DNA from: Polymorphum gilvum SL003B-26A1
GTDB lineage: Bacteria > Pseudomonadota > Alphaproteobacteria > Rhizobiales > Stappiaceae
Length of the DNA stretch: 64,000 bases
Reading direction: 5' to 3'
NCBI RefSeq assembly: GCF_000192745.1
Contig: NC_015259.1
Location: forward strand, 1,565,001-1,629,000
Under the pieces are notes generated by a model. The model was not told the DNA's origin. It saw nothing but the letters and a program-made list of their open reading frames with translations, and made no database searches. Position numbers and translations under genes: made by a program. Positions 1 to 64,000 of this stretch are shown one piece after another (the stretch's first letter is position 1; every line of letters begins with the position of its first letter).

Positions 1-94
1 CGCCGCGAGGCGGGACGCCTTCGGCTCCGGCCGGAGCCGGCGGGTCGACCGGAGCGGGAGCGCCGTCCGGCGCCGGGTCTTGCGCCTTGTCCAT
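1..94 (-). CDS. 5' end of an unidentified gene running off the left edge
   Basis: A reading frame opens at an ATG (complement of 92-94) and stays open to the window edge. An AAGGA sequence stands about 12 bases upstream of the ATG. The 31 visible codons encode a proline-, alanine- and glycine-rich stretch beginning MDKAQDPAPDG, which looks like a disordered N-terminal leader. No domain is visible, so no function is assigned. The call rests only on the start, the ribosome site and the open frame. Confidence 0.35.
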   Translation of the reverse strand, partial: MDKAQDPAPDGAPAPVDPPAPAGAEGVPPRG

Positions 95-223
95 CGGGGC
101 GTGTCCTTGCTGCCGGGTGCGGAGCCGGCGCGACTGGCGGCGGCTCGAGGCGGGAGGGGCTGGTGGCTGCGAAGTCTAGTCGGCCCGGCCGGCCTTGGCC
201 AGCCCCCGAACCGGACAGGAAAA

Positions 224-250
224 GAGGTGGCCACACCGGCGGCCCGCCTC
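224..250. terminator. left flanking hairpin of repeat copy A
   Basis: A GC-rich stem-loop-like sequence lies just left of repeat A. Its 3' part, GGCGGCCCGCCTCC (to 251), is identical to the same part of the right flanking hairpin (to 468). The 5' part has diverged, so the fold is now weak. It reads as a degenerate copy of the chemoreceptor terminator at 440-467. Confidence 0.4.
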
Positions 251-260
251 CCAGCTTGAT

Positions 261-431
261 GACAAACCCGCAGCCTCTCCGGCGTCATTGCGGCCAAACG
301 TAAGCTGCGAGCCGGAACCGGAGAGCCAAGGTGTCGATGATGTCAATGACGGAGACCGAGAGGCCCCCGGCTCACCGATCCCGTATCTGCGCTTCGCTGC
401 GTGCGGGAGGACGCGCTTGGAGGGGTGTCAG
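261..431 (+). repeat. dispersed repeat element, copy A
   Basis: This is one of four related copies in the window (others at 23270, 29123 and 38233). It begins with GACAAAC and ends in a degenerate GTTTGTC. It carries the family landmarks: GTCATT..CGGCCAA, GAGCCGGAACCGGAGAGCC and CGGCTCACCGATCC, followed by a CGCTTCGCTGCG hairpin. It lies 3' of the minus-strand chemoreceptor gene and holds no credible gene. Copy A is the most diverged at its right end. Confidence 0.8.
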
Positions 432-439
432 CAGTCTGA

Positions 440-467
440 GAGGCAGGCCGCACGGGCGGCCCGCCTC
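440..467 (-). terminator. hairpin terminator of the chemoreceptor gene
   Basis: The arms GAGGCAGGCCGC and GCGGCCCGCCTC enclose the loop ACGG, giving a stem with one internal A/C mismatch. It starts about 30 bases beyond the stop codon of the minus-strand chemoreceptor gene. It is also the right flank of repeat A. Confidence 0.55.
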
Positions 468-498
468 CAGGGTTCTTGTATCCGGCGCGTCCGGTGCG

Positions 499-2505
499 TC
501 AGGCGGCGCGCACGTCCATCAGGAAGCGCTCGACCTGGGCCTTGAGCTGCTCCGACTTGTCGCTAAGCTCGCCGGCCACCGCCGTCACCTGGGTCGCCGC
601 AGTGCCGGTCTCGCTGGCCGCGCGAGTGACCTCCAGGATGTTGGTGGTGACCTCCTGGGTGCCGCTGGCGGCCTGCTCGACGTTGCGGGCGATCTCGCCG
701 GTGGCCGCGCTCTGCTCCTCGACCGCCGAGGCGATGCTGGAAGCGATCTCGTTGATCTCGGCGATGGTGGCGCCGATCGACTGGATCGCGGCGACCGCCT
801 CGTGGGTCTCAGACTGGATCGCGCCGATCTGCTGGCCGATCTCGTCGGTCGCCTTGGCGGTCTGGTTGGCCAGTTCCTTGACCTCGGCGGCGACGACCGC
901 GAAGCCCTTGCCGGCGTCGCCGGCGCGTGCCGCCTCGATGGTGGCGTTGAGCGCCAGCAGGTTGGTCTGCTCGGCGATGGCGGAGATCAGGCTGACGACC
1001 TCGCCGATCTTCTGGGCGGCGAGGGCGAGGCCCTGGACCTGACCGTCGGTCTTGCTGGCCTGTTCGACGGCGCGGCCGGCGATCTCAGACGACTGGGCGA
1101 CCTGGCGGGCGATCTCCTGGATCGAGCTGGACAGTTCCTCGGTCGCCGTGGCGACGGTCTGGACGTTGGCCGAGGCCTGTTCGGCCGCGCTCGCCACCGA
1201 AGTCGCGCGGCTGTTGGTGTTGTTGGCGATGCCGGACATGGAGGTGGCGGTGCTCTCCATCTCCGTGGCAGCCCCGGCGACGGCGCCGAGCAGTTCGGAG
1301 ACGCCGAGATCGAAGTCCTTGGTCAGGTCCTCGATGCGCCGGGCACGCTCCGCGCGCAGGCGGGTTTCCTCCGCCTCGCGGGCGGCCATCTCGTCGGCCT
1401 TGATCATGTTGTCCCTGAACACGCCGACCGCGGCGGCCATGGCGCCGATCTCGTCGCGATGATCCTGGCCGGGGATGGCGACGGACTTGTCGCCGTCGGC
1501 AAGGCGCTTCATGGCCATCGTGATCGCCTGGATCGGACGCGAGATGCCGGTGCCGATCAGCCAGGCGGCAAGGAGGCCGACGGCGAGCGCGGCGGCGGCG
1601 ACGGCGATCATCAGGGTCACGGCCCATTGCATCGAGACGCCTATCTGCGGTCCGAGGGCGTCCTGCTCGTCGCGCGCGGCCCCCTTGAGATCTTCCAGCA
1701 GCTCGCCGATCCTGGGACCATGCCTGCCGAGGATGTCACCGAAAATGGCGTGCTCGCGCTGGGCGAGCGCATGAAGGTCCTCGAACGCCTTCTCATACGT
1801 TTCGTGCAGGGCGGCGGTCTCGTTGACGAGGTCGGCCCTGTCGGCATCGAAGATGACAGCCTGGAGGATCTTCAGCTTTTCGCGGACATTGGCCGAATGG
1901 TCCATGGCCTCAACGAAGGAGCCTTCGTCCTTGGATTGCGCGAAGCGGGCGACGGCGACACGCATCAACAGGACGCTGCGCAGCGCATTGGCGCCGTGGA
2001 ACGTGTCAGTCGCTTCCTGAGCCTGGTTCGACATGTCCATGACGCGGGTCAGACGTTCCTCGATCTCAGGCCCGACCGGCGCGAGCGTCTCGACGCTGAC
2101 CGCCCTGGCCGCCTGCTCGATCCGGGTCATCTCGTTGAAGCCGGCCAGATAGCTGCGCATACCCGCCTGCGCCTCAGAAATGAGCGCTTGCTTGTCAGCA
2201 TCGTTGACCGTGGAGGCCAGGCGCTCGAGCAGGGCGAGGGTCTCCTGGCCGGCGCGGGAGAGGTCGGCGACACTCTCGCGTGTCGGCTCGTTCATGAAAC
2301 TCAGCACGGCGCGGCGGGTTTCCAGCATCCGGGTCTGTGCTTCTGCCGCCAGGGTGGTTTGATTTGCTACATGGCGGTAGCGTTGGAAGTCGCTGTTGCC
2401 GGTCTGCAGGTTGAAGGCGCCAGTGGCACTGATGGCCAGCAGCAGGATCAGGACAAGTCCGAATCCGCCAAAAATCTTGGTCGAAATCGAGATGCGTTTC
2501 AGCAT
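499..2505 (-). CDS. methyl-accepting chemotaxis protein with helical sensor and HAMP domain
   Basis: This 668-residue transmembrane chemoreceptor would signal to a CheA-CheW array. Membrane segments lie at about residues 12-32 and 293-318. They enclose a mostly helical periplasmic domain without a recognisable PAS or Cache fold, so the ligand is unknown. A HAMP linker follows ([19 protein letters not shown]). The C-terminal signalling hairpin carries the hallmark [18 protein letters not shown]. There is no C-terminal NWETF-like receptor tether. The gene stands alone, preceded by a long non-coding region and followed by a hairpin and repeat A. No cheA, cheW or cheR lies nearby; a cheZ-like gene is at 29.3 kb. 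Confidence 0.93.
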
Positions 2506-3044
2506 GGCGCGGCCTCTCGCTTGAGACGACGGGGCAAGGGAGACGGGCGGTTGGGCAGGGCGAGTCGGTGGGATGGGAGGATCCCGGGAGGGAGGACTCG
2601 TCAGACTTGCTGCATGCCCGCCTACTAGACGAAAGTTGCAAGCGCAGGCTCGTTGAAATATTTTAACGAAGAATTACGCTTCTGCCACCTTTTGTTGCTG
2701 ACGTTACGTCAATTTTACCCCTGATTTGTGACGGAATTGCTTTCAAAACTTTGAATGTAGTTTCCGATATAGTTCATATCAGCGATACCGGATGATCTCC
2801 CCGGTCCGGCGGCGCGGCCGAGCCACCGTCCGCGCGCGCTGCGAACGAGGGGCTTCCTTTGCGATTTCGGAATAACTGCTTTTTCGCCTGCTCTAAAATG
2901 TACAAGATTTATCTTGCAGATTTTGCCGATGACGGCACCGCAAGACGGATCGCGACAAAAGTCCCGCTCAAAGTCTCTTGAGTTTTCGCCCGACGCGCAC
3001 AAAGCTGAAGGGACAAGAACAATAAAAACCGGGGAGGACTGATC
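2506..3044. promoter_or_regulatory. 539-bp divergent intergenic region with a short perfect palindrome
   Basis: This non-coding, relatively AT-rich region separates the minus-strand chemoreceptor from the plus-strand RHH gene, so it should hold both promoters. A perfect inverted repeat, CAAGAT-TT-ATCTTG, lies at 2903-2916. Weaker ones are CTCAA..TTGAG at 2967-2982 and an imperfect palindrome around 2651-2668 next to the chemoreceptor start. No small gene is credible here. Which protein binds these sites cannot be told. Confidence 0.4.
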
Positions 3045-3335
3045 ATGTGTCAGATTTTTGCCGGGCAGGATCCCGCGGACTACGAGCCCGAGACGCGTCG
3101 GCTGCGGCTGAACGGCCAGAGCACGAGCATCCGGCTGGAGCGCTCGTTCTGGGACATTCTCGACGAGATCGCCGCCAGCGAGGGCCTGTCCACGCCCGCC
3201 TTCGTGTCCCGCCTGCACAGCGAGGTGCTGGAACTGCGGGGCGAGGCGCCGAACTTCACGTCGCTGCTTAGATGCGCCTGCCTGATCCGCACACGCCAAA
3301 CCGCCTTGCGACCGCTTGCGCTGGCAGCGGAATAA
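3045..3335 (+). CDS. ribbon-helix-helix domain protein
   Basis: This 96-residue protein has an N-terminal ribbon-helix-helix region of the alphaproteobacterial RHH_4 type: a basic strand around RLNGQSTSIRLERSFW, then helices through EIAASEGLSTPAFVSRLH. Such proteins are presumed DNA-binding regulators. The ATG has a strong GGGGAGGA ribosome site. The C-terminal 30 residues show no domain. The upstream palindromes could be autoregulatory sites, but this is inference. Confidence 0.75.
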   Translation: MCQIFAGQDPADYEPETRRLRLNGQSTSIRLERSFWDILDEIAASEGLSTPAFVSRLHSEVLELRGEAPNFTSLLRCACLIRTRQTALRPLALAAE

Positions 3336-3429
3336 AAACGCGTTGTAGTAGTGTAATACTACCACGCACGCTTCAGAAGATGCCAATCTTCCCCAATGAT
3401 CGCGAAGACGGTCATTTGGGAGAGAAGAC

Positions 3430-3825
3430 GTGGCCAAGTTTATACACGCGATGATTCGCGTGATCGATGAAGATCGCTCAGTAAACTTCTATCGAAATGC
3501 GTTCGGACTCGAGGTTGCCGACCGGTTCGACTTTGACGACTTTACGCTGATCTACCTGCGCAATGGCGAGGCCGATTTCGAGGTTGAGCTGACCGTGAAC
3601 AAGGGCCGGACCGAGCCCTATGTGCCCGGCGACGGCTACGGCCACATGGCGTTCTGCGTCGACGACCTCGACGCCGAACACGCCCGCTTCGATGCGGCCG
3701 GCTACTCCCCCCGTAAGATCGTCGAATTCAAGCGCGACGGTGTCCTGATGGCGCGGTTCTTCTTCGTCCAGGACCCCGACGGCTACCAGATCGAACTGCT
3801 GCAGCGCCACGGCCGGTATCGCTGA
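3430..3825 (+). CDS. VOC-family protein, glyoxalase I-like
   Basis: This 131-residue protein has the vicinal oxygen chelate fold: two beta-alpha-beta-beta-beta modules, with HAMIRVIDEDRSVNFY at the start and FFFVQDPDGYQIELLQR at the end. Metal-ligand candidates are His6 in the first module, a histidine in GYGHMAF and the late Glu in YQIELL, as in lactoylglutathione lyase. The start is GTG after GGGAGA. It precedes the dehydrogenase cluster by 33 bp. Lactoylglutathione lyase activity is plausible from the length and ligands, but the substrate is not proven. Confidence 0.8.
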   Translation: MAKFIHAMIRVIDEDRSVNFYRNAFGLEVADRFDFDDFTLIYLRNGEADFEVELTVNKGRTEPYVPGDGYGHMAFCVDDLDAEHARFDAAGYSPRKIVEFKRDGVLMARFFFVQDPDGYQIELLQRHGRYR

Positions 3826-3858
3826 CCGTCACGCGCGCATCACGGGAGGGAGGAAAAC

Positions 3859-4383
3859 ATGACCGTGACCCTGGAGCGTCACAGGATGACGCGACGCGAG
3901 CTGTTGGCACGCAGCGCCGTGCTGGGTGCGGCTTTCGTCGTCGGCCCCGGCTTCGTCGCCGGCAGGACGGCGGCCTGGGCAATGGAGGTGAGCCACGTGA
4001 GGCCGGCGACGATGGCGACGCTGATCCAGATGGCGCGCGACATCTATCCGCACGATCACGTCGCCGACAGCTACTACGCCGCAGCGGTCAAGGGCTACGA
4101 CAACGCCGACCAGGCCGCGATGGTCGAGGCCGGGGTCGCGGCGCTGGACGCGGTCGCCGAAGGGCTGGGCCACGGCGGCTATCTCGCCATCGGCTGGGAG
4201 CGCGAGCGTGTCGAGTTGCTGCGTGCGCTGGAACGGAGCCCGTTCTTCCAGACAGTGCGCGGCGGGCTGGTGACCGGGCTCTACAATCAGAAGGACGTCT
4301 GGCCACTGTTCGGCTACGAAGGCGAGAGCTACTCCAAGGGTGGCTACATCACCCGCGGCTTCGACGACATCAAGTGGATCTGA
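3859..4383 (+). CDS. Tat-exported small subunit, gluconate 2-dehydrogenase subunit 3-like
   Basis: This 174-residue protein has a twin-arginine signal (MTRRELLARSAVLGAAFVV). The rest resembles the gamma (hitch-hiker) subunits of membrane-associated FAD gluconate, sorbitol and glucose dehydrogenases. In that family the small subunit carries the Tat signal and takes the folded flavoprotein across the membrane. Here the next gene encodes a GMC flavoprotein without a signal peptide, starting 13 bp after this stop, which is the expected arrangement. GGGAGGGAGG serves as ribosome site. Confidence 0.82.
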   Translation: MTVTLERHRMTRRELLARSAVLGAAFVVGPGFVAGRTAAWAMEVSHVRPATMATLIQMARDIYPHDHVADSYYAAAVKGYDNADQAAMVEAGVAALDAVAEGLGHGGYLAIGWERERVELLRALERSPFFQTVRGGLVTGLYNQKDVWPLFGYEGESYSKGGYITRGFDDIKWI

Positions 4384-4396
4384 GGGAGCGCGGGCG

Positions 4397-5968
4397 ATGG
4401 TTGCGAAATTCGACCTGAGCGACGACAGCGTCGTCGTGGTGATCGGCACCGGCGCCGGCGGCGGGGTGCTGTCGAACGAACTGGCGCAGAAGGGCGTCAA
4501 GGTGGTCGCGCTGGAGGCGGGCGGGCGCTACCTGCCGGATGACTACATCAACGACGAATGGGACAGCTTCGGCCAGCTCGCCTGGCTCGATCCGCGCACC
4601 ACCTCGGGCGACTGGCGGGTGGCCAAGGACTTTTCCGGCCTGCCAGCCTGGATCGTCAAGGCGGTCGGCGGCACCACGATCCACTGGGCGGGTGCCTCGC
4701 TGCGCTTCCAGGCCCATGAGTTCAAGACGAGGACGACATACGGCGAGGTTGCCGGCGCCAACCTGCTCGACTGGCCCCTCGATCTTGCCGAGATGGAGCC
4801 CTGGTACGAGAAGGCCGAGGCGAAACTCGGCGTGACCAGAACCGGCGACCGCGCCGGCCTGCCCGGCAACAACAACTTCAAGGTTTTCGAGGCCGGCGCG
4901 AGGGCGCTCGGCTACAAGGAGGTCCATACCGGCCGGATGGCGATCAACAGCGTCGACTACGACGAGCGCATGGCCTGCCAGCAGACCGGCTTCTGCTTCC
5001 AGGGCTGCAAGTGGGGCGCCAAGTGGTCGGCCGCCTATACCGACATCCCGCGCGGCGAGGCGACCGGAAACCTCGAGGTGCGCGACCGCTGCCACGTGCT
5101 CAGGATCGAGCACGACGCCGCCGGCAAGGTTACCGGCGTCGTCTATGCGGACAAGGATGGCGCCCAGCACAGGCAGAAGGCCCGGCTGGTGTGCGTGGCC
5201 GGCAACTCGATCGAGAGCCCGCGCCTGCTGCTCAACTCGGCGTCGTCGATGTTCCCGGACGGACTGGCCAATTCCTCCGGCCAGGTCGGGCGCAACTACA
5301 TGCGCCACATGACCGGCTCGGTCTATGCGGTGTTCGACAAGCCGGTGCGCATGTGGCGCGGCACGACCATGGCCGGCATCATCCAGGACGAGGCGCGGCA
5401 CGACCCGTCGCGCGGCTTCGTCGGCGGCTACGAGCTGGAGACGCTGGCGCTCGGGCTGCCGTTCATGGCGGCGTTCCTTGATCCGGGCGCCTGGGGGCGC
5501 GAGTTCACCTCGGCGCTCGACCGCTACGAGAACATGGCAGGGATGTGGATCGTCGGCGAGGACATGCCGCAGGAGACCAACCGGGTCACGCTCAACCACG
5601 ACGTCAAGGACGCCTACGGCCTGCCGGCGCCGAACGTGCATTTCGACGATCACCCCAACGACGTCGCCATGCGGACCCACGCCTACCGGCAGGGCCAGGC
5701 GATCTACGAGGCGGTCGGCGCGACGCGAACCTTCCCGACGCCGCCCTATCCCTCGACCCACAACCTCGGCACCAACCGCATGTCGGAAAAGCCGCGCGAC
5801 GGCGTCGTCAACAAATGGGGGCAGAGCCACGACATACCGAACCTGTTCGTATCGGACGGCAGCCAGTTCACCACCGGCGCCGCGGAGAATCCCACGCTGA
5901 CGATCGTCGCCCTCGCCATCCGGCAGGCCGATCACATCGCGGGAGAAATGGGCAAAGGCAATCTCTAG
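4397..5968 (+). CDS. GMC-family FAD dehydrogenase large subunit with cysteine cluster
   Basis: This 523-residue protein has an N-terminal Rossmann FAD motif (VVVIGTGAGGGVLSNELA) and the C-terminal GMC signature HNLGTNRM. It belongs to the glucose/gluconate/sorbitol dehydrogenase branch, which oxidises sugars or polyols in the periplasm. Cys194, Cys200 and Cys204 (C-x5-C-x3-C) match the type of cysteine cluster that holds a 3Fe-4S centre in bacterial FAD glucose dehydrogenases. The start at 4397 is preferred because it follows the previous stop closely and begins just before the FAD motif; an earlier in-frame ATG lies inside the previous gene. It lacks its own signal peptide, so export probably depends on the Tat partner upstream. 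The substrate is unknown. Confidence 0.88.
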   Translation: MVAKFDLSDDSVVVVIGTGAGGGVLSNELAQKGVKVVALEAGGRYLPDDYINDEWDSFGQLAWLDPRTTSGDWRVAKDFSGLPAWIVKAVGGTTIHWAGASLRFQAHEFKTRTTYGEVAGANLLDWPLDLAEMEPWYEKAEAKLGVTRTGDRAGLPGNNNFKVFEAGARALGYKEVHTGRMAINSVDYDERMACQQTGFCFQGCKWGAKWSAAYTDIPRGEATGNLEVRDRCHVLRIEHDAAGKVTGVVYADKDGAQHRQKARLVCVAGNSIESPRLLLNSASSMFPDGLANSSGQVGRNYMRHMTGSVYAVFDKPVRMWRGTTMAGIIQDEARHDPSRGFVGGYELETLALGLPFMAAFLDPGAWGREFTSALDRYENMAGMWIVGEDMPQETNRVTLNHDVKDAYGLPAPNVHFDDHPNDVAMRTHAYRQGQAIYEAVGATRTFPTPPYPSTHNLGTNRMSEKPRDGVVNKWGQSHDIPNLFVSDGSQFTTGAAENPTLTIVALAIRQADHIAGEMGKGNL

Positions 5969-6056
5969 CAGCCGGCTGCATTGCGTTTGCTTGAAACCGG
6001 GGTGGTCTCTTCGGAGGCCGCCCCAAAAGCACGTCAACGTGTATCGGGAGGAAGGA

Positions 6057-7316
6057 ATGAGGAACTATCTGCTGGCCAGTGCGGCCTTTCTGGCAGGAAC
6101 CGTCCTGGCGCATGCCCAGGCGCAGGCTCCGGTGCCGGACAACCTGGAGAAGCTGTCGAGCTTCCAGTCGACCGGCGTCACGGAATTCACCTACGTCCCG
6201 CAGACCGGCGACTACGCCGACGGCATCAAGAAGAACCTCGAGCGCATCAAGATGCCGGAGGGCTTCAAGATCGCGCTCTATGCCGTCGTGCCGGACGCGC
6301 GCCACATGGCGGTCGGGCCGCAGGGCATCGTGACCTTCGTAGGCACCCGCAAGGACAAGGTCTGGTCGGTGACGGACCGCAACAAGGACCGCGTCGCAGA
6401 CGAGGTGAAGGATTTCGCGCCATCGCTGAAATTCGCGATCCCGAACGGACCGTGCTTCTCCAAGGACGGCTTCCTCTACATCGCCGAGCAGAACCGGGTG
6501 CTGGTCTATCCGGCGGCCGAATTCTTCTACGAGAGCCCGGACGTGGCGGCCTTCAACGTCGTCAAGCAGGGCGAGCTGATCCCGCCGTCTGAAGAGAGCT
6601 ACAACCACACCGCCCGCGTGTGCAAGCTCGGACCGGACGGCAAGCTCTACATCTCGCTCGGCCAGCCGTTCAACGTCGCGCCGCCGGAGAAACTCGATCT
6701 CTACAACCAGTGGGGCATCGGCGGCATGATCCGCATCAACACCGACGGCACGGGGCGCGAGGTCTATACCTATGGTATCCGCAACTCGGTCGGGCACGAC
6801 TTCCATCCGGTGACCGGCGAGCTGTGGTTCACCGACAACCAGGTCGACGGCATGGGCGACGACATCCCGCCGGGCGAGATCAACCGCCAGACCGCTCCGG
6901 GCCAGCATTTCGGTGCGCCTTGGTACGGCGGCGGCAGCGTGCGGACCAACGAATATGCCGGCCAGGAGGTGCCGGTCGACGTGGTGATGCCGGCGGTGGA
7001 AATGGTCGCCCACGCGGCCGACCTCGGCATGACCTTCTACACCGGCAGCATGTTCCCGGCGAAGTACAAGAACGCCATCTTCTCGGCGCAGCACGGTTCG
7101 TGGAACCGCACCACGCCGGTCGGCGCGCGGGTCATGGTGACCTTCATCGACGACGAGGGCAACGCCAGGTCCGAGCCCTTCGCGGAGGGCTGGATCGACG
7201 AGAACGGCGAGTATCTCGGCCGGCCGGTCGACGTCGCCCAGCTGCGCGACGGCTCCATCCTGGTCTCCGACGACCTGGCGGGCGCACTGTATCGCATCTG
7301 GTACGAGGGCAACTGA
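6057..7316 (+). CDS. PQQ-type sugar dehydrogenase, sorbosone dehydrogenase-like
   Basis: This 419-residue protein has a Sec signal peptide ending near AHAQA. The mature part is a beta-propeller of the glucose/sorbosone dehydrogenase family, with landmarks GIRNSVGHDFHPVTGELWFTDN and GSWNRTTPVGARV. Family members are soluble periplasmic PQQ enzymes that pass electrons to cytochrome c. A strong GGGAGGAAGG site fixes the start. It lies between the GMC subunit and a dihaem cytochrome, suggesting both dehydrogenases feed the same carrier. Whether PQQ is bound cannot be shown here, and no pqq biosynthesis genes are in the window. Confidence 0.85.
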   Translation: MRNYLLASAAFLAGTVLAHAQAQAPVPDNLEKLSSFQSTGVTEFTYVPQTGDYADGIKKNLERIKMPEGFKIALYAVVPDARHMAVGPQGIVTFVGTRKDKVWSVTDRNKDRVADEVKDFAPSLKFAIPNGPCFSKDGFLYIAEQNRVLVYPAAEFFYESPDVAAFNVVKQGELIPPSEESYNHTARVCKLGPDGKLYISLGQPFNVAPPEKLDLYNQWGIGGMIRINTDGTGREVYTYGIRNSVGHDFHPVTGELWFTDNQVDGMGDDIPPGEINRQTAPGQHFGAPWYGGGSVRTNEYAGQEVPVDVVMPAVEMVAHAADLGMTFYTGSMFPAKYKNAIFSAQHGSWNRTTPVGARVMVTFIDDEGNARSEPFAEGWIDENGEYLGRPVDVAQLRDGSILVSDDLAGALYRIWYEGN

Positions 7317-7912
7317 TGCTGCGTGCCGCAGTCCTGGGCCTGGGCGGGGTTTTCCTCGCCCAGGCCGTCCTCGCCAACGGCGCGACAGAAGCGTCCGCCG
7401 GCGACCCTGTCGCCGGGCGCCAGAAGGCCGGTCAGTGCCGGACCTGCCACGGCCTCGACGGCTTCGCCCGGATCCCGATCGCGCCGCACATCGGCGGCGA
7501 GCCGGCGTCCTATATCGTTCACCAGCTGACCGCGTTCCGCAACGGCACGCGCGTGCACGAGATGATGAGCGTGGTCGCCAAGGCGCTCGACGACCAGTCC
7601 ATCGCCGATCTCGCTGCCTGGTATGCCTCGCACGAGGCCTCGGCGACGTTGCCGGGGGGGGCGAGCGAGGACGACGCGCCGGCGCAATGCGTCGCCTGCC
7701 ACGGCGTCACCGGCCTGTCGCAGGCCGAGGACGCGCCTAACCTCGCCGGGGAGACCGCGATCTACATCGACACGCAGTTGAAAGCGTTTCGCCTCGGCAA
7801 GCGCACGCACGAGATCATGTCGCCGATCGCGGCGGAGCTGAGCGACGAGGAGATCCGCGCCGTCGCCGACTGGTACGCGGCGATCAGGCTGGAGATCCGG
7901 CAGGCGGAATAG
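7316..7912 (+). CDS. dihaem cytochrome c
   Basis: This 198-residue periplasmic protein has a signal peptide (about residues 1-20) and two class I cytochrome c domains. Haem motifs are CRTCH (41-45) and CVACH (125-129). Likely axial methionines lie in HEMMSVV and HEIMSPI. It starts inside the previous stop codon (TGATG), so translation is coupled to the PQQ enzyme. It is the expected electron acceptor for the upstream dehydrogenases. Its last 29 bp overlap the 3' end of the convergent ABC ATPase gene. Confidence 0.92.
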   Translation: MLRAAVLGLGGVFLAQAVLANGATEASAGDPVAGRQKAGQCRTCHGLDGFARIPIAPHIGGEPASYIVHQLTAFRNGTRVHEMMSVVAKALDDQSIADLAAWYASHEASATLPGGASEDDAPAQCVACHGVTGLSQAEDAPNLAGETAIYIDTQLKAFRLGKRTHEIMSPIAAELSDEEIRAVADWYAAIRLEIRQAE

Positions 7913-8606
7913 GGCCTGCCCGGCAGCGTTCGTCGCGGACGATCCGGCCATCTTCCATGGTGACGATGCGGTCGGCGAGATCGAGGATGCGGTTGTCGTG
8001 GGTCACCATCAGGGTCGTGGTGCCGCGCTCCGCGCCCAACCGCTTGAGCAAGCGGACCACCTGCAGGCCGCTGTCCTTGTCCAGGGCAGCGGTCGGCTCG
8101 TCGGCGAAGACGACCTGCGGATTGCCGACCAGAGCGCGGGCGACAGCCACGCGCTGCTTCTGGCCGCCGGACAGGTTGGCGGGCAGGTAGTGCATGCGGT
8201 CGCCGAGCCCGACGAGGCCGAGCATGTGGGCGGCAGCCTGACGCCAATGCGCCATGGCAGCGCGGCCATGCACCTCCAGGCCCATGCGCACGTTCTGCAG
8301 CGCGGTCAGGCTTTCGTGCAGGTTGTGGGCCTGGAAGATGAAGCCGAGCCGGCGGCGGCTTTCGACCAGCAGGTCTTCCGGGGCGCCGCGCAGCTCGTTG
8401 CCGAACAGCAGGACGCTGCCGTCCTGCACCTCCCGCAGGCAGCCGACGAGGGTCAGCAGCGTGGTCTTGCCGGAGCCGGACGCGCCCAGCAGCACGACCA
8501 GTTCGCCCGGGTCTATCGTCAGATCGATGTCGAAGAGCGCCTGCTTGCGCGCCTCGCCGCTGCCAAACCAGTGATTGAGGCCGCGGACCGCGATCGGGGC
8601 ATCCAT
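7884..8606 (-). CDS. devA: ABC exporter ATPase, DevA/MacB-type
   Basis: This 240-residue ATPase has Walker A (GASGSGKTT), signature LSGGQKQRVAVARAL and Walker B (VVFADEPTAALD). It resembles the ATPases of DevBCA glycolipid exporters and MacB-type systems, which work with an inner membrane permease and an HlyD-like adaptor. All three parts are present here in the order adaptor, permease, ATPase. The start at 8606 is chosen because the conserved ATPase begins there (MDAPIAVRGL). The C-terminus ends in a proline-rich tail that overlaps the cytochrome gene on the other strand. Confidence 0.9.
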   Translation of the reverse strand: MDAPIAVRGLNHWFGSGEARKQALFDIDLTIDPGELVVLLGASGSGKTTLLTLVGCLREVQDGSVLLFGNELRGAPEDLLVESRRRLGFIFQAHNLHESLTALQNVRMGLEVHGRAAMAHWRQAAAHMLGLVGLGDRMHYLPANLSGGQKQRVAVARALVGNPQVVFADEPTAALDKDSGLQVVRLLKRLGAERGTTTLMVTHDNRILDLADRIVTMEDGRIVRDERCRAGPIPPAGSPA

Positions 8607-8617
8607 CGCGGGTCTCC

Positions 8618-9793
8618 CTAGAACAGTTCGGCCGGATCGGCGCCGGTCAGGCGCCGGGTGGCGACGGCGCCGGACAGGGCGCACATGGCAATGGTGCCGA
8701 GGAGGACGGCGGCGGCGCGGGGCGCGTCCATCTCAAGCGGCAGGCCGGTCTTCAGGGTGACGGCGTGGTAGAGGCCGATGGAGATCAGCAGGCCGGGCAC
8801 GAAGCCGAGCAGGGCAAGCAGGATCGCCTCCTCGAAGACGATGCCGAGAAAGAAACGCTGGCGATATCCGATCGCCTTCAGCGTCGCATATTCCGACAGA
8901 TGATCGGCGACGTCGGTCGACAGCACCTGATAGACGATGATGATGCCGACCAGGATGCCGATGACGAGGCCGAAGCCGAAGACGATGCCGATCGGTCGCT
9001 TGGTGGTCTGGTAGGACTGGTCCTTCGCCGCGGCCTCGGCGAGCGCGTTGACGCGGGTGTCGCTGGCCGGCAGCCGGGTGCGCAGGGCCGAGACGACGGC
9101 GGCGACGTCCGCTCCGGGCTCGACGTCGAGCAGAATGTGGTTCGGCGCGCCGGCGATCCGATCAGGGAACAGGCGCAGGAAGGTCTGGTCGGAGACGATC
9201 ATGTAACCGTCCGCGTCGAAACCGCCGCCGAGCGCGAAGGTGCCGACGACGGACAGGGTGCGACCGCGCGCTTCCATCTGGAACGGCGACGAAGGGGCGG
9301 CGCCGGCGAAGATACCGGTGTCGATGGTCCTGGTCCTGGTGTCGATGACCGCGGTGTCTGGAACTTCCAGCAGTTCCATAAGCCGGTCGCCATCGGCCAG
9401 GACGAGAGGGCGGCTGGTCGGATCGAAGCCGTAAACGTGCAGGGTCACCTTCTTGCCTGGCTCGGCTTCCCAGTCGAGCTTGGCGACATACCATTCGCGC
9501 GCGCCGGCGACGCCGGGAACGGCAAGGGCCTGGAACATGCGCTGGCGCGGCAGGTTGCTGCCGTCCGACAGGGTGTTGGCGTCGGAGGCCGAGAGCAGGA
9601 TGTCCGCCGACATCATCCGGTAGGGCAGGACGATGGTGTGCAGAAGCGCGGTCAGGAAGCCGATCTGCATCAACACCAGGATGTTGGCGAAGGCGACGCC
9701 GGCAACCGCGGCGGCGAGCCGCGGCGGGCTGTGGACCAGCTGCAGCCAGCCGATCGGCAGGCGCCCGAGCAGGAGCGTGAGGAGCGTGGTCAC
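8618..9793 (-). CDS. devC: ABC exporter permease, DevC/FtsX-type
   Basis: This 391-residue membrane protein has one N-terminal membrane helix, a periplasmic domain of about 200 residues and three C-terminal helices (around IGIVFGFGLVIGILVGII, LLALLGFVPGLLISIG and AVLLGTIAMCALSGAVA). That is the FtsX/MacB topology. It lies 11 bp upstream of the ATPase start and 24 bp downstream of the adaptor stop. The loop GYRQRFFLGIVFEEA matches the DevC family. The transported substrate is not evident. Confidence 0.9.
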   Translation of the reverse strand: MTTLLTLLLGRLPIGWLQLVHSPPRLAAAVAGVAFANILVLMQIGFLTALLHTIVLPYRMMSADILLSASDANTLSDGSNLPRQRMFQALAVPGVAGAREWYVAKLDWEAEPGKKVTLHVYGFDPTSRPLVLADGDRLMELLEVPDTAVIDTRTRTIDTGIFAGAAPSSPFQMEARGRTLSVVGTFALGGGFDADGYMIVSDQTFLRLFPDRIAGAPNHILLDVEPGADVAAVVSALRTRLPASDTRVNALAEAAAKDQSYQTTKRPIGIVFGFGLVIGILVGIIIVYQVLSTDVADHLSEYATLKAIGYRQRFFLGIVFEEAILLALLGFVPGLLISIGLYHAVTLKTGLPLEMDAPRAAAVLLGTIAMCALSGAVATRRLTGADPAELF

Positions 9794-9817
9794 GGGATCG
9801 GTCTCATCGGCGCAGCC

Positions 9818-11083
9818 TCACGAGCGCGGTCCGGCCTCGATGCGGGCACGGACCTGGAGGTCGACGAAACGCGAGGCGATCGCCGACGAGGGCCTGTCGA
9901 GACGTACCTGGACCTCGAAGACGCGGGCATCGGTGTTGGCTGCGGGGTCCTTGTCGATGATCGATTGGCGCTTCACCATCAGCCCGATCCGCGACACGGT
10001 GCCCGACAGCGGCGCGGGCAGGGCGTCGCCGGTGATTTCGACCGGCGCGCCGACGGCGACCCGGGCGATCTGGGCCTGGTAGATCTCGACTTCGACGGTC
10101 ATGTCATCGGTGTCAGCGATGTCGAGCACGCCCGCCGCGCCGGGTTTCTCGCCCGGGCGGGCATGGATCTCCAGGACCGTGCCGGCGATCGGCGCGCGGA
10201 CATAGGCCTCCTCAAGGTCCTGCTCGGCCGCCCTGAGTTGCGCCTCGGCGGAGGCGAGGTTGCGCAGGGCGACGACCACGTCGCTCTGGCTGTCCGGGGC
10301 TTCGGAGAGGTATCGCGACAGGGCCGCGCGCGCCTCCTCGACGTTGCGCTCGGCCTGGTCTGCGGCGCCCTGCGCCCGTTCCAGAACGGCCTCGGAGACG
10401 ATGTTGCGCGCGCGCAGCGTCTTCGTGCGCTCCAGTTCCTGGCGTGCGGTGAGCGCGGCCGCTTCCTGGCGGGCAACGGCGGCGCGCGCCTGATCAAGGC
10501 TGGCGCGGACGGTTTCGCGGGCATGGTTCAGATCGGCCTCGCGCACGGCGACGGTGGCCGCGGCGAGGTCGATCGCATTGCGCAGGCGCGGTTCCGTGTC
10601 CAACACGGCGAGGATCTGTCCTTGCGCCACGCGCTGGCCTTCCGCCACGTCGAGGCGGACGATCTTGGCGTCCCCGGCCGCGGAAGGCAGGGCCAGGGTG
10701 ATCACCTTGCCGGCAGGCACCAGGCGGCCGAGGCCGAGCACGGCCGCGGACCTCGCTGCTGCTTCCGCCGCAGGGGTGGGAGGGTTCGGCGCGGCGGGCA
10801 CCGCGATCGGTTCGGTGGTGCCGCCACCCGGCTGCAGGTCGAGGGTGCGCATCAGGAACTTGAGGCCCGGCGGCTGGAAATACATGCCGATGAGGCCTCC
10901 GGTCGCCATCAGGGCCATCAGCGCGGGAACGTAACGGATCTTGCGCAACGTGGTCGCCAGGCCGGACCTGCGTCGCATACGGGGTGCCGAGCGATCGACT
11001 ACCACGAGCGGCAGATCGGTCGCAGTGCCGGAGGCGGACGTCCGGCCCGGTTCCCTCGGAAGGTCGTCTACAGGTGACGTCAT
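9818..11083 (-). CDS. devB: HlyD/DevB-type periplasmic adaptor
   Basis: This 421-residue adaptor has one N-terminal membrane helix (about residues 50-68), a split lipoyl domain, a long coiled-coil hairpin and a beta-barrel domain. The coiled coil is visible as alanine- and glutamate-rich heptads. It would link the permease to an outer membrane channel. No TolC-like gene is in the window. The ATG at 11083 stands 44 bp from a strong inverted repeat shared with the divergent tetR gene. Confidence 0.87.
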   Translation of the reverse strand: MTSPVDDLPREPGRTSASGTATDLPLVVVDRSAPRMRRRSGLATTLRKIRYVPALMALMATGGLIGMYFQPPGLKFLMRTLDLQPGGGTTEPIAVPAAPNPPTPAAEAAARSAAVLGLGRLVPAGKVITLALPSAAGDAKIVRLDVAEGQRVAQGQILAVLDTEPRLRNAIDLAAATVAVREADLNHARETVRASLDQARAAVARQEAAALTARQELERTKTLRARNIVSEAVLERAQGAADQAERNVEEARAALSRYLSEAPDSQSDVVVALRNLASAEAQLRAAEQDLEEAYVRAPIAGTVLEIHARPGEKPGAAGVLDIADTDDMTVEVEIYQAQIARVAVGAPVEITGDALPAPLSGTVSRIGLMVKRQSIIDKDPAANTDARVFEVQVRLDRPSSAIASRFVDLQVRARIEAGPRS

Positions 11084-11126
11084 GGAGCGATCCGCCTGCC
11101 GGCCCAGGGCCGAAATGGATGGACAG

Positions 11127-11148
11127 TTAATGACCCGTTGGTCATTAA
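11127..11148. promoter_or_regulatory. perfect inverted repeat, probable TetR operator
   Basis: The arms TTAATGACC and GGTCATTAA are separated by CGTT. The site lies between the divergent devB and tetR starts, where it could control both. TetR-family repressors usually bind such short palindromes beside their own gene, so the adjacent regulator is the likely ligand. Confidence 0.75.
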
Positions 11149-11151
11149 TAC

Positions 11152-11165
11152 TCCGGACGTCCGGA
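11152..11165. promoter_or_regulatory. second perfect palindrome in the devB-tetR gap
   Basis: TCCGGACGTCCGGA is a perfect 14-bp palindrome, 3 bp beyond the first operator and 14 bp before the tetR start. It may be a second regulator site or a small hairpin in the tetR leader. Confidence 0.4.
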
Positions 11166-11179
11166 CCGTGCAAGGGACC

Positions 11180-11827
11180 ATGACAGATCGAACGCAAAAG
11201 CCGCGCCGCAGGCGCCGCGACGCCCGTCCGGGCGAGATCATCGAGGCGGCGTTCCGGGAATTTGCCGAGAACGGCTATGCGGCCACCCGGCTCGATGACG
11301 TCGCTCGGCGGGCGGGTATCGCCAAGGGCACGATCTACCGCTACTTCGCCAGCAAGGAGGCGTTGTTCGAGGCGGTCGTGCGCTCGCGCATCACGCCGAC
11401 GCTTGACCGGATCGAGGACCTCGCCGCCGGCTTTGCCGGGCCGACGCGCGAGCTGCTGCGTGCCGTGATCGCCGATTTCTACGCCCGGATCGTCGATACC
11501 GACGCCAAGGTCCTGATCCGCATCATGATCGCCGAAGGCAACCGCTTTCCCGACATCACCGGCTTCTACTATCGCGAGACGATCTCCAAGGGTATCGCCA
11601 TCCTGACCCGGATCGTCGAGCGCGGCATCGCGCGCGGCGAGGTGCGCGCCGGCGCGGCGGCCGACTTGCCCTTCGTGATTCTCGGTCCGGGCCTCCTCGC
11701 GGCGATCTGGAAGCTGACCTTCGACGTGCATGCGCCGATCGCCCTGGAGCGCTTCCTGGAGGCGCATGTCGACCTGGTGCTGAACGGCTTTCTGGTTTCA
11801 GACGCGCGCGAGGCGCGGCCCGAATAG
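11180..11827 (+). CDS. TetR/AcrR-family regulator of the DevBCA-type exporter
   Basis: This 215-residue protein has an N-terminal TetR helix-turn-helix (EIIEAAFREFAENGYAATRL, then IAKGTIYRYFASKEALFEAV). It has a ligand-binding domain resembling regulators coupled to YbhG/DevB-type exporters (CecR group). The start at 11180 follows AAGGGA and places the basic arm directly before the HTH. It is divergent from devBCA, and the inverted repeat between them is the likely operator. It probably represses the exporter until an exported compound binds, which is inference from the family. Confidence 0.88.
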   Translation: MTDRTQKPRRRRRDARPGEIIEAAFREFAENGYAATRLDDVARRAGIAKGTIYRYFASKEALFEAVVRSRITPTLDRIEDLAAGFAGPTRELLRAVIADFYARIVDTDAKVLIRIMIAEGNRFPDITGFYYRETISKGIAILTRIVERGIARGEVRAGAAADLPFVILGPGLLAAIWKLTFDVHAPIALERFLEAHVDLVLNGFLVSDAREARPE

Positions 11828-11992
11828 GCGTGAGGCGGAGGCCGTGCGTGGACTCGGACTTGCGACCGGAGGAACGAGGGGTCTGGCCGGGGGCGGATCG
11901 AGCCGTTATTGTCGGGGCCAACGACTGGCCTGCTTCGATCCGGAGCATCCTTCCTCGGCCGGTTTCCCGTCAAAAAACAAGGTCGTTTCCAG

Positions 11993-14296
11993 ATGAACCA
12001 GATGGCTCCTAGCAAGTTCGGCATCGGCGCGCCGATCCGACGTAAGGAAGACGCGGCACTCGTGACCGGCCATGGCCGCTACACCGACGACTACACGCCG
12101 GAGGGCTGCCTGCACGCCTATGTGCTGCGCTCGTCGATGGCTCATGCGCGCATCTCGCTGTCGAATGTCGAGGCGGCGCGGGACCACCCCGGCGTTGCGC
12201 TGGTGCTCACTGCCGAGGACATCGACGATCTCAAGCCGATGCCGACCAAGGCGGTGATGCCGCAGATCGACGGCACACCGCACAAGGTGCCGCCGCGGCC
12301 AGTGCTGTGCGGCGACACCGTGCGCCATGTCGGCGATGCCATCGCTTTCATCGTTGCCAAGGACGTCAACACCGCCAAGTCGGCGGCCGAACTGATCGAG
12401 GTGGACTACGAGCCGCTTCCGGTCGTCGTTGACATCGAGAAAGCGCTGGAGCCCGGCGCAACCCTGATCTGGCCGGAATTCGGCACCAACAAGGCCTTCG
12501 TGCTCGGCCACGGAGATGCAGCGAAGACCGAGGCAGCCTTCGCCAAGGCGGCGCATGTGACGTCGATCCGAGTCGTCAACAACCGCCTCGTCTCCAACTA
12601 CATGGAGGTGCGGGCCTGCGTCGGAGAGTACGACGAGGACAGCGGCCGCTATACGCTGACCGCAGGCACCCAGGGCGGTCACGGCGCGCGCGACGTGATT
12701 GCCAAGGACATTCTCGACATCGATCCGGCGCGGCTGCGGGTCATCACGCCTGACGTCGGAGGCGGGTTCGGCACCAAGATCTTCGTCTATCGCGAGTATC
12801 CGCTGTGCCTCGTCGCCGCGCAGCGGCTGGGCAAGCCGGTGAAGTGGACCGGCGAGCGCATGGAGCATTTCGTCACCGACGCTCACGGCCGCGACAACGT
12901 CACGACGGCGGAACTGGCGCTCGACAGCGATGGCCGGATCCTCGGCCTGAAGATCGACGTGCTGGCGGCCATGGGGGCCTATCTGCATCAGTACGCGCCC
13001 TTCATTCCGTTCGTCGGCACGTCCATGTCGACCGGGCTCTACGACGTGTCGGCGCTCGCCGTCACGGCGACGGGCGTCTATGCCAACACGGTGCCGACTG
13101 ATGCCTATCGCGGCGCCGGCCGGCCGGAAGCGGCCTATCTGATCGAACGGCTGATCGAGAAGGCGGGCCTGGAGACCGGCCTCGGCTCCGCCGAGATCCG
13201 CCGGCGCAACTTCGTGGCCTCCGACAGGCTGCCCTACACCACCGCCACGGGCCGCATGTACGACACCGGTGACTTCGCCGGGCACATGGACAAGGCCATG
13301 GAGGTCGCCGACTGGGCCGGCTTCGCCGAGCGGCAGAAGCAGAGTGCGGCGGTGGGTCGGTACCGCGGCATCGGCATGTGCTGCTACATCGAGGCCTGCG
13401 CCTTTCCGGGCGGCGAGGAGGCGACCGTCGAACTGAACGGCGACGGCACTGTGACGCTGCTGATCGGCACCCAGACCAACGGGCAGGGCCACGCCACGGC
13501 CTACGGCCAGGTCATCGCCGAGCACCTAGGGCTCGATCTCGATCGTATCGAAGTGATCCAGGGCGACACCGACCGGGTGCGCAAGGGCGGCGGCACGGGC
13601 GGCTCGCGCTCGATCCCGCTCGGCCTGCCGTCGGTCAATGAAGCGTCCAAGAGTCTGGTCAGAAAGATCAAGGAACTGGCCGCGGACCGGCTCGAGGCGG
13701 GGCCGGAGGACCTGGAACTGGTCGATGGCAGCGTGCGCGTGGTCGGCACCGACCGGCAGGTGACGCTGGCGGAGATCGCCGCGGCTGCGCCCGAGACACT
13801 GGCCGGCCGCGAGGAGGTCAAGCAGGCGGAGGCGACCTATCCGAACGGCACGCACATCTGCGAACTGGAAGTCGATCCGGACACCGGCGACGTCGAGATC
13901 CTGAACTATGTCATCGTTGACGACTTCGGCGTCACCGTGAACCCGATCCTGCTCGCCGGCCAGGTGCACGGCGGCACGGCGCAGGCGATCAGCCAGGCGC
14001 TGTGCGAACGCACCGTCTACGACGAGGAGGGCCAGCTGCTGACCGCTTCGCTGCTCGACTACCAGCTGATCCGCGCCGAAGACCTGCCCGACTTCAATTT
14101 CCAGACCCGCAACGTGCCGTCGACGACCAACGCGCTCGGCATCAAGGGCGCGGGCGAGGCCGGCACGATCGGCGGTTGCGCCTCGGTGATGAACGCGCTG
14201 CAGAAGGCGCTCGGCGACGGGGCCGGGGTCGGGCACATCGACATGCCGGCGACGCCTTTGCGCGTGTGGGAGGCGATCCGGGCGGCGCGGGGCTGA
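11993..14296 (+). CDS. xanthine dehydrogenase-family molybdopterin-binding subunit, orphan
   Basis: This 767-residue protein is a full-length molybdenum hydroxylase large subunit. The N-terminal hammerhead domain begins IGAPIRRKEDAALVTGHGRY. The cofactor region includes GGGFGTK and the form II type loop AYRGAGRPEAAY, in place of the AYXCSFR loop of true CO dehydrogenase. The conserved glutamate lies in GIKGAGEAGTIGG near the C-terminus. The iron-sulfur and FAD subunits that normally accompany it are absent on both sides. It may use subunits encoded elsewhere. The substrate, perhaps an aldehyde or N-heterocycle, is unknown. The start has a weak ribosome site; an alternative ATG is at 12002. 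Confidence 0.85.
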   Translation: MNQMAPSKFGIGAPIRRKEDAALVTGHGRYTDDYTPEGCLHAYVLRSSMAHARISLSNVEAARDHPGVALVLTAEDIDDLKPMPTKAVMPQIDGTPHKVPPRPVLCGDTVRHVGDAIAFIVAKDVNTAKSAAELIEVDYEPLPVVVDIEKALEPGATLIWPEFGTNKAFVLGHGDAAKTEAAFAKAAHVTSIRVVNNRLVSNYMEVRACVGEYDEDSGRYTLTAGTQGGHGARDVIAKDILDIDPARLRVITPDVGGGFGTKIFVYREYPLCLVAAQRLGKPVKWTGERMEHFVTDAHGRDNVTTAELALDSDGRILGLKIDVLAAMGAYLHQYAPFIPFVGTSMSTGLYDVSALAVTATGVYANTVPTDAYRGAGRPEAAYLIERLIEKAGLETGLGSAEIRRRNFVASDRLPYTTATGRMYDTGDFAGHMDKAMEVADWAGFAERQKQSAAVGRYRGIGMCCYIEACAFPGGEEATVELNGDGTVTLLIGTQTNGQGHATAYGQVIAEHLGLDLDRIEVIQGDTDRVRKGGGTGGSRSIPLGLPSVNEASKSLVRKIKELAADRLEAGPEDLELVDGSVRVVGTDRQVTLAEIAAAAPETLAGREEVKQAEATYPNGTHICELEVDPDTGDVEILNYVIVDDFGVTVNPILLAGQVHGGTAQAISQALCERTVYDEEGQLLTASLLDYQLIRAEDLPDFNFQTRNVPSTTNALGIKGAGEAGTIGGCASVMNALQKALGDGAGVGHIDMPATPLRVWEAIRAARG

Positions 14297-14328
14297 GCGC
14301 CTCTGGCTATCCAATGGCCACCCAACGG

Positions 14329-14358
14329 AAAACGCCGCGCACTTCGCGCGGCGTTTTT
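14329..14358. terminator. bidirectional intrinsic terminator
   Basis: The arms AACGCCGCGC and GCGCGGCGTT enclose loop ACTTC. A runs lie on the left and T runs on the right, so it can end transcription from both convergent genes. Unlike the other hairpins described here, it carries no inserted repeat. Confidence 0.85.
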
Positions 14359-14386
14359 ACATCAGTTTCGAGTTCTGGGCCGCATC

Positions 14387-15400
14387 CTACTCCGCCGGCA
14401 TGGGCACCGGCTTGCCGCCGTTTCTCTCATAATCCCAGATGTTGGCCTCGAAGGCGCGCAGACGCTTGTAGACGGACATCAGCTCGACGATCGTCGTCCA
14501 GGCATTGACGAGATACTGGAACGAGTTCTCCACCCGGCTGAAGGCGCGCACGATCTGCTGCATGACACCGAGGGTGACCGCGCCACTGACGATGGTCGGT
14601 CCGAGCGCGATATAGGGTACCAGCACGGTCGCCTGCAGGTAGGACCATTTGGCGACATCGAAATAGAGGTAGTGGAAGAACAGGCGGAAATAGTTCCGCC
14701 GGACATGGCCGAACAGCTCCGTCACGGCCGGCGGGCTGGCCCGGTCGCCGTGGTCCTCGCCGTAGACCAGTTCCTTTCGGTAGGCCGCCTCGACTTTCTG
14801 GTTCTCGAACTCGAGGCCCGGCAGCTTGAAGCCGACCAGGGCGAGGAGCACCGTGCCGGATGCGGCCGAGAGGATCGCGACATAGACCAGCGAGTGCGAG
14901 ACGGCGCCGATCCAGGGCAGTTCGGTGACCTTGGTAGACAGTTCCCACAGCAGCGGCAGGAAGGCGAACAGGGTCATCACCGAGCGCATGAAGGACACGC
15001 CGAGCCCTTCCATGATGCGGGCGAAGCGCATGGTGTCTTCCTGCACGCGCTGGGAGGCGCCCTCGATGTGGCGCACCGCCTGCCAGTGCGCCATGTAATA
15101 GTCGTTCATCGCCGTGCGCCAGCGGAAGATGAAGTGCTTGATGAAGAAGTCCAGCACCACCGCAATGAAGATGTAGATGCCGGCGATGCGCAGGAAGGTC
15201 ATCATCTCGGCCATGTACTGGCCGAAGGTGACGCTACCCGGCTCGCCGAGCGCCTTCTGCACGGTGTCGTAGAAGGTGCCGAACCATTCGTTGATCTGGA
15301 CGTCGAGCTGGACCTTGTACCAGGTCACGGCCAAGATCAGCACCGAGCCGACCCAGGCCCAGAAGAACCATCGCTTGCTCCTGAAGAACGACCGAAACAT
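14387..15400 (-). CDS. SbmA/BacA-like inner membrane transporter
   Basis: This 337-residue protein has at least five membrane helices and matches the SbmA/BacA peptide transporter family. Landmarks are NEWFGTFYDTVQKAL near the N-terminus, FRWRTAMNDYYMAHW and QRVQEDTMRFARIMEGLG. Family members import peptides and other compounds using the proton gradient and lack an ATPase domain, as here. It is shorter than E. coli SbmA (about 400 residues). The ATG at 15400 begins the conserved MFRSFF segment. In rhizobia BacA matters for symbiosis, but paralogues are common, so no symbol is given. Confidence 0.8.
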   Translation of the reverse strand: MFRSFFRSKRWFFWAWVGSVLILAVTWYKVQLDVQINEWFGTFYDTVQKALGEPGSVTFGQYMAEMMTFLRIAGIYIFIAVVLDFFIKHFIFRWRTAMNDYYMAHWQAVRHIEGASQRVQEDTMRFARIMEGLGVSFMRSVMTLFAFLPLLWELSTKVTELPWIGAVSHSLVYVAILSAASGTVLLALVGFKLPGLEFENQKVEAAYRKELVYGEDHGDRASPPAVTELFGHVRRNYFRLFFHYLYFDVAKWSYLQATVLVPYIALGPTIVSGAVTLGVMQQIVRAFSRVENSFQYLVNAWTTIVELMSVYKRLRAFEANIWDYERNGGKPVPMPAE

Positions 15401-15802
15401 GACTGTACCGCCCTCGTCTGATTCGCGCTGCCGGAAAGTATAGGCGCCGCCACCCAGGCCGGCGCAGCGATTGTGCGTGCGCCGGTCTTCAGCGCAACGG
15501 GCGGCGGGGGCGATGCAATCTCTCCGCCAGACCTGCGCGGGGAGCATGAGTGCGGTCGCTAAAACGGGCTTGCATCCCGCGGGTCGCAAAGTCTTAACGA
15601 TTGAGATATCTGATGGCAGTCGAGCGCGACGGTCCTGCTTGTCCCGGACGACTCACGCCGTGCCGTTGCGGACCGGCTCCTGCTCCTCGCCGAAGCAGCG
15701 CCGGATGCCGGCGGACGCGCCGCCGACCAGAGCGGACCCTGGGGTCCGATGCCCCGCTCTGGAGCGTCAACCACCCAGCGTCGGCCCCGCAAGGACGCAT
15801 CC
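15401..15802. promoter_or_regulatory. 402-bp divergent intergenic region
   Basis: This region separates the SbmA-like gene and the DMT exporter gene and must contain both promoters. No credible small gene, strong palindrome or RNA motif was found by eye. Confidence 0.3.
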
Positions 15803-16816
15803 ATGGCGCTTTCAGGCGCTGACAGCAAGGCCACCGCCGGTGGATCCGAACATGCCGCCGGGGCGGACCTGACGCTGCCGCGGCCGATGCTCGGCATCGG
15901 CCTCAAGCTGCTGTCGACGCTGGTGTTCAGCGTCATGATCGTGGCGCTGAAGATCGCCGCCGAGCGGGTGCCGATCGGCGAGGTGGTGTTCGCGCGCAAT
16001 TTCTTCGGCATCTTCCCGGTGTTGATCATGGTGATTCTGCGCGGCGAGTTCATCGTGGCGTTCCGGACCCGTCAGCCGTGGGGGCATGTCGGCCGGGCCG
16101 TGGTCGGCATGACGGCCATGCTGGCGTCCTTCACGTCCTACAAGTTCCTGCCGCTGCCGGACGCGACGGCGATCGGCTTCGCCTCGCCGCTGTTCGTCGT
16201 CGTGCTGGCCTTCCTGTTCCTGGGCGAGCGGGTCCGCGTGTTCCGCTGGAGCGCGGTCGGCGTCGGCTTCCTCGGCATCCTGATCATCCTGTCGCCACAC
16301 ATCGGCGCGACCGCGATTTCCGGATCGACCTGGTTCGGGGCGCTTTGCGCGGCCGCGGCGGCCTTCTTCTCCGCCCTGGCGATGATCTTCGTGCGCAAGC
16401 TGTGCGAAACCGAGCGGACGGCGACGATCGTCACCTGGTTTTCCGGCACGGCGTCGCTGCTGGCGCTGCTGACGATCCCGTTCGGGTGGATCGACCCGAC
16501 CTGGGCGTGGGTGGTGCCGGACTGGGAGACCGCAGGCCTGTTGGTGTTCGTCGGCCTGGCCGGCGGCCTCGGCCAGATCATCATGACGCAGAGCTACCGC
16601 TACGCCGACGCCTCGACCATCGCACCGTTCGACTATGCCAACATGATCTGGGCCGTCCTGCTCGGCTGGCTGCTGTTCTCGGAGGTTCCGGTGGCCGAGG
16701 TGATCATCGGCGCCGCAATCGTGATCGCGGCCGGTATCTTCGTCATCTTCCGTGAGCGTCGGCTCGGGTTCGACCGTACCAGGGACCGGCGAGCCTCGAC
16801 GCCGTCGAAGGTGTGA
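15803..16816 (+). CDS. DMT-superfamily (EamA) permease
   Basis: This 337-residue protein has ten hydrophobic segments in two EamA repeats. Motifs include PIGEVVFARNFFGIFP in the first half and DYANMIWAVLLGWLLFSEVP in the second, typical of RhtA/YdcZ-like exporters. The start at 15803 follows AAGGA. About 35 polar residues precede the first helix. The substrate is unknown; amino acids or metabolites are usual for the family. Its 3' end lies 10 bp from the convergent gene. Confidence 0.88.
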   Translation: MALSGADSKATAGGSEHAAGADLTLPRPMLGIGLKLLSTLVFSVMIVALKIAAERVPIGEVVFARNFFGIFPVLIMVILRGEFIVAFRTRQPWGHVGRAVVGMTAMLASFTSYKFLPLPDATAIGFASPLFVVVLAFLFLGERVRVFRWSAVGVGFLGILIILSPHIGATAISGSTWFGALCAAAAAFFSALAMIFVRKLCETERTATIVTWFSGTASLLALLTIPFGWIDPTWAWVVPDWETAGLLVFVGLAGGLGQIIMTQSYRYADASTIAPFDYANMIWAVLLGWLLFSEVPVAEVIIGAAIVIAAGIFVIFRERRLGFDRTRDRRASTPSKV

Positions 16817-16826
16817 GAGGGTCGCC

Positions 16827-17237
16827 TCAGCGGGCCGTGGCAGGATTGTAGACGAAGGTTTCCGGGGAACTCTTCGTGCCGTCCTTGTAGATGAGCTGCA
16901 CCATGATGCTGCGCACGCTGCCAGCCGGCAGGGAGAGATAGGGCATATCCCTGGTCACGGCATTGGGGGCGGCGGGATCGCAGGCCTCGAGCTCCCACAT
17001 GCGATCGAGCGGGCCGTCGTCGAAGCCGTAGAAGACGACGTCGATGCCGCATTTCCAGGCCTCGAGGTGGGTGAAATAGATCAGCAGCCGGCCGTCCCAG
17101 TCACGGAAGCTGACCCAGTTGGCTCTGGTCATTTCGACGATTTGCTTGATCTGCTCGGGCGGCATGCCCTGGGCGCAGGCCGGACCAGCGAGAAGGGCGC
17201 TCGCCAGCAGCGCGGATCGAAGCAGGGATCGGGCCAT
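16827..17237 (-). CDS. small secreted protein of unknown function
   Basis: This 136-residue protein has a signal peptide (MARSLLRSALLASALLAGPACAQG). The mature part contains two cysteines (WKCGID and EACDP) that may form a disulfide. I do not recognise the family. It lies 17 bp downstream of the Lrp-like gene and may share its transcript. Confidence 0.7.
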   Translation of the reverse strand: MARSLLRSALLASALLAGPACAQGMPPEQIKQIVEMTRANWVSFRDWDGRLLIYFTHLEAWKCGIDVVFYGFDDGPLDRMWELEACDPAAPNAVTRDMPYLSLPAGSVRSIMVQLIYKDGTKSSPETFVYNPATAR

Positions 17238-17254
17238 GGGCTGTCCTTTGACGA

Positions 17255-17491
17255 TCAGAAGGCCTTGAAGGTGATGATCGTGCGGGTGTCGCGGATGCCG
17301 CCGAGGGTGTGCAGCTTCTCGTTGACGAAGTGACCGATGTCGGACTCGTCCTCGATGTAGACCTTGACCAGCAGGTCGTAGTCGCCGCTGGTCGAATAGA
17401 TTTCCGAGGCGATCTCCGCATCGGCGATGGCATTGGCCACCTTGTAGGTTTCGCCGAGGTTGCACTTGATCATGATGAAAAACGGCTTCAT
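17255..17491 (-). CDS. stand-alone Lrp/AsnC ligand-binding (RAM) domain protein
   Basis: This 78-residue protein consists only of the alpha-beta sandwich effector domain of Lrp/AsnC regulators (FFIMIKCNLGETYKVANAI, then SGDYDLLVKVYIED). It has no helix-turn-helix. Family members are short oligomeric amino-acid-binding proteins or partners of full-length Lrp proteins. The ATG at 17491 begins the conserved strand; earlier in-frame starts would add an unrelated leader. Confidence 0.85.
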   Translation of the reverse strand: MKPFFIMIKCNLGETYKVANAIADAEIASEIYSTSGDYDLLVKVYIEDESDIGHFVNEKLHTLGGIRDTRTIITFKAF

Positions 17492-17623
17492 GGCGCGCTC
17501 CGACTGGTCATGCCTTTCCTTGGACATCGCGCATCCCGGGCGCGCAGTCAATGACGCCGGCGGCGCGGACGGCCCGGCAAGGCTTGCAATTGCCCGGCCG
17601 GCTTGCTAGCTCTTGAGCCGTCT

Positions 17624-17716
17624 CATGGGGGTGCCCGGCGCCGATGCGCGGGCTGAGAGGCGGATCCGCCAACTCCTTGAACCTGATCCGGGTCATGCCG
17701 GCGGAGGGATTTGGGA
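17624..17716 (+). ncRNA. TPP riboswitch (THI element)
   Basis: The conserved TPP aptamer segments are present in order: GGGGTGCCC, GGCTGAGAGG, CTCCTTGAACCTGATCCGG and ATGCCGGCGGAGGGA. It lies about 90 bases before thiM. A short CGCCG-CA-CGGCG hairpin at about 17756 without a T run favours control of translation rather than termination. High thiamine pyrophosphate should reduce expression of thiM, thiD and the coupled TRAP receptor gene. Confidence 0.95.
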
Positions 17717-17804
17717 TGATCGACAGTCGCATGGGCGTCGCAAGCGTCCGGACGCGCCGCACGGCGGCAGTTTCCCGATTGACCGAACGCAGGGGGAGGA
17801 GCCG

Positions 17805-18563
17805 ATGAACGGCGCCCCGGGCTTTGACGCGGCCTTCGCCGCGACTGCGCTCGACCGGCTGCGGGCACGCGTGCCGCGCGTGCATTGCCTGACCAATGCG
17901 GTTGCCCAGAGCTTCACCGCCAACGTGCTGCTGGCGCTCGGCGCAATCCCGTCGATGACCATTGCGCCCGAGGAGGTGCCGGCCTTCACGGCAGGCGCCG
18001 ACGCACTGCTGGTCAATCTCGGCACCCTGGACGACACGCGTCGCCGGGCGATCCCGCTGGCGCTGGATGTCGCCGCAGCGGCAGGCAAGCCCTGGGTGCT
18101 GGACCCGGTGTTCGTCGACCGCTCGCCCGTGCGTTGCGATCTGGCGCGCGACCTTCTCGCCCGGTCGCCGACGCTGCTGCGGGTCAACGCGGCCGAACTG
18201 GCGGCACTGACAGGAGGCAGGGAGGCGCGTGCGGCGGGACGAGTGCTGGCGGCGAGGATCGCGCTGACCGGGGCGGTTGACGAGGTCTCAGACGGGAGGC
18301 GCTCCCTGAGGCTCGACAACGGCCACCCGCTGATGGGCAAGGTGACGGCGACCGGCTGTGCGGGCGGCGCCGTACTGGCCGCGTTTCTCGCGGTCGAGCC
18401 CGATCCGCTGCTGGCGGCGGCGGCGGGTCTTGCCGTCTTCGGCATCGCCGGAGAGATCGCCGGTGCGCAGGCCCGGGGACCAGGGAGCTTCGTGCCGGCG
18501 TTCCTCGACGCGCTCCATGCGCTCGATGCCGAGATCATCGCCGCACGGCTGAGGGCGGGCTGA
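17805..18563 (+). CDS. thiM: hydroxyethylthiazole kinase
   Basis: This 252-residue ribokinase-like enzyme phosphorylates hydroxyethylthiazole in thiamine salvage. The N-terminal motif [21 protein letters not shown] and the C-terminal nucleotide loop [12 protein letters not shown], with its active-site cysteine, identify ThiM. The start at 17805 follows AGGGGGAGGA. An internal segment (around [15 protein letters not shown]) is shorter than in many ThiM proteins. It follows the TPP riboswitch and is 31 bp from thiD. Confidence 0.95.
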
Positions 18564-18594
18564 GACGGATGCGCAAGACCAGGAAGGAAGGACC

Positions 18595-19407
18595 ATGACT
18601 GCTATCGCCCTGACCATCGCCGGTTCGGATTCGGGCGGCGGCGCCGGCGTCCAGGCGGACCTGAAGACGTTCTCCGCGCTGGGCGTCTACGGCGCCAGCG
18701 TGATCACCGCGCTGACGGCGCAGAACACGCTCGGTGTCAGCGCCATTCATGACGTGCCGCCGGAGTTCGTTCGCGCCCAGATGGACGCGGTGCTGGGCGA
18801 CATCAAGGTCAATACGGTCAAGATCGGCATGTTGTCGCGTCCGGAGGTGATACGCGCGGTTGCCGACGGCCTCGACGCCCATGCGGTGCAGACCATCGTT
18901 CTCGATCCGGTCATGGTGGCGGCATCCGGCGATCCGCTGCTGGTGCCCGAGGCGGTCGCCGTGCTGATCGACGACCTGGTACCCCGGGCGCTGGTGATCA
19001 CGCCCAACCTGCCCGAGGCTGCGCGCATGCTGAAGACCGACATCGCCGACAGCCGCGACGCGATGCGGGGCCAGGCGAACGCGCTGCTGCAACTCGGCGC
19101 CCGCGCGGTCCTGCTCAAGGGCGGCCACGGCTCGGGCCGCGAGAGCGTCGACCTACTGGCGACCCACGGCGGCGAGACCTGGTTCAGCGCGCCGCGGCAC
19201 GAGACGCGCAACACCCACGGCACCGGCTGCACGCTGTCCTCGGCCATCGCGGCGGGCCTGGCCAGGGGACTTGCCCTCACGGAGGCCGTCGGCGCGGCGA
19301 AGGCTTATGTGACGGCGGCGATCCGCGCTGCCGACCGGCTGTCGATCGGAGCCGGACACGGGCCGGTGCATCATTTCCACGCAATCTGGGAGAAGGCGGA
19401 TGACTGA
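18595..19407 (+). CDS. thiD: hydroxymethylpyrimidine/phosphomethylpyrimidine kinase
   Basis: This 270-residue ThiD makes HMP pyrophosphate for thiamine synthesis or salvage. Motifs are [20 protein letters not shown] at the N-terminus and [18 protein letters not shown] at the nucleotide site. GGAAGGAAGGA precedes the ATG. The usual third salvage gene, thiE, is not next to it; instead the last 8 bp overlap a TRAP receptor gene. Confidence 0.96.
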
Positions 19408-20524
19408 GCACGACACGACTTCCGGCGAACGGGCGACGGCGACCGGGCTCAGCCGGCGCGGGGCCCTGTGTCTGGCGGGCGCAGCGCTCGGCAGCGGCCT
19501 CGCCGCGCCGACCGTTGTGCAGGCGGCGGCGACGATCGAATGGAAGATGGTCACCTCCTGGCAGAAGGATCTGCCGGGTCCCGGCGTCACCGCCCAGCGG
19601 ATCTGCGACCGCATCGGGCTCTTGTCCGGCGGGCGGATGCGCGTACGCCTCTATGCCGCCGGCGAACTGGTGCCGGCCCTCGGCGTGTTCGACGCGGTTT
19701 CCTCCGGCACCGCTCAGATCGGCCATTCGGCCTCGTTCTTCTGGCAGGGCAAGATGCCGGCGGCGGTGTTCTTCACCGCCATCCCCTTCGGCCTGCTGCC
19801 GCAGGAGCACATCACCTGGATCGAGCAGGGCAGCGGCCAGGCGTTGTGGGACGAACTCTATGCGCCGTTCGGCATCAAGCCGGTGATGGCCGGCAACACC
19901 GGCGTTCAGATGGGCGGCTGGTTCGCCCGCCCGGTCGAGACGCTCGACGACCTGCGGGGGCTGAAGATCCGCATGCCGGGGCTCGGCGGCGAGGTGCTGC
20001 GCCGGCTCGGCGCGACCCCGGTCAGCCTGGCACCGGGCGAGATCTTCCCGGCGCTGCAGTCCGGCCTGATCGACGCGACGGAGTTCCTCGGACCGTGGAG
20101 CGATCGGGCAATGGGCTTCCACAAGGTTACCAAGCTCTACTACGCGCCCGGCTTCCACGAGCCGAACGGCACCGGCGAGGCGCTGCTCAACAAGACCGCG
20201 CTGGAGGGCCTGCCGGAGGATCTCCGCGCGATCGTGCTGGAGGCGTGCCAGGCGGAGAACGCCCGGGCGCTGGCGGAAAGCGAATGGATGAACGCCGTCA
20301 GCCTGAAGGCGCTGCGGACGGAAGACGGCGTCGAGATCCGTTTCTATCCGTCCGCAGTGCTCGACGCCATGCGCACGACGTCGGCGGAGGTGCTGGCGGA
20401 GTTCGCCGACAAGGATCCGCTCAGCCGCAAGGTCTACGACAGCTTCCGGGCCGCGCTCCAGCGCCTGGCGCCGTGGAGCGACGTGTCGGTGCGCCGCTAC
20501 CTGATCGCGCGCGACGGCGGCTGA
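19400..20524 (+). CDS. TRAP transporter solute receptor, DctP/TakP-like, in the thiamine operon
   Basis: This 374-residue exported receptor has a twin-arginine leader (SRRGALCLAGAALG). Its mature sequence closely follows the 2-oxoacid receptor TakP group: WQKDLPGPGVTAQRICDRI, GGEVLRRLGATPVSLAPGEIFPALQSG and EFLGPWSDRAMGFHK. TRAP systems also need DctQ and DctM membrane subunits, and none is adjacent. The gene overlaps thiD by 8 bp, so it should be under riboswitch control. It may serve a permease encoded elsewhere. Binding of a thiamine precursor or a 2-oxoacid are both possible. Confidence 0.88.
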   Translation: MTEHDTTSGERATATGLSRRGALCLAGAALGSGLAAPTVVQAAATIEWKMVTSWQKDLPGPGVTAQRICDRIGLLSGGRMRVRLYAAGELVPALGVFDAVSSGTAQIGHSASFFWQGKMPAAVFFTAIPFGLLPQEHITWIEQGSGQALWDELYAPFGIKPVMAGNTGVQMGGWFARPVETLDDLRGLKIRMPGLGGEVLRRLGATPVSLAPGEIFPALQSGLIDATEFLGPWSDRAMGFHKVTKLYYAPGFHEPNGTGEALLNKTALEGLPEDLRAIVLEACQAENARALAESEWMNAVSLKALRTEDGVEIRFYPSAVLDAMRTTSAEVLAEFADKDPLSRKVYDSFRAALQRLAPWSDVSVRRYLIARDGG

Positions 20525-20567
20525 CGGGCGGCCGTGCCGGAGCGCCGACGCGGCGTTCCGACGAGGG

Positions 20568-21410
20568 CTATCCGGCGGCTACGGTCTGGACCTGTTCGCC
20601 GAGGCCGGGAATGCCGAGCCGCATGACGTCGCCGGGCTTGAGGAACAGCTGCGGCTTCCTGCCCATGCCGACGCCGGGCGGCGTTCCGGTGGTGATCAGG
20701 TCGCCGACCTCGAGCACCATCAGCCTGGACAGGTAGCTGACGATCGTCGCGACGGAGAAGATCATCGTCGACGTGCTGCCGGTCTGCATGCGCTGGCCGT
20801 TGAGATCGAGGAAGAGGTCGAGCGCCTGCGGGTCCGCGATCTCGTCGGCGGTCACGATCCAGGGACCGAGGGGCCCGAAGGTCGGCGCGCTCTTGCCCTT
20901 GATCCACTGGCCCGTGCCCTCGATCTGCCAGGCGCGCTCGGAAATGTCGTTGCAGACGGTGTAGCCGGCGACATGCGACAGGGCGGCGGCCTCGTCGACC
21001 TGCCAGGCGCGCCTGCCGATGACGAACGCGAGTTCCACCTCCCAGTCGAGCTTGGTCGAGCCGTTGGGGATGATCACGTCGTCGTTCGGGCCGTTGAGGC
21101 AACTCGGCGCCTTGGAGAACACCACCGGTTCGGCCGGGATCGGCAGGCCGGCTTCCGCCGCGTGGTCGGCGTAATTCAGGCCGATGGCGATGAAATGGCC
21201 CGGCCGCGAGATCGGCGCGCCGAGGCGCGGCGTGCCCTCGACCGACGGCAGCGACTTCGGATCGAGCGCGGCGAGGCGGGCGAGATTGGCGATATCATAG
21301 GCCGCCGCGTCGAGGTCGGCGACATGGGCGGAAAGATCCCGGAGCTGGCCGTCCGTGTCGATGAGTCCGGGCTTTTCGGAGCCGGCAGGGCCGTAGCGGC
21401 AAAGTTTCAT
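20568..21410 (-). CDS. fumarylacetoacetate hydrolase-family protein
   Basis: This 280-residue protein has the FAH fold with metal ligands in DWEVELAFVIG (two glutamates) and NDISERAWQ (aspartate). The motif GLNYADHAAEAG precedes them. Relatives hydrolyse acylpyruvates, decarboxylate oxaloacetate or act on 2-oxo-acid sugar derivatives such as 2,4-diketo-3-deoxyfuconate. The substrate is not fixed by the sequence. It is convergent with the TRAP receptor gene. Confidence 0.88.
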   Translation of the reverse strand: MKLCRYGPAGSEKPGLIDTDGQLRDLSAHVADLDAAAYDIANLARLAALDPKSLPSVEGTPRLGAPISRPGHFIAIGLNYADHAAEAGLPIPAEPVVFSKAPSCLNGPNDDVIIPNGSTKLDWEVELAFVIGRRAWQVDEAAALSHVAGYTVCNDISERAWQIEGTGQWIKGKSAPTFGPLGPWIVTADEIADPQALDLFLDLNGQRMQTGSTSTMIFSVATIVSYLSRLMVLEVGDLITTGTPPGVGMGRKPQLFLKPGDVMRLGIPGLGEQVQTVAAG

Positions 21411-21593
21411 GAGGTCCTCCCCCGGCCGTTGCGGCCGGCAATCGGTCTTGAGCGAATGGGCCGGATCATGAGTGGTAGGCGGCAGGCGCGCAAGCCGGTC
21501 GCGGCCGGGTCGGTTCGCTTCTGCGGACTATGGAGTGATGTTGCAAATCAGCAACGGCAATCTGAAAATTCAGCTTAAAATCGCTCCGCGCAT

Positions 21594-21614
21594 TTTGCCT
21601 ATATTTTAGGCAAA
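21594..21614. promoter_or_regulatory. perfect inverted repeat in the FAH-porin intergenic region
   Basis: The arms TTTGCCTA and TAGGCAAA enclose TATTT. The site lies in the 435-bp AT-rich region (21411-21845) between the divergent FAH and porin genes, 184 bp from the FAH start. A smaller GTTGC..GCAAC pair lies at 21540-21555. The spacing suits a dimeric regulator, but no regulator gene is adjacent. Nothing else is recognisable in this intergenic region. Confidence 0.5.
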
Positions 21615-21845
21615 TGAGGCAATCCGTGTCGAAAGCGGACCCGTTTTGCCTGCATCGGTCCGAATGACTGCACTCCGAAGATGGGGTGCCGTTAGGAAAT
21701 CTCCTGATCTCTGAGCGGATATTGCAGTGCACAAGAAAATTTTGGTTGCGCATCTTGGTAATTGAACTTTCTGACCAATTCGATGACGGTCTTTGACGAA
21801 GTCGACTTCCGCTTATCTGAAGAACGACTGGGAGGAAAATTCAAA

Positions 21846-23188
21846 ATGATGCGCTTAAACGGCGCCGCAATGCTTTGCGGTGTGGCAATCATATTTTCTG
21901 TTTCGTATGATGACGCAGCGGCAGGCGGCTTTGCGCTTCGCGAGCAGAGCAGCTACTACCAGGGGATGTCGTTTGCTGGAAATGCGACTTCCGGCCCGTC
22001 GATCTCGTCGGTGTTCTGGAATCCGGCGACCATCACCGGAGCCGGCGACGGCTTCACCGTCGAGGCGCACAATTCCCTGATCCTTCCACAGGCGAAGATG
22101 AATGGGACGTTCACGCGGGCGGGGGGGCGCCGGCCTGGGTGACCTCGAGCACGGCGGCGAGCGGCGAGATGGCGTCGGATGCCTTCATTCCGGCGAGCTA
22201 CACCGCCTACAAGTTCAGCGATTCCCTGTTCTTCGGCCTGGCCGTGAATGCGCCCTACGGATTGGCCACCAAGCCCGACATCGACTGGGCGGCGAAGTGG
22301 TACGGCCGGTCGTCGGAAGTATTCTCGATCAACGTCAACCCGATGGTCGGCTACAAGATCAACGACATGATCTCGGTCGGCGTCGGTCTGCAGGTACAGT
22401 ATTTCCAGGTGCGCCTGAAATCGGCGTATCCGCTGTCGCCGACGGCGAGCACCGCCGAGGTCAAGGGCGACGACATCGGCTTCGGCTTCAATGCCGGCGT
22501 CACCTTCAAGCCGATCGAAGGCACGGAAATCGGCCTCGGCTTCCGCTCGGCGGTGTCACATGAGCTCAATGGGCAGTACATCCTGCCGTCGGGCTTCCTG
22601 CCCGGCCCGATCGCCTTCGGCGCGACCTCGACCGACATCAAGGCAAAGCTGATGACGCCGGAAATGGTGACGCTGTCGATCTCCCAGCGCGTGAGCGAGG
22701 CGTTCCGCGTCGCGGGCACCGTGGAATGGACGAACTGGAGCCGGCTCGGCACGATCCATACCCGTCCGACCGGGGCGACTGCGCTGCCGGTGTCCGTCCT
22801 CGGCACGCCGGACCTGAAATTCAACTACGATGACGGCTGGTTCTTCGCCCTCGGCGGCGAATACGACTGGAACGACAAGCTGACGCTGCGCGCCGGCGTT
22901 GCCTACGAGCTGTCGCCGATCGACCTCGACATCCGCTCCACGCGCCTGCCGGACAACGATCGCCTGTGGCTGTCCGCAGGCCTCAGCTACACGGTCAGGG
23001 ATAACCTGTCCTTCGACCTCGGCTACACCCACATCATCCCCAAGAGCACGAAAGTGCGGATCGTCCCGGGTCACCAGGACTACAACGCCTCGATCGGCAC
23101 CTATGTGTCGAACGTGTCGAGCCAGGTCGATATCTTCACCGCGTCGCTGCGCTATCGCTGGGGCGGATCCCACAGATCGGCGGAATGA
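21846..23188 (+). pseudogene. FadL/OmpP1-type outer membrane protein gene, frameshifted at a G7 tract
   Basis: The start at 21846 follows GGGAGGAAAA. A signal peptide leads to GGFALREQSSYYQGMSFAGN, the N-terminal plug signature of FadL-type channels for hydrophobic compounds. The frame stops at 22142. The rest of the barrel continues in the -1 frame to 23188 and ends with a C-terminal strand rich in aromatics (IFTASLRYRWGG). The shift falls in a run of seven Gs (22121-22127); adding one G restores one continuous reading frame of about 447 codons. Nothing else is decayed. This may be a sequencing error, a recent mutation or slip-based switching. Confidence 0.85.
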
Positions 23189-23237
23189 GCGGGGTTGCGG
23201 ACGCGCCGGGCGCTGCCGCCGGACCGCGGTTCGAAAG

Positions 23238-23259
23238 AGGCCGGCGCGTGCGCCGGCCT
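23238..23259 (+). terminator. hairpin, left flank of repeat B
   Basis: The arms AGGCCGGCGC and GCGCCGGCCT enclose GT, about 50 bases after the porin stop codon. With one base on either side it forms a 24-bp sequence repeated with a single difference at 23447-23470. Confidence 0.6.
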
Positions 23260-23269
23260 TCAGCTTGTT

Positions 23270-23437
23270 GACAAACTTGCGGCCTCTCCAGTGTCATTCC
23301 GGCCAAGCGTGAGCTGCAGCCGGAACCGGAGAGCCGCAGTGTCGATGGTCTCGATGAAGGAGATCGAGAGGGCCCCGGCTCACCGATCCCGCATCTGCGC
23401 TTCGCTGCGTGCGGGATGACGCCTTTGGAGGTTTGTC
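23270..23437 (+). repeat. dispersed repeat element, copy B
   Basis: This 168-bp copy has clear terminal inverted repeats, GACAAAC at 23270-23276 and GTTTGTC at 23431-23437. Inside, GTCATTCCG (23293-23301) can pair with CGGGATGAC (23412-23420) to form an outer stem. The enclosed part contains GAGCTGCAGCCGGAACCGG and the CCCGCA..TGCGGG hairpin. It lies between convergent genes and encodes nothing credible. Confidence 0.88.
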
Positions 23438-23447
23438 GGCAGTCAGG

Positions 23448-23469
23448 AGGCCGGCGCGGGCGCCGGCCT
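23448..23469 (-). terminator. hairpin, right flank of repeat B
   Basis: The arms AGGCCGGCGC and GCGCCGGCCT enclose GG. Its sequence differs by one base from the hairpin on the other side of the repeat. It is 23 bp from the SDR stop codon and could terminate that gene. Confidence 0.6.
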
Positions 23470-23492
23470 TTGCCGTTCGGTCGTCGCGGCGT

Positions 23493-24272
23493 TCAGAACG
23501 CGCCCGGGAACAGGCCGCCGTCGATGAGGATGTTCTGGCCGGTGATGTAGCCGGCCTGCTGCGAGCACAGGAAGGCACAGACCTCGCCGAATTCCTCCGC
23601 GGTGCCGAAGCGGCGCGCCGGGATCTCGTCCGCCTGCGCCTGACGTACCGCATCGACGCTGCATCCGGACAGCGAGGCGGTGCGCTCGAAGCCGCCGCGC
23701 AGCCGGTCGGTATCCATCTTACCGGGCAGCAGGTTGTTGATGGTCACGTTGCGGTGGGCGATGGTGCGGCAGACCCCTGCGAGGAAGGCGGTCAGGCCGG
23801 CGCGCGCGCCACTGGACAGGTCGAGCCCCTCGATCGGCATCTTTACCGACATCGAGGTGATGTTGACGATGCGGCCGAAGCCCCGCTCCGTCATGCCGTC
23901 GACCACCGCCTGGATCAGTTCGATCGGCGTCACCATGTTCTGGACGACACCGTCGAGCATCGCCTGCCGATCGAGCTCGCGGAAGTCCTTGCGCGGCGGA
24001 CCGCCGTTGTTGTTGACCAGGATGTCGGGAGCCGGGCAGGCAGCGATGAGGGCAGCTCGGCCGTCGGGGGTCGAGATGTCGGCGGCCACCGCGTCGACGC
24101 GCACGCCGTAGGCGGCGCGGATCTCCGCGGCGGTCCGTTCCAGGGTGTTCGGATCGCGCCCGTTGAGGACGAGGTCGCATCCGGCCGCCGCGAGCGACAA
24201 GGCGCAGCCGCGCCCGAGGCCGCGGCTGGAGGCGCAGACGATGGCCTTGCGCCCGGAAATACCCAAATCCAT
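23493..24272 (-). CDS. SDR-family oxidoreductase with non-canonical active site
   Basis: This 259-residue Rossmann protein resembles ketoacyl-ACP reductase-like SDRs. The cofactor loop reads ASSRGLGRG instead of TGxxxGxG. NNNGG and the serine of ITSMS are kept, but the usual YxxxK is replaced: the aligned tyrosine is serine and the lysine is arginine (SSGAR). A known BKR-like SDR subgroup shares these losses, so the protein is probably a stable variant rather than a broken gene. The start at 24272 follows GGAAAGGA. Activity and substrate are unknown. Confidence 0.82.
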   Translation of the reverse strand: MDLGISGRKAIVCASSRGLGRGCALSLAAAGCDLVLNGRDPNTLERTAAEIRAAYGVRVDAVAADISTPDGRAALIAACPAPDILVNNNGGPPRKDFRELDRQAMLDGVVQNMVTPIELIQAVVDGMTERGFGRIVNITSMSVKMPIEGLDLSSGARAGLTAFLAGVCRTIAHRNVTINNLLPGKMDTDRLRGGFERTASLSGCSVDAVRQAQADEIPARRFGTAEEFGEVCAFLCSQQAGYITGQNILIDGGLFPGAF

Positions 24273-24405
24273 TGCAATGGTCCTTTCCAGTCGAGGGGAA
24301 GCGGGCGCACAATGGCGCGCTGGCGGCGAGGGGGCAAGGCCGGCCCGGTCCGCTTCGGTCAGGCCGCGGCGGCGGACGCTGCGGAAATCAGGTGTTCGCT
24401 GCGCA

Positions 24406-24423
24406 GTGTCATATTCCTGCAAC
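24406..24423 (+). promoter_or_regulatory. candidate PhoB box upstream of plcP
   Basis: Two 7-mers, GTGTCAT and CTGCAAC, are spaced by ATTC with an 11-bp period. They match the Pho-box unit CTGTCAY at 6 of 7 and 5 of 7 positions. The site ends 43 bp before the plcP start. PlcP in rhizobia is induced by phosphate starvation through PhoB, which makes this position meaningful. Confidence 0.5.
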
Positions 24424-24466
24424 CTGAATCGCGTCTAACCCGCACAATTCTGATGTGGGAGTGCAG

Positions 24467-25273
24467 ATGATGACGGCGCGTGACGAAGCGCGGCACTACC
24501 GGGCCCTGTTCCTTTCCGACATTCACCTCGGTACCCGAGGCTGTCAGGCAGATCTTCTTCTGGATTTTCTCAAGCACAACGATGCCGAGATGATCTATCT
24601 GGTCGGCGACATCGTCGATGGCTGGCGGCTGAAGCGGGCCTGGTACTGGCCGCAGTCGCACAACGATGTCATCCAGAAGATCCTGCGCAAGGCGCGCAAG
24701 GGCGCCCGCGTCGTCTACATCCCCGGCAATCACGACGAGTTCCTGCGCGACTTCCTCGGCACGCATTTCGGCGGCGTCGAGGTCGCCGACAGCATCATCC
24801 ACACCTCGGCCGACGAGCGTCAGTATCTGGTCATACACGGCGACCAGTTCGACGTGGTGATCCGCCATGCCAAGTGGCTGGCCTTCTTCGGCGACAGGGC
24901 CTATGTAACCGCGCTCGCGCTCAACACCACCGTGAATGCGATGCGCCGCCGTGTCGGCCTGACCTACTGGTCGTTGTCGGCCTGGGCGAAGCTGAAGGTC
25001 AAGAACGCGGTCAACTTCATCGGCCGGTTCGAACAGACGCTGTCCGAGGAAGCCAGGCGGCGCGGCGCCGACGGCGTGATCTGCGGCCACATCCATCATG
25101 CGGCCAGCCACGACGCCTACGACATCCACTACATCAACACCGGCGACTGGGTGGAAAGCTGCACGGCCGTTGCCGAACACCACGACGGGACCTTCGAGGT
25201 GATCCGATGGAGCGACCGCACGGTTGCCGGGAGCCTGCCTGCGCCGGTGCAGGAGCGCCCCGTCGCGGCATGA
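24467..25273 (+). CDS. plcP: PlcP-type phospholipase C (metallophosphatase)
   Basis: This 268-residue metallophosphatase has all five family blocks: SDIHLG, VGDIVDGW, PGNHDE, IHGDQFD and CGHIHHA. Such proteins are often labelled UDP-2,3-diacylglucosamine hydrolase. The characterised Sinorhizobium homologue PlcP cleaves phosphatidylcholine and related lipids to diacylglycerol under phosphate limitation. The ATGA overlap with a downstream lipid glycosyltransferase matches the PlcP-Agt pair and supports this role over an LpxH role. ATG at 24467 is preferred over an upstream GTG at 24455 because GGGAG lies before it. Confidence 0.85.
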   Translation: MMTARDEARHYRALFLSDIHLGTRGCQADLLLDFLKHNDAEMIYLVGDIVDGWRLKRAWYWPQSHNDVIQKILRKARKGARVVYIPGNHDEFLRDFLGTHFGGVEVADSIIHTSADERQYLVIHGDQFDVVIRHAKWLAFFGDRAYVTALALNTTVNAMRRRVGLTYWSLSAWAKLKVKNAVNFIGRFEQTLSEEARRRGADGVICGHIHHAASHDAYDIHYINTGDWVESCTAVAEHHDGTFEVIRWSDRTVAGSLPAPVQERPVAA

Positions 25274-26304
25274 CATCCATCCTGATCGTCACGGATGCCT
25301 GGCATCCCCAGATCAACGGCGTCGTGCGCTCGCTCGAGCGGACGGCTGAGGAACTGCGCGCGCGCGGACTGCGCATCGAGTTCCTGACGCCGGCGGTGTT
25401 CCGCACCCTGCCGTGCCCGACCTATCCGGAAATCCGCCTGTCCCTGACCACCGCCGCCACGGTGCTCCAGCGCGTGGAGGCGGCGGCGTGCGACCATCTC
25501 CACATCGCCACGGAGGGGCCGCTCGGCATGATGGCGCGCGCAGCCGCGCTGAAGACCGGCCGGGTGTTCACCACCAGCTATCACACACGGTTCCCGGAAT
25601 ACCTGTCCGCGCGGCTGCCGGTCCCGCTGTCGTGGTCCTACGCCTGGCTGCGGCGGTTCCACAACGCCGGCCAGGGCTGCATGGTGGCGACCCGTTCGCT
25701 GGAAGACGATCTCAGGGCACGCGGTTTCACCCACCTGATGCGCTGGTCGCGCGGCGTCGACGAGACGCTGTTCAAGCCCTACCACGACTCGGTGCTCCCG
25801 GATGACCTGCCCCGCCCGGTGTTCATGAACGTCGGTCGCGTGGCGGTGGAAAAGAATATCACCGCCTTTCTCGATCTGGATCTTCCGGGCAGCAAGGTCG
25901 TGGTCGGCGCCGGACCGCAACTCGACAGCTTGCGCAAGGCCTACCCGGACGTGCTGTTCACCGGGCCCAAGGTCGGCGAGGATCTCGCCCGCCACTACGC
26001 CTCCGCCGACGTCTTCGTGTTCCCGTCGCTGACCGACACGTTCGGCAACGTGCTGCTGGAGGCATTGGCCTGCGGCATTCCGGTCGCCGCGTTCCCGGTG
26101 ATGGGGCCGCTCGACGTGATCGGCGGCACCGACGCGGGCGTGCTGTCGGAAGACCTGCGCCAGGCGGCGCTGGATGCGCTTGAGGTCTCGCGCGCGGCTT
26201 GCCGCCGGGTCGCCTTGCACTACACCTGGGCGGCCAGCGCCGACGCTTTCCTGTCCAATGTCCTGGCCGCCCAGCAGGCGGCCGGTTGTCGCGGAGCGGC
26301 CTGA
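25270..26304 (+). CDS. agt: Agt-type diacylglycerol glycosyltransferase, GT4 family
   Basis: This 344-residue GT-B glycosyltransferase shows the N-terminal acceptor domain (TDAWHPQINGVVRSL) and the C-terminal nucleotide-sugar site with FPSLTDTFGNVLLEALACG (EX7E). It overlaps plcP by 4 bp. In Agrobacterium and marine alphaproteobacteria Agt uses the diacylglycerol released by PlcP to make glucosyl or glucuronosyl diacylglycerol, replacing phospholipids when phosphate is scarce. The sugar donor used here is not known. Confidence 0.87.
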   Translation: MTSILIVTDAWHPQINGVVRSLERTAEELRARGLRIEFLTPAVFRTLPCPTYPEIRLSLTTAATVLQRVEAAACDHLHIATEGPLGMMARAAALKTGRVFTTSYHTRFPEYLSARLPVPLSWSYAWLRRFHNAGQGCMVATRSLEDDLRARGFTHLMRWSRGVDETLFKPYHDSVLPDDLPRPVFMNVGRVAVEKNITAFLDLDLPGSKVVVGAGPQLDSLRKAYPDVLFTGPKVGEDLARHYASADVFVFPSLTDTFGNVLLEALACGIPVAAFPVMGPLDVIGGTDAGVLSEDLRQAALDALEVSRAACRRVALHYTWAASADAFLSNVLAAQQAAGCRGAA

Positions 26305-26381
26305 AACCGGCCTCCGTTGCCTTGCTTGCCAAGCTCTGCGGGCGCTGATACGTGCGGAAGGATACGGCACGGAGGCACCCG

Positions 26382-27365
26382 ATGGCAGAGGCGGTTACAC
26401 GGCAGGACATCCTCAATGCGCGCGAACGCCTGCGCGGCATGGCCGTGCGCACGCCGTTGCTGAGCTTTCCCGTCCTCGACGAGGCGTCAGGGCGACGCGT
26501 GTTGGTCAAGCCCGAATGCCTGCAGCGCACCGGCTCGTTCAAGTTCCGCGGCGCCTTCAACCGCCTGTCGATGATCCCCGCGGACCGGCGGGCTGCCGGC
26601 GTCGTCGCCTGTTCCTCCGGCAACCATGCCCAGGGCGTGGCAGAGGCGGCGCGCCTGCTCGGCATGCCGGCGACGATCGTGATGCCGGAGGACGCGCCGG
26701 CGATCAAGTTGGCGCGCACGCGCCGCCTCGGTGCCGAGGTGGTCACCTACCGGCGCGGCGAAGAGGACCGCGAGGCGATCGCCGCCGACCTGTGCCGGGC
26801 GTCGGGGGCAACCTTCGTGCATCCGTTCAACGATCCCGGCGTGATCGCCGGGCAGGGCACCGTGGGCCTTGAAATGGCCGAGCAGGCACGCGAGCTTGGC
26901 GTCGAGCCGGACGCTATCGTCTCCTGCACGGGCGGCGGCGGGTTGACCGGCGGCATCGCGCTTGCGCTCGAGGACGACCTGCCGGCGTGCCGCGTCTTCA
27001 CTGCCGAACCCGAAGGCTTCGACGACTATGCGCGCTCCCTTGCCGCCGGCCGCAGGCTGGAAAACGCGCGCACGGGAGGCTCGGTCTGCGACGCGATCCT
27101 GACCGAGAGGCCCGGCGAAACCGGCTTTGCCATCCTCAGCCGCCGCCGCGCCTCGGGTCTCGTCGTATCGGACCGGGAAGCGCTTGCGGCCGTCGCCTTC
27201 GCCTTCAGCGAACTCAAGCTCGTCGTCGAACCGGGCGGGGCGGTCGCGCTCGCCGCTGTGCTTGGCGGCAAGGTTCCGGCGGCGTGTTCCTGCGTTGCCC
27301 TGGTGCTGTCCGGCGGCAACGTCGATCCGCAGATGATGATGCGGGCGCTGGCGCTGGCGCTCTGA
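26382..27365 (+). CDS. threonine/serine dehydratase, PLP fold type II
   Basis: This 327-residue enzyme has the PLP lysine in GSFKFRGA (Lys54), SSGNHAQG for phosphate and substrate binding, and the glycine loop CTGGGGLTGG. It lacks the regulatory ACT domain, so it resembles catabolic threonine dehydratases and serine racemase-like proteins. It would convert threonine or serine to the 2-oxoacid and ammonia. Racemase activity cannot be excluded. The start at 26382 follows GGAGG. Confidence 0.9.
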   Translation: MAEAVTRQDILNARERLRGMAVRTPLLSFPVLDEASGRRVLVKPECLQRTGSFKFRGAFNRLSMIPADRRAAGVVACSSGNHAQGVAEAARLLGMPATIVMPEDAPAIKLARTRRLGAEVVTYRRGEEDREAIAADLCRASGATFVHPFNDPGVIAGQGTVGLEMAEQARELGVEPDAIVSCTGGGGLTGGIALALEDDLPACRVFTAEPEGFDDYARSLAAGRRLENARTGGSVCDAILTERPGETGFAILSRRRASGLVVSDREALAAVAFAFSELKLVVEPGGAVALAAVLGGKVPAACSCVALVLSGGNVDPQMMMRALALAL

Positions 27366-27384
27366 CCGCTGCCGCACTCGGAGT

Positions 27385-27620
27385 TATCTTCCTCTGCGGA
27401 ATATATGGTGCATATTTCTTATTATTTTCCCATTTCCTATTGTATGTAATTTTTGATTTTAGCTTATTTTTCACGATGTCAATTTTAATTTATATTCCAT
27501 AGCATTTACCAGATTTATTATTTATCATCCTCTAGGCTAATTTATATTACTCTGCGTCTTTCACTTTGTTCCGGCTTTTGTATTTTAAATGTCCGCTTAA
27601 CGATTCATTGAAAGAATATA
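27385..27620. other. AT-rich intergenic patch upstream of the globin-coupled receptor
   Basis: This stretch is made largely of A and T runs in an otherwise GC-rich window, within the 356-bp gap 27366-27721. No protein of recognisable kind is encoded. TTAA-N7-TTGA at 27597-27611 is close to the CtrA-binding pattern TTAA-N7-TTAA. The patch may be a curved promoter region bound by nucleoid proteins, or a remnant of acquired DNA. Confidence 0.5.
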
Positions 27621-27721
27621 CTTAAAAGCCGCCCTGTTGGGCTCGCACGGTTGGTCGCTAATATCGAAAGCAGATGTCGCTGCCGCGGTGGCCTGTGCGC
27701 GATTTTTTTTATGGAGTACGA

Positions 27722-29053
27722 ATGTCCACCCAGTCCATGGCCGACCGGTTATCCTTCCTGCAGATCGGTCGCGACGAAATGCATATTGCGAAAGAGATCT
27801 GGGCTCTGATCGAACCGGCGCTGCCGGACATTCTCAACGGCTTCTACGATCATGTCAGGCGGGTTCCGACGCTTGCCGCGATCGCCGGCGGGCAGGAAGC
27901 CCGGCTGGTCTCGGCGCAGCTGAAACACTGGAAGCAGCTGTTCTGCGGCGGTTTCGGCGAGGCTTATTACGAGAGTGCCTTGCGCATCGGACGGGCGCAT
28001 GTGCGGATCGGGCTTGAGCCGAGCTGGTACATCGGCGGCTACGGCTACATCCTGACCAAGCTGATCGGCGTGCTCGGCGCTAGGCACCGCTTCTCGGGGC
28101 CGAAGGCGGCGCGCCTGACCGGCGTGGTGACCAAGGTCGTGCTGCTGGACATGGACATGGCGATCTCGACCTACAGCGAGGCGATGATCGAGCGGGCGAT
28201 GGCGCGCGAGGAGCAGATCAAGCTCGCCGTGCGCGATTTCGACGCCGTCATGAACGGTGCGCTGCAGGCCCTCGGAAACGCTTCTGAGGCGCTTGGCCAG
28301 ACCGCCGGCGCCCTGACCGGTGTCGCGCGCGAGACGAGCGTACGGGTCGAGGCGATGGAGCGCTCGAGCGCGGAGACCTCGCGCGGCGTCCACTCCAGCG
28401 CCGCGGCGACCGAGGAGATGACCGCGTCCATTGCCGAGATCAGTCGCCAGGCAATCGCCTCGCGCACCATATCACAGGAGGCGTTGGACGGTGCGCGGCG
28501 CACCAACGAGTCGGTCCGGAGCCTGTCGGGCGCGGCGGAGACCGTCGGCTCGGTCATCGAGTTGATCTCCGACATAGCCGGGCAGACCAACCTCCTGGCG
28601 CTCAACGCCACCATCGAGGCGGCCCGCGCCGGCGAGATGGGCCGCGGCTTCGCCGTCGTGGCGGCGGAAGTGAAGGAACTGGCCAGCCAGACGACCAAGG
28701 CGACCGAGGAGATCACCGAGCAGGTGGCGGCCATCCAGAAGGCGACGCGCCAGTCGGTCGACGACATCCAGCGGATCACCGAGACCGTCGAGCAGGTCGC
28801 CCGGATCGCCTCGGAGATCGCGGCGGCGGTGGAGCAGCAGATGGCCGCGACCAGCGAGATCTCGCGCAATGTCCAGACGGCGGCTGCGGGCACGGCGACG
28901 GTGTCGCAGGAGGTCGTGGCGGTCCAGGGTGCGGTGACGGGGACGCGCGCCTCCGCCGAGCAGATCTCGACGATGTCGGCCGATCTCAGGAGCCAGGCTC
29001 ATACCCTTGGCTCTCAGGCGAAGACCTTCTTCCAGCAGGTCCTCGCCGGCTGA
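27722..29053 (+). CDS. globin-coupled methyl-accepting chemotaxis protein, HemAT-like
   Basis: This 443-residue soluble receptor has an N-terminal sensor globin (about residues 10-165). The likely proximal haem ligand is His93 in RAHVRIGL, with an aromatic pair FY (41-42) in the distal region. The C-terminal part is a cytoplasmic signalling hairpin with [18 protein letters not shown]. No membrane helix is visible. By family, it senses oxygen and controls aerotaxis. The start at 27722 follows GGAG. It lies opposite cheZ, with repeat C between the two 3' ends. Confidence 0.93.
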
Positions 29054-29090
29054 TCCCGGCCAAGCCTCGTCGTTGCAGGGTTAAACGAAA

Positions 29091-29113
29091 GGTGCCGCAG
29101 GGGATGCGGCGCC
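29091..29113 (+). terminator. hairpin, left flank of repeat C
   Basis: GGTGCCGCA pairs with TGCGGCGCC (one G-T pair) around loop GGGGA, 37 bp after the chemoreceptor stop. It matches 20 of 23 positions with the hairpin on the other side of the repeat, including the whole loop. Confidence 0.55.
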
Positions 29114-29122
29114 CAGAGTGCC

Positions 29123-29287
29123 GACAAACTTGCAGCCTCTCCGCTGTCATTCCGGCCAAGCGGAGCGCGAGCCGGAACCGGAGAGCCACGGCGTCAACCA
29201 TCTCAACGAAGGAGACCGAGAGGCCCCCGGCTCACCGATCCGCATCTGCGCTTCGCTGCGTGCGGGATGACGCGTTTGGAGGTCGTC
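29123..29287 (+). repeat. dispersed repeat element, copy C
   Basis: This 165-bp copy begins with GACAAAC (29123-29129). It carries GTCATTCCGGCCAAGCG, GAGCCGGAACCGGAGAGCC, CCCCCGGCTCACCGATCC and GTGCGGGATGACGCG, as in copy B. The right inverted end is damaged (GGTCGTC instead of GTTTGTC). It lies between convergent genes. Confidence 0.87.
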
Positions 29288-29296
29288 GGCAGCCTC

Positions 29297-29319
29297 AGCG
29301 CCGCAGGGGATGCAGCGCC
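29297..29319 (-). terminator. hairpin, right flank of repeat C
   Basis: The sequence is GCGCCGCAGGGGATGC plus AGCGCC, followed by TTTT. It is a near copy of the left flank with the same loop. It lies 25 bp beyond the cheZ stop. Confidence 0.5.
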
Positions 29320-29344
29320 TTTTCGTCAGTCGGAAATCCGGGGC

Positions 29345-30454
29345 TCAGCTAAAAAGCGACTGGCGTTCCGCCTCGGTGAGCTGCGCGAGCGGATCGTCGT
29401 CGACAAGATCGACCGTCGCGCGTTCCTCTTCCTCCTCCCAGGCGGCATCCGCGGAGGACTCGGCGGCCTTGCCGACCAGGTCGAAAAGCTTGGCGATCTT
29501 GTCCTCGTCCATTTCTCCAGACAGGTCGAGGTCGTCGACGTCCGTGTCCTCGGACGACGGCGTCTCGTCGAAGATGGAATCGATGGTCGCCGCGTCGAGT
29601 TCCTCGCCCGGATCGAAGCCGAAGGTATCGTCGCCCGGATCGAGGCCGAGCGATGCGTCAGCGTCCGCGTCGACGGAATGCGGCTCGTCGTCGCCGATGT
29701 CGATCGAATCGAAGTCGATGTCGGCAGTCGGATCGGCTGCCGTGGCCTCTGCCCCCAGCATGTCGTCGATGTCTGTCTGGCTGACGCCCATGCCCGCCCG
29801 CTGCGGTCCGTTCAGCAGATGAGCATCCGGACGCGTGTCCACCGGACCGGCGGTTTCTTCCGCGGTGACCTCCTCGATGCCCCAGATGCCGATCATCAGG
29901 TTGATGCGGCTCTCGAGGTAGCGGAGCACCTGGACGACCTTCTGTGTGCGCTGGCCGGTCAGGTCCTGGAACGAGCAGGCCATGAAGATCTCGGTCGCCT
30001 TGGCGTCGATCTCGTCGCACACGGTCTCGTCGGCGCCGGCCTCGCGCAGGATCCACGCCTGCTCTTGGATCTTCTCGGCGGCGTTGAGGATGTCCTGGGT
30101 CGCGCCCTCGGTCTGGGTGACGATGGCATCGAGTTCGAGCGACGCGTCGGTGAAGCGGTTACCGTCCGCCTCCTCCTGCTTGATGTTGGCGATCTCGCGC
30201 TTGGTGCGCTCGATGGCCTCGTGCATGTCGGCGATGTCGAGCCGGATGCGGTCGAGATCAGGCACCGTGCGCTCGCGGCGCATGAGCCTTTCCAGCCGCC
30301 CGATCGCGTCGAGGATCGACGTCGTCTCCGAACTGCGATGCCGGCGCAGGTATTCCGCCAGGAATCGCCGCCCGCGATCGGACTCAGAAAGCGTCTGCTC
30401 GAGGGTGTTGTATTCGTTTTCCTGGATCAGGACTGGCGGTTCGCTTGATGCCAT
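29345..30454 (-). CDS. cheZ: CheZ-family phosphatase with long acidic C-terminal tail
   Basis: This 369-residue protein has a helical region and the CheZ active-site motif FMACSFQDLTGQRTQKV, with the catalytic D-x3-Q pair. Such proteins dephosphorylate CheY-P. Compared with E. coli CheZ (214 residues), it carries an extra tail of about 150 residues rich in Asp and Glu (IDFDSIDIGDD, DDLDLSGEMDEDKI). It ends in a short hydrophobic segment, TEAERQSLFS, that could dock CheY or a pole protein. The start at 30454 excludes an arginine-rich leader. Confidence 0.8.
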   Translation of the reverse strand: MASSEPPVLIQENEYNTLEQTLSESDRGRRFLAEYLRRHRSSETTSILDAIGRLERLMRRERTVPDLDRIRLDIADMHEAIERTKREIANIKQEEADGNRFTDASLELDAIVTQTEGATQDILNAAEKIQEQAWILREAGADETVCDEIDAKATEIFMACSFQDLTGQRTQKVVQVLRYLESRINLMIGIWGIEEVTAEETAGPVDTRPDAHLLNGPQRAGMGVSQTDIDDMLGAEATAADPTADIDFDSIDIGDDEPHSVDADADASLGLDPGDDTFGFDPGEELDAATIDSIFDETPSSEDTDVDDLDLSGEMDEDKIAKLFDLVGKAAESSADAAWEEEEERATVDLVDDDPLAQLTEAERQSLFS

Positions 30455-30582
30455 CGTAAATGTCTCGATGCCTTGTTCGCCACGCCGCCGTCCGCCGATT
30501 CGCCGGAGGGTCGACACTCGGACAAATGTTAAAGCCCAAAGAGTTAAGAAATTTTTGGGTTCTCAGATTTCGGACGCATTCC

Positions 30583-31791
30583 ATGCAGCAAACGGCATCC
30601 GGCCTGTCGACGCGGGTGAGCGGCCTGTTCGCCGTCCACTTCCTCGGCATGGGACTTTTCCTGCCGTTCTTTCCGCTCGTGCTTGCGGCCCGCTCCCTTT
30701 CCGTTTCGGAAATCGGTGTCATCCTGGGACTTGCGACGGCGGCCAGGATCGCGGCTGGCCCGATCCTTACCGGCCTGTCCGACCGGACCGGGCGACGGCG
30801 GCTGTCGATCCTCGGCTATTCACTCGCCGGCGTTGCCACGCTCATCCTGTTTGCAGCAACCTCAGGCTATCCGGCGACGCTTGCCGCCGTCGTCTGCCTG
30901 ATGATCTTCTGGTCCCCGATCGTGCCGCTCGCCGATGCCTATGCGCTGGACGTTGTGCGCGAGGACGGCGGCGATTACGGCCGCATGAGGCTGTGGGGGT
31001 CGATCGCCTTCATCGTCGCCAATCTGGCCGGCGGCTGGGTCATAGCGGCATGGTCGACGCTGCCGATCGTTGCCGGAATCCTGTTCTCCCTGCTTGCGAC
31101 TGGCGTGGTTGCGGCGACGCTGCCGCCAATGCACAGAGGGCAGCGGAACGAGGCGGCCGGGCAGGGCGCGAAGCCGGCCGTGTTGGCAAGGCCGTGGTTC
31201 CTGGGCGCCCTGGCCGTCATCGGTCTGCTGCAGGGAAGCCACGCGGCCTACTATGCGTTCGGCACGATCTTCTGGCGCGATACGGGGGTCGCAGAAGCCG
31301 CCATCGGCGTGCTGTGGTCGCTCGGCGTGGTCACCGAGATTGCGCTGTTCTCCTTCGCCGGTCGCCTGCCGGCGTGGATCGGTCCGATCCAGCTGCTGGC
31401 CATCGGCGCGCTGGCGGCTGTGCTGCGATGGGCCCTGTTTCCGCTCGCGGTGGCGCCGGTCCCGATGGCCGTGCTGCAGGGTCTCCACGGCCTCAGTTTC
31501 GGTGCCGTGCATCTGGGCACCGTCGGCTTCCTGTCGCAGGTGGTGCCCGCACGCTGGGCGGCGACCGGCCAGAGCCTGGCGGCGACGTCGACCGGCATCC
31601 TGATGGCGGCCGGCATGGCGGCCTGCGGCCCGCTCTATGCGGCAGCACCGGAATGGGCGTTCTGGGCCATGTCGCTATCCTCGGCGGCGGCGCTCGGCGG
31701 CCTCGCCGTCGTCAAGGGACGCATGCAGCGGGCGATGGAGGCGAAGGACGGGCCTGCGTCTCAGCCCCAGAGCGCGGGCTCCGGCGGATAG
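30583..31791 (+). CDS. MFS transporter, HcaT/LacY-like
   Basis: This 402-residue protein has twelve predicted membrane helices and the MFS loop GLSDRTGRRRLSILG between helices 2 and 3. It resembles the MFS_1-like group that includes HcaT and nucleoside or sugar symporters. The substrate is unknown. Its last 31 bp overlap the 3' end of dgcA on the opposite strand, so transcripts of both genes would be antisense at their ends. Confidence 0.87.
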   Translation: MQQTASGLSTRVSGLFAVHFLGMGLFLPFFPLVLAARSLSVSEIGVILGLATAARIAAGPILTGLSDRTGRRRLSILGYSLAGVATLILFAATSGYPATLAAVVCLMIFWSPIVPLADAYALDVVREDGGDYGRMRLWGSIAFIVANLAGGWVIAAWSTLPIVAGILFSLLATGVVAATLPPMHRGQRNEAAGQGAKPAVLARPWFLGALAVIGLLQGSHAAYYAFGTIFWRDTGVAEAAIGVLWSLGVVTEIALFSFAGRLPAWIGPIQLLAIGALAAVLRWALFPLAVAPVPMAVLQGLHGLSFGAVHLGTVGFLSQVVPARWAATGQSLAATSTGILMAAGMAACGPLYAAAPEWAFWAMSLSSAAALGGLAVVKGRMQRAMEAKDGPASQPQSAGSGG

Positions 31792-32744
31792 AGGCGGCTC
31801 GCCTCGAACCTCAGGCCGGGTTCGCGGTCGCGGCTGAGCAGGAGCGGCCCGTCGAGGTCGACGTAGTCGGCGTCCTGCGCCACCAACACTGCAGGCGCCA
31901 TGGCGAGGGAGGTGCCCAGCATGCAGCCGACCATGACCGCGAAGCCGTGCGCGCGCGCCTCTTTCGCCAGCAGCAGCGCCTCGGTCAGGCCGCCGGCCTT
32001 GTCCAGCTTGATGTTGACCGCGTCGTAGCGGATGCGCAGGGCGGAGAGATCGTCGCGTGTGTGCAGGCTTTCGTCAGCGCAGATCGTGATCGGGCGGGCG
32101 ACCGTCGCCAGCAGGCCGTCGTCGCCGCTCGGCAAGGGTTGTTCGATCAGTTCCACGCCGGCGGTGACGCAGGCGGCCATGTTGTCGGCGAAGCAGGACG
32201 GATCCCAGGCCTCGTTGGCGTCGACGATCAGGCGCGCTTGCGGCGCGGCCGCACGAACGGCGGCGATGCGCTCGACATCACCGGCACCGCCGAGCTTGAC
32301 CTTGAGCAGCGGCCTGGACGCGGCCTTGCCGGCGTCCGCGGCCATCTTCTCCGGCGTGCCGACGCTGATGGTGAAGGCTGTGGTCAGCGGTTTCAGCGAC
32401 GCGAGGCCGGCGAGGGCGGCTGCCGTGCTGGCCGCACGCTTCGCCTCCAGGTCCCACAACGCGCAGTCGAGCGCGTTGCGCGCCGCTCCGGCGGGCAGTA
32501 AGGCCTGCAGGTCGGTCCGCGTCAGGCCGGCCTCGATGAGGGGGGCCGTCGAGGCGATCTGGGCGAGCACGCCGTCGATGCTCTCGCCGTAGCGGGCGTA
32601 GGGCACGCATTCGCCGCGCCCGAGGTGCGCGCCGTCGCGGATCGTCGCCACGACGACGTCCGCATGGGTGCGGCTGCCGCGCGAGATGGCGAAGCCGCCC
32701 GCGATCTCCCAGCGTTCGTGGACGGCCTCAAGCATGCGTGTCAT
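31761..32744 (-). CDS. dgcA: N-acetyl-D-glutamate racemase, enolase superfamily
   Basis: This 327-residue protein has the enolase-superfamily barrel with catalytic lysines in LLKVKLG and NIKLDKAGG. Metal ligands appear in IVDANEAW, IEQPL and ICADES. It looks like a dipeptide epimerase but overlaps dgcN by 4 bp. In the described DgcN-DgcA pathway the pair converts D-glutamate, by N-acetylation and racemisation, into N-acetyl-L-glutamate. The pairing is the main reason for this call; L-Ala-D/L-Glu epimerase is the alternative. Confidence 0.85.
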   Translation of the reverse strand: MTRMLEAVHERWEIAGGFAISRGSRTHADVVVATIRDGAHLGRGECVPYARYGESIDGVLAQIASTAPLIEAGLTRTDLQALLPAGAARNALDCALWDLEAKRAASTAAALAGLASLKPLTTAFTISVGTPEKMAADAGKAASRPLLKVKLGGAGDVERIAAVRAAAPQARLIVDANEAWDPSCFADNMAACVTAGVELIEQPLPSGDDGLLATVARPITICADESLHTRDDLSALRIRYDAVNIKLDKAGGLTEALLLAKEARAHGFAVMVGCMLGTSLAMAPAVLVAQDADYVDLDGPLLLSRDREPGLRFEASRLYPPEPALWG

Positions 32745-33754
32745 GGCGTGCCGAACTCCGAGGCGACGCGTGCGACGATGCCGGCGACGCCGAAGCGAAC
32801 CGGATCGGTCGCCGGCAGGCCGTATTCGCTCTCCAGGCTCAGCAGGTAGGTGCGCGCCTCCGTCTCGCCGAGCGCGGCCGTGTTGACCGCGATGCCGATG
32901 CAGCGGATTGCTGGATTGGTCAGACTGCCGCAGCGGATCGTAAGGTCGACGACCTCGCGGATCGTCGGCAGGGGCGTGGCGACGCCGCGCATCGCCGTGC
33001 GGGTGGGCTCGTGGCAGACGACGAAGGCGTCCGGCTGGGCGCCGTGCAGCAGCCCGAGGCTGACGCCGGCGAAGGAGGGGTGGAACAGAGAGCCCTGGCC
33101 CTCGATGACGTCCCAGTGGCTGTCGGCGGCGGCCGGCGACAGCCATTCGACCGCGCCGGAGATGAAATCCGCAACGACCGCGTCGATGGCGACGCCGCGC
33201 CCGGAAATGAACACGCCGGTCTGGCCGGTGGCGCGGAAGTCGCAGTCGTAGCCCTGCGCGCGCATTTCCCGCTCAAGGGCCAGGGCGGTGTATTTCTTGC
33301 CGACCGAGCAGTCGGTGCCGACGGTCAGGATGCGCCTGCCGCTGCGCTTGCTGCCCTTGCCGGTGGCGAAGGTCTCACTGGTGTGGCGCACGTCGAACAG
33401 CTTGCGGCCGTTGCGCTCGGACGCCTCGCGGATGGCCGGGATCGAGCCGAGCCGGACATGCAGGCCGCTGGCGACGTCGAGGCCGGCATCCAGCGCGGCG
33501 ACGATCGAGGCGACCCAGTGGTCCGGCAGCCGCCCGCCGGCATTGACCGCGCCGACGATCATCGTCCGCACCCCTTTGGCCGCGGCTTCCGCGATGCCCA
33601 TCTCCGGCAGTCCCGCATCAGCCTGGCAGCCGGGCAGCCTGAGTTGGCCGAGACACCATTCCCTGCGCCAGTCGACCACACCGAGGGCGGTCTTCGCTGC
33701 CAGGGAGTCCGGTACGTCGCCGAGAAACATCAGATATGGGTGGGCAATATCCAT
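32741..33754 (-). CDS. dgcN: D-glutamate N-acetyltransferase DgcN
   Basis: This 337-residue DUF1611-family protein has an N-terminal alpha/beta domain and a P-loop-like segment, LTVGTDCSVGKKYTALALE. DgcN acetylates D-glutamate with acetyl-CoA in the first step of the DgcN-DgcA pathway. Translation is coupled to dgcA. No adjacent transporter or regulator gene is clearly linked, though the neighbouring MFS gene is a candidate. Confidence 0.87.
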   Translation of the reverse strand: MDIAHPYLMFLGDVPDSLAAKTALGVVDWRREWCLGQLRLPGCQADAGLPEMGIAEAAAKGVRTMIVGAVNAGGRLPDHWVASIVAALDAGLDVASGLHVRLGSIPAIREASERNGRKLFDVRHTSETFATGKGSKRSGRRILTVGTDCSVGKKYTALALEREMRAQGYDCDFRATGQTGVFISGRGVAIDAVVADFISGAVEWLSPAAADSHWDVIEGQGSLFHPSFAGVSLGLLHGAQPDAFVVCHEPTRTAMRGVATPLPTIREVVDLTIRCGSLTNPAIRCIGIAVNTAALGETEARTYLLSLESEYGLPATDPVRFGVAGIVARVASEFGTP

Positions 33755-33866
33755 GGCAGGTGTCCAGTCGCAGAAGGGGGAGGGCCGGTTCGTCTGGACG
33801 CCCAGCCTTCCTGTCAGGTATACGAGGATGTCCTTCACAGCGGCAAGGGGGCGTGCTCGTCGCGAC

Positions 33867-35012
33867 ATGGCCTTTCTGGATGAACCCACGAAGCCGGCCT
33901 GCAGGATCGGCCGCGACGGCGACCGTCTCGCCGTCGCCCTGTCCGGCGACTGGACCATCCACACCGCGATGGACGCCGAAGCCGCGCTCGGCGTGATCGA
34001 CACCTCCGACGTGGGAACGGTTCGGATCGACCTTTCGGGGATCTCCGTTCTGGACACCTCGGGCGCCTGGCTGCTCCACCGCATGCGCGGCCGGATCGAA
34101 TTCGCGGGCGTGCGGGTGATCCTGACGGGTGTGGCGCCCAAGTACGAATTGCTGCTGTCCGAGGTCGACGCCCACCACCCGCCGCCGTGGTCGCCGGAAC
34201 GGTATCGCTATTCCATCGTCAGCGTCCTGGAGACGACCGGCCGCCATGTCGTCGACGCCGGCAAGGACCTCGTGGCGATGATGCACATCCTGGGCTCGCT
34301 CAGCGTCGTGGTCGCCGGCGTCCTGTTCCGACCCGGGCGGCTGCGCGGCATATCGATCGCGGTCCAGTTCGACAAGTCGTGCATCGGCGCCGTGCCGATC
34401 ATCGCGCTGATGAGTTTCCTGATCGGCGCGATCATCGCCCAGCAGGGCGGCTTCTACCTGCGCCAGTTCGGCGCCGACCTGTTTGTCGTCGACCTCGCCG
34501 GCGTGCTGGTCCTGCGCGAGATCGGCGTGCTCTTGACCGCGATCATGGTCGCTGGCCGGTCGGGATCGGCCTTCACCGCCGAACTCGGATCGATGAAGAT
34601 GCAGGAGGAGATCGACGCCCTCCATGTCATCGGCCTGAGCGTGACCGAGGTCCTGATCCTGCCGCGCCTGTTGGCGCTGATGGTTGCCATGCCGGTGCTG
34701 ACCTTCGTCTCCGACATCGCCGCCCTGTTCGGTTCCGGCCTCGTCACCTGGTCCTACCTCGGCATCCCGCCGGCCGCCTACATGGCCCGGCTGGAGGAGG
34801 CCATCTCGTTCCAGACCTTCCTTGTCGGCATGGTCAAGGCGCCGTTCATGGCGCTGATCATCGGCCTGATCGCCTGCGTCGAGGGTCTCAAGGTCGGCGG
34901 TTCGGCCGATTCCCTCGGCCGCCATACGACCATGTCGGTGGTCAAGGCGATCTTCCTGGTCATCGTCGTCGACGGCCTGTTCGCGATTTTCTTCGCGGCG
35001 ATCGACGTCTAG
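33867..35012 (+). CDS. MlaE-type ABC permease with N-terminal STAS domain
   Basis: This 381-residue protein fuses a STAS domain (about residues 10-110, with VRIDLSGISVLDTSGAWLL) to an MlaE permease with five or six helices (IGAIIAQQGGFYLRQFGADLFV, REIGVLLTAIMVAGRSGSAF). In E. coli the STAS part is the separate protein MlaB; fused forms are common in alphaproteobacteria. It starts a four-gene operon for lipid movement between the membranes. Confidence 0.92.
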   Translation: MAFLDEPTKPACRIGRDGDRLAVALSGDWTIHTAMDAEAALGVIDTSDVGTVRIDLSGISVLDTSGAWLLHRMRGRIEFAGVRVILTGVAPKYELLLSEVDAHHPPPWSPERYRYSIVSVLETTGRHVVDAGKDLVAMMHILGSLSVVVAGVLFRPGRLRGISIAVQFDKSCIGAVPIIALMSFLIGAIIAQQGGFYLRQFGADLFVVDLAGVLVLREIGVLLTAIMVAGRSGSAFTAELGSMKMQEEIDALHVIGLSVTEVLILPRLLALMVAMPVLTFVSDIAALFGSGLVTWSYLGIPPAAYMARLEEAISFQTFLVGMVKAPFMALIIGLIACVEGLKVGGSADSLGRHTTMSVVKAIFLVIVVDGLFAIFFAAIDV

Positions 35013-35021
35013 GGTGAGGCG

Positions 35022-35861
35022 ATGGGCGCGACGCACACCATTGCCAGCCAGGCACCGGCACTCGCCGGCCAAAGGACCGACCAGCCGCCGGCACTTGCCG
35101 GCCAGAGCCGAGAGGTGATCCTTGCCGCACGCGACGTCACGGTCGGCTTCGGCTCCAAGCTGGTGCTCGAACATCTCGATCTCGACGTCTACCGCGGCGA
35201 GGTGCTCGGCTTCGTCGGCGGCTCGGGGACGGGCAAGTCGGTGCTCATGCGCGCCATCCTCGGCCTGACGCCGCGCCGGTCCGGGCGGATCGAGGTGTTC
35301 GGGCAGGATCTCGACACCGCTGCGCCGGAACAGCGCAACCAGATCGAGCGCCGCTGGGGCGTGCTGTTTCAGCAGGGCGCGCTGTTTTCGTCGCTGACGG
35401 TGAAGCAGAATATCCAGGTGCCGATGCGCGAGTACACCACGCTGTCGCAGCAATTGATGGACGAACTCGCCTGGCTGAAGCTGGAACTGGTCGGTCTGCC
35501 GCGCGATGCAGCCGACAAATACCCGTCGGAACTGTCGGGGGGCATGGTCAAGCGCGCCAGTCTGGCCCGCGCTCTTGCGCTCGATCCGGATCTGGTGTTT
35601 CTGGACGAGCCGACGTCGGGACTTGACCCGATCGGTGCGGCCGCGTTCGATGGGCTGATCGCGAAATTGCGCCAGACGCTCGGGCTGACCGTCTACATGG
35701 TCACGCACGACCTGGACAGCCTGCATTCGATCTGCGACCGGATCGCCGTTCTGGCCGAGAAGCGGGTCTTGTTGGCGGGAACGATCGACGACATGATGGC
35801 CAGCGACCATCCGTGGGTGAAGGCGTATTTTCGGGGTGAGCGCGCCCTGCGCCGGGTTTGA
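35022..35861 (+). CDS. MlaF-type ABC ATPase
   Basis: This 279-residue ATPase has Walker A (GGSGTGKSVLM), signature ELSGGMVKRASLARAL and Walker B (LVFLDEPTSGLDP), all typical of MlaF. The first 30 residues are an unusual leader with PALAGQ twice. It lies 9 bp after the permease and 10 bp before mlaD. Confidence 0.93.
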   Translation: MGATHTIASQAPALAGQRTDQPPALAGQSREVILAARDVTVGFGSKLVLEHLDLDVYRGEVLGFVGGSGTGKSVLMRAILGLTPRRSGRIEVFGQDLDTAAPEQRNQIERRWGVLFQQGALFSSLTVKQNIQVPMREYTTLSQQLMDELAWLKLELVGLPRDAADKYPSELSGGMVKRASLARALALDPDLVFLDEPTSGLDPIGAAAFDGLIAKLRQTLGLTVYMVTHDLDSLHSICDRIAVLAEKRVLLAGTIDDMMASDHPWVKAYFRGERALRRV

Positions 35862-35871
35862 AGGGGCTCTG

Positions 35872-37521
35872 ATGGAAACCCGCGCAAATTATGTCCTGAT
35901 CGGCGGGTTCGTCCTCGGCATCCTCTTCGCTGCCTTCGTGTTCATCTATTGGCTGGCGGCGACGGTGGATTCGCGCCAGAGCGTCAACGTCAAGGTGATC
36001 TTTCCTGGTCCGGTCACGGGCCTGCCGATCGGCGGTCAGGTACTGTTCAACGGTATCAAGATCGGCGATGTCGGCAGTCTCGACTTCGACCAGACGGATC
36101 CCCAGGTGGTCATTGCCACCATCCGCGTGAACCCGAACGCGCCCCTGCGTCGGGACATCCGGGCGACACTTGGCTTTCAGGGTCTGACCGGCGTCGCCTA
36201 TGTCGACCTCAAGGGCGGCTCGACCGAGACACCGTTGCTTATCCAGCCCGACATGGAAAGCGAACCGGTGATCTATGCCGACCGGTCGTTCTTCGACGAC
36301 ATCCTCGAGAACGGCCGGGACGTGCTCAAGAAGGCCGACACCACGCTCGACACCCTGAATTCCGTGCTGCAGGAGAGCCGCCCGGCGATCTCGGAGATCG
36401 TCAGGAACGTGGAGACCTTCTCCAAAGCCCTGGCCGAGAACGCGGACGGCGTCGAGGGATTCATGGCCAGCGTCGGCAAGGCGACGGAGGCCTTCAGCAG
36501 TCTGTCGGGACGGATGGAGGGGCTCGTCGAGCAGGGGGAGCGGATTCTCGCCGCCGTACCGTCTGACAAGGTCGAGGAGATGGTCGGCAACGTCACCGAC
36601 TTCACCGCCTCGCTCAAGGAGATCGCCCCGGATATTCGGCAGATGGTGGCAGAGGCGGAGAGCGCGACCGCCAACCTGCAGCAGTTCACCGAACGGCTGA
36701 ACGCCGGGATGGATGGCGTCGAGGCCGTGATCAAGGCCGTCAGGCCGGAGGACGTCGAAAAGGCGGTGGCCGGCGCCGGTGCGCTGGGCGCGGTTCTGGA
36801 GAAGCGTTCTGCCGAACTCGACACGCTGATTGCCAGCACCGGTGAGACCATGGACAATATCCGCTCCGTATCGTCGTCGATACGGGCCCGGGAGGAGGAC
36901 ATTTCAGCCTTCATCGCCGGCGCGCGCGATGTGGTCGGCAAGATCGGCACAGGCGTCGAACGCACGACCGAGGTGGTTCAGGCGATCGATCCTCAGAAGG
37001 TATCCAACATCGTGGCGTCGGTCGAAGAGGTCACCGGAAAGCTGTCCGGTCAGGGTGAGGCGATCGAGGCGACCATCGCATCGGCCCGCAATGCCGCCGG
37101 CACCATCGAGAAGATGTCCGCCGACCTGTCGGCGCGCACCGCCGACGTCGACCAGATCATAACCGACGCGAAGCAGATCGCGACCAATCTCAATGCCGCC
37201 TCGGCACGGGTCGACGAGATCGTCAGCAAGGTCGGCACCATGGTCGATGGCGACGGAGAGGGCTTCATCGTCGAGGCGACGCGGGCGGCCGAGGCGATCC
37301 GCAAGGTGGCCGAGGCCTTCGAAAGCCGTGCCGACGGCATAGCCAGCGGGCTGTCGAAATTCGCCAACCAGGGAACGGCCGACCTGACGGCCGCGCTCGG
37401 CCAGGTCAACCGGACCTTCGTCAGCATCCAGCGGGCGGTCGAGAATTTCGACCGCAATCCGAACCGGGTGATCTTCGGCGGCGAGGACGTGCCGCGGTTT
37501 GGCGGCGGGCAGAGGCGCTGA
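35872..37521 (+). CDS. MlaD/MCE-domain lipid transport protein with long helical C-terminus
   Basis: This 549-residue protein has one N-terminal membrane helix and a single MCE domain (about residues 38-115, with FNGIKIGDVGSLDFD). About 400 residues of helical coiled coil follow, ending in a glycine- and arginine-rich tail. E. coli MlaD is only about 180 residues. The extension suggests a PqiB/YebT- or Mce-like tube or needle across the periplasm, which is inference. Confidence 0.9.
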   Translation: METRANYVLIGGFVLGILFAAFVFIYWLAATVDSRQSVNVKVIFPGPVTGLPIGGQVLFNGIKIGDVGSLDFDQTDPQVVIATIRVNPNAPLRRDIRATLGFQGLTGVAYVDLKGGSTETPLLIQPDMESEPVIYADRSFFDDILENGRDVLKKADTTLDTLNSVLQESRPAISEIVRNVETFSKALAENADGVEGFMASVGKATEAFSSLSGRMEGLVEQGERILAAVPSDKVEEMVGNVTDFTASLKEIAPDIRQMVAEAESATANLQQFTERLNAGMDGVEAVIKAVRPEDVEKAVAGAGALGAVLEKRSAELDTLIASTGETMDNIRSVSSSIRAREEDISAFIAGARDVVGKIGTGVERTTEVVQAIDPQKVSNIVASVEEVTGKLSGQGEAIEATIASARNAAGTIEKMSADLSARTADVDQIITDAKQIATNLNAASARVDEIVSKVGTMVDGDGEGFIVEATRAAEAIRKVAEAFESRADGIASGLSKFANQGTADLTAALGQVNRTFVSIQRAVENFDRNPNRVIFGGEDVPRFGGGQRR

Positions 37522-37522
37522 T

Positions 37523-38164
37523 ATGACTGAGGCGCAACGAGGGAGCCGGGGGCGCGAGGGAATGGACGAGGTCGGGAAAGGACTTGGGCGGCGGAGCCTG
37601 CTCGCCCTGGCGGGCGTGGGGCTGCTTCTCGGCGGCTGCGCCAGCACGGCCCCGTCGGCTCTCTACGGGCTGACCGCACCCGACGACATCGCCGACGGCC
37701 GCAGCCGCCCCGTCCAGGTGCTGGTGCCCGCGCCGCGTGCGCTCAAGGCGCTCGACACCGGCAACATCGCCGTTGTCGACAAGGGCCCCGCCTACAGCTA
37801 CTTCCCGCAGGCAGCCTGGGCCGATACGTTGCCCAACGTGGTGCAGGCGAAGCTGGTCCAGACCCTGGAGAACACGGGCCGGCTGCGCGGCGTCGGTTTG
37901 CCGGGCGAGGGCCTGCTGATCGACTTCCAGCTGCAGACGGATCTGCGCTCCTTCGAGCTCAATATCGACGGGCCGGACCGCGCCGTCGTCGAGATTGCCG
38001 CCAAGCTGATCAATGACCGCAACGGGCGCACCGTCGCCTCGCGTGTGTTCACCGCCGTGGTCCCGGCCGGCGGCACGACGGTCGACAGGGCCGTCGCGGC
38101 CATGAACCGGGCCGCCGACCAGGTGTTCCGCGAGATCGCGGTCTGGGTACTCGACAAGGTGTGA
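37523..38164 (+). CDS. ABC-type transport auxiliary lipoprotein, PqiC-like
   Basis: This 213-residue protein has a lipoprotein signal ending LLLGGC (lipid-bearing Cys39). The mature domain resembles PqiC/YmbA, which sits on the outer membrane and meets MCE proteins. It begins 1 bp after the mlaD stop, closing the operon. An internal ATG at 37562 with a GAGGGA site is an alternative start that gives a more usual signal length. Confidence 0.87.
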   Translation: MTEAQRGSRGREGMDEVGKGLGRRSLLALAGVGLLLGGCASTAPSALYGLTAPDDIADGRSRPVQVLVPAPRALKALDTGNIAVVDKGPAYSYFPQAAWADTLPNVVQAKLVQTLENTGRLRGVGLPGEGLLIDFQLQTDLRSFELNIDGPDRAVVEIAAKLINDRNGRTVASRVFTAVVPAGGTTVDRAVAAMNRAADQVFREIAVWVLDKV

Positions 38165-38199
38165 GCCGTAGGCCGCCGCCTCTCGAAGCCCTGAATGCA

Positions 38200-38225
38200 G
38201 GAGGTTCGGCATCTCCGCCGGGTCC
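38200..38225 (+). terminator. degenerate hairpin, left flank of repeat D
   Basis: GGAGG..CGGCATCTCCGCCGGG..CC resembles the strong hairpin at 38406-38433 but has lost some pairing. It follows the lipoprotein stop by 35 bp. Confidence 0.4.
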
Positions 38226-38232
38226 GACTGCG

Positions 38233-38398
38233 GACAAACCTCCAAACGCGCATCCCGCACGCAGCGAAGCGCAGATGCGGGATCGGTGAGTCGGGGGCCT
38301 ATCGGCCTCCTTCATTGAGATGGTTGACACCGCGGCTCTCCGGTTCCGGCTCGTGCTCCGCTTGGCCGGAATGACACCGGAGAGGCTGTAAGTTCATC
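38233..38398 (-). repeat. dispersed repeat element, copy D (inverted)
   Basis: This 166-bp copy lies in the opposite orientation to A, B and C. Read on the plus strand it begins GACAAACCTCC and contains CATCCCGCACGCAGCGAAG, GGATCGGTGAG, GGCTCTCCGGTTCCGGCTCG and GGCCGGAATGACACCGG. The far end is a degenerate GTTCATC. It lies between the Mla operon and gpr, which are convergent. Confidence 0.85.
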
Positions 38399-38405
38399 AA
38401 CAAGC

Positions 38406-38433
38406 GGAGGCCCGGCGCATCCGCCGGGCCTCC
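38406..38433. terminator. strong hairpin terminator, right flank of repeat D
   Basis: A perfect 12-bp stem, GGAGGCCCGGCG with CGCCGGGCCTCC, encloses CATC and is followed by TTT. It is 26 bp from the gpr stop codon and could serve the convergent genes on both sides. Confidence 0.7.
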
Positions 38434-38459
38434 TTTCGCGTTTTCTGGCTGGCGACGCC

Positions 38460-41400
38460 TTAGTCGAGGCGGCCGCTGGCATGGGCGAGCATGGTGTAGA
38501 CCTTGCCCGTGTCCGAGGTGAGGTAGGTCTGGCCCAGCATGTTGTCGCGGTCGTTGCGCGAGACCTGGGCAAGAAGCTGCTCGAAGTCGGTAATGTAGCG
38601 ATCGACGGCGGTCCTGAATTCAGGATCGCGGCCGTATTTCTGCCGGATCTCGTCGAAGGTCTGCTGGCCCTGCAGGGTGTACAGGCGGCGCGTGAACACG
38701 TGTCGCTCGCCGCGCTTGTAGCGGTCCCACAGGTCGATGAAGGTCTCGTGGTCGATCGCCCGGGCGATGTCCATCGACAGCGAGTTGAGGCTCTCGACCA
38801 TGTGCAGCGCCGAGCGGCCAGGTTTGCTCGCTCCGGCCCCTGTCTCCTCGTCGCGCGAAGCGCGGCGCAGCAGGTCTGCGACCCAGCCCTTGGCAGGCGG
38901 CTCGGTGCCGACTCCTGCTGAGGGCTCGGGCGCCGGGGTGCGGCGCGCCGGCTCGGCAGGCCGCTGCGGCGCTGCCGCGGAGCGCGGCTCCGCCTCGCTG
39001 CGCGGCGATGCGGACGAGCGGCCCGATGCCGGGAACGCGGCGGATGCGACCCGTTCCTGCGGACGCGAGATGTCGAGGGCGTTGGACTGGCGGGCAACGA
39101 TCTCCGACAGCTCGGTCAGCGCCCGGATCTGCTCGTTGACCACCTTGCGCAGGGCGGCGGTGGATTCCTCCGCCTCCTCCGGCAGGTTCAGCACGCCGTC
39201 CTTCAGTTCCTTGCGCGTCGCTTCCAGTTCGCGGTGCACCTCGCGGGCGACGTCGCGCATGCGCGACGCCGCCTCGTTGAAGCGCTCGGATGCCTCGGAC
39301 ACCGTCCGGCCCATCTCGGCCATGATCTCGTCCTGCACGGAGCGGATCGCGTCGCGGGCGCGCTGGCCTTCCATGCCGGCGGTCAGCCGCATGGATTCGA
39401 ACTGCTCCGCGACCTGGCGCGAGGCGGCTTCCGCTGCCGCACCCAGCATGGAGGCGGCCTCGCGGGCCTTGTCGTCGGCGGTCTCGAGGGTTTCCGCCAG
39501 CGTGTTGGTGAAGGTGCGCATCAGCGTGTCGACCGTTTCGGTCTTGGCCAGCAGCGTGTCGGCCACCGCCTCGATGGCGGTCTTGCGTTCACCGACGCGG
39601 CTTTCGACCGCCCGGTTGGTGTCCTCGAGATGGCGGGCTGCCGCCGTCAGGTCCTGGCTCTGCTGGCCGAAGCGCGCCGTGAGCGCCTTGATGTCGGCCA
39701 GAACCGTGTTGGTGACGTCCTTGAGCGCAGTGACCTGCTCGTCGATCAGGCCAGTCGAGGCGCTGGTCTCGCGCACCGCGCGGTCGACGGCGGTGCGGAA
39801 CTCGCCGGCGCGGCGGGCGAGATTGGTCTCGATCTCCGACAGGTTGGTGCCGGCGCTCGCCATGACGTCCTGCAGCGTTGCGTTGGACTGCTCCAGCCGC
39901 TGCAGGATGTCGGAGACGTCCGCTTCGAGGCGCTGCTTGGTCTCGTCGAGCATGGCCACGGCACGCTGGCTGCGCTCGTCGATGCCGGAGATGATCCGGT
40001 CGCCGGCGTCGACCAGAGACCGGGTCGCTTCCAATCCGTTCTGGGCGAAGATGTCGGTGACCTCGCGCCCCTTGACGGCAACCGCATCGAGGATTGCCCG
40101 ATGGATCTCGGCGACCCGGGTGGTCAGGTCGCTGGCGCGCGCCTCGATGGCCGCGATCAGTTCGTTGCCGTCGGTGCCGACCAGCTTCGCGAACTCGTCC
40201 GAGCGCGTGCCGAAGGCGGCGTTGAGCTCGCTGGCCTTGTCCAGCAGTTCCTTGGCGACGGCGTTGCCGCGCTGCGACAGGAGTTCGGCCGCCTGCTGCA
40301 CGGCACCCGAGACGCGGGTGCGCACGATGTCGGCCTCGCCGGACATCAGGTTGCGCATCTCTTCTGCGGTGCGCGTCAGCGTCAGGCGCGCCTGCTCGCT
40401 TTCGGCCGACAGGTTGCCGGAGATTTCCGCGATAGTGCGGGCGAGATCCTCGCGCACCCTGGCGCTCTCGCCGGTCAGAGAACCGGAGAAATCTGCCAAC
40501 GTGCCGACATAGAGCGTGCGGGCCTTCTCGCTTTCGGCGGCCATGCTGCGTGCCGCCTCGGCGACTGCCGACAGCACCAGGTCGCGGACGCGGCTGCCTT
40601 CGCCCGACAGCGCGCTGGTGGCTTCGGTCATCGCGGCGCTGACCGCGCCGGCAGCCTTCTGACTTTCGCCGACCAGAACCCCGCGGGCCTCGCCGACGGC
40701 GCCGAGCACGAGCTGGCGCAGCCGGTCGCCTTCGCCCGACAGCTTGCCGGTGACGTCGGCGAAGGTGCCGGTGACGGTTTCCACGGTGCGGGTGCGCTCT
40801 TCGGCCAGCGAGGCGGCGGCATGGGATACCGCTTCCAGCACCATGTCGCGGACGCGGCTGCTCTCGCCGTTCAGCGTCTCGCTCGCCTGCGCCATCGCGT
40901 CGGTGAGGGCGTCGCGGGCGCGCTCGGCCTCCGTGCGCAGGGTGCCGGAGATCGACGCCAGACGGTCGTTGAGGACCGTTTCCAGTTGGTTGGCGCGGGT
41001 GTCGAGCGTCTCGGCGACCTCGAACACCTTGGCGCCTAGCGAGACGTTGAACTCGGCGATGCGCTCGGACAGGGACTCGGTCAGTTCGGCGCTCTGGCGA
41101 GCCAGCACGCTGCCGGCCTGGTCGAGACGGCTGTCGAGGGCATTGGTCATCTCCGCCTGACCGTCGACGAAGGCCTTGGCGATCTCGCGGGTGCGCGCGA
41201 TCAGCGTCTCGCTGATCTGGCGGGCCCGCGAATCCAGGGTCTGGTCGATCCGTTCGGTGCCGGTGAGCATGGTCTCCGACAGATGCTCCGCCTTTTCCGT
41301 CATGGCGGCGGCGGCCGCATCGACACGCTCGCCCATGAAGCGCCCGACGTCCTCGGCCCGTTCGGCAAGGGACTCGCCGGCCGTCTCGATCCGGCGGCTG

Positions 41401-43766
41401 AGCTCGAAGGTGATGGCGTCGGACTTGTCGGCCAGCACGTCGGCGATGGTGCGCGACTTCTCCTCCAGCGTCGAGCTCAGCGTCTCGGTCCGGCTTGCAA
41501 TCGCGTCGGCGAGCAGGGCGGAGCGGGTTTCCAGTGCCGCCTCGAAGGCGGCAGTGCGCTGCTCCAGGGTCAGGTCCAGGCTGTTGATGCGGCTGTCGAG
41601 CGAGGAATCCAGGCTGCCGATGCGGCTGTCGAAGGTCGCGTCGAGCGTGGCGAGGCGCTGGTCGAGCGTCTGGGCCAGCGTCTCGGAGCGCCCGTCGAAG
41701 GCTTCGACCAGGTGGCTGCCGCGTTCGGCGACGATCTGCTCCAGTTCGCCGAGGCGGGCGGCGAGACCTTCCTGCAAGGCCTGGCCGCGGCTGTCGAGCG
41801 TTTCGGCGATCTTGTCGCCGACCGCGCCGATGTCGCTGGTTACGCGTTCGCCGCGCGTGCCGATGAGACGCGCCAACTCGGTGCCGGTCTCGGCCAGCTT
41901 CTGCGCCAGTTCGGTGGTGCGGTGGCCGAGGGTGGCGGAAATGTCGGCCGAAGCGGCCTCGAGAGTCTCGCGGAAGCCGCTGGTCTGGCTCTCGATGAGC
42001 ATCGCCATCTCCTGTCCGCGGGCGGCGAGGCGATCGTCGAGATCCGCGCCGTTGACGGTGATGGCGGTCTCGATCCGTTCGCTGATCGAGCCGAGGCGCT
42101 CGGCAAGTTCGCCGCCGCGCCCGGTGATGGTCTCGGTCAGCGTCGCCGCCGTGTCGTCCAGCTTGGCGGCGATCTCGCCACCGCGCAGGGACAGGTCGAC
42201 GACGATGGATTCGCCGGTGCCGCGCAGGATCTCGGCGACTTCCGTGCTGCGCTCGGCGAGCGTCTCGACGATCTCGGCACCCTTGACGGAAATCGTGTCG
42301 GTGACTTCCTGGCCGCGCTGCGAAATGCTCTCGACGACGCGCTCGCCGGTGCGGCTGAGCGAGGTATCGAGGTCCGTGACGCGGGTGTCGACCGTGCCGA
42401 TCAGGTCCTCGGTGCGGGCGGTGATGGTGTCGATGAGGCGGCCGCTGGTCAGCGCAAGGGTCGCGTTGATCTCCTCGCCGCGCCGGGTGATCGTGTCGCC
42501 GACCGACGAGCCCGTGCGCTCGAGCGCTTCGGTGAACTCCTGCGTGCGGGTGTTCAGCGTGTCGTTGATCTCGCCGCCGCGTGCGCTCAGGGTCTCGACG
42601 AAGTCGCTTGCCGTCGCGGCGAAGCGGTCATTGACCTCCTGACCGCGCAGCGTCAGCGTCTCCCACAACTCGTTGCCGGTGCGCGACAGGTTGTCGACCA
42701 TTTCGCTGCCCGAGGTGGTCAGGCGCGAGACATAGTCGTCCGCCCGCACCGTCAGCGATTCGACAAGATCGTTGCCGGAACTGGTCAGGCTTGCGCTCAG
42801 CGTGTCGATGCGGTTGTCGACGGTGCCGGTCAGTTCGGCGATCCGGTCCTCGACGGCATTGACCAGCCGGTCGGTGGCGCTGTCGACGGTCCGGGCGATC
42901 TCCTCGGACGTGACCGACAGCTGGCCGGCGAACTGCTCGTGGGCGCCGGAAATCGATTCGCGCACGCGCTCGGCGTTGGCGATGATGGCTTCGCGCTGGC
43001 TGACCAGTTCCTCGATCAGGGCGCGGATCTTCAGTTCGTTGTCGTTGTAGGAGCGTTCGAGCGAGGACACCTCGTTGTGGACCAGCACTTCGAGTTCGCT
43101 GGCCCGCGCGATCGCGCGCTCGATGCCGTCGCCCATGGCGGCGACCTCGCGGCGGATCGCCTGGCCGACGCTGAGCACCGATTCCTTGGCCATGTCCTCC
43201 GGCTCGGCGAGGCGCAGGGCGACCTCGGTCATGCCGCGGGCGACGATGCGCATCTCCTGCGCGCGCCAGATCATCATGGCCATGACCCAGAAGAACAGGA
43301 TCGGCACGACGACGCCGACGCCGGCCAGGATCAGCGCCGGCGAGCCGGCAAGCTGTTCGATGCCGGTGAGCGCGTCGATCTGGTCGCCGAAGGTGGACAG
43401 GGTCAGCGCCGAGCCGACCGCCCCCCAGGCGACCGTCAGCAGCAGCGCGACCCAGAAGGGCGCCGTGGACGGACGGCGCTGGAGCGCGAAAATCAGGTTG
43501 CCGATGGTCCGCCGGTCGTCGTTCGCCGCGGGCGGACGGCTGCCCCGGCCGCGGCGGCGCGACGCTGTGCCGGAGTCCCCGCCGTCGCGTTCGGACGTGC
43601 CGGTCGATGTCTTGTCGGACGTGGCCTGTTCGCCAAGCGCCGCCGTGGGAGCCGCAGTGCCGTCTGCCGATCCCTTCTCGGGGCCGCCGAAATCAAGCTT
43701 GAGCGCCTCTTCAACTGCCGACAACGCAGCTTCCGCCGGGTCTTTCACCTTCGGGGGATTTGCCAT
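38460..43766 (-). CDS. gpr: growth pole ring protein homologue (GPR/RgsE-like)
   Basis: This giant protein of 1,768 residues has a disordered, charged N-terminus (about 1-90), two membrane helices (about 105-125 and 145-165) and then some 1,300 residues of continuous alpha-helical coiled coil. The coiled coil is built of short repeats of the type ETLxxRxxEV. A proline-rich linker and a conserved globular C-terminus follow (ETFIDLWDRYKRGERHVFTRR). This is the layout of the Hyphomicrobiales GPR/RgsE proteins, which form a ring at the growing pole and are needed for polar growth. The start at 43766 follows GAGG; an in-frame ATG at 43793 has no good ribosome site. Confidence 0.85.
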   Translation of the reverse strand: MANPPKVKDPAEAALSAVEEALKLDFGGPEKGSADGTAAPTAALGEQATSDKTSTGTSERDGGDSGTASRRRGRGSRPPAANDDRRTIGNLIFALQRRPSTAPFWVALLLTVAWGAVGSALTLSTFGDQIDALTGIEQLAGSPALILAGVGVVVPILFFWVMAMMIWRAQEMRIVARGMTEVALRLAEPEDMAKESVLSVGQAIRREVAAMGDGIERAIARASELEVLVHNEVSSLERSYNDNELKIRALIEELVSQREAIIANAERVRESISGAHEQFAGQLSVTSEEIARTVDSATDRLVNAVEDRIAELTGTVDNRIDTLSASLTSSGNDLVESLTVRADDYVSRLTTSGSEMVDNLSRTGNELWETLTLRGQEVNDRFAATASDFVETLSARGGEINDTLNTRTQEFTEALERTGSSVGDTITRRGEEINATLALTSGRLIDTITARTEDLIGTVDTRVTDLDTSLSRTGERVVESISQRGQEVTDTISVKGAEIVETLAERSTEVAEILRGTGESIVVDLSLRGGEIAAKLDDTAATLTETITGRGGELAERLGSISERIETAITVNGADLDDRLAARGQEMAMLIESQTSGFRETLEAASADISATLGHRTTELAQKLAETGTELARLIGTRGERVTSDIGAVGDKIAETLDSRGQALQEGLAARLGELEQIVAERGSHLVEAFDGRSETLAQTLDQRLATLDATFDSRIGSLDSSLDSRINSLDLTLEQRTAAFEAALETRSALLADAIASRTETLSSTLEEKSRTIADVLADKSDAITFELSRRIETAGESLAERAEDVGRFMGERVDAAAAAMTEKAEHLSETMLTGTERIDQTLDSRARQISETLIARTREIAKAFVDGQAEMTNALDSRLDQAGSVLARQSAELTESLSERIAEFNVSLGAKVFEVAETLDTRANQLETVLNDRLASISGTLRTEAERARDALTDAMAQASETLNGESSRVRDMVLEAVSHAAASLAEERTRTVETVTGTFADVTGKLSGEGDRLRQLVLGAVGEARGVLVGESQKAAGAVSAAMTEATSALSGEGSRVRDLVLSAVAEAARSMAAESEKARTLYVGTLADFSGSLTGESARVREDLARTIAEISGNLSAESEQARLTLTRTAEEMRNLMSGEADIVRTRVSGAVQQAAELLSQRGNAVAKELLDKASELNAAFGTRSDEFAKLVGTDGNELIAAIEARASDLTTRVAEIHRAILDAVAVKGREVTDIFAQNGLEATRSLVDAGDRIISGIDERSQRAVAMLDETKQRLEADVSDILQRLEQSNATLQDVMASAGTNLSEIETNLARRAGEFRTAVDRAVRETSASTGLIDEQVTALKDVTNTVLADIKALTARFGQQSQDLTAAARHLEDTNRAVESRVGERKTAIEAVADTLLAKTETVDTLMRTFTNTLAETLETADDKAREAASMLGAAAEAASRQVAEQFESMRLTAGMEGQRARDAIRSVQDEIMAEMGRTVSEASERFNEAASRMRDVAREVHRELEATRKELKDGVLNLPEEAEESTAALRKVVNEQIRALTELSEIVARQSNALDISRPQERVASAAFPASGRSSASPRSEAEPRSAAAPQRPAEPARRTPAPEPSAGVGTEPPAKGWVADLLRRASRDEETGAGASKPGRSALHMVESLNSLSMDIARAIDHETFIDLWDRYKRGERHVFTRRLYTLQGQQTFDEIRQKYGRDPEFRTAVDRYITDFEQLLAQVSRNDRDNMLGQTYLTSDTGKVYTMLAHASGRLD

Positions 43767-44021
43767 CTTGGATCGCCTCACGTCCGTACTCATTACTCAA
43801 CGGCGGCCGAAGCCAGCCGAACGGTCCGCCGGGCGGATGCGACCTTGGTGTCGCGTGGGCCCGCCTGACGGTTTTGGCAAGAAGAGCGCCGCATCATCGG
43901 CCGTCCACGCATCGTCGGACAGCCTTCTCCCCACCTTGCCGCATCCTTTAACCTAATGGCACAATCTCCTTTAATGAACAAGAAACGCCATTGTGCATCG
44001 GAGCGAAGAGGCAGCTTGACC

Positions 44022-44423
44022 ATGGCAAAACCGACCCGAGAAGCACCGGCGACCGCGTCCCCGCAGAAGGCGGGCGACACCTCTTCGCAGCCCACTCCCC
44101 GCACCGGGACTCCGAGCGCGGCGCAGCGGCGCTGGCTGGAACGGGGACTTCGTCAGCCCGGCGGAAAGCTGCCCCTGTTCGACGAGGGCGGCCGCGAGAT
44201 CCCGGCCCGCACGATCCGCGCCTGCATCGCCGCAGGCTGGGCAGAGCCTTGGTTTTCCAATCCAATCAAACCCGACTGGCTGGTTTGCAGGCTGACCGGG
44301 AAGGGCGTCGAGGCGCTCGGCTCTGTGGATCTCGGCGCCGGTTCGACCGATGATGCCGACGCGCGGTCCGATGCGCCTGGGGCTGGTGACGGGGATGGTC
44401 CTGGGGCGATGCGGGCGCGCTGA
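44022..44423 (+). CDS. conserved hypothetical protein divergent from gpr
   Basis: This 133-residue protein has low-complexity ends and a compact middle (AAQRRWLERGLRQPGGKLPL through EPWFSNPIKPDWLVCRLT). The middle could be a small winged-helix-like fold, but I do not recognise a family. The ATG at 44022 is preferred over one at 43956, which adds a basic leader. Its position next to gpr may be conserved. Confidence 0.6.
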   Translation: MAKPTREAPATASPQKAGDTSSQPTPRTGTPSAAQRRWLERGLRQPGGKLPLFDEGGREIPARTIRACIAAGWAEPWFSNPIKPDWLVCRLTGKGVEALGSVDLGAGSTDDADARSDAPGAGDGDGPGAMRAR

Positions 44424-44445
44424 GCGGCTCAGTTCTTTCCCCTCG

Positions 44446-44460
44446 TTAACCAAAGATTCA
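44446..44460 (+). promoter_or_regulatory. candidate CtrA-binding site upstream of hpt
   Basis: TTAA-N7-TTCA (spacer CCAAAGA) differs in one base from the CtrA pattern TTAA-N7-TTAA. It lies 150 bp before the Hpt gene. The match is short and may be chance. Confidence 0.25.
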
Positions 44461-44609
44461 CTTTGTTGGGGACAGGTGCCGGCGTGCATCGGCGACACCC
44501 CGCGATCTTAACCTCGCCTTTGCGGAATTGACCGCAAGCTTCTCGCTCGTCTAGCGGAACCGGAGCCGCGAGTCGTCGCTTCCGGGTCCTGAGCAACGGG
44601 GTTTCAGCA

Positions 44610-44981
44610 ATGGCACGGACCGTCCATCAATCCGCCGGCAAGCACCGGCCGCACGCACGCGATCACGCGCCGGTCGATCTGGTCTTCCTGGCCACCAACA
44701 CGCTCGGCAACCGGTCGCTCGAACAGGAAGTGCTGCGGCTGTTCCTGAAGCAGTCTGGCACGCTAATGGCACGGCTGGAGGGCTGTGCCGACAACGCCAG
44801 CTGTGCCGATCTGGTGCACACGCTGAAGGGCTCGGCCCGCGGCATCGGCGCACATCGGGTCGCCTTCGTCTGCGAAGGCGTCGAGGCAGAACTGCGCGCC
44901 GGGCGCGTGCCGCCGCTGGTGGCGCTCGAGGCGGCCGTGGCGGAAGCTAACGGCTTCATCCGCGATCTGGTCGGCGCGTGA
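44610..44981 (+). CDS. stand-alone Hpt (histidine phosphotransfer) domain protein
   Basis: This 123-residue helical protein has the Hpt motif LVHTLKGSARGIGA, in which the histidine is the phosphate carrier. The protein would pass phosphate between a hybrid histidine kinase and a response regulator. No kinase or regulator gene is adjacent. An N-terminal segment of about 20 residues rich in His and Arg precedes the domain. Confidence 0.88.
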   Translation: MARTVHQSAGKHRPHARDHAPVDLVFLATNTLGNRSLEQEVLRLFLKQSGTLMARLEGCADNASCADLVHTLKGSARGIGAHRVAFVCEGVEAELRAGRVPPLVALEAAVAEANGFIRDLVGA

Positions 44982-44998
44982 CCGGTCAGGCTTCTTGA

Positions 44999-45385
<387 letters not shown>

Positions 45386-45613
45386 CGCGCCGCGCAGGTC
45401 ACCCGAACATCGCCTCTGCACTCCGGCGCGCGGCCGACCTGGCGCCGCGCGATCGGGTCGGCGCGACCCGCGGCTCGTCTGTACGGCCGCGAGCGGTTAC
45501 ACTTCTTTACAATTCTTCCGTTGCCGCTCCCCGGCCGCATCGTTGATTGAGATCATGGTTCTCCGCTCCCGGCTGGGAGACGGTGCGGGGACAGTTTCGA
45601 GGGACAGTGGTCA

Positions 45614-46894
45614 ATGACGAAGCAGGCGGACCCGAAACAGGACGAAAGCATCGCTGCCGTTCTCGGCGCGGAGAAGGCCACCGGCCGGTCGCGGCTGCGC
45701 AGGCGCGCCGTCTACATCCTGCTTGCGCTCGCCATCGGCGGCGCGGCCGCCTACCGCTTCGCCTATATGGACGGATCCGAAGGCGGCGTGCGTTATGTTA
45801 CCGAAAGGGTCACGCGCGGCGACATGACGATTTCCGTGACCGCAACGGGAACCGTCGAGCCGACCAATCAGGTCGACATCTCCAGCGAGCTGTCCGGCAT
45901 GATCCGCAAGGTGGGCGCCGACTACAACGACCGGGTCGCCGCCGGCCAAGTGCTGGCCGAACTCGACACCGACAAGCTGAATGCCGAGGTGGCGCATGCC
46001 CGCGCGTCCCTGCGGGCGAAGCAGGCGGCGCTGCTGGAGGCCACGGCGACGGTCGAGGAGAAGCGCAGCGCGCTCGACCGCATGCGCCGGCTGATGGACC
46101 GCAGCGTCGTCGCCCAGAGCAACCTGGAGGAGGCCCAGGCTGCCTACGACCGCGCGCTCGCCGGGGTGGAAAGCGCCGAAGCTGCCATCGAGGTCGCCAA
46201 GGCGGATCTCCAGATCGCGGAGACCAACCTGCAGAAGGCCTGCATCTGCTCGCCGATCGACGGCATCGTGCTCGACCGTCAGGTCGACCCGGGCCAGTAC
46301 GTCGCCAGTTCGCTGCAGGCACCGGTGCTGTTCACAGTTGCCGAGGACCTCAGCGAGATGGACCTGCGGGTCGACATCGACGAGGCCGACGTCGGCCTGG
46401 TGCGCGAGGGCCAGACGGCGAGCTTCACCGTCGACGCCTACCCTGACCGCGTGTTCCCGGCAACGATCCACAAGGTCCGCTATGCGCCGGAATCCGCCGA
46501 GGGCGTCGTCACCTACAAGGCGGAACTGAAGGTCGACAACGGCGAATTGCTGCTTCGCCCGGGCATGACAGCGACCGCGGAGATCGTCATCGAGGAGGCC
46601 AGGGACGTGCTGATGGTGCCGAATGTCGCACTGCGCTACGAGCCGCCGCAAACGGACGCTGCGTCCGGTTCCGGCATCGGGCTGCGCAACCTGTTCGGCC
46701 CGCCGCGCTTCCGCTCCGCTAGCGAGAACGTCCGCCGCGACAGCACGCGCCAGGTCTATGTCCTGCGCGCCGGCGCGCCCGTCGCCGTGCCGGTGGTGAC
46801 CGGCGTCACGGACGGCGTCTCGACCCGGATCGTCGAGGGCGAACTTGCCGAGGGCGACGCGGTCATCGTCGACAGACTGAGCACCGGCCGGTAG
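45614..46894 (+). CDS. MacA/HlyD-type periplasmic adaptor
   Basis: This 426-residue adaptor has an N-terminal membrane helix (about 30-47), lipoyl halves on each side of a coiled-coil hairpin (residues about 110-200), a beta-barrel domain and a membrane-proximal domain. A short insertion around SGIGLRNLFGPPRF interrupts the C-terminal region. It precedes a MacB-type ATPase and permease, forming a tripartite exporter with an unseen outer membrane channel. Confidence 0.9.
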   Translation: MTKQADPKQDESIAAVLGAEKATGRSRLRRRAVYILLALAIGGAAAYRFAYMDGSEGGVRYVTERVTRGDMTISVTATGTVEPTNQVDISSELSGMIRKVGADYNDRVAAGQVLAELDTDKLNAEVAHARASLRAKQAALLEATATVEEKRSALDRMRRLMDRSVVAQSNLEEAQAAYDRALAGVESAEAAIEVAKADLQIAETNLQKACICSPIDGIVLDRQVDPGQYVASSLQAPVLFTVAEDLSEMDLRVDIDEADVGLVREGQTASFTVDAYPDRVFPATIHKVRYAPESAEGVVTYKAELKVDNGELLLRPGMTATAEIVIEEARDVLMVPNVALRYEPPQTDAASGSGIGLRNLFGPPRFRSASENVRRDSTRQVYVLRAGAPVAVPVVTGVTDGVSTRIVEGELAEGDAVIVDRLSTGR

Positions 46895-46903
46895 GAGGTG
46901 ACC

Positions 46904-47631
<728 letters not shown>

Positions 47632-47632
<1 letters not shown>

Positions 47633-48843
47633 TGTGGTGGGAAACGATCAAGCTGGCGTTCCAGGCGATCCGACGCAACGCCCTGCGCTCGACGCTGACG
47701 GTGCTCGGCATCGTCATCGGCGTCGCCGCGGTGATCGGCATGGTGTCGATCGGCCACAGCACCACTGCCCAGGTCACCGCCAGCCTGGCCCGTCTCGGCA
47801 GCAATCTGCTGGTCGTGCGTCCGGGTGTCGCCGAACGCGGGCCCGGCGGCGTGCGCACCGACGCCAAGGCGTTCGACCGCTTCGACGTCGAGGTTCTGCG
47901 CGCCCAGCTCTACAGCGTGCGCGCCGTTGCCCCGACGGTCTCCACCAGCGCCACCGCCGTGGTCGGCAACGAGAACCGCACCGTCTCCGTGTGGGGCACG
48001 GACAATGCCTATTTCGTCACCCAGGACTGGCCGGTGGTCAGGGGACGCGAGTTCCTCGACAGCGACCTCCGGGCCGGCCGTCCGGTGTGTATCGTCGGCC
48101 AGACCATCAAGGAGGAGTTGTTCCAGAATCAGGACCCGATCGGCAAGCGCATGCGGGTCAGGGGCCTGTCCTGCGAGGTCGTCGGCCTGCTGGAGGAGAA
48201 GGGCCAGACCGGCTTCGGGCAGGACCAGGACAATACGGTGATCATGCCGCTGCGCGCCGTCCAGCGCCGCCTGCTCGGTAGCACCGACATCGCGATGATC
48301 TCCGTGTCGGCGCGCGACGGCGTCGACACCGGCAAGGTCCAGGCCGACATCGAGGCGATCCTGCGCGAGCGACGCAACATCACTCCGGGCAAGGACGACG
48401 ACTTCCATGTCCGCGACATGAAGCAGATCGTGGCGACCATGACCTCGACCACCACCGTGCTGACCGGCCTGCTTGGCGCGGTCGCCGCCGTCAGCCTGCT
48501 GGTCGGCGGCATCGGCATCATGAACATCATGCTGGTGTCGGTGACCGAGCGCACCCGCGAGATCGGTATCCGTCTCGCCATCGGCGCGCTCGAGCGTCAG
48601 GTGCTCTTGCAGTTCCTGGTCGAGGCCGTGGTGCTGTCGCTGTTCGGCGGCGTGCTCGGCATCCTGGCCGGCATCGCCCTTGCCGCCGGAGCGGTCACCG
48701 TGATGCAGATGCCCTTCGTGCTCGACCCGTCGATCATCGCCGTCGCCTTCGTCTTCTCGGCCCTCGTCGGCGTGGTGTTCGGCTACTTCCCCGCCCGCCA
48801 GGCCGCGCGCCTCGACCCGATCGAGGCGCTGCGGCACGAATAG
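47632..48843 (+). CDS. MacB-type ABC permease
   Basis: This 403-residue membrane protein has the MacB layout: an N-terminal helix (TLTVLGIVIGVAAVIGMVSI), a periplasmic domain of about 230 residues and three C-terminal helices with GGIGIMNIMLVSVTERTREIG. The ATG overlaps the ATPase stop (TGATG); a GTG one codon earlier is possible. Peptides, macrolides or lipids are exported by relatives. The stop lies 4 bp from the convergent MFS gene. Confidence 0.92.
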
Positions 48844-48847
48844 CGGC

Positions 48848-50074
48848 TCACTCGGCGGCCTGGGGCGCCCTGCCGCGCCAGGGCAGGGCGACCTCGTTGC
48901 CCGGAGCCGGTTCCGCGGGGATGAGCGTCGACAGCACCAGGCTGACCGCGGCCATGGCGGCGCCGGCAAGGAACACGGCGGCCGGCGACACCAGCCACAG
49001 CAGGCCGAAGGTGACCGGGATGCCGACGGCTGCAATGTGGTTGATGGTGAAGGCGACGCCGGCCGTCGGCGCGATGTCCGCCGGGTCGGCGATCTTCTGG
49101 AAATAGGTCTTGATCGCGATGGCGATGGCGTAGAAGGCGTGGTCGATCACGTAGAGTGCGGCAGCCGCCGTCGCGTCGGTGACAAAGGCGTAGCTGGCGA
49201 ACACGCCGATCAGGCCGATGTATTCCACGATCAGCGCCTTGCGCTCGCCGAAGCGCACGATCAGCGCGCCGATCTTCGGCGCCAGCAGCATGCTGAAGAC
49301 GCCGTTGACCAGGAACAGGCCGGCGACCTCATGGACGTCGTAGCCGAAGCGCTCGACCATCAGGAAACCGGCGAAGACGGTGAAGATCTGCCGCCGCGCG
49401 CCGGACATGAAGGTCAGGGCGTAGTAGAGCCAGTAGCGCTTGCGGAGGATCAGCTTCTTGTGCTGCGGCACCCCCTCCCGGAAGCTGGGATAGGCGGCGA
49501 GCAGGAAGACCAGGACCAGCACGGTCATGCTACCGGCGATCAGGAAGACGGTGGTGAACGACAGGTCGTAGGTCTTCCAGCCGAAATAGATCAGGCCGTA
49601 GGCGATCAGCTGGGCGAAGGCGCCGACGGAAATGATCTTGCCCATGCTGGCGGCGGCCGTCTGCTTGGGCAGCCACTGCAGCGACAGCGACTGCGCCATG
49701 GTCTCGTAGTAGTGGAAGCCGATCGACATGATCAGCGTCGTCACGTAGAAGCCCATCGTGGTCGGGAAATAGCCGGTGACCGCGACGCCGATGCCGAGGA
49801 AGGCCAGAGACGTATAGGCCAGCGTCTGCTCGCGCATGAACAGCAGCAGGTAGATGGCGGCGAAGCTCAGGAAACCGGGGATCTCGCGGATCGACTGCTG
49901 GATGCCGATCTCGCGGCCGGTGAAGGCGAGTTCCTGCACCGCGAAATTGTTCATCAGGTTCCACCAGCCGGCGAAGGACAGCTGCATCGCGCCGGCCATG
50001 ATCATCAGCAGCACGGCGGGCGACCGCCAGCCGGTCGCCGCCGCCGGGTCGGCGCTTCTCGAAAAGTAGGTCAT
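48848..50074 (-). CDS. MFS transporter
   Basis: This 408-residue protein has twelve hydrophobic helices. The cytoplasmic loop between helices 6 and 7 contains PSFREGVPQHKKLILRKRYW. The usual MFS signature between helices 2 and 3 is weak, and the family is not one I can name. It is divergent from an AraC-type regulator, which may control it. Confidence 0.82.
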   Translation of the reverse strand: MTYFSRSADPAAATGWRSPAVLLMIMAGAMQLSFAGWWNLMNNFAVQELAFTGREIGIQQSIREIPGFLSFAAIYLLLFMREQTLAYTSLAFLGIGVAVTGYFPTTMGFYVTTLIMSIGFHYYETMAQSLSLQWLPKQTAAASMGKIISVGAFAQLIAYGLIYFGWKTYDLSFTTVFLIAGSMTVLVLVFLLAAYPSFREGVPQHKKLILRKRYWLYYALTFMSGARRQIFTVFAGFLMVERFGYDVHEVAGLFLVNGVFSMLLAPKIGALIVRFGERKALIVEYIGLIGVFASYAFVTDATAAAALYVIDHAFYAIAIAIKTYFQKIADPADIAPTAGVAFTINHIAAVGIPVTFGLLWLVSPAAVFLAGAAMAAVSLVLSTLIPAEPAPGNEVALPWRGRAPQAAE

Positions 50075-50199
50075 CGGGTGTCTGGGTCGTCGTAGCTGGG
50101 AGAGGTGTTCGTCGATCGCAGCAATAGACCCGCGCAGGCCTTGCGCGTTAGCGCGGTTTTGTCATCATATGTCGCCGAAACGTCAATCTTGGGGGCTGC

Positions 50200-50988
50200 G
50201 TGCCGATCCATCCAGACCTGCGCCGGTTTCCGACCGGTCCACTGCCGGCACAGGTCGTCGGCCTCGCCACCGAGGAGGCGGCCGGAGCGGTCACGGCCTG
50301 GCATGCTCATGACGTCGCGCAGTTGTTCCATCTGGTGCGCGGCTCGATCGCCATCGACACGGAGGTCGGCACCTTCTTCGTGCCGCCCGAGCGCGCCGTG
50401 TGGCTGCCTCCGCGCTTCGCCCACGAGACCCGCTATCTGACCGACACCGAGGTCCGCTACCTCTATGTCTCGGCCGAGGTGGCGGCCGACATGCCGGGCG
50501 AGCCGCGCGTGCTCCAGATGACCGCGCTGCTCAGGGAACTGATCCTGGCGTTCATGACCTATCCGCGCGCCGAAACGGTCGAGGGCCCGGCGGCGCGCCT
50601 TGCCGCCGTCATCCTCGACCAGATGGCGCTGCTGCCTGCCTCGCCGCTGCGGCTGCCGATGCCGCGCGAACTGCGCCTGCGCGCCCTGTGCGAAAAGATC
50701 GTGCGTTGTCCGGCCGACCTTCCCGCGCTGGCCGACGCCGCCGCGGCCAGCGCCCTGTCGGTGCGCTCGTTCGAGCGGCGGATGGTGCGCGAGACCGGGC
50801 TGACCTACCGCACCTGGTGTCGGCAGGTGAAGCTGTTCCGCTCGCTGGAGCTGCTCGCCGGCGGCGCCAGCGTGTCGGACGTCTCGCACAGCCTCGGCTA
50901 CGAGGGGCCGAGCGCCTTCGTCGCGACCTTTCGCAAGGCCTTCGGCGTCACGCCCGGGCGATATTTCCAGGAACCGCGCCGGACTTGA
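50200..50988 (+). CDS. AraC-family regulator with N-terminal cupin
   Basis: This 262-residue protein has a cupin-type sensor (HAHDVAQLFHLVRGSIAI, then VPPERAVWLPPRFAHET) and a C-terminal AraC double helix-turn-helix (SVRSFERRMVRETGLTYRTW, DVSHSLGYEGPSAFVATFRK). The start is GTG after GGGGG. The 125-bp gap to the divergent MFS gene suggests control of that transporter. The effector is unknown. Confidence 0.88.
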   Translation: MPIHPDLRRFPTGPLPAQVVGLATEEAAGAVTAWHAHDVAQLFHLVRGSIAIDTEVGTFFVPPERAVWLPPRFAHETRYLTDTEVRYLYVSAEVAADMPGEPRVLQMTALLRELILAFMTYPRAETVEGPAARLAAVILDQMALLPASPLRLPMPRELRLRALCEKIVRCPADLPALADAAAASALSVRSFERRMVRETGLTYRTWCRQVKLFRSLELLAGGASVSDVSHSLGYEGPSAFVATFRKAFGVTPGRYFQEPRRT

Positions 50989-51054
50989 CATTCCTCAACG
51001 CCGGGCCTCGTCCGGCATGGCAGGTTGGCCGCCCTAAACCGTTAGGAGGGAACG

Positions 51055-51489
51055 ATGTTCAACACCATTCTTGTACCGGTCGACCCGGGCGAAACCAGCT
51101 TCTCGACCCCGGCGCTGGAGACGGCGGCGCGGTTCGCGCGCGACTACGACGGCAAGGTCCGCCTGGTCGCGGTACTCGCGCATACCCAGGGCTTCGTCGC
51201 CAGCTATCTGCCGGAAGACTTCGAGAAGACCGCCGTCGCCGAGACCCGGAATCTGCTGGAGGACCTTGCCAAGGGCCTCGGCCTGCCGGAGGGCTCCGTG
51301 TCGGTCGCCGTCCGCCTCGGCTCGGTCTATCACGAGGTCATCGAGGAGGCCGAAGCCGCCAAGGCCGACCTGATCGTCATGGGCTCGCACAAGCCGGCGC
51401 TGTCGACCTACCTGATCGGCTCCAATGCCGCCCATATCGTGCGCCATGCGCCGTGTTCGGTGATGGTGCTGCGCCCGAACAAGGGCTGA
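51055..51489 (+). CDS. universal stress protein, UspA family
   Basis: This 144-residue protein has the Usp fold, opening FNTILVPVDPG and ending in the nucleotide-loop region MGSHKPALSTYLIGSNAAHIVRH. The pattern is close to ATP-binding Usp proteins. It stands alone behind an AGGAGGGA ribosome site. Confidence 0.92.
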   Translation: MFNTILVPVDPGETSFSTPALETAARFARDYDGKVRLVAVLAHTQGFVASYLPEDFEKTAVAETRNLLEDLAKGLGLPEGSVSVAVRLGSVYHEVIEEAEAAKADLIVMGSHKPALSTYLIGSNAAHIVRHAPCSVMVLRPNKG

Positions 51490-51548
51490 GCAGGTCCGGC
51501 TGAAGCCTGGTCCGACCGGATCGACACGAGCCGGTCGGCAGGAAATCG

Positions 51549-52724
51549 CTAGCGCGCCAGCTCCTTCATGGCGCGGTTCAGTCCGTCGAGGGTGAGCGGG
51601 AACATGCGTCCGCTCATCAGCTCGCGGATCATCCGGATCGAATGGGTGTAGTCCCAGTGCCGTTCGGGCACCGGGTTCAGCCAGACGGCGCTGGAATAGA
51701 GATCGGTCACCCGCTGCATCCAGGCGCTGCCCGGTTCCTCGTTCCAGTGCTCGACCGACCCGCCGGCATAGGCAATCTCGTAGGGGCTCATCGAGGCATC
51801 GCCGACGAAGATCACCTTGTAGTCGGCGGGATACTTGTGCAGCACGTCGAAGGTGGCGATGCGCTCCGAGTGCCGGCGGCGATTGTCCTTCCACACTGTC
51901 TCGTAGAGGCAGTTATGGAAGTAGAAATGCTCCATCACCTTGAATTCCGAGCGTGCGGCCGAGAACAATTCCTCGCAGACCTTGATGTGGTCGTCCATCG
52001 AGCCGCCGATATCGAAGAACAGCAGCACCTTGACCGCGTTGCGCCGTTCGGGCCGCATCTTGACGTCGAGCAGGCCCTTGTGGGCGGTCGAGCGGATCGT
52101 GCCGTCGAGGTCGAGTTCCTCGGCCGCGCCGGTGCGGGCGAACTTGCGCAGCCGCTTCAGCGCCACCTTGATGTTGCGCGTGCCGAGCTCGACGCTGTCG
52201 TCGAGATCCTTGAACTCGCGCTTGTCCCACACCTTGACCGCGCGCCGGTGGCGGCTTTCGTGCTGGCCGATGCGCACGCCCTCCGGATTGTAGCCGTAGG
52301 CGCCGAAGGGCGACGTGCCGGCGGTGCCGATCCACTTGCTGCCGCCCTGGTGGCGCTCCTTCTGCTCCTCCAGCCGCTTCTTCAGCGTCTCCATCAGCGT
52401 GTCGAAGCCGCCGAGCGATTCGATCAGCGCCTTTTCCTCCTCGCTCAGGTGCTTCTCGGCAAGCTTCCTGAGCCAGTCCTCCGGGATCTCCGCGGCAGGT
52501 GCGTCCGACAGCAGGTCGAGGCCCTTGAAGACATGGCCGAACACCCGGTCGAACTTGTCGAGGTTGGACTCGTCCTTCACCAGCGTGGCGCGGGCCAGAT
52601 AATAGAAGTCCTCGACCCGCCGTTCGGCCAGGTCGAGGTCCAGCGCTTCCATCAGCGTCAGGTATTCGCGCAGGGACACCGGCAGGCCGGCGCCCTTCAG
52701 CTCGGCGAAGAAGGAGATGAACAT
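51549..52724 (-). CDS. VWA-domain protein, CoxE-like
   Basis: This 391-residue protein has an N-terminal helical region and a C-terminal von Willebrand A domain with the metal site DIGGSMDDH (D-x-G-x-S). CoxE-like VWA proteins work with MoxR-type AAA ATPases as chaperones that insert or activate metal cofactors. The matching MoxR gene is at 62943-63788 on the same strand, not next door as is usual. Its role could extend to the orphan molybdenum subunit at 12 kb, but this is only a possibility. Confidence 0.88.
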   Translation of the reverse strand: MFISFFAELKGAGLPVSLREYLTLMEALDLDLAERRVEDFYYLARATLVKDESNLDKFDRVFGHVFKGLDLLSDAPAAEIPEDWLRKLAEKHLSEEEKALIESLGGFDTLMETLKKRLEEQKERHQGGSKWIGTAGTSPFGAYGYNPEGVRIGQHESRHRRAVKVWDKREFKDLDDSVELGTRNIKVALKRLRKFARTGAAEELDLDGTIRSTAHKGLLDVKMRPERRNAVKVLLFFDIGGSMDDHIKVCEELFSAARSEFKVMEHFYFHNCLYETVWKDNRRRHSERIATFDVLHKYPADYKVIFVGDASMSPYEIAYAGGSVEHWNEEPGSAWMQRVTDLYSSAVWLNPVPERHWDYTHSIRMIRELMSGRMFPLTLDGLNRAMKELAR

Positions 52725-52843
52725 GGGCGAAGGGTAGCGGCTGCCGGAGGGGCTGTCGAGGCGCGCGGCGCTGGGCTCTCAGGTCGACTTCGCGACGTCG
52801 CTCTTTCTCCACGTGGCCGCCGTCGGATGCCGCCTGTCATGCG

Positions 52844-53590
52844 TCACCGAGCCATCAGCGCGAACACGCCCCAGCCTAGGTATTCGCGCGTGTACGCGGC
52901 GTAGCGTTCGGGTTCCGAGCTCAACTGGGCGCGAATGTCTTTCGCGAGATCGTCGCCGGGATTCGCATCGAGCCACCGGCGCATCGTGAGCCACTTGGCC
53001 GCCTCGTACCTGTCCCAGCCGTCCTGGTCCGCCAGAACCATTTCGACAACGTCGTAGCCGAGGGTGTGGAACGATGCGAGAAGCCCGGGAAGCATGAGGA
53101 AGTCGGAGATTGATCCGGCAAGGCATCCTTTGGCAATGTCTTCCGTGGGCGGCAACCGCAGCCAGTATGGCTCGCCGATGAGAATGATCCCTCCGGTGTG
53201 GAGGCTCTGCGCCAGAAGCGCGATGGTGCCGGCGACGCCCCCGCCGATCCACGTGGCGCCGACACAGGCTGCGACACCGACCTTTTCATCGGCGACGTAA
53301 CCGGCAGCGTCGCCGTGGATGAACTCGACTCGATCGGCGACCCCAAGTTCTTTGGCGCGCAGCTTCGCCTGCTCGGTGAACAGCTGGCTCTTGTCGATAC
53401 CGGTGCCACCAATCCGGTGATCGCGTGCCCAGGTGCACAGCATCTCGCCTGAACCGCTGCCAAGGTCCAGGACACGGGTCTCTGGTTCCAGACGCAACGC
53501 CGCGCCGAGGGTGGCGAGCTTTTCGGGCGTGAACGGGTTATGGATGCGGTGAGCGCTTTCGGTGACGTTGAAGATCCGGGGGATGTCCAC
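52844..53590 (-). CDS. SAM-dependent methyltransferase
   Basis: This 248-residue class I methyltransferase has motif I VLDLGSGSGEMLCTWA, the acidic end of strand 2 in GTGIDKS, and EFIHGDAAGY. The substrate domain is unrecognised. The start is taken as GTG at 53590, before VDIPRIFNVTESAHRI; no ATG lies between it and the conserved region. Confidence 0.82.
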   Translation of the reverse strand: MDIPRIFNVTESAHRIHNPFTPEKLATLGAALRLEPETRVLDLGSGSGEMLCTWARDHRIGGTGIDKSQLFTEQAKLRAKELGVADRVEFIHGDAAGYVADEKVGVAACVGATWIGGGVAGTIALLAQSLHTGGIILIGEPYWLRLPPTEDIAKGCLAGSISDFLMLPGLLASFHTLGYDVVEMVLADQDGWDRYEAAKWLTMRRWLDANPGDDLAKDIRAQLSSEPERYAAYTREYLGWGVFALMAR

Positions 53591-53800
53591 TTGAGAAACG
53601 CCTTTCGGGTGAAAATGGAGTCGATGACTCGCCAATGATATACGGCTGTTACTGGCCGAGGGGGATTTCACCCGACCGACGCACACCTCGCGGACTGGAG
53701 CACGTGGCGCACCAATGCTGGCGCCGCCCCTGACCTGCTGGCCGGCGCGGCGCCATGCGCTATATGCCCGCCGGTGATCGAACGGGAGGGAAACGGCACC

Positions 53801-54172
53801 ATGCGACGTGAAACCCTGGTCTTCGGCCTGCTGGTGGCGCTTGCGGGGCTTCGCGCTGATCCGGCGGCTGCCCATCACGGCTGGAGCTGGACCACCGGCC
53901 GCAACCTGCAGCTTGTCGGCGTCATCGTCGAGGTCCGGCTCGGTAATCCGCATGGCATGCTGAAGGTCGACGCGGAGGGCGACGTCTGGACCGTCGAGGT
54001 CGGCCAGCCGTGGCGCAACCAGCGGGCGGGCCTGAGGGACGGCGACCTCGCCGTCGGCACGGAGATCACCATCATCGGCGAGCCGTCGGCAAACCTCGAC
54101 GACCGGCTGCTGAAGGCCGAAAAGATCCGTATCGGCGGACGCGACTACGACCTCTATCCCGGCCGTGACTGA
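53801..54172 (+). CDS. exported DUF6152-like protein
   Basis: This 123-residue protein has a signal peptide ending near AAAHHGW. A small beta-rich domain follows (GVIVEVRLGNPHGMLKV, then VEVGQPWRNQRAGL) that resembles the DUF6152 family of OB-like periplasmic proteins. Function is unknown. It overlaps the next membrane protein gene by 8 bp. Confidence 0.75.
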   Translation: MRRETLVFGLLVALAGLRADPAAAHHGWSWTTGRNLQLVGVIVEVRLGNPHGMLKVDAEGDVWTVEVGQPWRNQRAGLRDGDLAVGTEITIIGEPSANLDDRLLKAEKIRIGGRDYDLYPGRD

Positions 54173-54647
54173 ACTGGTCCAGGCGGGCGCAGCCTGGCTC
54201 GCCGCCACCGACGCGGCGGTCTGGCTGCGGTCGGCACGATGGGGCTACGCGCTGGTCAGTGCCGCGCATGTCCTCGGCATTGCCCTGCTGATCGGCGCCA
54301 TCGTGCCGATGGACCTGCGGCTGGTCGGGCTGTGGCGCGGCGTGTCGGTGCAGGCACTCGCCCGGGTGCTGGTGCCGGTCGCGGCCTGCGGCTTGGTGCT
54401 GGCGAGCGGCGCCGGCGTGCTGCTGTTCTCGGTGCGCGCGCCGGACTACCTGTCGCTCGCGCCGTTCCAGGCGAAGATGGCGCTGGTCGGGCTCGGCACG
54501 GTCTCTGCCCTGGCACTGCATCTGCGCCACGGCCTGTGGCTCGGCAGCGCGCAGACGCGCCACACGCGGCTTGCCGGCCTGCTCTCCCTACTCGTCTGGC
54601 CCACGGCGCTGGTCGCCGGCCGGTTGATCGCCTTTGCCGACGGGTGA
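54165..54647 (+). CDS. four-helix membrane protein coupled to the DUF6152-like gene
   Basis: This 160-residue protein has four hydrophobic helices and a histidine in the first (SAAHVLGIALLIGAIVPMDLRL), as in DUF2214/DUF6644-like cytochrome b-type proteins. The start is GTG inside the previous gene. Function is unknown; the pair recurs as a unit in related families, and haem binding is possible but unproven. Confidence 0.72.
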   Translation: MTELVQAGAAWLAATDAAVWLRSARWGYALVSAAHVLGIALLIGAIVPMDLRLVGLWRGVSVQALARVLVPVAACGLVLASGAGVLLFSVRAPDYLSLAPFQAKMALVGLGTVSALALHLRHGLWLGSAQTRHTRLAGLLSLLVWPTALVAGRLIAFADG

Positions 54648-54717
54648 GGCTTGCCCGGCGCCTGCCCGCAAAACGTTGCCGGGAGGGCGTTGCCGGCCGT
54701 CCCGCGCCGCCGTTGGC

Positions 54718-55848
54718 CTACGCCGGCGTTGCCGCCTGTCCGCGTCCGCCCTTCAGGTCCGGATGCAGCGACTTGCCGAGGATGTGGAGGTCGCGGCCGA
54801 TGACGTGCTGGCTGGAGCCGACGATCAGCGGGTCGGGCTCGCCGACCACCTTGTGGTCCTTGTCCGGGTAGGGCAGGGCGTTGAGGAAATGCTCCATGCA
54901 GTTCAGCCGGGCGCGCTTCTTGTCGTTGGACTTGACGATGGTCCAGGGCGCGTCGGCGGTGTCGGTGTAGAAGAACATCGCCTCCTTGGCCTCGGTGTAG
55001 TCGTCCCACTTGTCGAGCGAGGCGAGGTCGATCGGCGACAGCTTCCACTGCTTGAGCGGGTCGGTCTGGCGTTCAATGAAGCGGCGCCGCTGCTCCTCGC
55101 GGGTAACCGAGAACCAGTACTTGAACAGCAGCACGCCGTCGCGCACCAGCATGCGCTCGAATTCCGGGCACTGGCGCATGAACTCCAGGTACTGGTGCGG
55201 CTTGCAGAAGCCCATCACCCGCTCGACGCCGGCGCGGTTGTACCAGGAGCGGTCGAACAGCACCATCTCCCCGCCGGCCGGCAGGTGCTGGATGTAGCGC
55301 TGGAAGAACCATTGCGTGCGCTCGCGCTCGGTCGGCTTCTGCAGCGCGACGACGGTGGCACCGCGCGGGTTCAGGTGTTCCATGAAGCGCTTGATGGTGC
55401 CGCCCTTGCCGGCGGCGTCGCGGCCCTCGAACAGCAGGATCACGCGCTGGCCGCTGTCCTGGATCCAGCGCTGGGCCTTCAGCAGTTCGGCCTGCAGTCT
55501 GGCCTTGCGCTGCTCGTAAGCGGCGCGGCGCATTCTGGTCGCGTAGGGGTATTCGCCGCTTTCGAACATCTGGTGGATGGCGGCCGGGTCGCGGCGCATC
55601 TCGGCCAGGCGGTGGCGCAGCTCGCCGCCGGTGGGGGAGGTTTCTGCGGCGACCGGCTCGCTTGCGACCGGCTGGCTTGCGACCGGCGCGGCCTCGGCCG
55701 GTGCCGCGTCCGCCGGTCCCGGCTCTGCTGGCCCTGGCTCTGCCGGCAGGATTTCGGAAACGGCGGGCGCTGCCGCCCGTCGCGTCCGTGGGCGTCGTGG
55801 GGCGCCCGATGCCCCGTTCGCCGAGCCGTTTGCGTTGCCTGCTGCCAT
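54718..55848 (-). CDS. ppk2: polyphosphate kinase 2
   Basis: This 376-residue PPK2 enzyme moves phosphate between polyphosphate and nucleotides. Walker A is EGRDAAGKGGTIK, Walker B region LFDRSWYNRAGVE, and the lid contains EEQRRRFIERQTDP. About 80 N-terminal residues rich in Ala, Pro and Glu, with imperfect repeats (PAEPGPAEPGPADAAP), precede the kinase domain and are not part of the usual fold. The start at 55848 excludes a short hydrophobic leader. Confidence 0.92.
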   Translation of the reverse strand: MAAGNANGSANGASGAPRRPRTRRAAAPAVSEILPAEPGPAEPGPADAAPAEAAPVASQPVASEPVAAETSPTGGELRHRLAEMRRDPAAIHQMFESGEYPYATRMRRAAYEQRKARLQAELLKAQRWIQDSGQRVILLFEGRDAAGKGGTIKRFMEHLNPRGATVVALQKPTERERTQWFFQRYIQHLPAGGEMVLFDRSWYNRAGVERVMGFCKPHQYLEFMRQCPEFERMLVRDGVLLFKYWFSVTREEQRRRFIERQTDPLKQWKLSPIDLASLDKWDDYTEAKEAMFFYTDTADAPWTIVKSNDKKRARLNCMEHFLNALPYPDKDHKVVGEPDPLIVGSSQHVIGRDLHILGKSLHPDLKGGRGQAATPA

Positions 55849-55989
55849 GTGCGGTACCCCCCGAAATCGGATGCAATGGCACGCCTTTAGCAGACAAAGC
55901 CTTAGCAATCGTTGATCGGCATCAACAAACTGATTCCGCGACGGCTTTTTTGTTTGCCGGTTGCCTTGCCAAGGTCTTGGTTGAGGGCC

Positions 55990-57048
55990 TCAGCGCCGCC
56001 CCGTCTCCTTGCCCTCGTCGGGCAGCGTCTTGACCAGGTCGGTCATGAAGTCGGCGATGCGCGGCCCGCGTCCGCCGATGTAGGGCGCCGGGCGGCAGAC
56101 GTCGGCGGCGGCGATGCCGATGCGCGCGGTCAGGAGGCCGTTGACGACGCCCTCGCCGAGGCGCGCCGACAGGCGGGCGGCCAGCCCGTGGCCGAGCACC
56201 TGAGAGACCAGGCTGTCGCCCGCCGCCATGCCGCCGGTGACGGCCAGGTGGGCGGCGACGTGGCGGGCAAGACGCAGGAAGCCGAGCGTGCCCGGTCGGC
56301 CGCCGTAAAGCGCCGACAGGCGGCGGATCAGGCGGAGGTTCTCGGCCAGCACGACGATCAGGTCGATCAGCGCGCGCGGGCTGACCGCAGTGACCAGCGA
56401 CACCCGCTTGGCGCTGTCGGCGACCAGGCGCCGTGCCGTGACGTCGAGCGGCGCGAGCAGCTCGCGTTCGGCCAGCACGACCAGGTCGCGGCCGTCGATC
56501 ACCTCGCGCAGGTGCGCGGCGAGCGCTGCCCGCCCGTGCGCGGTCTCCGCCCGCTCGCCGTAGAGCACGAGGAGATCGGCCAGCGCGGCACGAGCGGCCT
56601 TGGCGTCGTCGGCCTCGGCGGCGGCGGCGAGCGCCGCGCGCAGGTGGTCGATGCGGCGCAGCCGGGCGAGGCCGGCCGCCTCGCGGGCGGCGAGGCCGAG
56701 GAGGCCGGCGAGCGCCAGGCCGGCGAGCGCCAGCCCCGTCCAGCCCAGCCAGTCGGTGCGCGCAAACAGATCGCGCACGAAGCCGTCGACGGCAAGCCCG
56801 GCGGCGAGCAGCATCAGGCCACCGAGACCGGCGGCGAGCCAGCGGCCGAAGCGGATCCCGCGGCCCGGCTCGGGCGCCGGCGGCGGCGCCTCGTCGGTGC
56901 TCTCGCGCGCGGGCACGATGCGCGCCTCGTCGGACAGCGGCTCGCCGAGATCGTCGGCGTCGAAGCGCACCCGCTCGTCGTCGAGGCGGAACGCCGTCGG
57001 CTTGCGTGGCGGGCGGCGGGCGGCGTTTGCGGGGGTCGGGTCGGTCAT
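55990..57048 (-). CDS. YcjF/TIGR01620-family membrane protein
   Basis: This 352-residue protein has a charged N-terminus, two adjacent membrane helices (around LAAGLGGLMLLAAGLAVDGF and WTGLALAGLALAGLLGLA) and a C-terminal DUF697-like domain (VSPRALIDLIVVLAENLRLIRRL). YcjF proteins always travel with YcjX; here the start overlaps the ycjX stop by 4 bp. Their role is unclear, with links to stress and envelope functions. Confidence 0.87.
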   Translation of the reverse strand: MTDPTPANAARRPPRKPTAFRLDDERVRFDADDLGEPLSDEARIVPARESTDEAPPPAPEPGRGIRFGRWLAAGLGGLMLLAAGLAVDGFVRDLFARTDWLGWTGLALAGLALAGLLGLAAREAAGLARLRRIDHLRAALAAAAEADDAKAARAALADLLVLYGERAETAHGRAALAAHLREVIDGRDLVVLAERELLAPLDVTARRLVADSAKRVSLVTAVSPRALIDLIVVLAENLRLIRRLSALYGGRPGTLGFLRLARHVAAHLAVTGGMAAGDSLVSQVLGHGLAARLSARLGEGVVNGLLTARIGIAAADVCRPAPYIGGRGPRIADFMTDLVKTLPDEGKETGRR

Positions 57049-58571
57049 GCGAGGCCGTCCCCGATCAGGAAATCGAGCGCCCGGTCGAGACGGATGTGCG
57101 GCAGCGACAGGCTCACGCCCTCCGCCGTGCGCTCCAGCTTCGGCGGGCGGAAGCGGACGAAGCGCAGGCCCGCTTCAGGTTTCGATTCAGCTTCAACGTC
57201 TTCGCGTGCCGGTTTCGCCGCACCGCCGCGACCTTCTTCGGAAGCCGATTCAGGAACTGCGAAAAGCGAGTCCGGATCCTCCGGCAAGTCCCCGGGAAAC
57301 ATGGCGATTTCGGTCCGCCCGTCATAGCTGTCGCCGTTCACGCGCTCGCCCGGCAGCGGCGTGCCGAGGATGGCGGGCAACTCCTGGCCGGCGTGGCGCA
57401 GGCTCGCTTCGCGCGTCGCGCGAACCGCCGCGAGCGCCAGCACGTCGACCCTGGCGCCCCTGAACTCGGCATGCTCGATGCCGCGCGCGACCAGCCGCCT
57501 GAGGATCGCCTCCAGCCGGTCATGGTCGTCGCGGTGCAGGTGGTCGGCCTTGGTGGCGGCGAACAGGATACGGTCGATGCGTCGGGTCAGGATCGAGGCG
57601 AGCCAGCTGCGCCGGCCGGGGCGGAACGCGGTTAGCACCTCTGCGAGGGCCGTCTCGAGGTCGGCCAGGGCGCCGGGACCGGCGTTGAGCGCGTGCAGGG
57701 CGTCGACCAGCACGATCTGGCGGTCGAGGCGGGCGAAATGCTCGCGGAAGAACGGCCGGATGACGTGCTTCTTGTAGGCCTCGTAACGCCGCTCCATCAT
57801 CGCGCGCAGGCTACCGGGCCGCCCCGGTCCGGGGCTGCGCGCCAGGTCGAGCGGCGCGAAGGTCAGCGCCGGCGAACCGTCGAGGTCGCCGGGCATCAGG
57901 AAGCGTCCGGGCGGCAGCATCGACAGGGCGTGCTCGTCCGCCCGGCAGGCGGCCAGATAGGTGGTGAAGGTCCCGGCCAGCCGGCGTGCCTCGCCCTCGC
58001 TCTCGGGTGCGTCGGGGTTGGTCTGCGCAAGGGCGGCGAGCCAGTCGGCGGCGATGCCGGCGCGTGCCGGGGCCCTTGCGAGGCGCAGCGCCTCGCCGGC
58101 GAAGGCGGCATAGTCCCGGCTCAGCAGCGGCAGGTCGAGCAGCCATTCGCCCGGATAGTCGACGATGTCGAGATGCAGGCGGCCGCGGCCGAACCGGCGC
58201 GACAGATAGGAAGCGGATTCGTACTCGATCGTGAGCCGCAGCTCCGACACCTGGCGGGTGGATTGCGGCCAGACGCGGTCGTCGACCAGCGCGGCGACAT
58301 GGGCCTCGTAGTCGAAGCGCGGCACCTGGTCGTCGGGCTGCGGCTGCAGGTAGGCCCGGGCGATGCGTCCGCTTGCGGCGGCGGAAAACAGCGGCAGCCG
58401 CCCGCCATGCACGAGGTTATGCACCAGCGCGGTGATGAACACCGTCTTGCCGGCCCGGGCAAGCCCGGTCACCCCAAGCCGCAGCGAGGGAACGGCAAGG
58501 TCGCTCGCCGTATCGGCAAGGGCCTCGAGGGCCAGCCGCGCGTCGTCGGCGAGATGGGTCAGTCGTATCAA
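57045..58571 (-). CDS. YcjX-family P-loop GTPase-like protein
   Basis: This 508-residue protein of the DUF463 family has the P-loop GLARAGKT, the segment HLDIVDYPGEWLLDLPLL as switch II region and a base-recognition candidate, AATKADHL. Relatives are GTP-binding proteins of unknown cellular role. A disordered insert near the C-terminus (around SASEEGRGGAAKPARED) is not conserved in the family as I know it. Confidence 0.9.
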   Translation of the reverse strand: MIRLTHLADDARLALEALADTASDLAVPSLRLGVTGLARAGKTVFITALVHNLVHGGRLPLFSAAASGRIARAYLQPQPDDQVPRFDYEAHVAALVDDRVWPQSTRQVSELRLTIEYESASYLSRRFGRGRLHLDIVDYPGEWLLDLPLLSRDYAAFAGEALRLARAPARAGIAADWLAALAQTNPDAPESEGEARRLAGTFTTYLAACRADEHALSMLPPGRFLMPGDLDGSPALTFAPLDLARSPGPGRPGSLRAMMERRYEAYKKHVIRPFFREHFARLDRQIVLVDALHALNAGPGALADLETALAEVLTAFRPGRRSWLASILTRRIDRILFAATKADHLHRDDHDRLEAILRRLVARGIEHAEFRGARVDVLALAAVRATREASLRHAGQELPAILGTPLPGERVNGDSYDGRTEIAMFPGDLPEDPDSLFAVPESASEEGRGGAAKPAREDVEAESKPEAGLRFVRFRPPKLERTAEGVSLSLPHIRLDRALDFLIGDGLA

Positions 58572-58628
58572 GTCGGCGTCTCCGCGCGCTCATGTAGGTG
58601 CGCCGGCCGCGTGCCGCAATCGGCGGTC

Positions 58629-59147
58629 TCACGTCTCCAGCAGCCGGGGCCGGACGAAGCGCTCCAGCCGGCAGGTCTGAGCCGTCAGGCCGGCCCAGGT
58701 CTCGGTCGGGCACTCGATCACCGCCAGCGCGCCGGTCGGGTACTTTTCGTTGAGCGCGTGCAGGTCCTCGGCCCGTCCCTCGATAACCAGCTCGCGGGCG
58801 GTGTCTTCGGTCGCCGGATTGTGGCCGATGACCATCAGCGTGCGGACGTTGCCGCCGCGGCTGCGGATATGGGGGATGTAATCCAGCTCTCCGTCATCGT
58901 AGAGCGCGCGCATGAGGCTGACCTCCGCGTCCCGGTGCAGCTCCGGCAGCAGCCGCGCCAGCGTCTGGCGGGTGCGCAGGGCGGTCGAGCACAGGATCCG
59001 GTCCGGATAAAGGCCTTCTGCCTTGAGGTAGGCGCTCATGCGGGCCGCCGATTGGTCGCCGCGCTCGTTCAGCGGGCGATCGAAGTCGGCGAGGGACGCA
59101 TCGGCCCAGTCGGACTTGGCATGGCGCAGCAGCAGGAGACGAAGCAT
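58629..59147 (-). CDS. SixA-type histidine phosphatase
   Basis: This 172-residue phosphatase has the catalytic RHAKSDW motif and the second histidine in VIGHNPATED. SixA-type proteins remove phosphate from histidine in Hpt domains or PTS proteins. The start at 59147 places the RHA motif near the N-terminus, as usual. The stand-alone Hpt protein at 44.6 kb is a conceivable substrate. Confidence 0.88.
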   Translation of the reverse strand: MLRLLLLRHAKSDWADASLADFDRPLNERGDQSAARMSAYLKAEGLYPDRILCSTALRTRQTLARLLPELHRDAEVSLMRALYDDGELDYIPHIRSRGGNVRTLMVIGHNPATEDTARELVIEGRAEDLHALNEKYPTGALAVIECPTETWAGLTAQTCRLERFVRPRLLET

Positions 59148-59486
59148 GAAGGGCCTTCCGGTCGGATCGTCGATGCGACGACAGTAGTTCACGCTTGTCC
59201 GGCGGAAAATGGTCTGCGTGCGTTTTCCGGCTTCGGCAAACTACGAATGCACGACAGCGGTCACGCCGCCCTGCGTTCCGGGCAAAGATTCTGGCGGAAC
59301 TCAAGTTTAAAATTTCAGCATTCGGATATCGTGCCATGCAGTTTTGAACATTTCCAAATATAGTTCATCGTCTTTTTTGTCTGCTCATCATAAAATTGAC
59401 GCAACGGCATATCCGTAAGGGAGTTGATTGTCGGAAAGTCTTTTACTAGAAGGGTGTTCGACTGGTGTGGTTGGTGGGTTGAGTAG
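59148..59486. promoter_or_regulatory. 339-bp divergent intergenic region
   Basis: This region separates sixA and the FAD oxidoreductase gene. Its middle (about 59300-59410) is AT-rich and should hold the promoters. No gene, strong palindrome or RNA motif was seen. Confidence 0.3.
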
Positions 59487-60800
59487 ATGTCCGTGCCGAA
59501 TGCGCATGCAGCGTCCTATTACCGCGAGCGTATCGGCGACGACACCCTGCGTTTGTCTCTCGAAGGACGTGCCCACGCCGACGTCTGCGTCATCGGCGGC
59601 GGTCTCGCCGGGCTGACGACGGCACGCGAGCTTGCCCGGCGCGGCAGGCGGGTCATCCTTCTGGAGGGCGAACGGATCGGCTGGGGCGCTTCGGGCCGCA
59701 ATGCCGGTTTCGTGTCCGCTGGCTTCTCGGAAGGTCTCGACACGCTCGAACGCCGGGTCGGTCTCGATCAGGCACGGGCGCTCTATGCCCTCTCTTGCGC
59801 CGGCGTCGCCTATGTGCGCGATACCATCGTCGCGTCGGGGCGGCAAGACATCGTTTCCGGGCGCGGCAAGCTGAAGGTGTTGCGTCATGCCGGAACCGGC
59901 GCCCTTAAGCGGAGCCGGGACGCCCTGGCGCAGAAATACGGTGTCGAACAGGCCTTCTGGCCGCGCGAGCATCTGCGCGAGGTGCTGCGGACGCCGGTCT
60001 ATCATGGCGCCTTGTTCGACCCGGATGCCTTCCACATCGATCCGCTCGCCTATGCGCAGGAGGTGGCGCGCTGCTGCGAGGCGGCCGGCGGCTGGATCTT
60101 CGAGGGCAGCCCGGTCAGCCGGATCGCCAGGATCGGCGCGGGATGGCGCGTGGAGACCGACATCGGCGTCGTCCATGCCGAAACAGTCGTGCTGGCGACC
60201 AGCGCCTATGGGGTCCTGCACCACACCTACGCCCCGGTCGACCGCGCGATCCTGCCGGTGGCGACCCATGTCGTGGTCACCGAGCCGCTCGGCGCGCGGC
60301 TTGCGGAAGCGATCCGCTTTCCCGGCTGCGTCGCCGACACCCGCCGCTGCGGGGACTACTTCCGTGTCGTGGCGGGCGGCCGTCTTTTGTGGGGCGGCCG
60401 GATCACCACCCGCCGGTCCGAGCCCTCCAGGCTCGCCGATCTGCTCAAGGCCGACATCCTGAAGGTCTTTCCGCAACTGGGCGACGTCCGCATCGATCAT
60501 GCCTGGTCGGGACTGATGGGTTATTCGGTACGTAAGATGCCCCTCGTCGGTCCGGTCAGGCCGGGGCTGTGGGCCGCGACGGCGCTCGGCGGCCATGGCC
60601 TCAACACGTCGGCGACGGTGGCCGATCTGGTCGCCAGCGGCATCTGCGACGGCGACGATCGCTGGCGTCTGTTCGCGCCCTTTGCCGTGCGCTGGGGCGG
60701 CGGACTGATCGGACGCCTGGCGACCCGGTTCGAGTACGGTCGCCTGCGTCTTGCCGACCGGATCGACGAACGCGCGGCCAGGGGCGCGGCGCGTGCCTGA
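59487..60800 (+). CDS. FAD-dependent amine/amino-acid oxidoreductase (DAO family)
   Basis: This 437-residue flavoprotein has the FAD motif VCVIGGGLAGLTTARELARRG and the DAO-family segment ERIGWGASGRNAGFVS. It resembles gamma-glutamylputrescine oxidase (PuuB/OrdL). C-terminal landmarks are GYSVRKMPLVG and GGHGLNTS. It would oxidise a primary or secondary amine, but no puu genes are near. The next plus-strand gene is an MFS permease. Confidence 0.88.
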   Translation: MSVPNAHAASYYRERIGDDTLRLSLEGRAHADVCVIGGGLAGLTTARELARRGRRVILLEGERIGWGASGRNAGFVSAGFSEGLDTLERRVGLDQARALYALSCAGVAYVRDTIVASGRQDIVSGRGKLKVLRHAGTGALKRSRDALAQKYGVEQAFWPREHLREVLRTPVYHGALFDPDAFHIDPLAYAQEVARCCEAAGGWIFEGSPVSRIARIGAGWRVETDIGVVHAETVVLATSAYGVLHHTYAPVDRAILPVATHVVVTEPLGARLAEAIRFPGCVADTRRCGDYFRVVAGGRLLWGGRITTRRSEPSRLADLLKADILKVFPQLGDVRIDHAWSGLMGYSVRKMPLVGPVRPGLWAATALGGHGLNTSATVADLVASGICDGDDRWRLFAPFAVRWGGGLIGRLATRFEYGRLRLADRIDERAARGAARA

Positions 60801-61036
60801 CGTGGCACCCGGGGGCCGGCGCAACTGTTTTCCCCGACGATTGCCCTTGGACGTTTTTGCGCCGTTGCATCGACGGCGAGGCTCGGCCATGGTCTGCTCA
60901 TTATTTGGCCAGCTCATGGCGGAAAACAGGGCATGTCGGCCGCCGGCCGGCCGTGACCTGCGTGCGGGCGGCGCGAATTGGCCGTGGGCGGCAGCCAGCG
61001 CGACGGAAGGCCCGCTTCCGAGCCTGAGGAGAAGTC

Positions 61037-62221
61037 ATGCGAGTCGGAATCGCGAGCCTGTTGCTCGCCTATGTTCTCAGCCAGTTTTACCGCGCATTCC
61101 TCGCCGTGATGGCTCCGGTCCTGCAGGCGGATATCGGGGTGACGGCGGATGATCTGGCCGATGCCTCCGGCCTGTGGTTCCTGGCCTTCGCGCTCATGCA
61201 GCTGCCGGTCGGCTGGGCGCTGGACCGGGTCGGACCGCGGCTGACTGCGGCGGTGCTGTTGGCGCTCGGCGGGGGTGGCGGAGCCCTGCTGTTTGCCGCT
61301 GCACAATCCCCGTGGGCGATCTCGGCCGCAATGATGCTGATCGGCGTCGGCTGCTCGCCCGTCCTGATGGCGTCGTTCTACATCTTCGCCCGGATGTATT
61401 CGCCGGCCGTGTTCGGCACATTGGCTGGCGCGATCATCGGCGCGGGGTCGGTCGGCAATCTCGCCTCCGCCCTGCCGATGGCCGTCGCGATCGAAGCGTT
61501 CGGCTGGCGCGAGACGGTGATCGGGCTTGCGGCGATCACCTTCGCAGTGGCTCTCGGCTTGCTCCGCTTCGTCCAGGATCCGCCCAGAGCCGAACGGCGC
61601 GACGACGACGGATCGATGTGGGACATCCTGCGCACGCCGGCGATTTGGCTCATCGTGCCCATGCTGGTCGTCAACTACGCGCCGTCCGGCGGCATCCGCG
61701 GCCTGTGGGCCGGCCCCTACTTCGCCGAGGTCTTCGACGCGACGCCGGAACAGGTCGGTCAGGTGACGCTGCTGATGGCGCTCGCCATGGTGCTCGGCAA
61801 TTTCCTGTACGGGCCGCTCGACCGCGTGTTCGGCACCCGTAAGGGCGTGGTTCTGGTCGGCAACCTGGCCGGCACGGCCTGTCTCGCGCTGCTGTGGCTG
61901 TTTCCCGCCTCCGGCTGGTGGACGGCGGCGGCCCTGATCGCTGGCGTCGGCCTGTTCGGGTCGTCGTTCCCGATGATGATGGCCCACGGCCGCGCGTTCT
62001 TCCCGCCGCATCTGGTCGGCCGCGGCGTGACCCTGCTCAACCTGTTCACCATCGGCGGCGTCGGCCTGTTCCAGATGCTCAGCGGTCGCGTCCAGGTCGC
62101 GGCGTCGGCCGCTCATGGCGGGGATCCGGTGCAGACCTATTCCGTTCTGTTCGGCTTTTTCGCGCTGGTGCTGGGCGCGGGCTGCGCCGTCTACGCCTTC
62201 TCGCGGGACCGGGTCGATTGA
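61037..62221 (+). CDS. MFS transporter
   Basis: This 394-residue protein has twelve hydrophobic helices. The motif GWALDRVGPRLTAAVLL, in the helix 2-3 loop, marks an MFS permease close to the nitrate/oxalate or sugar-phosphate antiporter groups. GAGGAGAAG precedes the ATG. It may share control with the upstream FAD oxidoreductase, but 236 bp separate them. The substrate is unknown. Confidence 0.87.
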   Translation: MRVGIASLLLAYVLSQFYRAFLAVMAPVLQADIGVTADDLADASGLWFLAFALMQLPVGWALDRVGPRLTAAVLLALGGGGGALLFAAAQSPWAISAAMMLIGVGCSPVLMASFYIFARMYSPAVFGTLAGAIIGAGSVGNLASALPMAVAIEAFGWRETVIGLAAITFAVALGLLRFVQDPPRAERRDDDGSMWDILRTPAIWLIVPMLVVNYAPSGGIRGLWAGPYFAEVFDATPEQVGQVTLLMALAMVLGNFLYGPLDRVFGTRKGVVLVGNLAGTACLALLWLFPASGWWTAAALIAGVGLFGSSFPMMMAHGRAFFPPHLVGRGVTLLNLFTIGGVGLFQMLSGRVQVAASAAHGGDPVQTYSVLFGFFALVLGAGCAVYAFSRDRVD

Positions 62222-62344
62222 TAGCGGAGCCGGACGGTCCCGCTTCGTCGCGGCCGGCCAACCCGTGCGGCACCCCGGCAAGCGCAGCTCGGGCTGGTCG
62301 CGGTCTTCGGGCCGGCCTTGCGTGGTCCGGCGCGCGGGACGGAC

Positions 62345-62938
62345 CTAGTTCTGCCGCGCGAGCGTGTTCTGAAATGCCTCGAACGCAGGTGCGACCGCCG
62401 TGCCATGTTCCGGCAGGCTGTAGGAAAACCAGAGCGTATAGTCTGCCGAGGCGCCGGAGAGGTGCCACAAGGTCTCGCAGGTCGTCCGTCCGTCGCCGTC
62501 GCCCATGCGGAAAGTCACGCCGCTGCCGGAAATGCCTGTCATCGTCACCTGCTCGAGGCCGGCGGCCCTGTACCGCTCGGCGAAGGCGGTGGCATCGGAG
62601 CGGCCGGTGCCCTTCACGTGCTGGCGGACGACGGCCTGGAAGCTGCCGTCGCCGGCATAGACACAGCCGGCGGCGCGGCGGTCTGTGGCGGCGAGCACCT
62701 TTGTCCGTGTCATGGTCCCGACCCGGTTCGGGCAACTCAGGCCCGAGTAGTGGCGCATGCCCTGGGCATCGTTCACCCAGCCCACCTCGTATTCGCCCTG
62801 GACCTGGCGAGACCTGTCGCTGCCGGTTCCCTGGCCCGGCGCGGCAGTCAGGATCTGGATGGCGCATGCCAGCGCGGCTGCCGCGGCGACCTTGCCTCGA
62901 CAGGGGGAGGCTCGACGGTCGGAGACCGGACGGGCCAT
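62345..62938 (-). CDS. secreted protein of unknown function
   Basis: This 197-residue protein has a signal peptide (KVAAAAALACAIQILTAAPG). The mature part has three cysteines (GLSCPN, AGCVYA, TTCETLW) and ends in LARQN. I do not recognise the family. It begins 4 bp after the moxR stop, so the two are probably co-transcribed. Confidence 0.68.
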   Translation of the reverse strand: MARPVSDRRASPCRGKVAAAAALACAIQILTAAPGQGTGSDRSRQVQGEYEVGWVNDAQGMRHYSGLSCPNRVGTMTRTKVLAATDRRAAGCVYAGDGSFQAVVRQHVKGTGRSDATAFAERYRAAGLEQVTMTGISGSGVTFRMGDGDGRTTCETLWHLSGASADYTLWFSYSLPEHGTAVAPAFEAFQNTLARQN

Positions 62939-62942
62939 GCCG

Positions 62943-63788
62943 CTAGCGGCTTTCCCGCCGCGCCATGAAGGCGAGCCGTTCGAACAGGTGGACGTCCTGC
63001 TCGTTCTTCAGAAGCGCGCCGTGCAGCGGCGGGATCAGGCGCTTGGGATCGCGCTCGCGCAGCACCGACGCATCGATGTCCTCGTTGAGCAGCAGCTTGA
63101 TCCAGTCGATCAGCTCGGAGGTGGAGGGCTTCTTCTTCAGACCCGGCACGTCGCGGATGTCGTAGAACAGCGTCAGCGCCTCCTTGAGCAGACGCTCCTT
63201 CAGGCCGGGGAAATGCACCGCGACGATGTCCGCCATGGTCTCGCGGTCGGGGAACTTGATGTAGTGGAAGAAGCACCGGCGCAGGAATGCGTCCGGCAGA
63301 TCCTTCTCGTTGTTGGAGGTGATGATCACCACCGGCCGCTGGCGCGCCTTGACGGTCTCGCCGGTTTCGTAGACGAAGAACTCCATCCGGTCGAGTTCCT
63401 GCAGCAGGTCGTTTGGGAATTCGATGTCGGCCTTGTCGATCTCGTCGATCAGCAGCACCGGCCTCCGCTCCGCCTGGAACGCCTCCCACAGCTTGCCCTT
63501 GCGGATGTAGTTGCGGATGTCCTTGACCCGCTCGTCGCCGAGCTGGCTGTCGCGCAGCCGCGACACCGCGTCGTACTCGTAAAGTCCCTGCTGGGCCTTG
63601 GTGGTCGACTTGACATGCCATTCGATCAGCGGCGCGCCGATGGCGTCGGCAACCTCGTTGGCCAGAACGGTCTTGCCGGTGCCCGGCTCGCCCTTCACCA
63701 GCAGGGGGCGCTGGAGGGCGATCGCCGCATTGACCGCCACGCGCAGGTCTTCGGTCGCAATGTAACTCTTGGTCCCCTCGAAACGCAT
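62943..63788 (-). CDS. MoxR-family AAA ATPase
   Basis: This 281-residue ATPase has Walker A (GEPGTGKTVLA), Walker B (PVLLIDEIDKAD), sensor 1 (ITSNNEKDLPDAFLRRC) and the C-terminal helical lid. MoxR ATPases act with VWA proteins as chaperones for metalloenzymes. The matching CoxE-like VWA gene lies 10 kb upstream on the same strand. The start at 63788 is followed directly by the conserved MRFEGTKSYIA. Confidence 0.92.
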   Translation of the reverse strand: MRFEGTKSYIATEDLRVAVNAAIALQRPLLVKGEPGTGKTVLANEVADAIGAPLIEWHVKSTTKAQQGLYEYDAVSRLRDSQLGDERVKDIRNYIRKGKLWEAFQAERRPVLLIDEIDKADIEFPNDLLQELDRMEFFVYETGETVKARQRPVVIITSNNEKDLPDAFLRRCFFHYIKFPDRETMADIVAVHFPGLKERLLKEALTLFYDIRDVPGLKKKPSTSELIDWIKLLLNEDIDASVLRERDPKRLIPPLHGALLKNEQDVHLFERLAFMARRESR

Positions 63789-63891
63789 CCGGGCCTCTCT
63801 GGTCGATCTTTCCGCGCTGGAGAGTAGGGTGCGGCCCCGGCCCGCGCAAGGTCGGCAGGAGCGCGCAACAGGCCGCAGGGTTCCGGCGAGC

Positions 63892-63920
63892 TTCCGGAGG
63901 GTTTCCGGAGGGTTTCCGGC
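63892..63920 (+). repeat. short 11-bp tandem repeat
   Basis: The unit TTCCGGAGGGT occurs twice in tandem, followed by a partial third copy, in the non-coding region upstream of moxR. It may be a simple slippage repeat. No gene is visible from 63789 to the window end. Confidence 0.6.
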
Positions 63921-64000
63921 CTGTCTCAGGAGGCTGCCGCAGGGGGGTGCCGGGACTGTTTTGCCGGCCCGCCCGGGCATTTTTTTCCGTGCAGGGCAGG

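Follow-up and report, generated by a model that had tools for sequence, protein, structure and literature searches.

The 186-bp segment lying between two nearly identical hairpins in the genome of Polymorphum gilvum SL003B-26A1 (positions 23261–23446 of the window, i.e., the whole 64,000-nucleotide stretch of contig NC_015259.1 analysed here) is very probably a MITE derived from the IS1182 family, which a clade of stem-loop-recognising DDE transposases would have moved in trans, duplicating the hairpin on insertion. Insertion sequences of the IS1182 family with matching ends are found in relatives, where they are almost always bracketed by whole duplicated hairpins, with duplication lengths that depend on the hairpin and single hairpins at the corresponding empty sites.

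The element and its hairpins in Polymorphum gilvum

Direct reading confirmed that the 24-bp sequences at 23237–23260 (GAGGCCGGCGCGTGCGCCGGCCTT) and 23447–23470 (GAGGCCGGCGCGGGCGCCGGCCTT) differ by a single mismatch, located beside the dyad in the loop, as an earlier note on this DNA had described; the repeat between them, put at 168 bp in that note, actually spans 186 bp. Pairing and duplication tests identify these sequences as the left and right hairpin copies of a duplicated terminator (neither assigned to a strand). The region as a whole (23230–23480) folds with a z-score of -7.4 relative to shuffles, and the locus has an end-anchored duplication score of 20.0, compared with a maximum of 5.0 over 687 mismatched pairings. 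Immediately outside the left hairpin, AAA at 23234–23236 forms a U-run for minus-strand transcripts, and a T-run (23469–23471) is located at the outer end of the right hairpin. The hairpins are faced by the 3' end of a FadL/OmpP1-type outer-membrane protein gene (porin; 21762–23188, plus strand, PF03349 in both of its pieces) and by a convergent short-chain dehydrogenase gene (23493–24272, minus strand, PF13561/PF00106 and orthologues). The reading frame of the porin is broken, its N-terminal part being in a different frame with a switch near 22116–22144, and the proteins of two relatives (L084 and L087) align over both pieces. A reading as structured RNA was rejected, as no Rfam match was obtained at 23237–23470 with gathering scores. 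The sole match within the whole window was a TPP riboswitch (RF00059, 17617–17727, plus strand, 69.6 bits).

The segment at 23261–23446 (plus strand, 62% GC) is multicopy and too small for a transposase gene, and we annotate it as a non-autonomous mobile element, a MITE of IS1182 type. Its boundaries are supported by sister copies whose termini abut hairpins. The left terminal inverted repeat (23261–23276, plus strand) reads CAGCTTGTTGACAAAC, and the right one (23431–23446, minus strand) reads CTGACTGCCGACAAAC on the minus strand; these ends are a few bases different from the family consensus and IS1182-type terminal repeat, CAGACTGCTGACAAAC. Further copies within the window are found at 242–448 (L010, plus strand, with hairpin flanks), at 29123–29292 (L021, plus strand, with flanks GTGCCGCAGGGGATGCGGCGCC and GCGCCGCAGGGGATGCAGCGCC), and at 38216–38432 (L005, minus strand, degraded on one side). 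An inner palindrome of the element (ATCCCGCATCTGCGCTTCGCTGCGTGCGGGATGACG type, query positions 137–185) also matches alone in other genera of the family, at loci without obvious terminal repeats of the window-element type.

A search of the P. gilvum genome (4,718,963 bases, two contigs) with the 234-bp segment as query yielded at least 40 matches (scores were computed for 40 of the 104 candidates from a first look), the weaker of which are partial. The best 30 of these 40 were fetched with their flanks, leaving out the other 10, and, when oriented alike, they represent one element with a consensus of about 184 bp and ends of the types CAGC[G/T]TG[T/C][T/C]GACA and ..GTCTG. A search for the terminal-repeat pattern gave 24 matches in this genome versus 0 for the reversed control. 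Hairpins adjoin the ends directly, often with zero bases between, and strong hairpins (score ≥7 within 4 nt, a threshold passed by 7% of 900 random pieces) are present on the left of 20 of the 30 copies, on the right of 19, and on both sides of 13. They vary between loci and agree within a locus, and in well-preserved copies (e.g., L004, L019, and L020) the loops agree too. Summed over the 30 copies, the similarity of left and right flanks within loci was 382, versus 271 for the best of 20,000 between-locus re-pairings, which bears out both the suspicion that independent terminators would not match so closely and the expectation that, genome-wide, the hairpins flanking one copy would resemble each other far more closely than hairpins of different loci.

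At the level of individual loci, a copy's own partner flank ranked first in 16 of 30 cases, and the end-anchored score exceeded the maximum of 687 mismatched pairings in 13. A duplication above the null maximum is no longer seen in the other 17 of the 30 copies; together, these 17 have a within-locus similarity of 146 compared with a permutation mean of 88 and a maximum of 142 (20,000 permutations). The correlation expected between element divergence and hairpin similarity was not found among copies in this genome (rho 0.08, P = 0.67). Base composition around the 30 copies shows A as the commonest base, or nearly so, about 22–31 nt to the left of the element, and T likewise about 20–30 nt to the right, as would be seen after the splitting of a bidirectional terminator. 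At two loci (L013 and L212), the paired hairpins have a common outer stem and a different loop or inner stem, a pattern that would fit ongoing selection on both hairpins as terminators.

IS1182-type insertion sequences with matching ends

One end of P. gilvum copy L019 reads CAGACTGCTGACAAAC, which is the end of a 1.5-kb insertion sequence. The terminal-repeat 15-mer was present in six of eight relatives searched, with one control match overall, and bounds MITEs in genus g3 as well as a contig-breaking repeat in genome G013. In the latter, a hairpin abuts the repeat end at all 14 contig ends read by eye, and six contig-end pairs carry matching hairpins in the orientation expected for the two sides of one insertion. 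Two transposase halves encoded by this repeat score 220 and 235 bits against the IS1182 model NF033551, both below a cut-off (270) that applies to the whole protein, and carry DDE domains (PF13751, PF01609, and PF05598). A family-wide search detected IS1182 transposases at E < 1e-60 in 13 of 87 genomes. Nine insertion sequence copies of 1,528–1,530 bp in genomes G068, G069, G090, and G091 have the ends CAGACTGCTGACAAAC and GTTTGTCAGCAGTCTG with at most two mismatches, and terminal inverted repeats in 9/9 cases. Scores against NF033551 (cut-off 270) were 455–473 bits for seven of them (L221, L222, L223, L226, L234, L239, and L241) and 267.5 bits, over only part of the model, for L242 and L243, the genes of which are therefore probably broken. 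Judged by sequence comparison, the ends of the window element match the terminal repeats of this IS1182-family insertion sequence, and the element looks like a miniature relative of the family; the earlier note's view that no element of this kind had been described is not supported in this respect.

All nine insertion sequence copies are bracketed by whole hairpins of 18–32 bp, with duplications above the null maximum in 9/9. Terminal repeats also located 26 loci in the g3 genomes G014, G020, and G024; seven lacked an element pair, and 19 MITEs were used. Duplication was above the null maximum in 16 of these 19, a count for which the best-matching flanks were chosen where several end pairs were possible, which favours duplications. 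By the criterion applied to P. gilvum, strong hairpins lie near both ends of 15 of the 19 MITEs and seven of the nine insertion sequence copies. Eight of the nine insertion sequence copies and nine of the 19 MITEs have the dyad at the centre of the duplication, and in the remainder the offset is at most three bases.

Searches of wider scope extended these results. IS1182 matches with E-values up to 1e-115 were obtained in nine of 385 genomes of the class, and three copies each in G403 and G168 have the same type of ends, with matching hairpins in five of the six. One insertion sequence copy in G168 (L306, the same place as L321) lies between two unlike hairpins and is perhaps a product of recombination between copies. 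A search of 398 genomes of the phylum with one transposase gave matches (E up to 1e-80) in six genomes, two of which (G505 and G704) are outside the class. Among the 16 loci recovered, three repeat G168 places already counted and were left out; the other 13 copies (G519, G545, G168, G743, G505, and G704) all have duplicated hairpins of 17–26 bp (two mismatches in one of them, none in the other 12), the end pair with the best-matching flanks again having been taken where several were possible. In total, the hairpin is duplicated in 27 of 28 distinct full-length copies from eleven genomes and at least two classes, and the length of the duplication (17–32 bp) tracks that of the hairpin. At one locus (L334), a further terminal-repeat copy lies immediately beyond the hairpin on the right of the insertion sequence, which suggests two insertions into a single terminator.

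A tree built from 20 IS1182 transposases places all seven rows with a duplicator label on one branch (support 100/99). Its G168 row is L306, a copy with unlike hairpins of its own; it received this label because duplication is seen in two other copies from G168 (L315 and L318). The rows labelled "no group" include four (L309, L311, L313, and L316) whose ends were not found, and one short transposase row (L229) dropped out. As a difference from other members of the IS1182 family, six copies that have other terminal repeats and come from bacteria of the same family (L224, L225, L227, L229, L230, and L236) show no hairpin duplication by eye.

Within the P. gilvum genome, we found neither an autonomous partner or longer element with these ends, leading us to reject an autonomous parent there, nor a transposase of the duplicating clade (the relatives that align at all have 26% identity). 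Hence, the source of mobilisation is absent from this genome or has been lost. From the ends of the window copy and the duplication around it, we infer that such a transposase mobilised it in trans.

Empty sites and orthologous loci

For six of the nine insertion sequence copies, the two flanks were joined and used as queries against 45 genomes of the genus. The 30 loci returned were aligned to all nine sites, which gave 18 alignments across a junction; one of these, L244, represents the filled site and was dropped from the count, and L281–L284 were left out. The resulting 17 aligned empty sites contain a single hairpin and no insert (one for the L221 site, nine for L222, six for L241, and one for L243), as do, by eye, seven more L241 orthologues fetched for split matches in that they have a single hairpin. 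Since the genomes concerned share ancestry, these 24 empty sites are not independent events; L265 and L267, for example, are identical over the junction. As an example of an empty site, the relative lacking the L221 insertion has the identical 20-bp hairpin once, and comparison of AGGCGCCGGAACCGGCGCCT in this empty site (L247) with L221 indicates that the same hairpin is already there without insertion. Extra sequence in L241 orthologues of seven genomes was considered as independent insertions into the hairpin and rejected, as it adjoins a single hairpin instead.

For the window locus, the dehydrogenase retrieved 80 loci from named genomes, and the convergent porin is kept in 28, which we treated as syntenic orthologues. 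The gap between the two genes contains one hairpin above threshold in 18 of these, none in two, two in six, three in one, and four in one. No matching hairpin pair is present in 27 of the 28, and the complete element is absent from all 28. The sole orthologue with a matching pair (L085, Roseibium aggregatum IAM 12614) has it on either side of a different insert, rich in repeats and about 430 bp long; beyond the second hairpin lies one stretch resembling an element end. Sequence of the inner palindrome is common to the element and to L083 and L085 (local scores 17 and 30, respectively; ≤13 for the other 26). In L083 (Stappia indica), repeat sequence lies beside one such terminator, and L084 (S. 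taiwanensis) is without it. As no genome of the same genus was found, the orthologues all come from other genera and none represents an exact empty site for the window copy. Single-hairpin empty sites and the 27 orthologues without a matching pair support insertion with duplication of the whole hairpin. Together with the flank statistics, they decide the refuting conditions set by the earlier note in favour of its proposal that a small element inserted into the porin terminator.

Alternative readings, proposed mechanism and known systems

Independent origin of the two terminators, one for each convergent gene, would explain their likeness through GC-rich stems and leave the repeat between them to chance or preference. 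GGCC-rich stems are indeed common, and several old copies have a common outer stem and not a common loop. Such an origin is nevertheless highly improbable: loops agree in well-preserved copies, re-pairings between loci fall far short of the observed similarity, aligned empty sites with one hairpin refute it for the well-preserved copies, and almost every window-locus orthologue is without a matching pair. It is extremely improbable that the hairpins form part of the element and move along with it, since, although they adjoin the element ends, they vary from locus to locus, and their presence at empty sites of relatives (L247 versus L221) refutes the idea.

Long duplications with no known target (in the passages of PMC10132070 on the group) are also what recommends a fixed-stagger transposase of another family, the IS1202 type with duplications of 16–28 bp, as the mover of the element. 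A flank search of four IS1202/ISNCY-type copies (L165–L168), however, gave no direct repeat of ≥12 bp, window-type terminal repeats are absent among the inverted repeats listed there, and it is the IS1182-type copies that carry them; we consider this reading exceedingly unlikely, and an IS1202-type parent was rejected on account of those four copies. Tn7-like TGT..ACA ends for the element were rejected as well, as the full-length insertion sequence has CAG..CTG ends abutting the hairpins. It is conceivable, if rather unlikely, that insertion duplicated the hairpin and that the pairs were afterwards shaped by gene conversion or by recombination among copies rather than by simple decay. The unlike hairpins of L306 and the lack of correlation of hairpin similarity with element divergence speak for such a history, but it is unneeded for most insertion sequence copies, whose duplications are exact or nearly so.

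We therefore favour trans-mobilisation of an IS1182-derived MITE with duplication of the hairpin on insertion. Under the mechanism proposed here, a DDE transposase of the clade would recognise stem-loops, not a sequence, and its target would be a bidirectional terminator between convergent genes. Each strand would be joined to a 3' end of the element at the 5' foot of the palindrome, extruded as a cruciform, the stagger of the cut would equal the hairpin length, and gap filling would leave a whole hairpin on either side. We infer this cleavage geometry; with integration taking place at both 5' feet of a terminator in its extruded form, the hairpin, rather than the enzyme, would dictate how long the duplication is. 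After insertion, the outward T-run would stay with the right hairpin and the outward A-run with the left, so that neither gene should be left without a terminator, and the insertion may be nearly harmless.

For IS1182, ISfinder is reported to list direct repeats of 0–60 bp. The copies described here share with this family the NF033551 transposase and terminal inverted repeats, and the targeting of palindromes or stem-loops reported for some of its members is seen in the 27 of 28 copies between matching hairpins. Members of the family are overrepresented between convergent genes (PMC9208149). IS1272 and TnSha1 likewise combine an IS1182-family transposase with stem-loop or terminator targets that lack a primary sequence consensus (PMC5678879, PMC4923244), and their target size varies with the stem-loop (21–38 bp in one set; PMC5678879). 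However, IS1272 wholly or partly removes the hairpin, without duplication in the accounts given there (PMC5678879, PMC4923244), whereas the clade here duplicates it, with a whole hairpin on both sides of the insert and a single one in empty sites. Both outcomes are sketched in Fig. 13 of PMC5678879, where pathway a is the hairpin loss of IS1272 and pathway b is hairpin duplication; our data, with a duplication centred on or close to the dyad and a length that follows the hairpin, fit pathway b.

Like bacterial MITEs, the window element is shorter than 500 bp and has terminal inverted repeats, and flanking direct repeats are present in younger copies (PMC10969869). It differs in that bacterial MITEs are typically AT-rich (PMC10969869) and in that here an entire stem-loop, of varying length, forms the direct repeat. 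The IS1202 group shares unusually long duplications (16–28 bp) but has another transposase, TGT..ACA ends, and no target found according to the relevant passages of PMC10132070. A demonstrated duplication of a whole terminator was not found in the parts of the open-licence literature that were available, and earlier publication elsewhere is possible. The earlier note's claim of novelty is supported in part. A new class of terminator-targeting element is not supported, since the ends belong to the known IS1182 family, whose stem-loop-targeting elements are of a known kind; a clade that duplicates whole terminators, together with its miniature derivatives, looks new.

DDE transposases usually generate duplications of nearly fixed length; here, the length of the duplication tracks the secondary structure of the target. 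It is likely, on balance, that transposases of a widespread IS1182 clade, seen here in two or more classes of a single phylum, read the structure of their target and that terminator-sparing insertion made terminators safe harbours for MITEs, since a bidirectional terminator split into two working ones would allow such elements to accumulate. The results support the outcome sketched for the IS1182 family, explain a class of intergenic repeats located between paired terminators, and provide a system for direct tests of hairpin recognition by a transposase.
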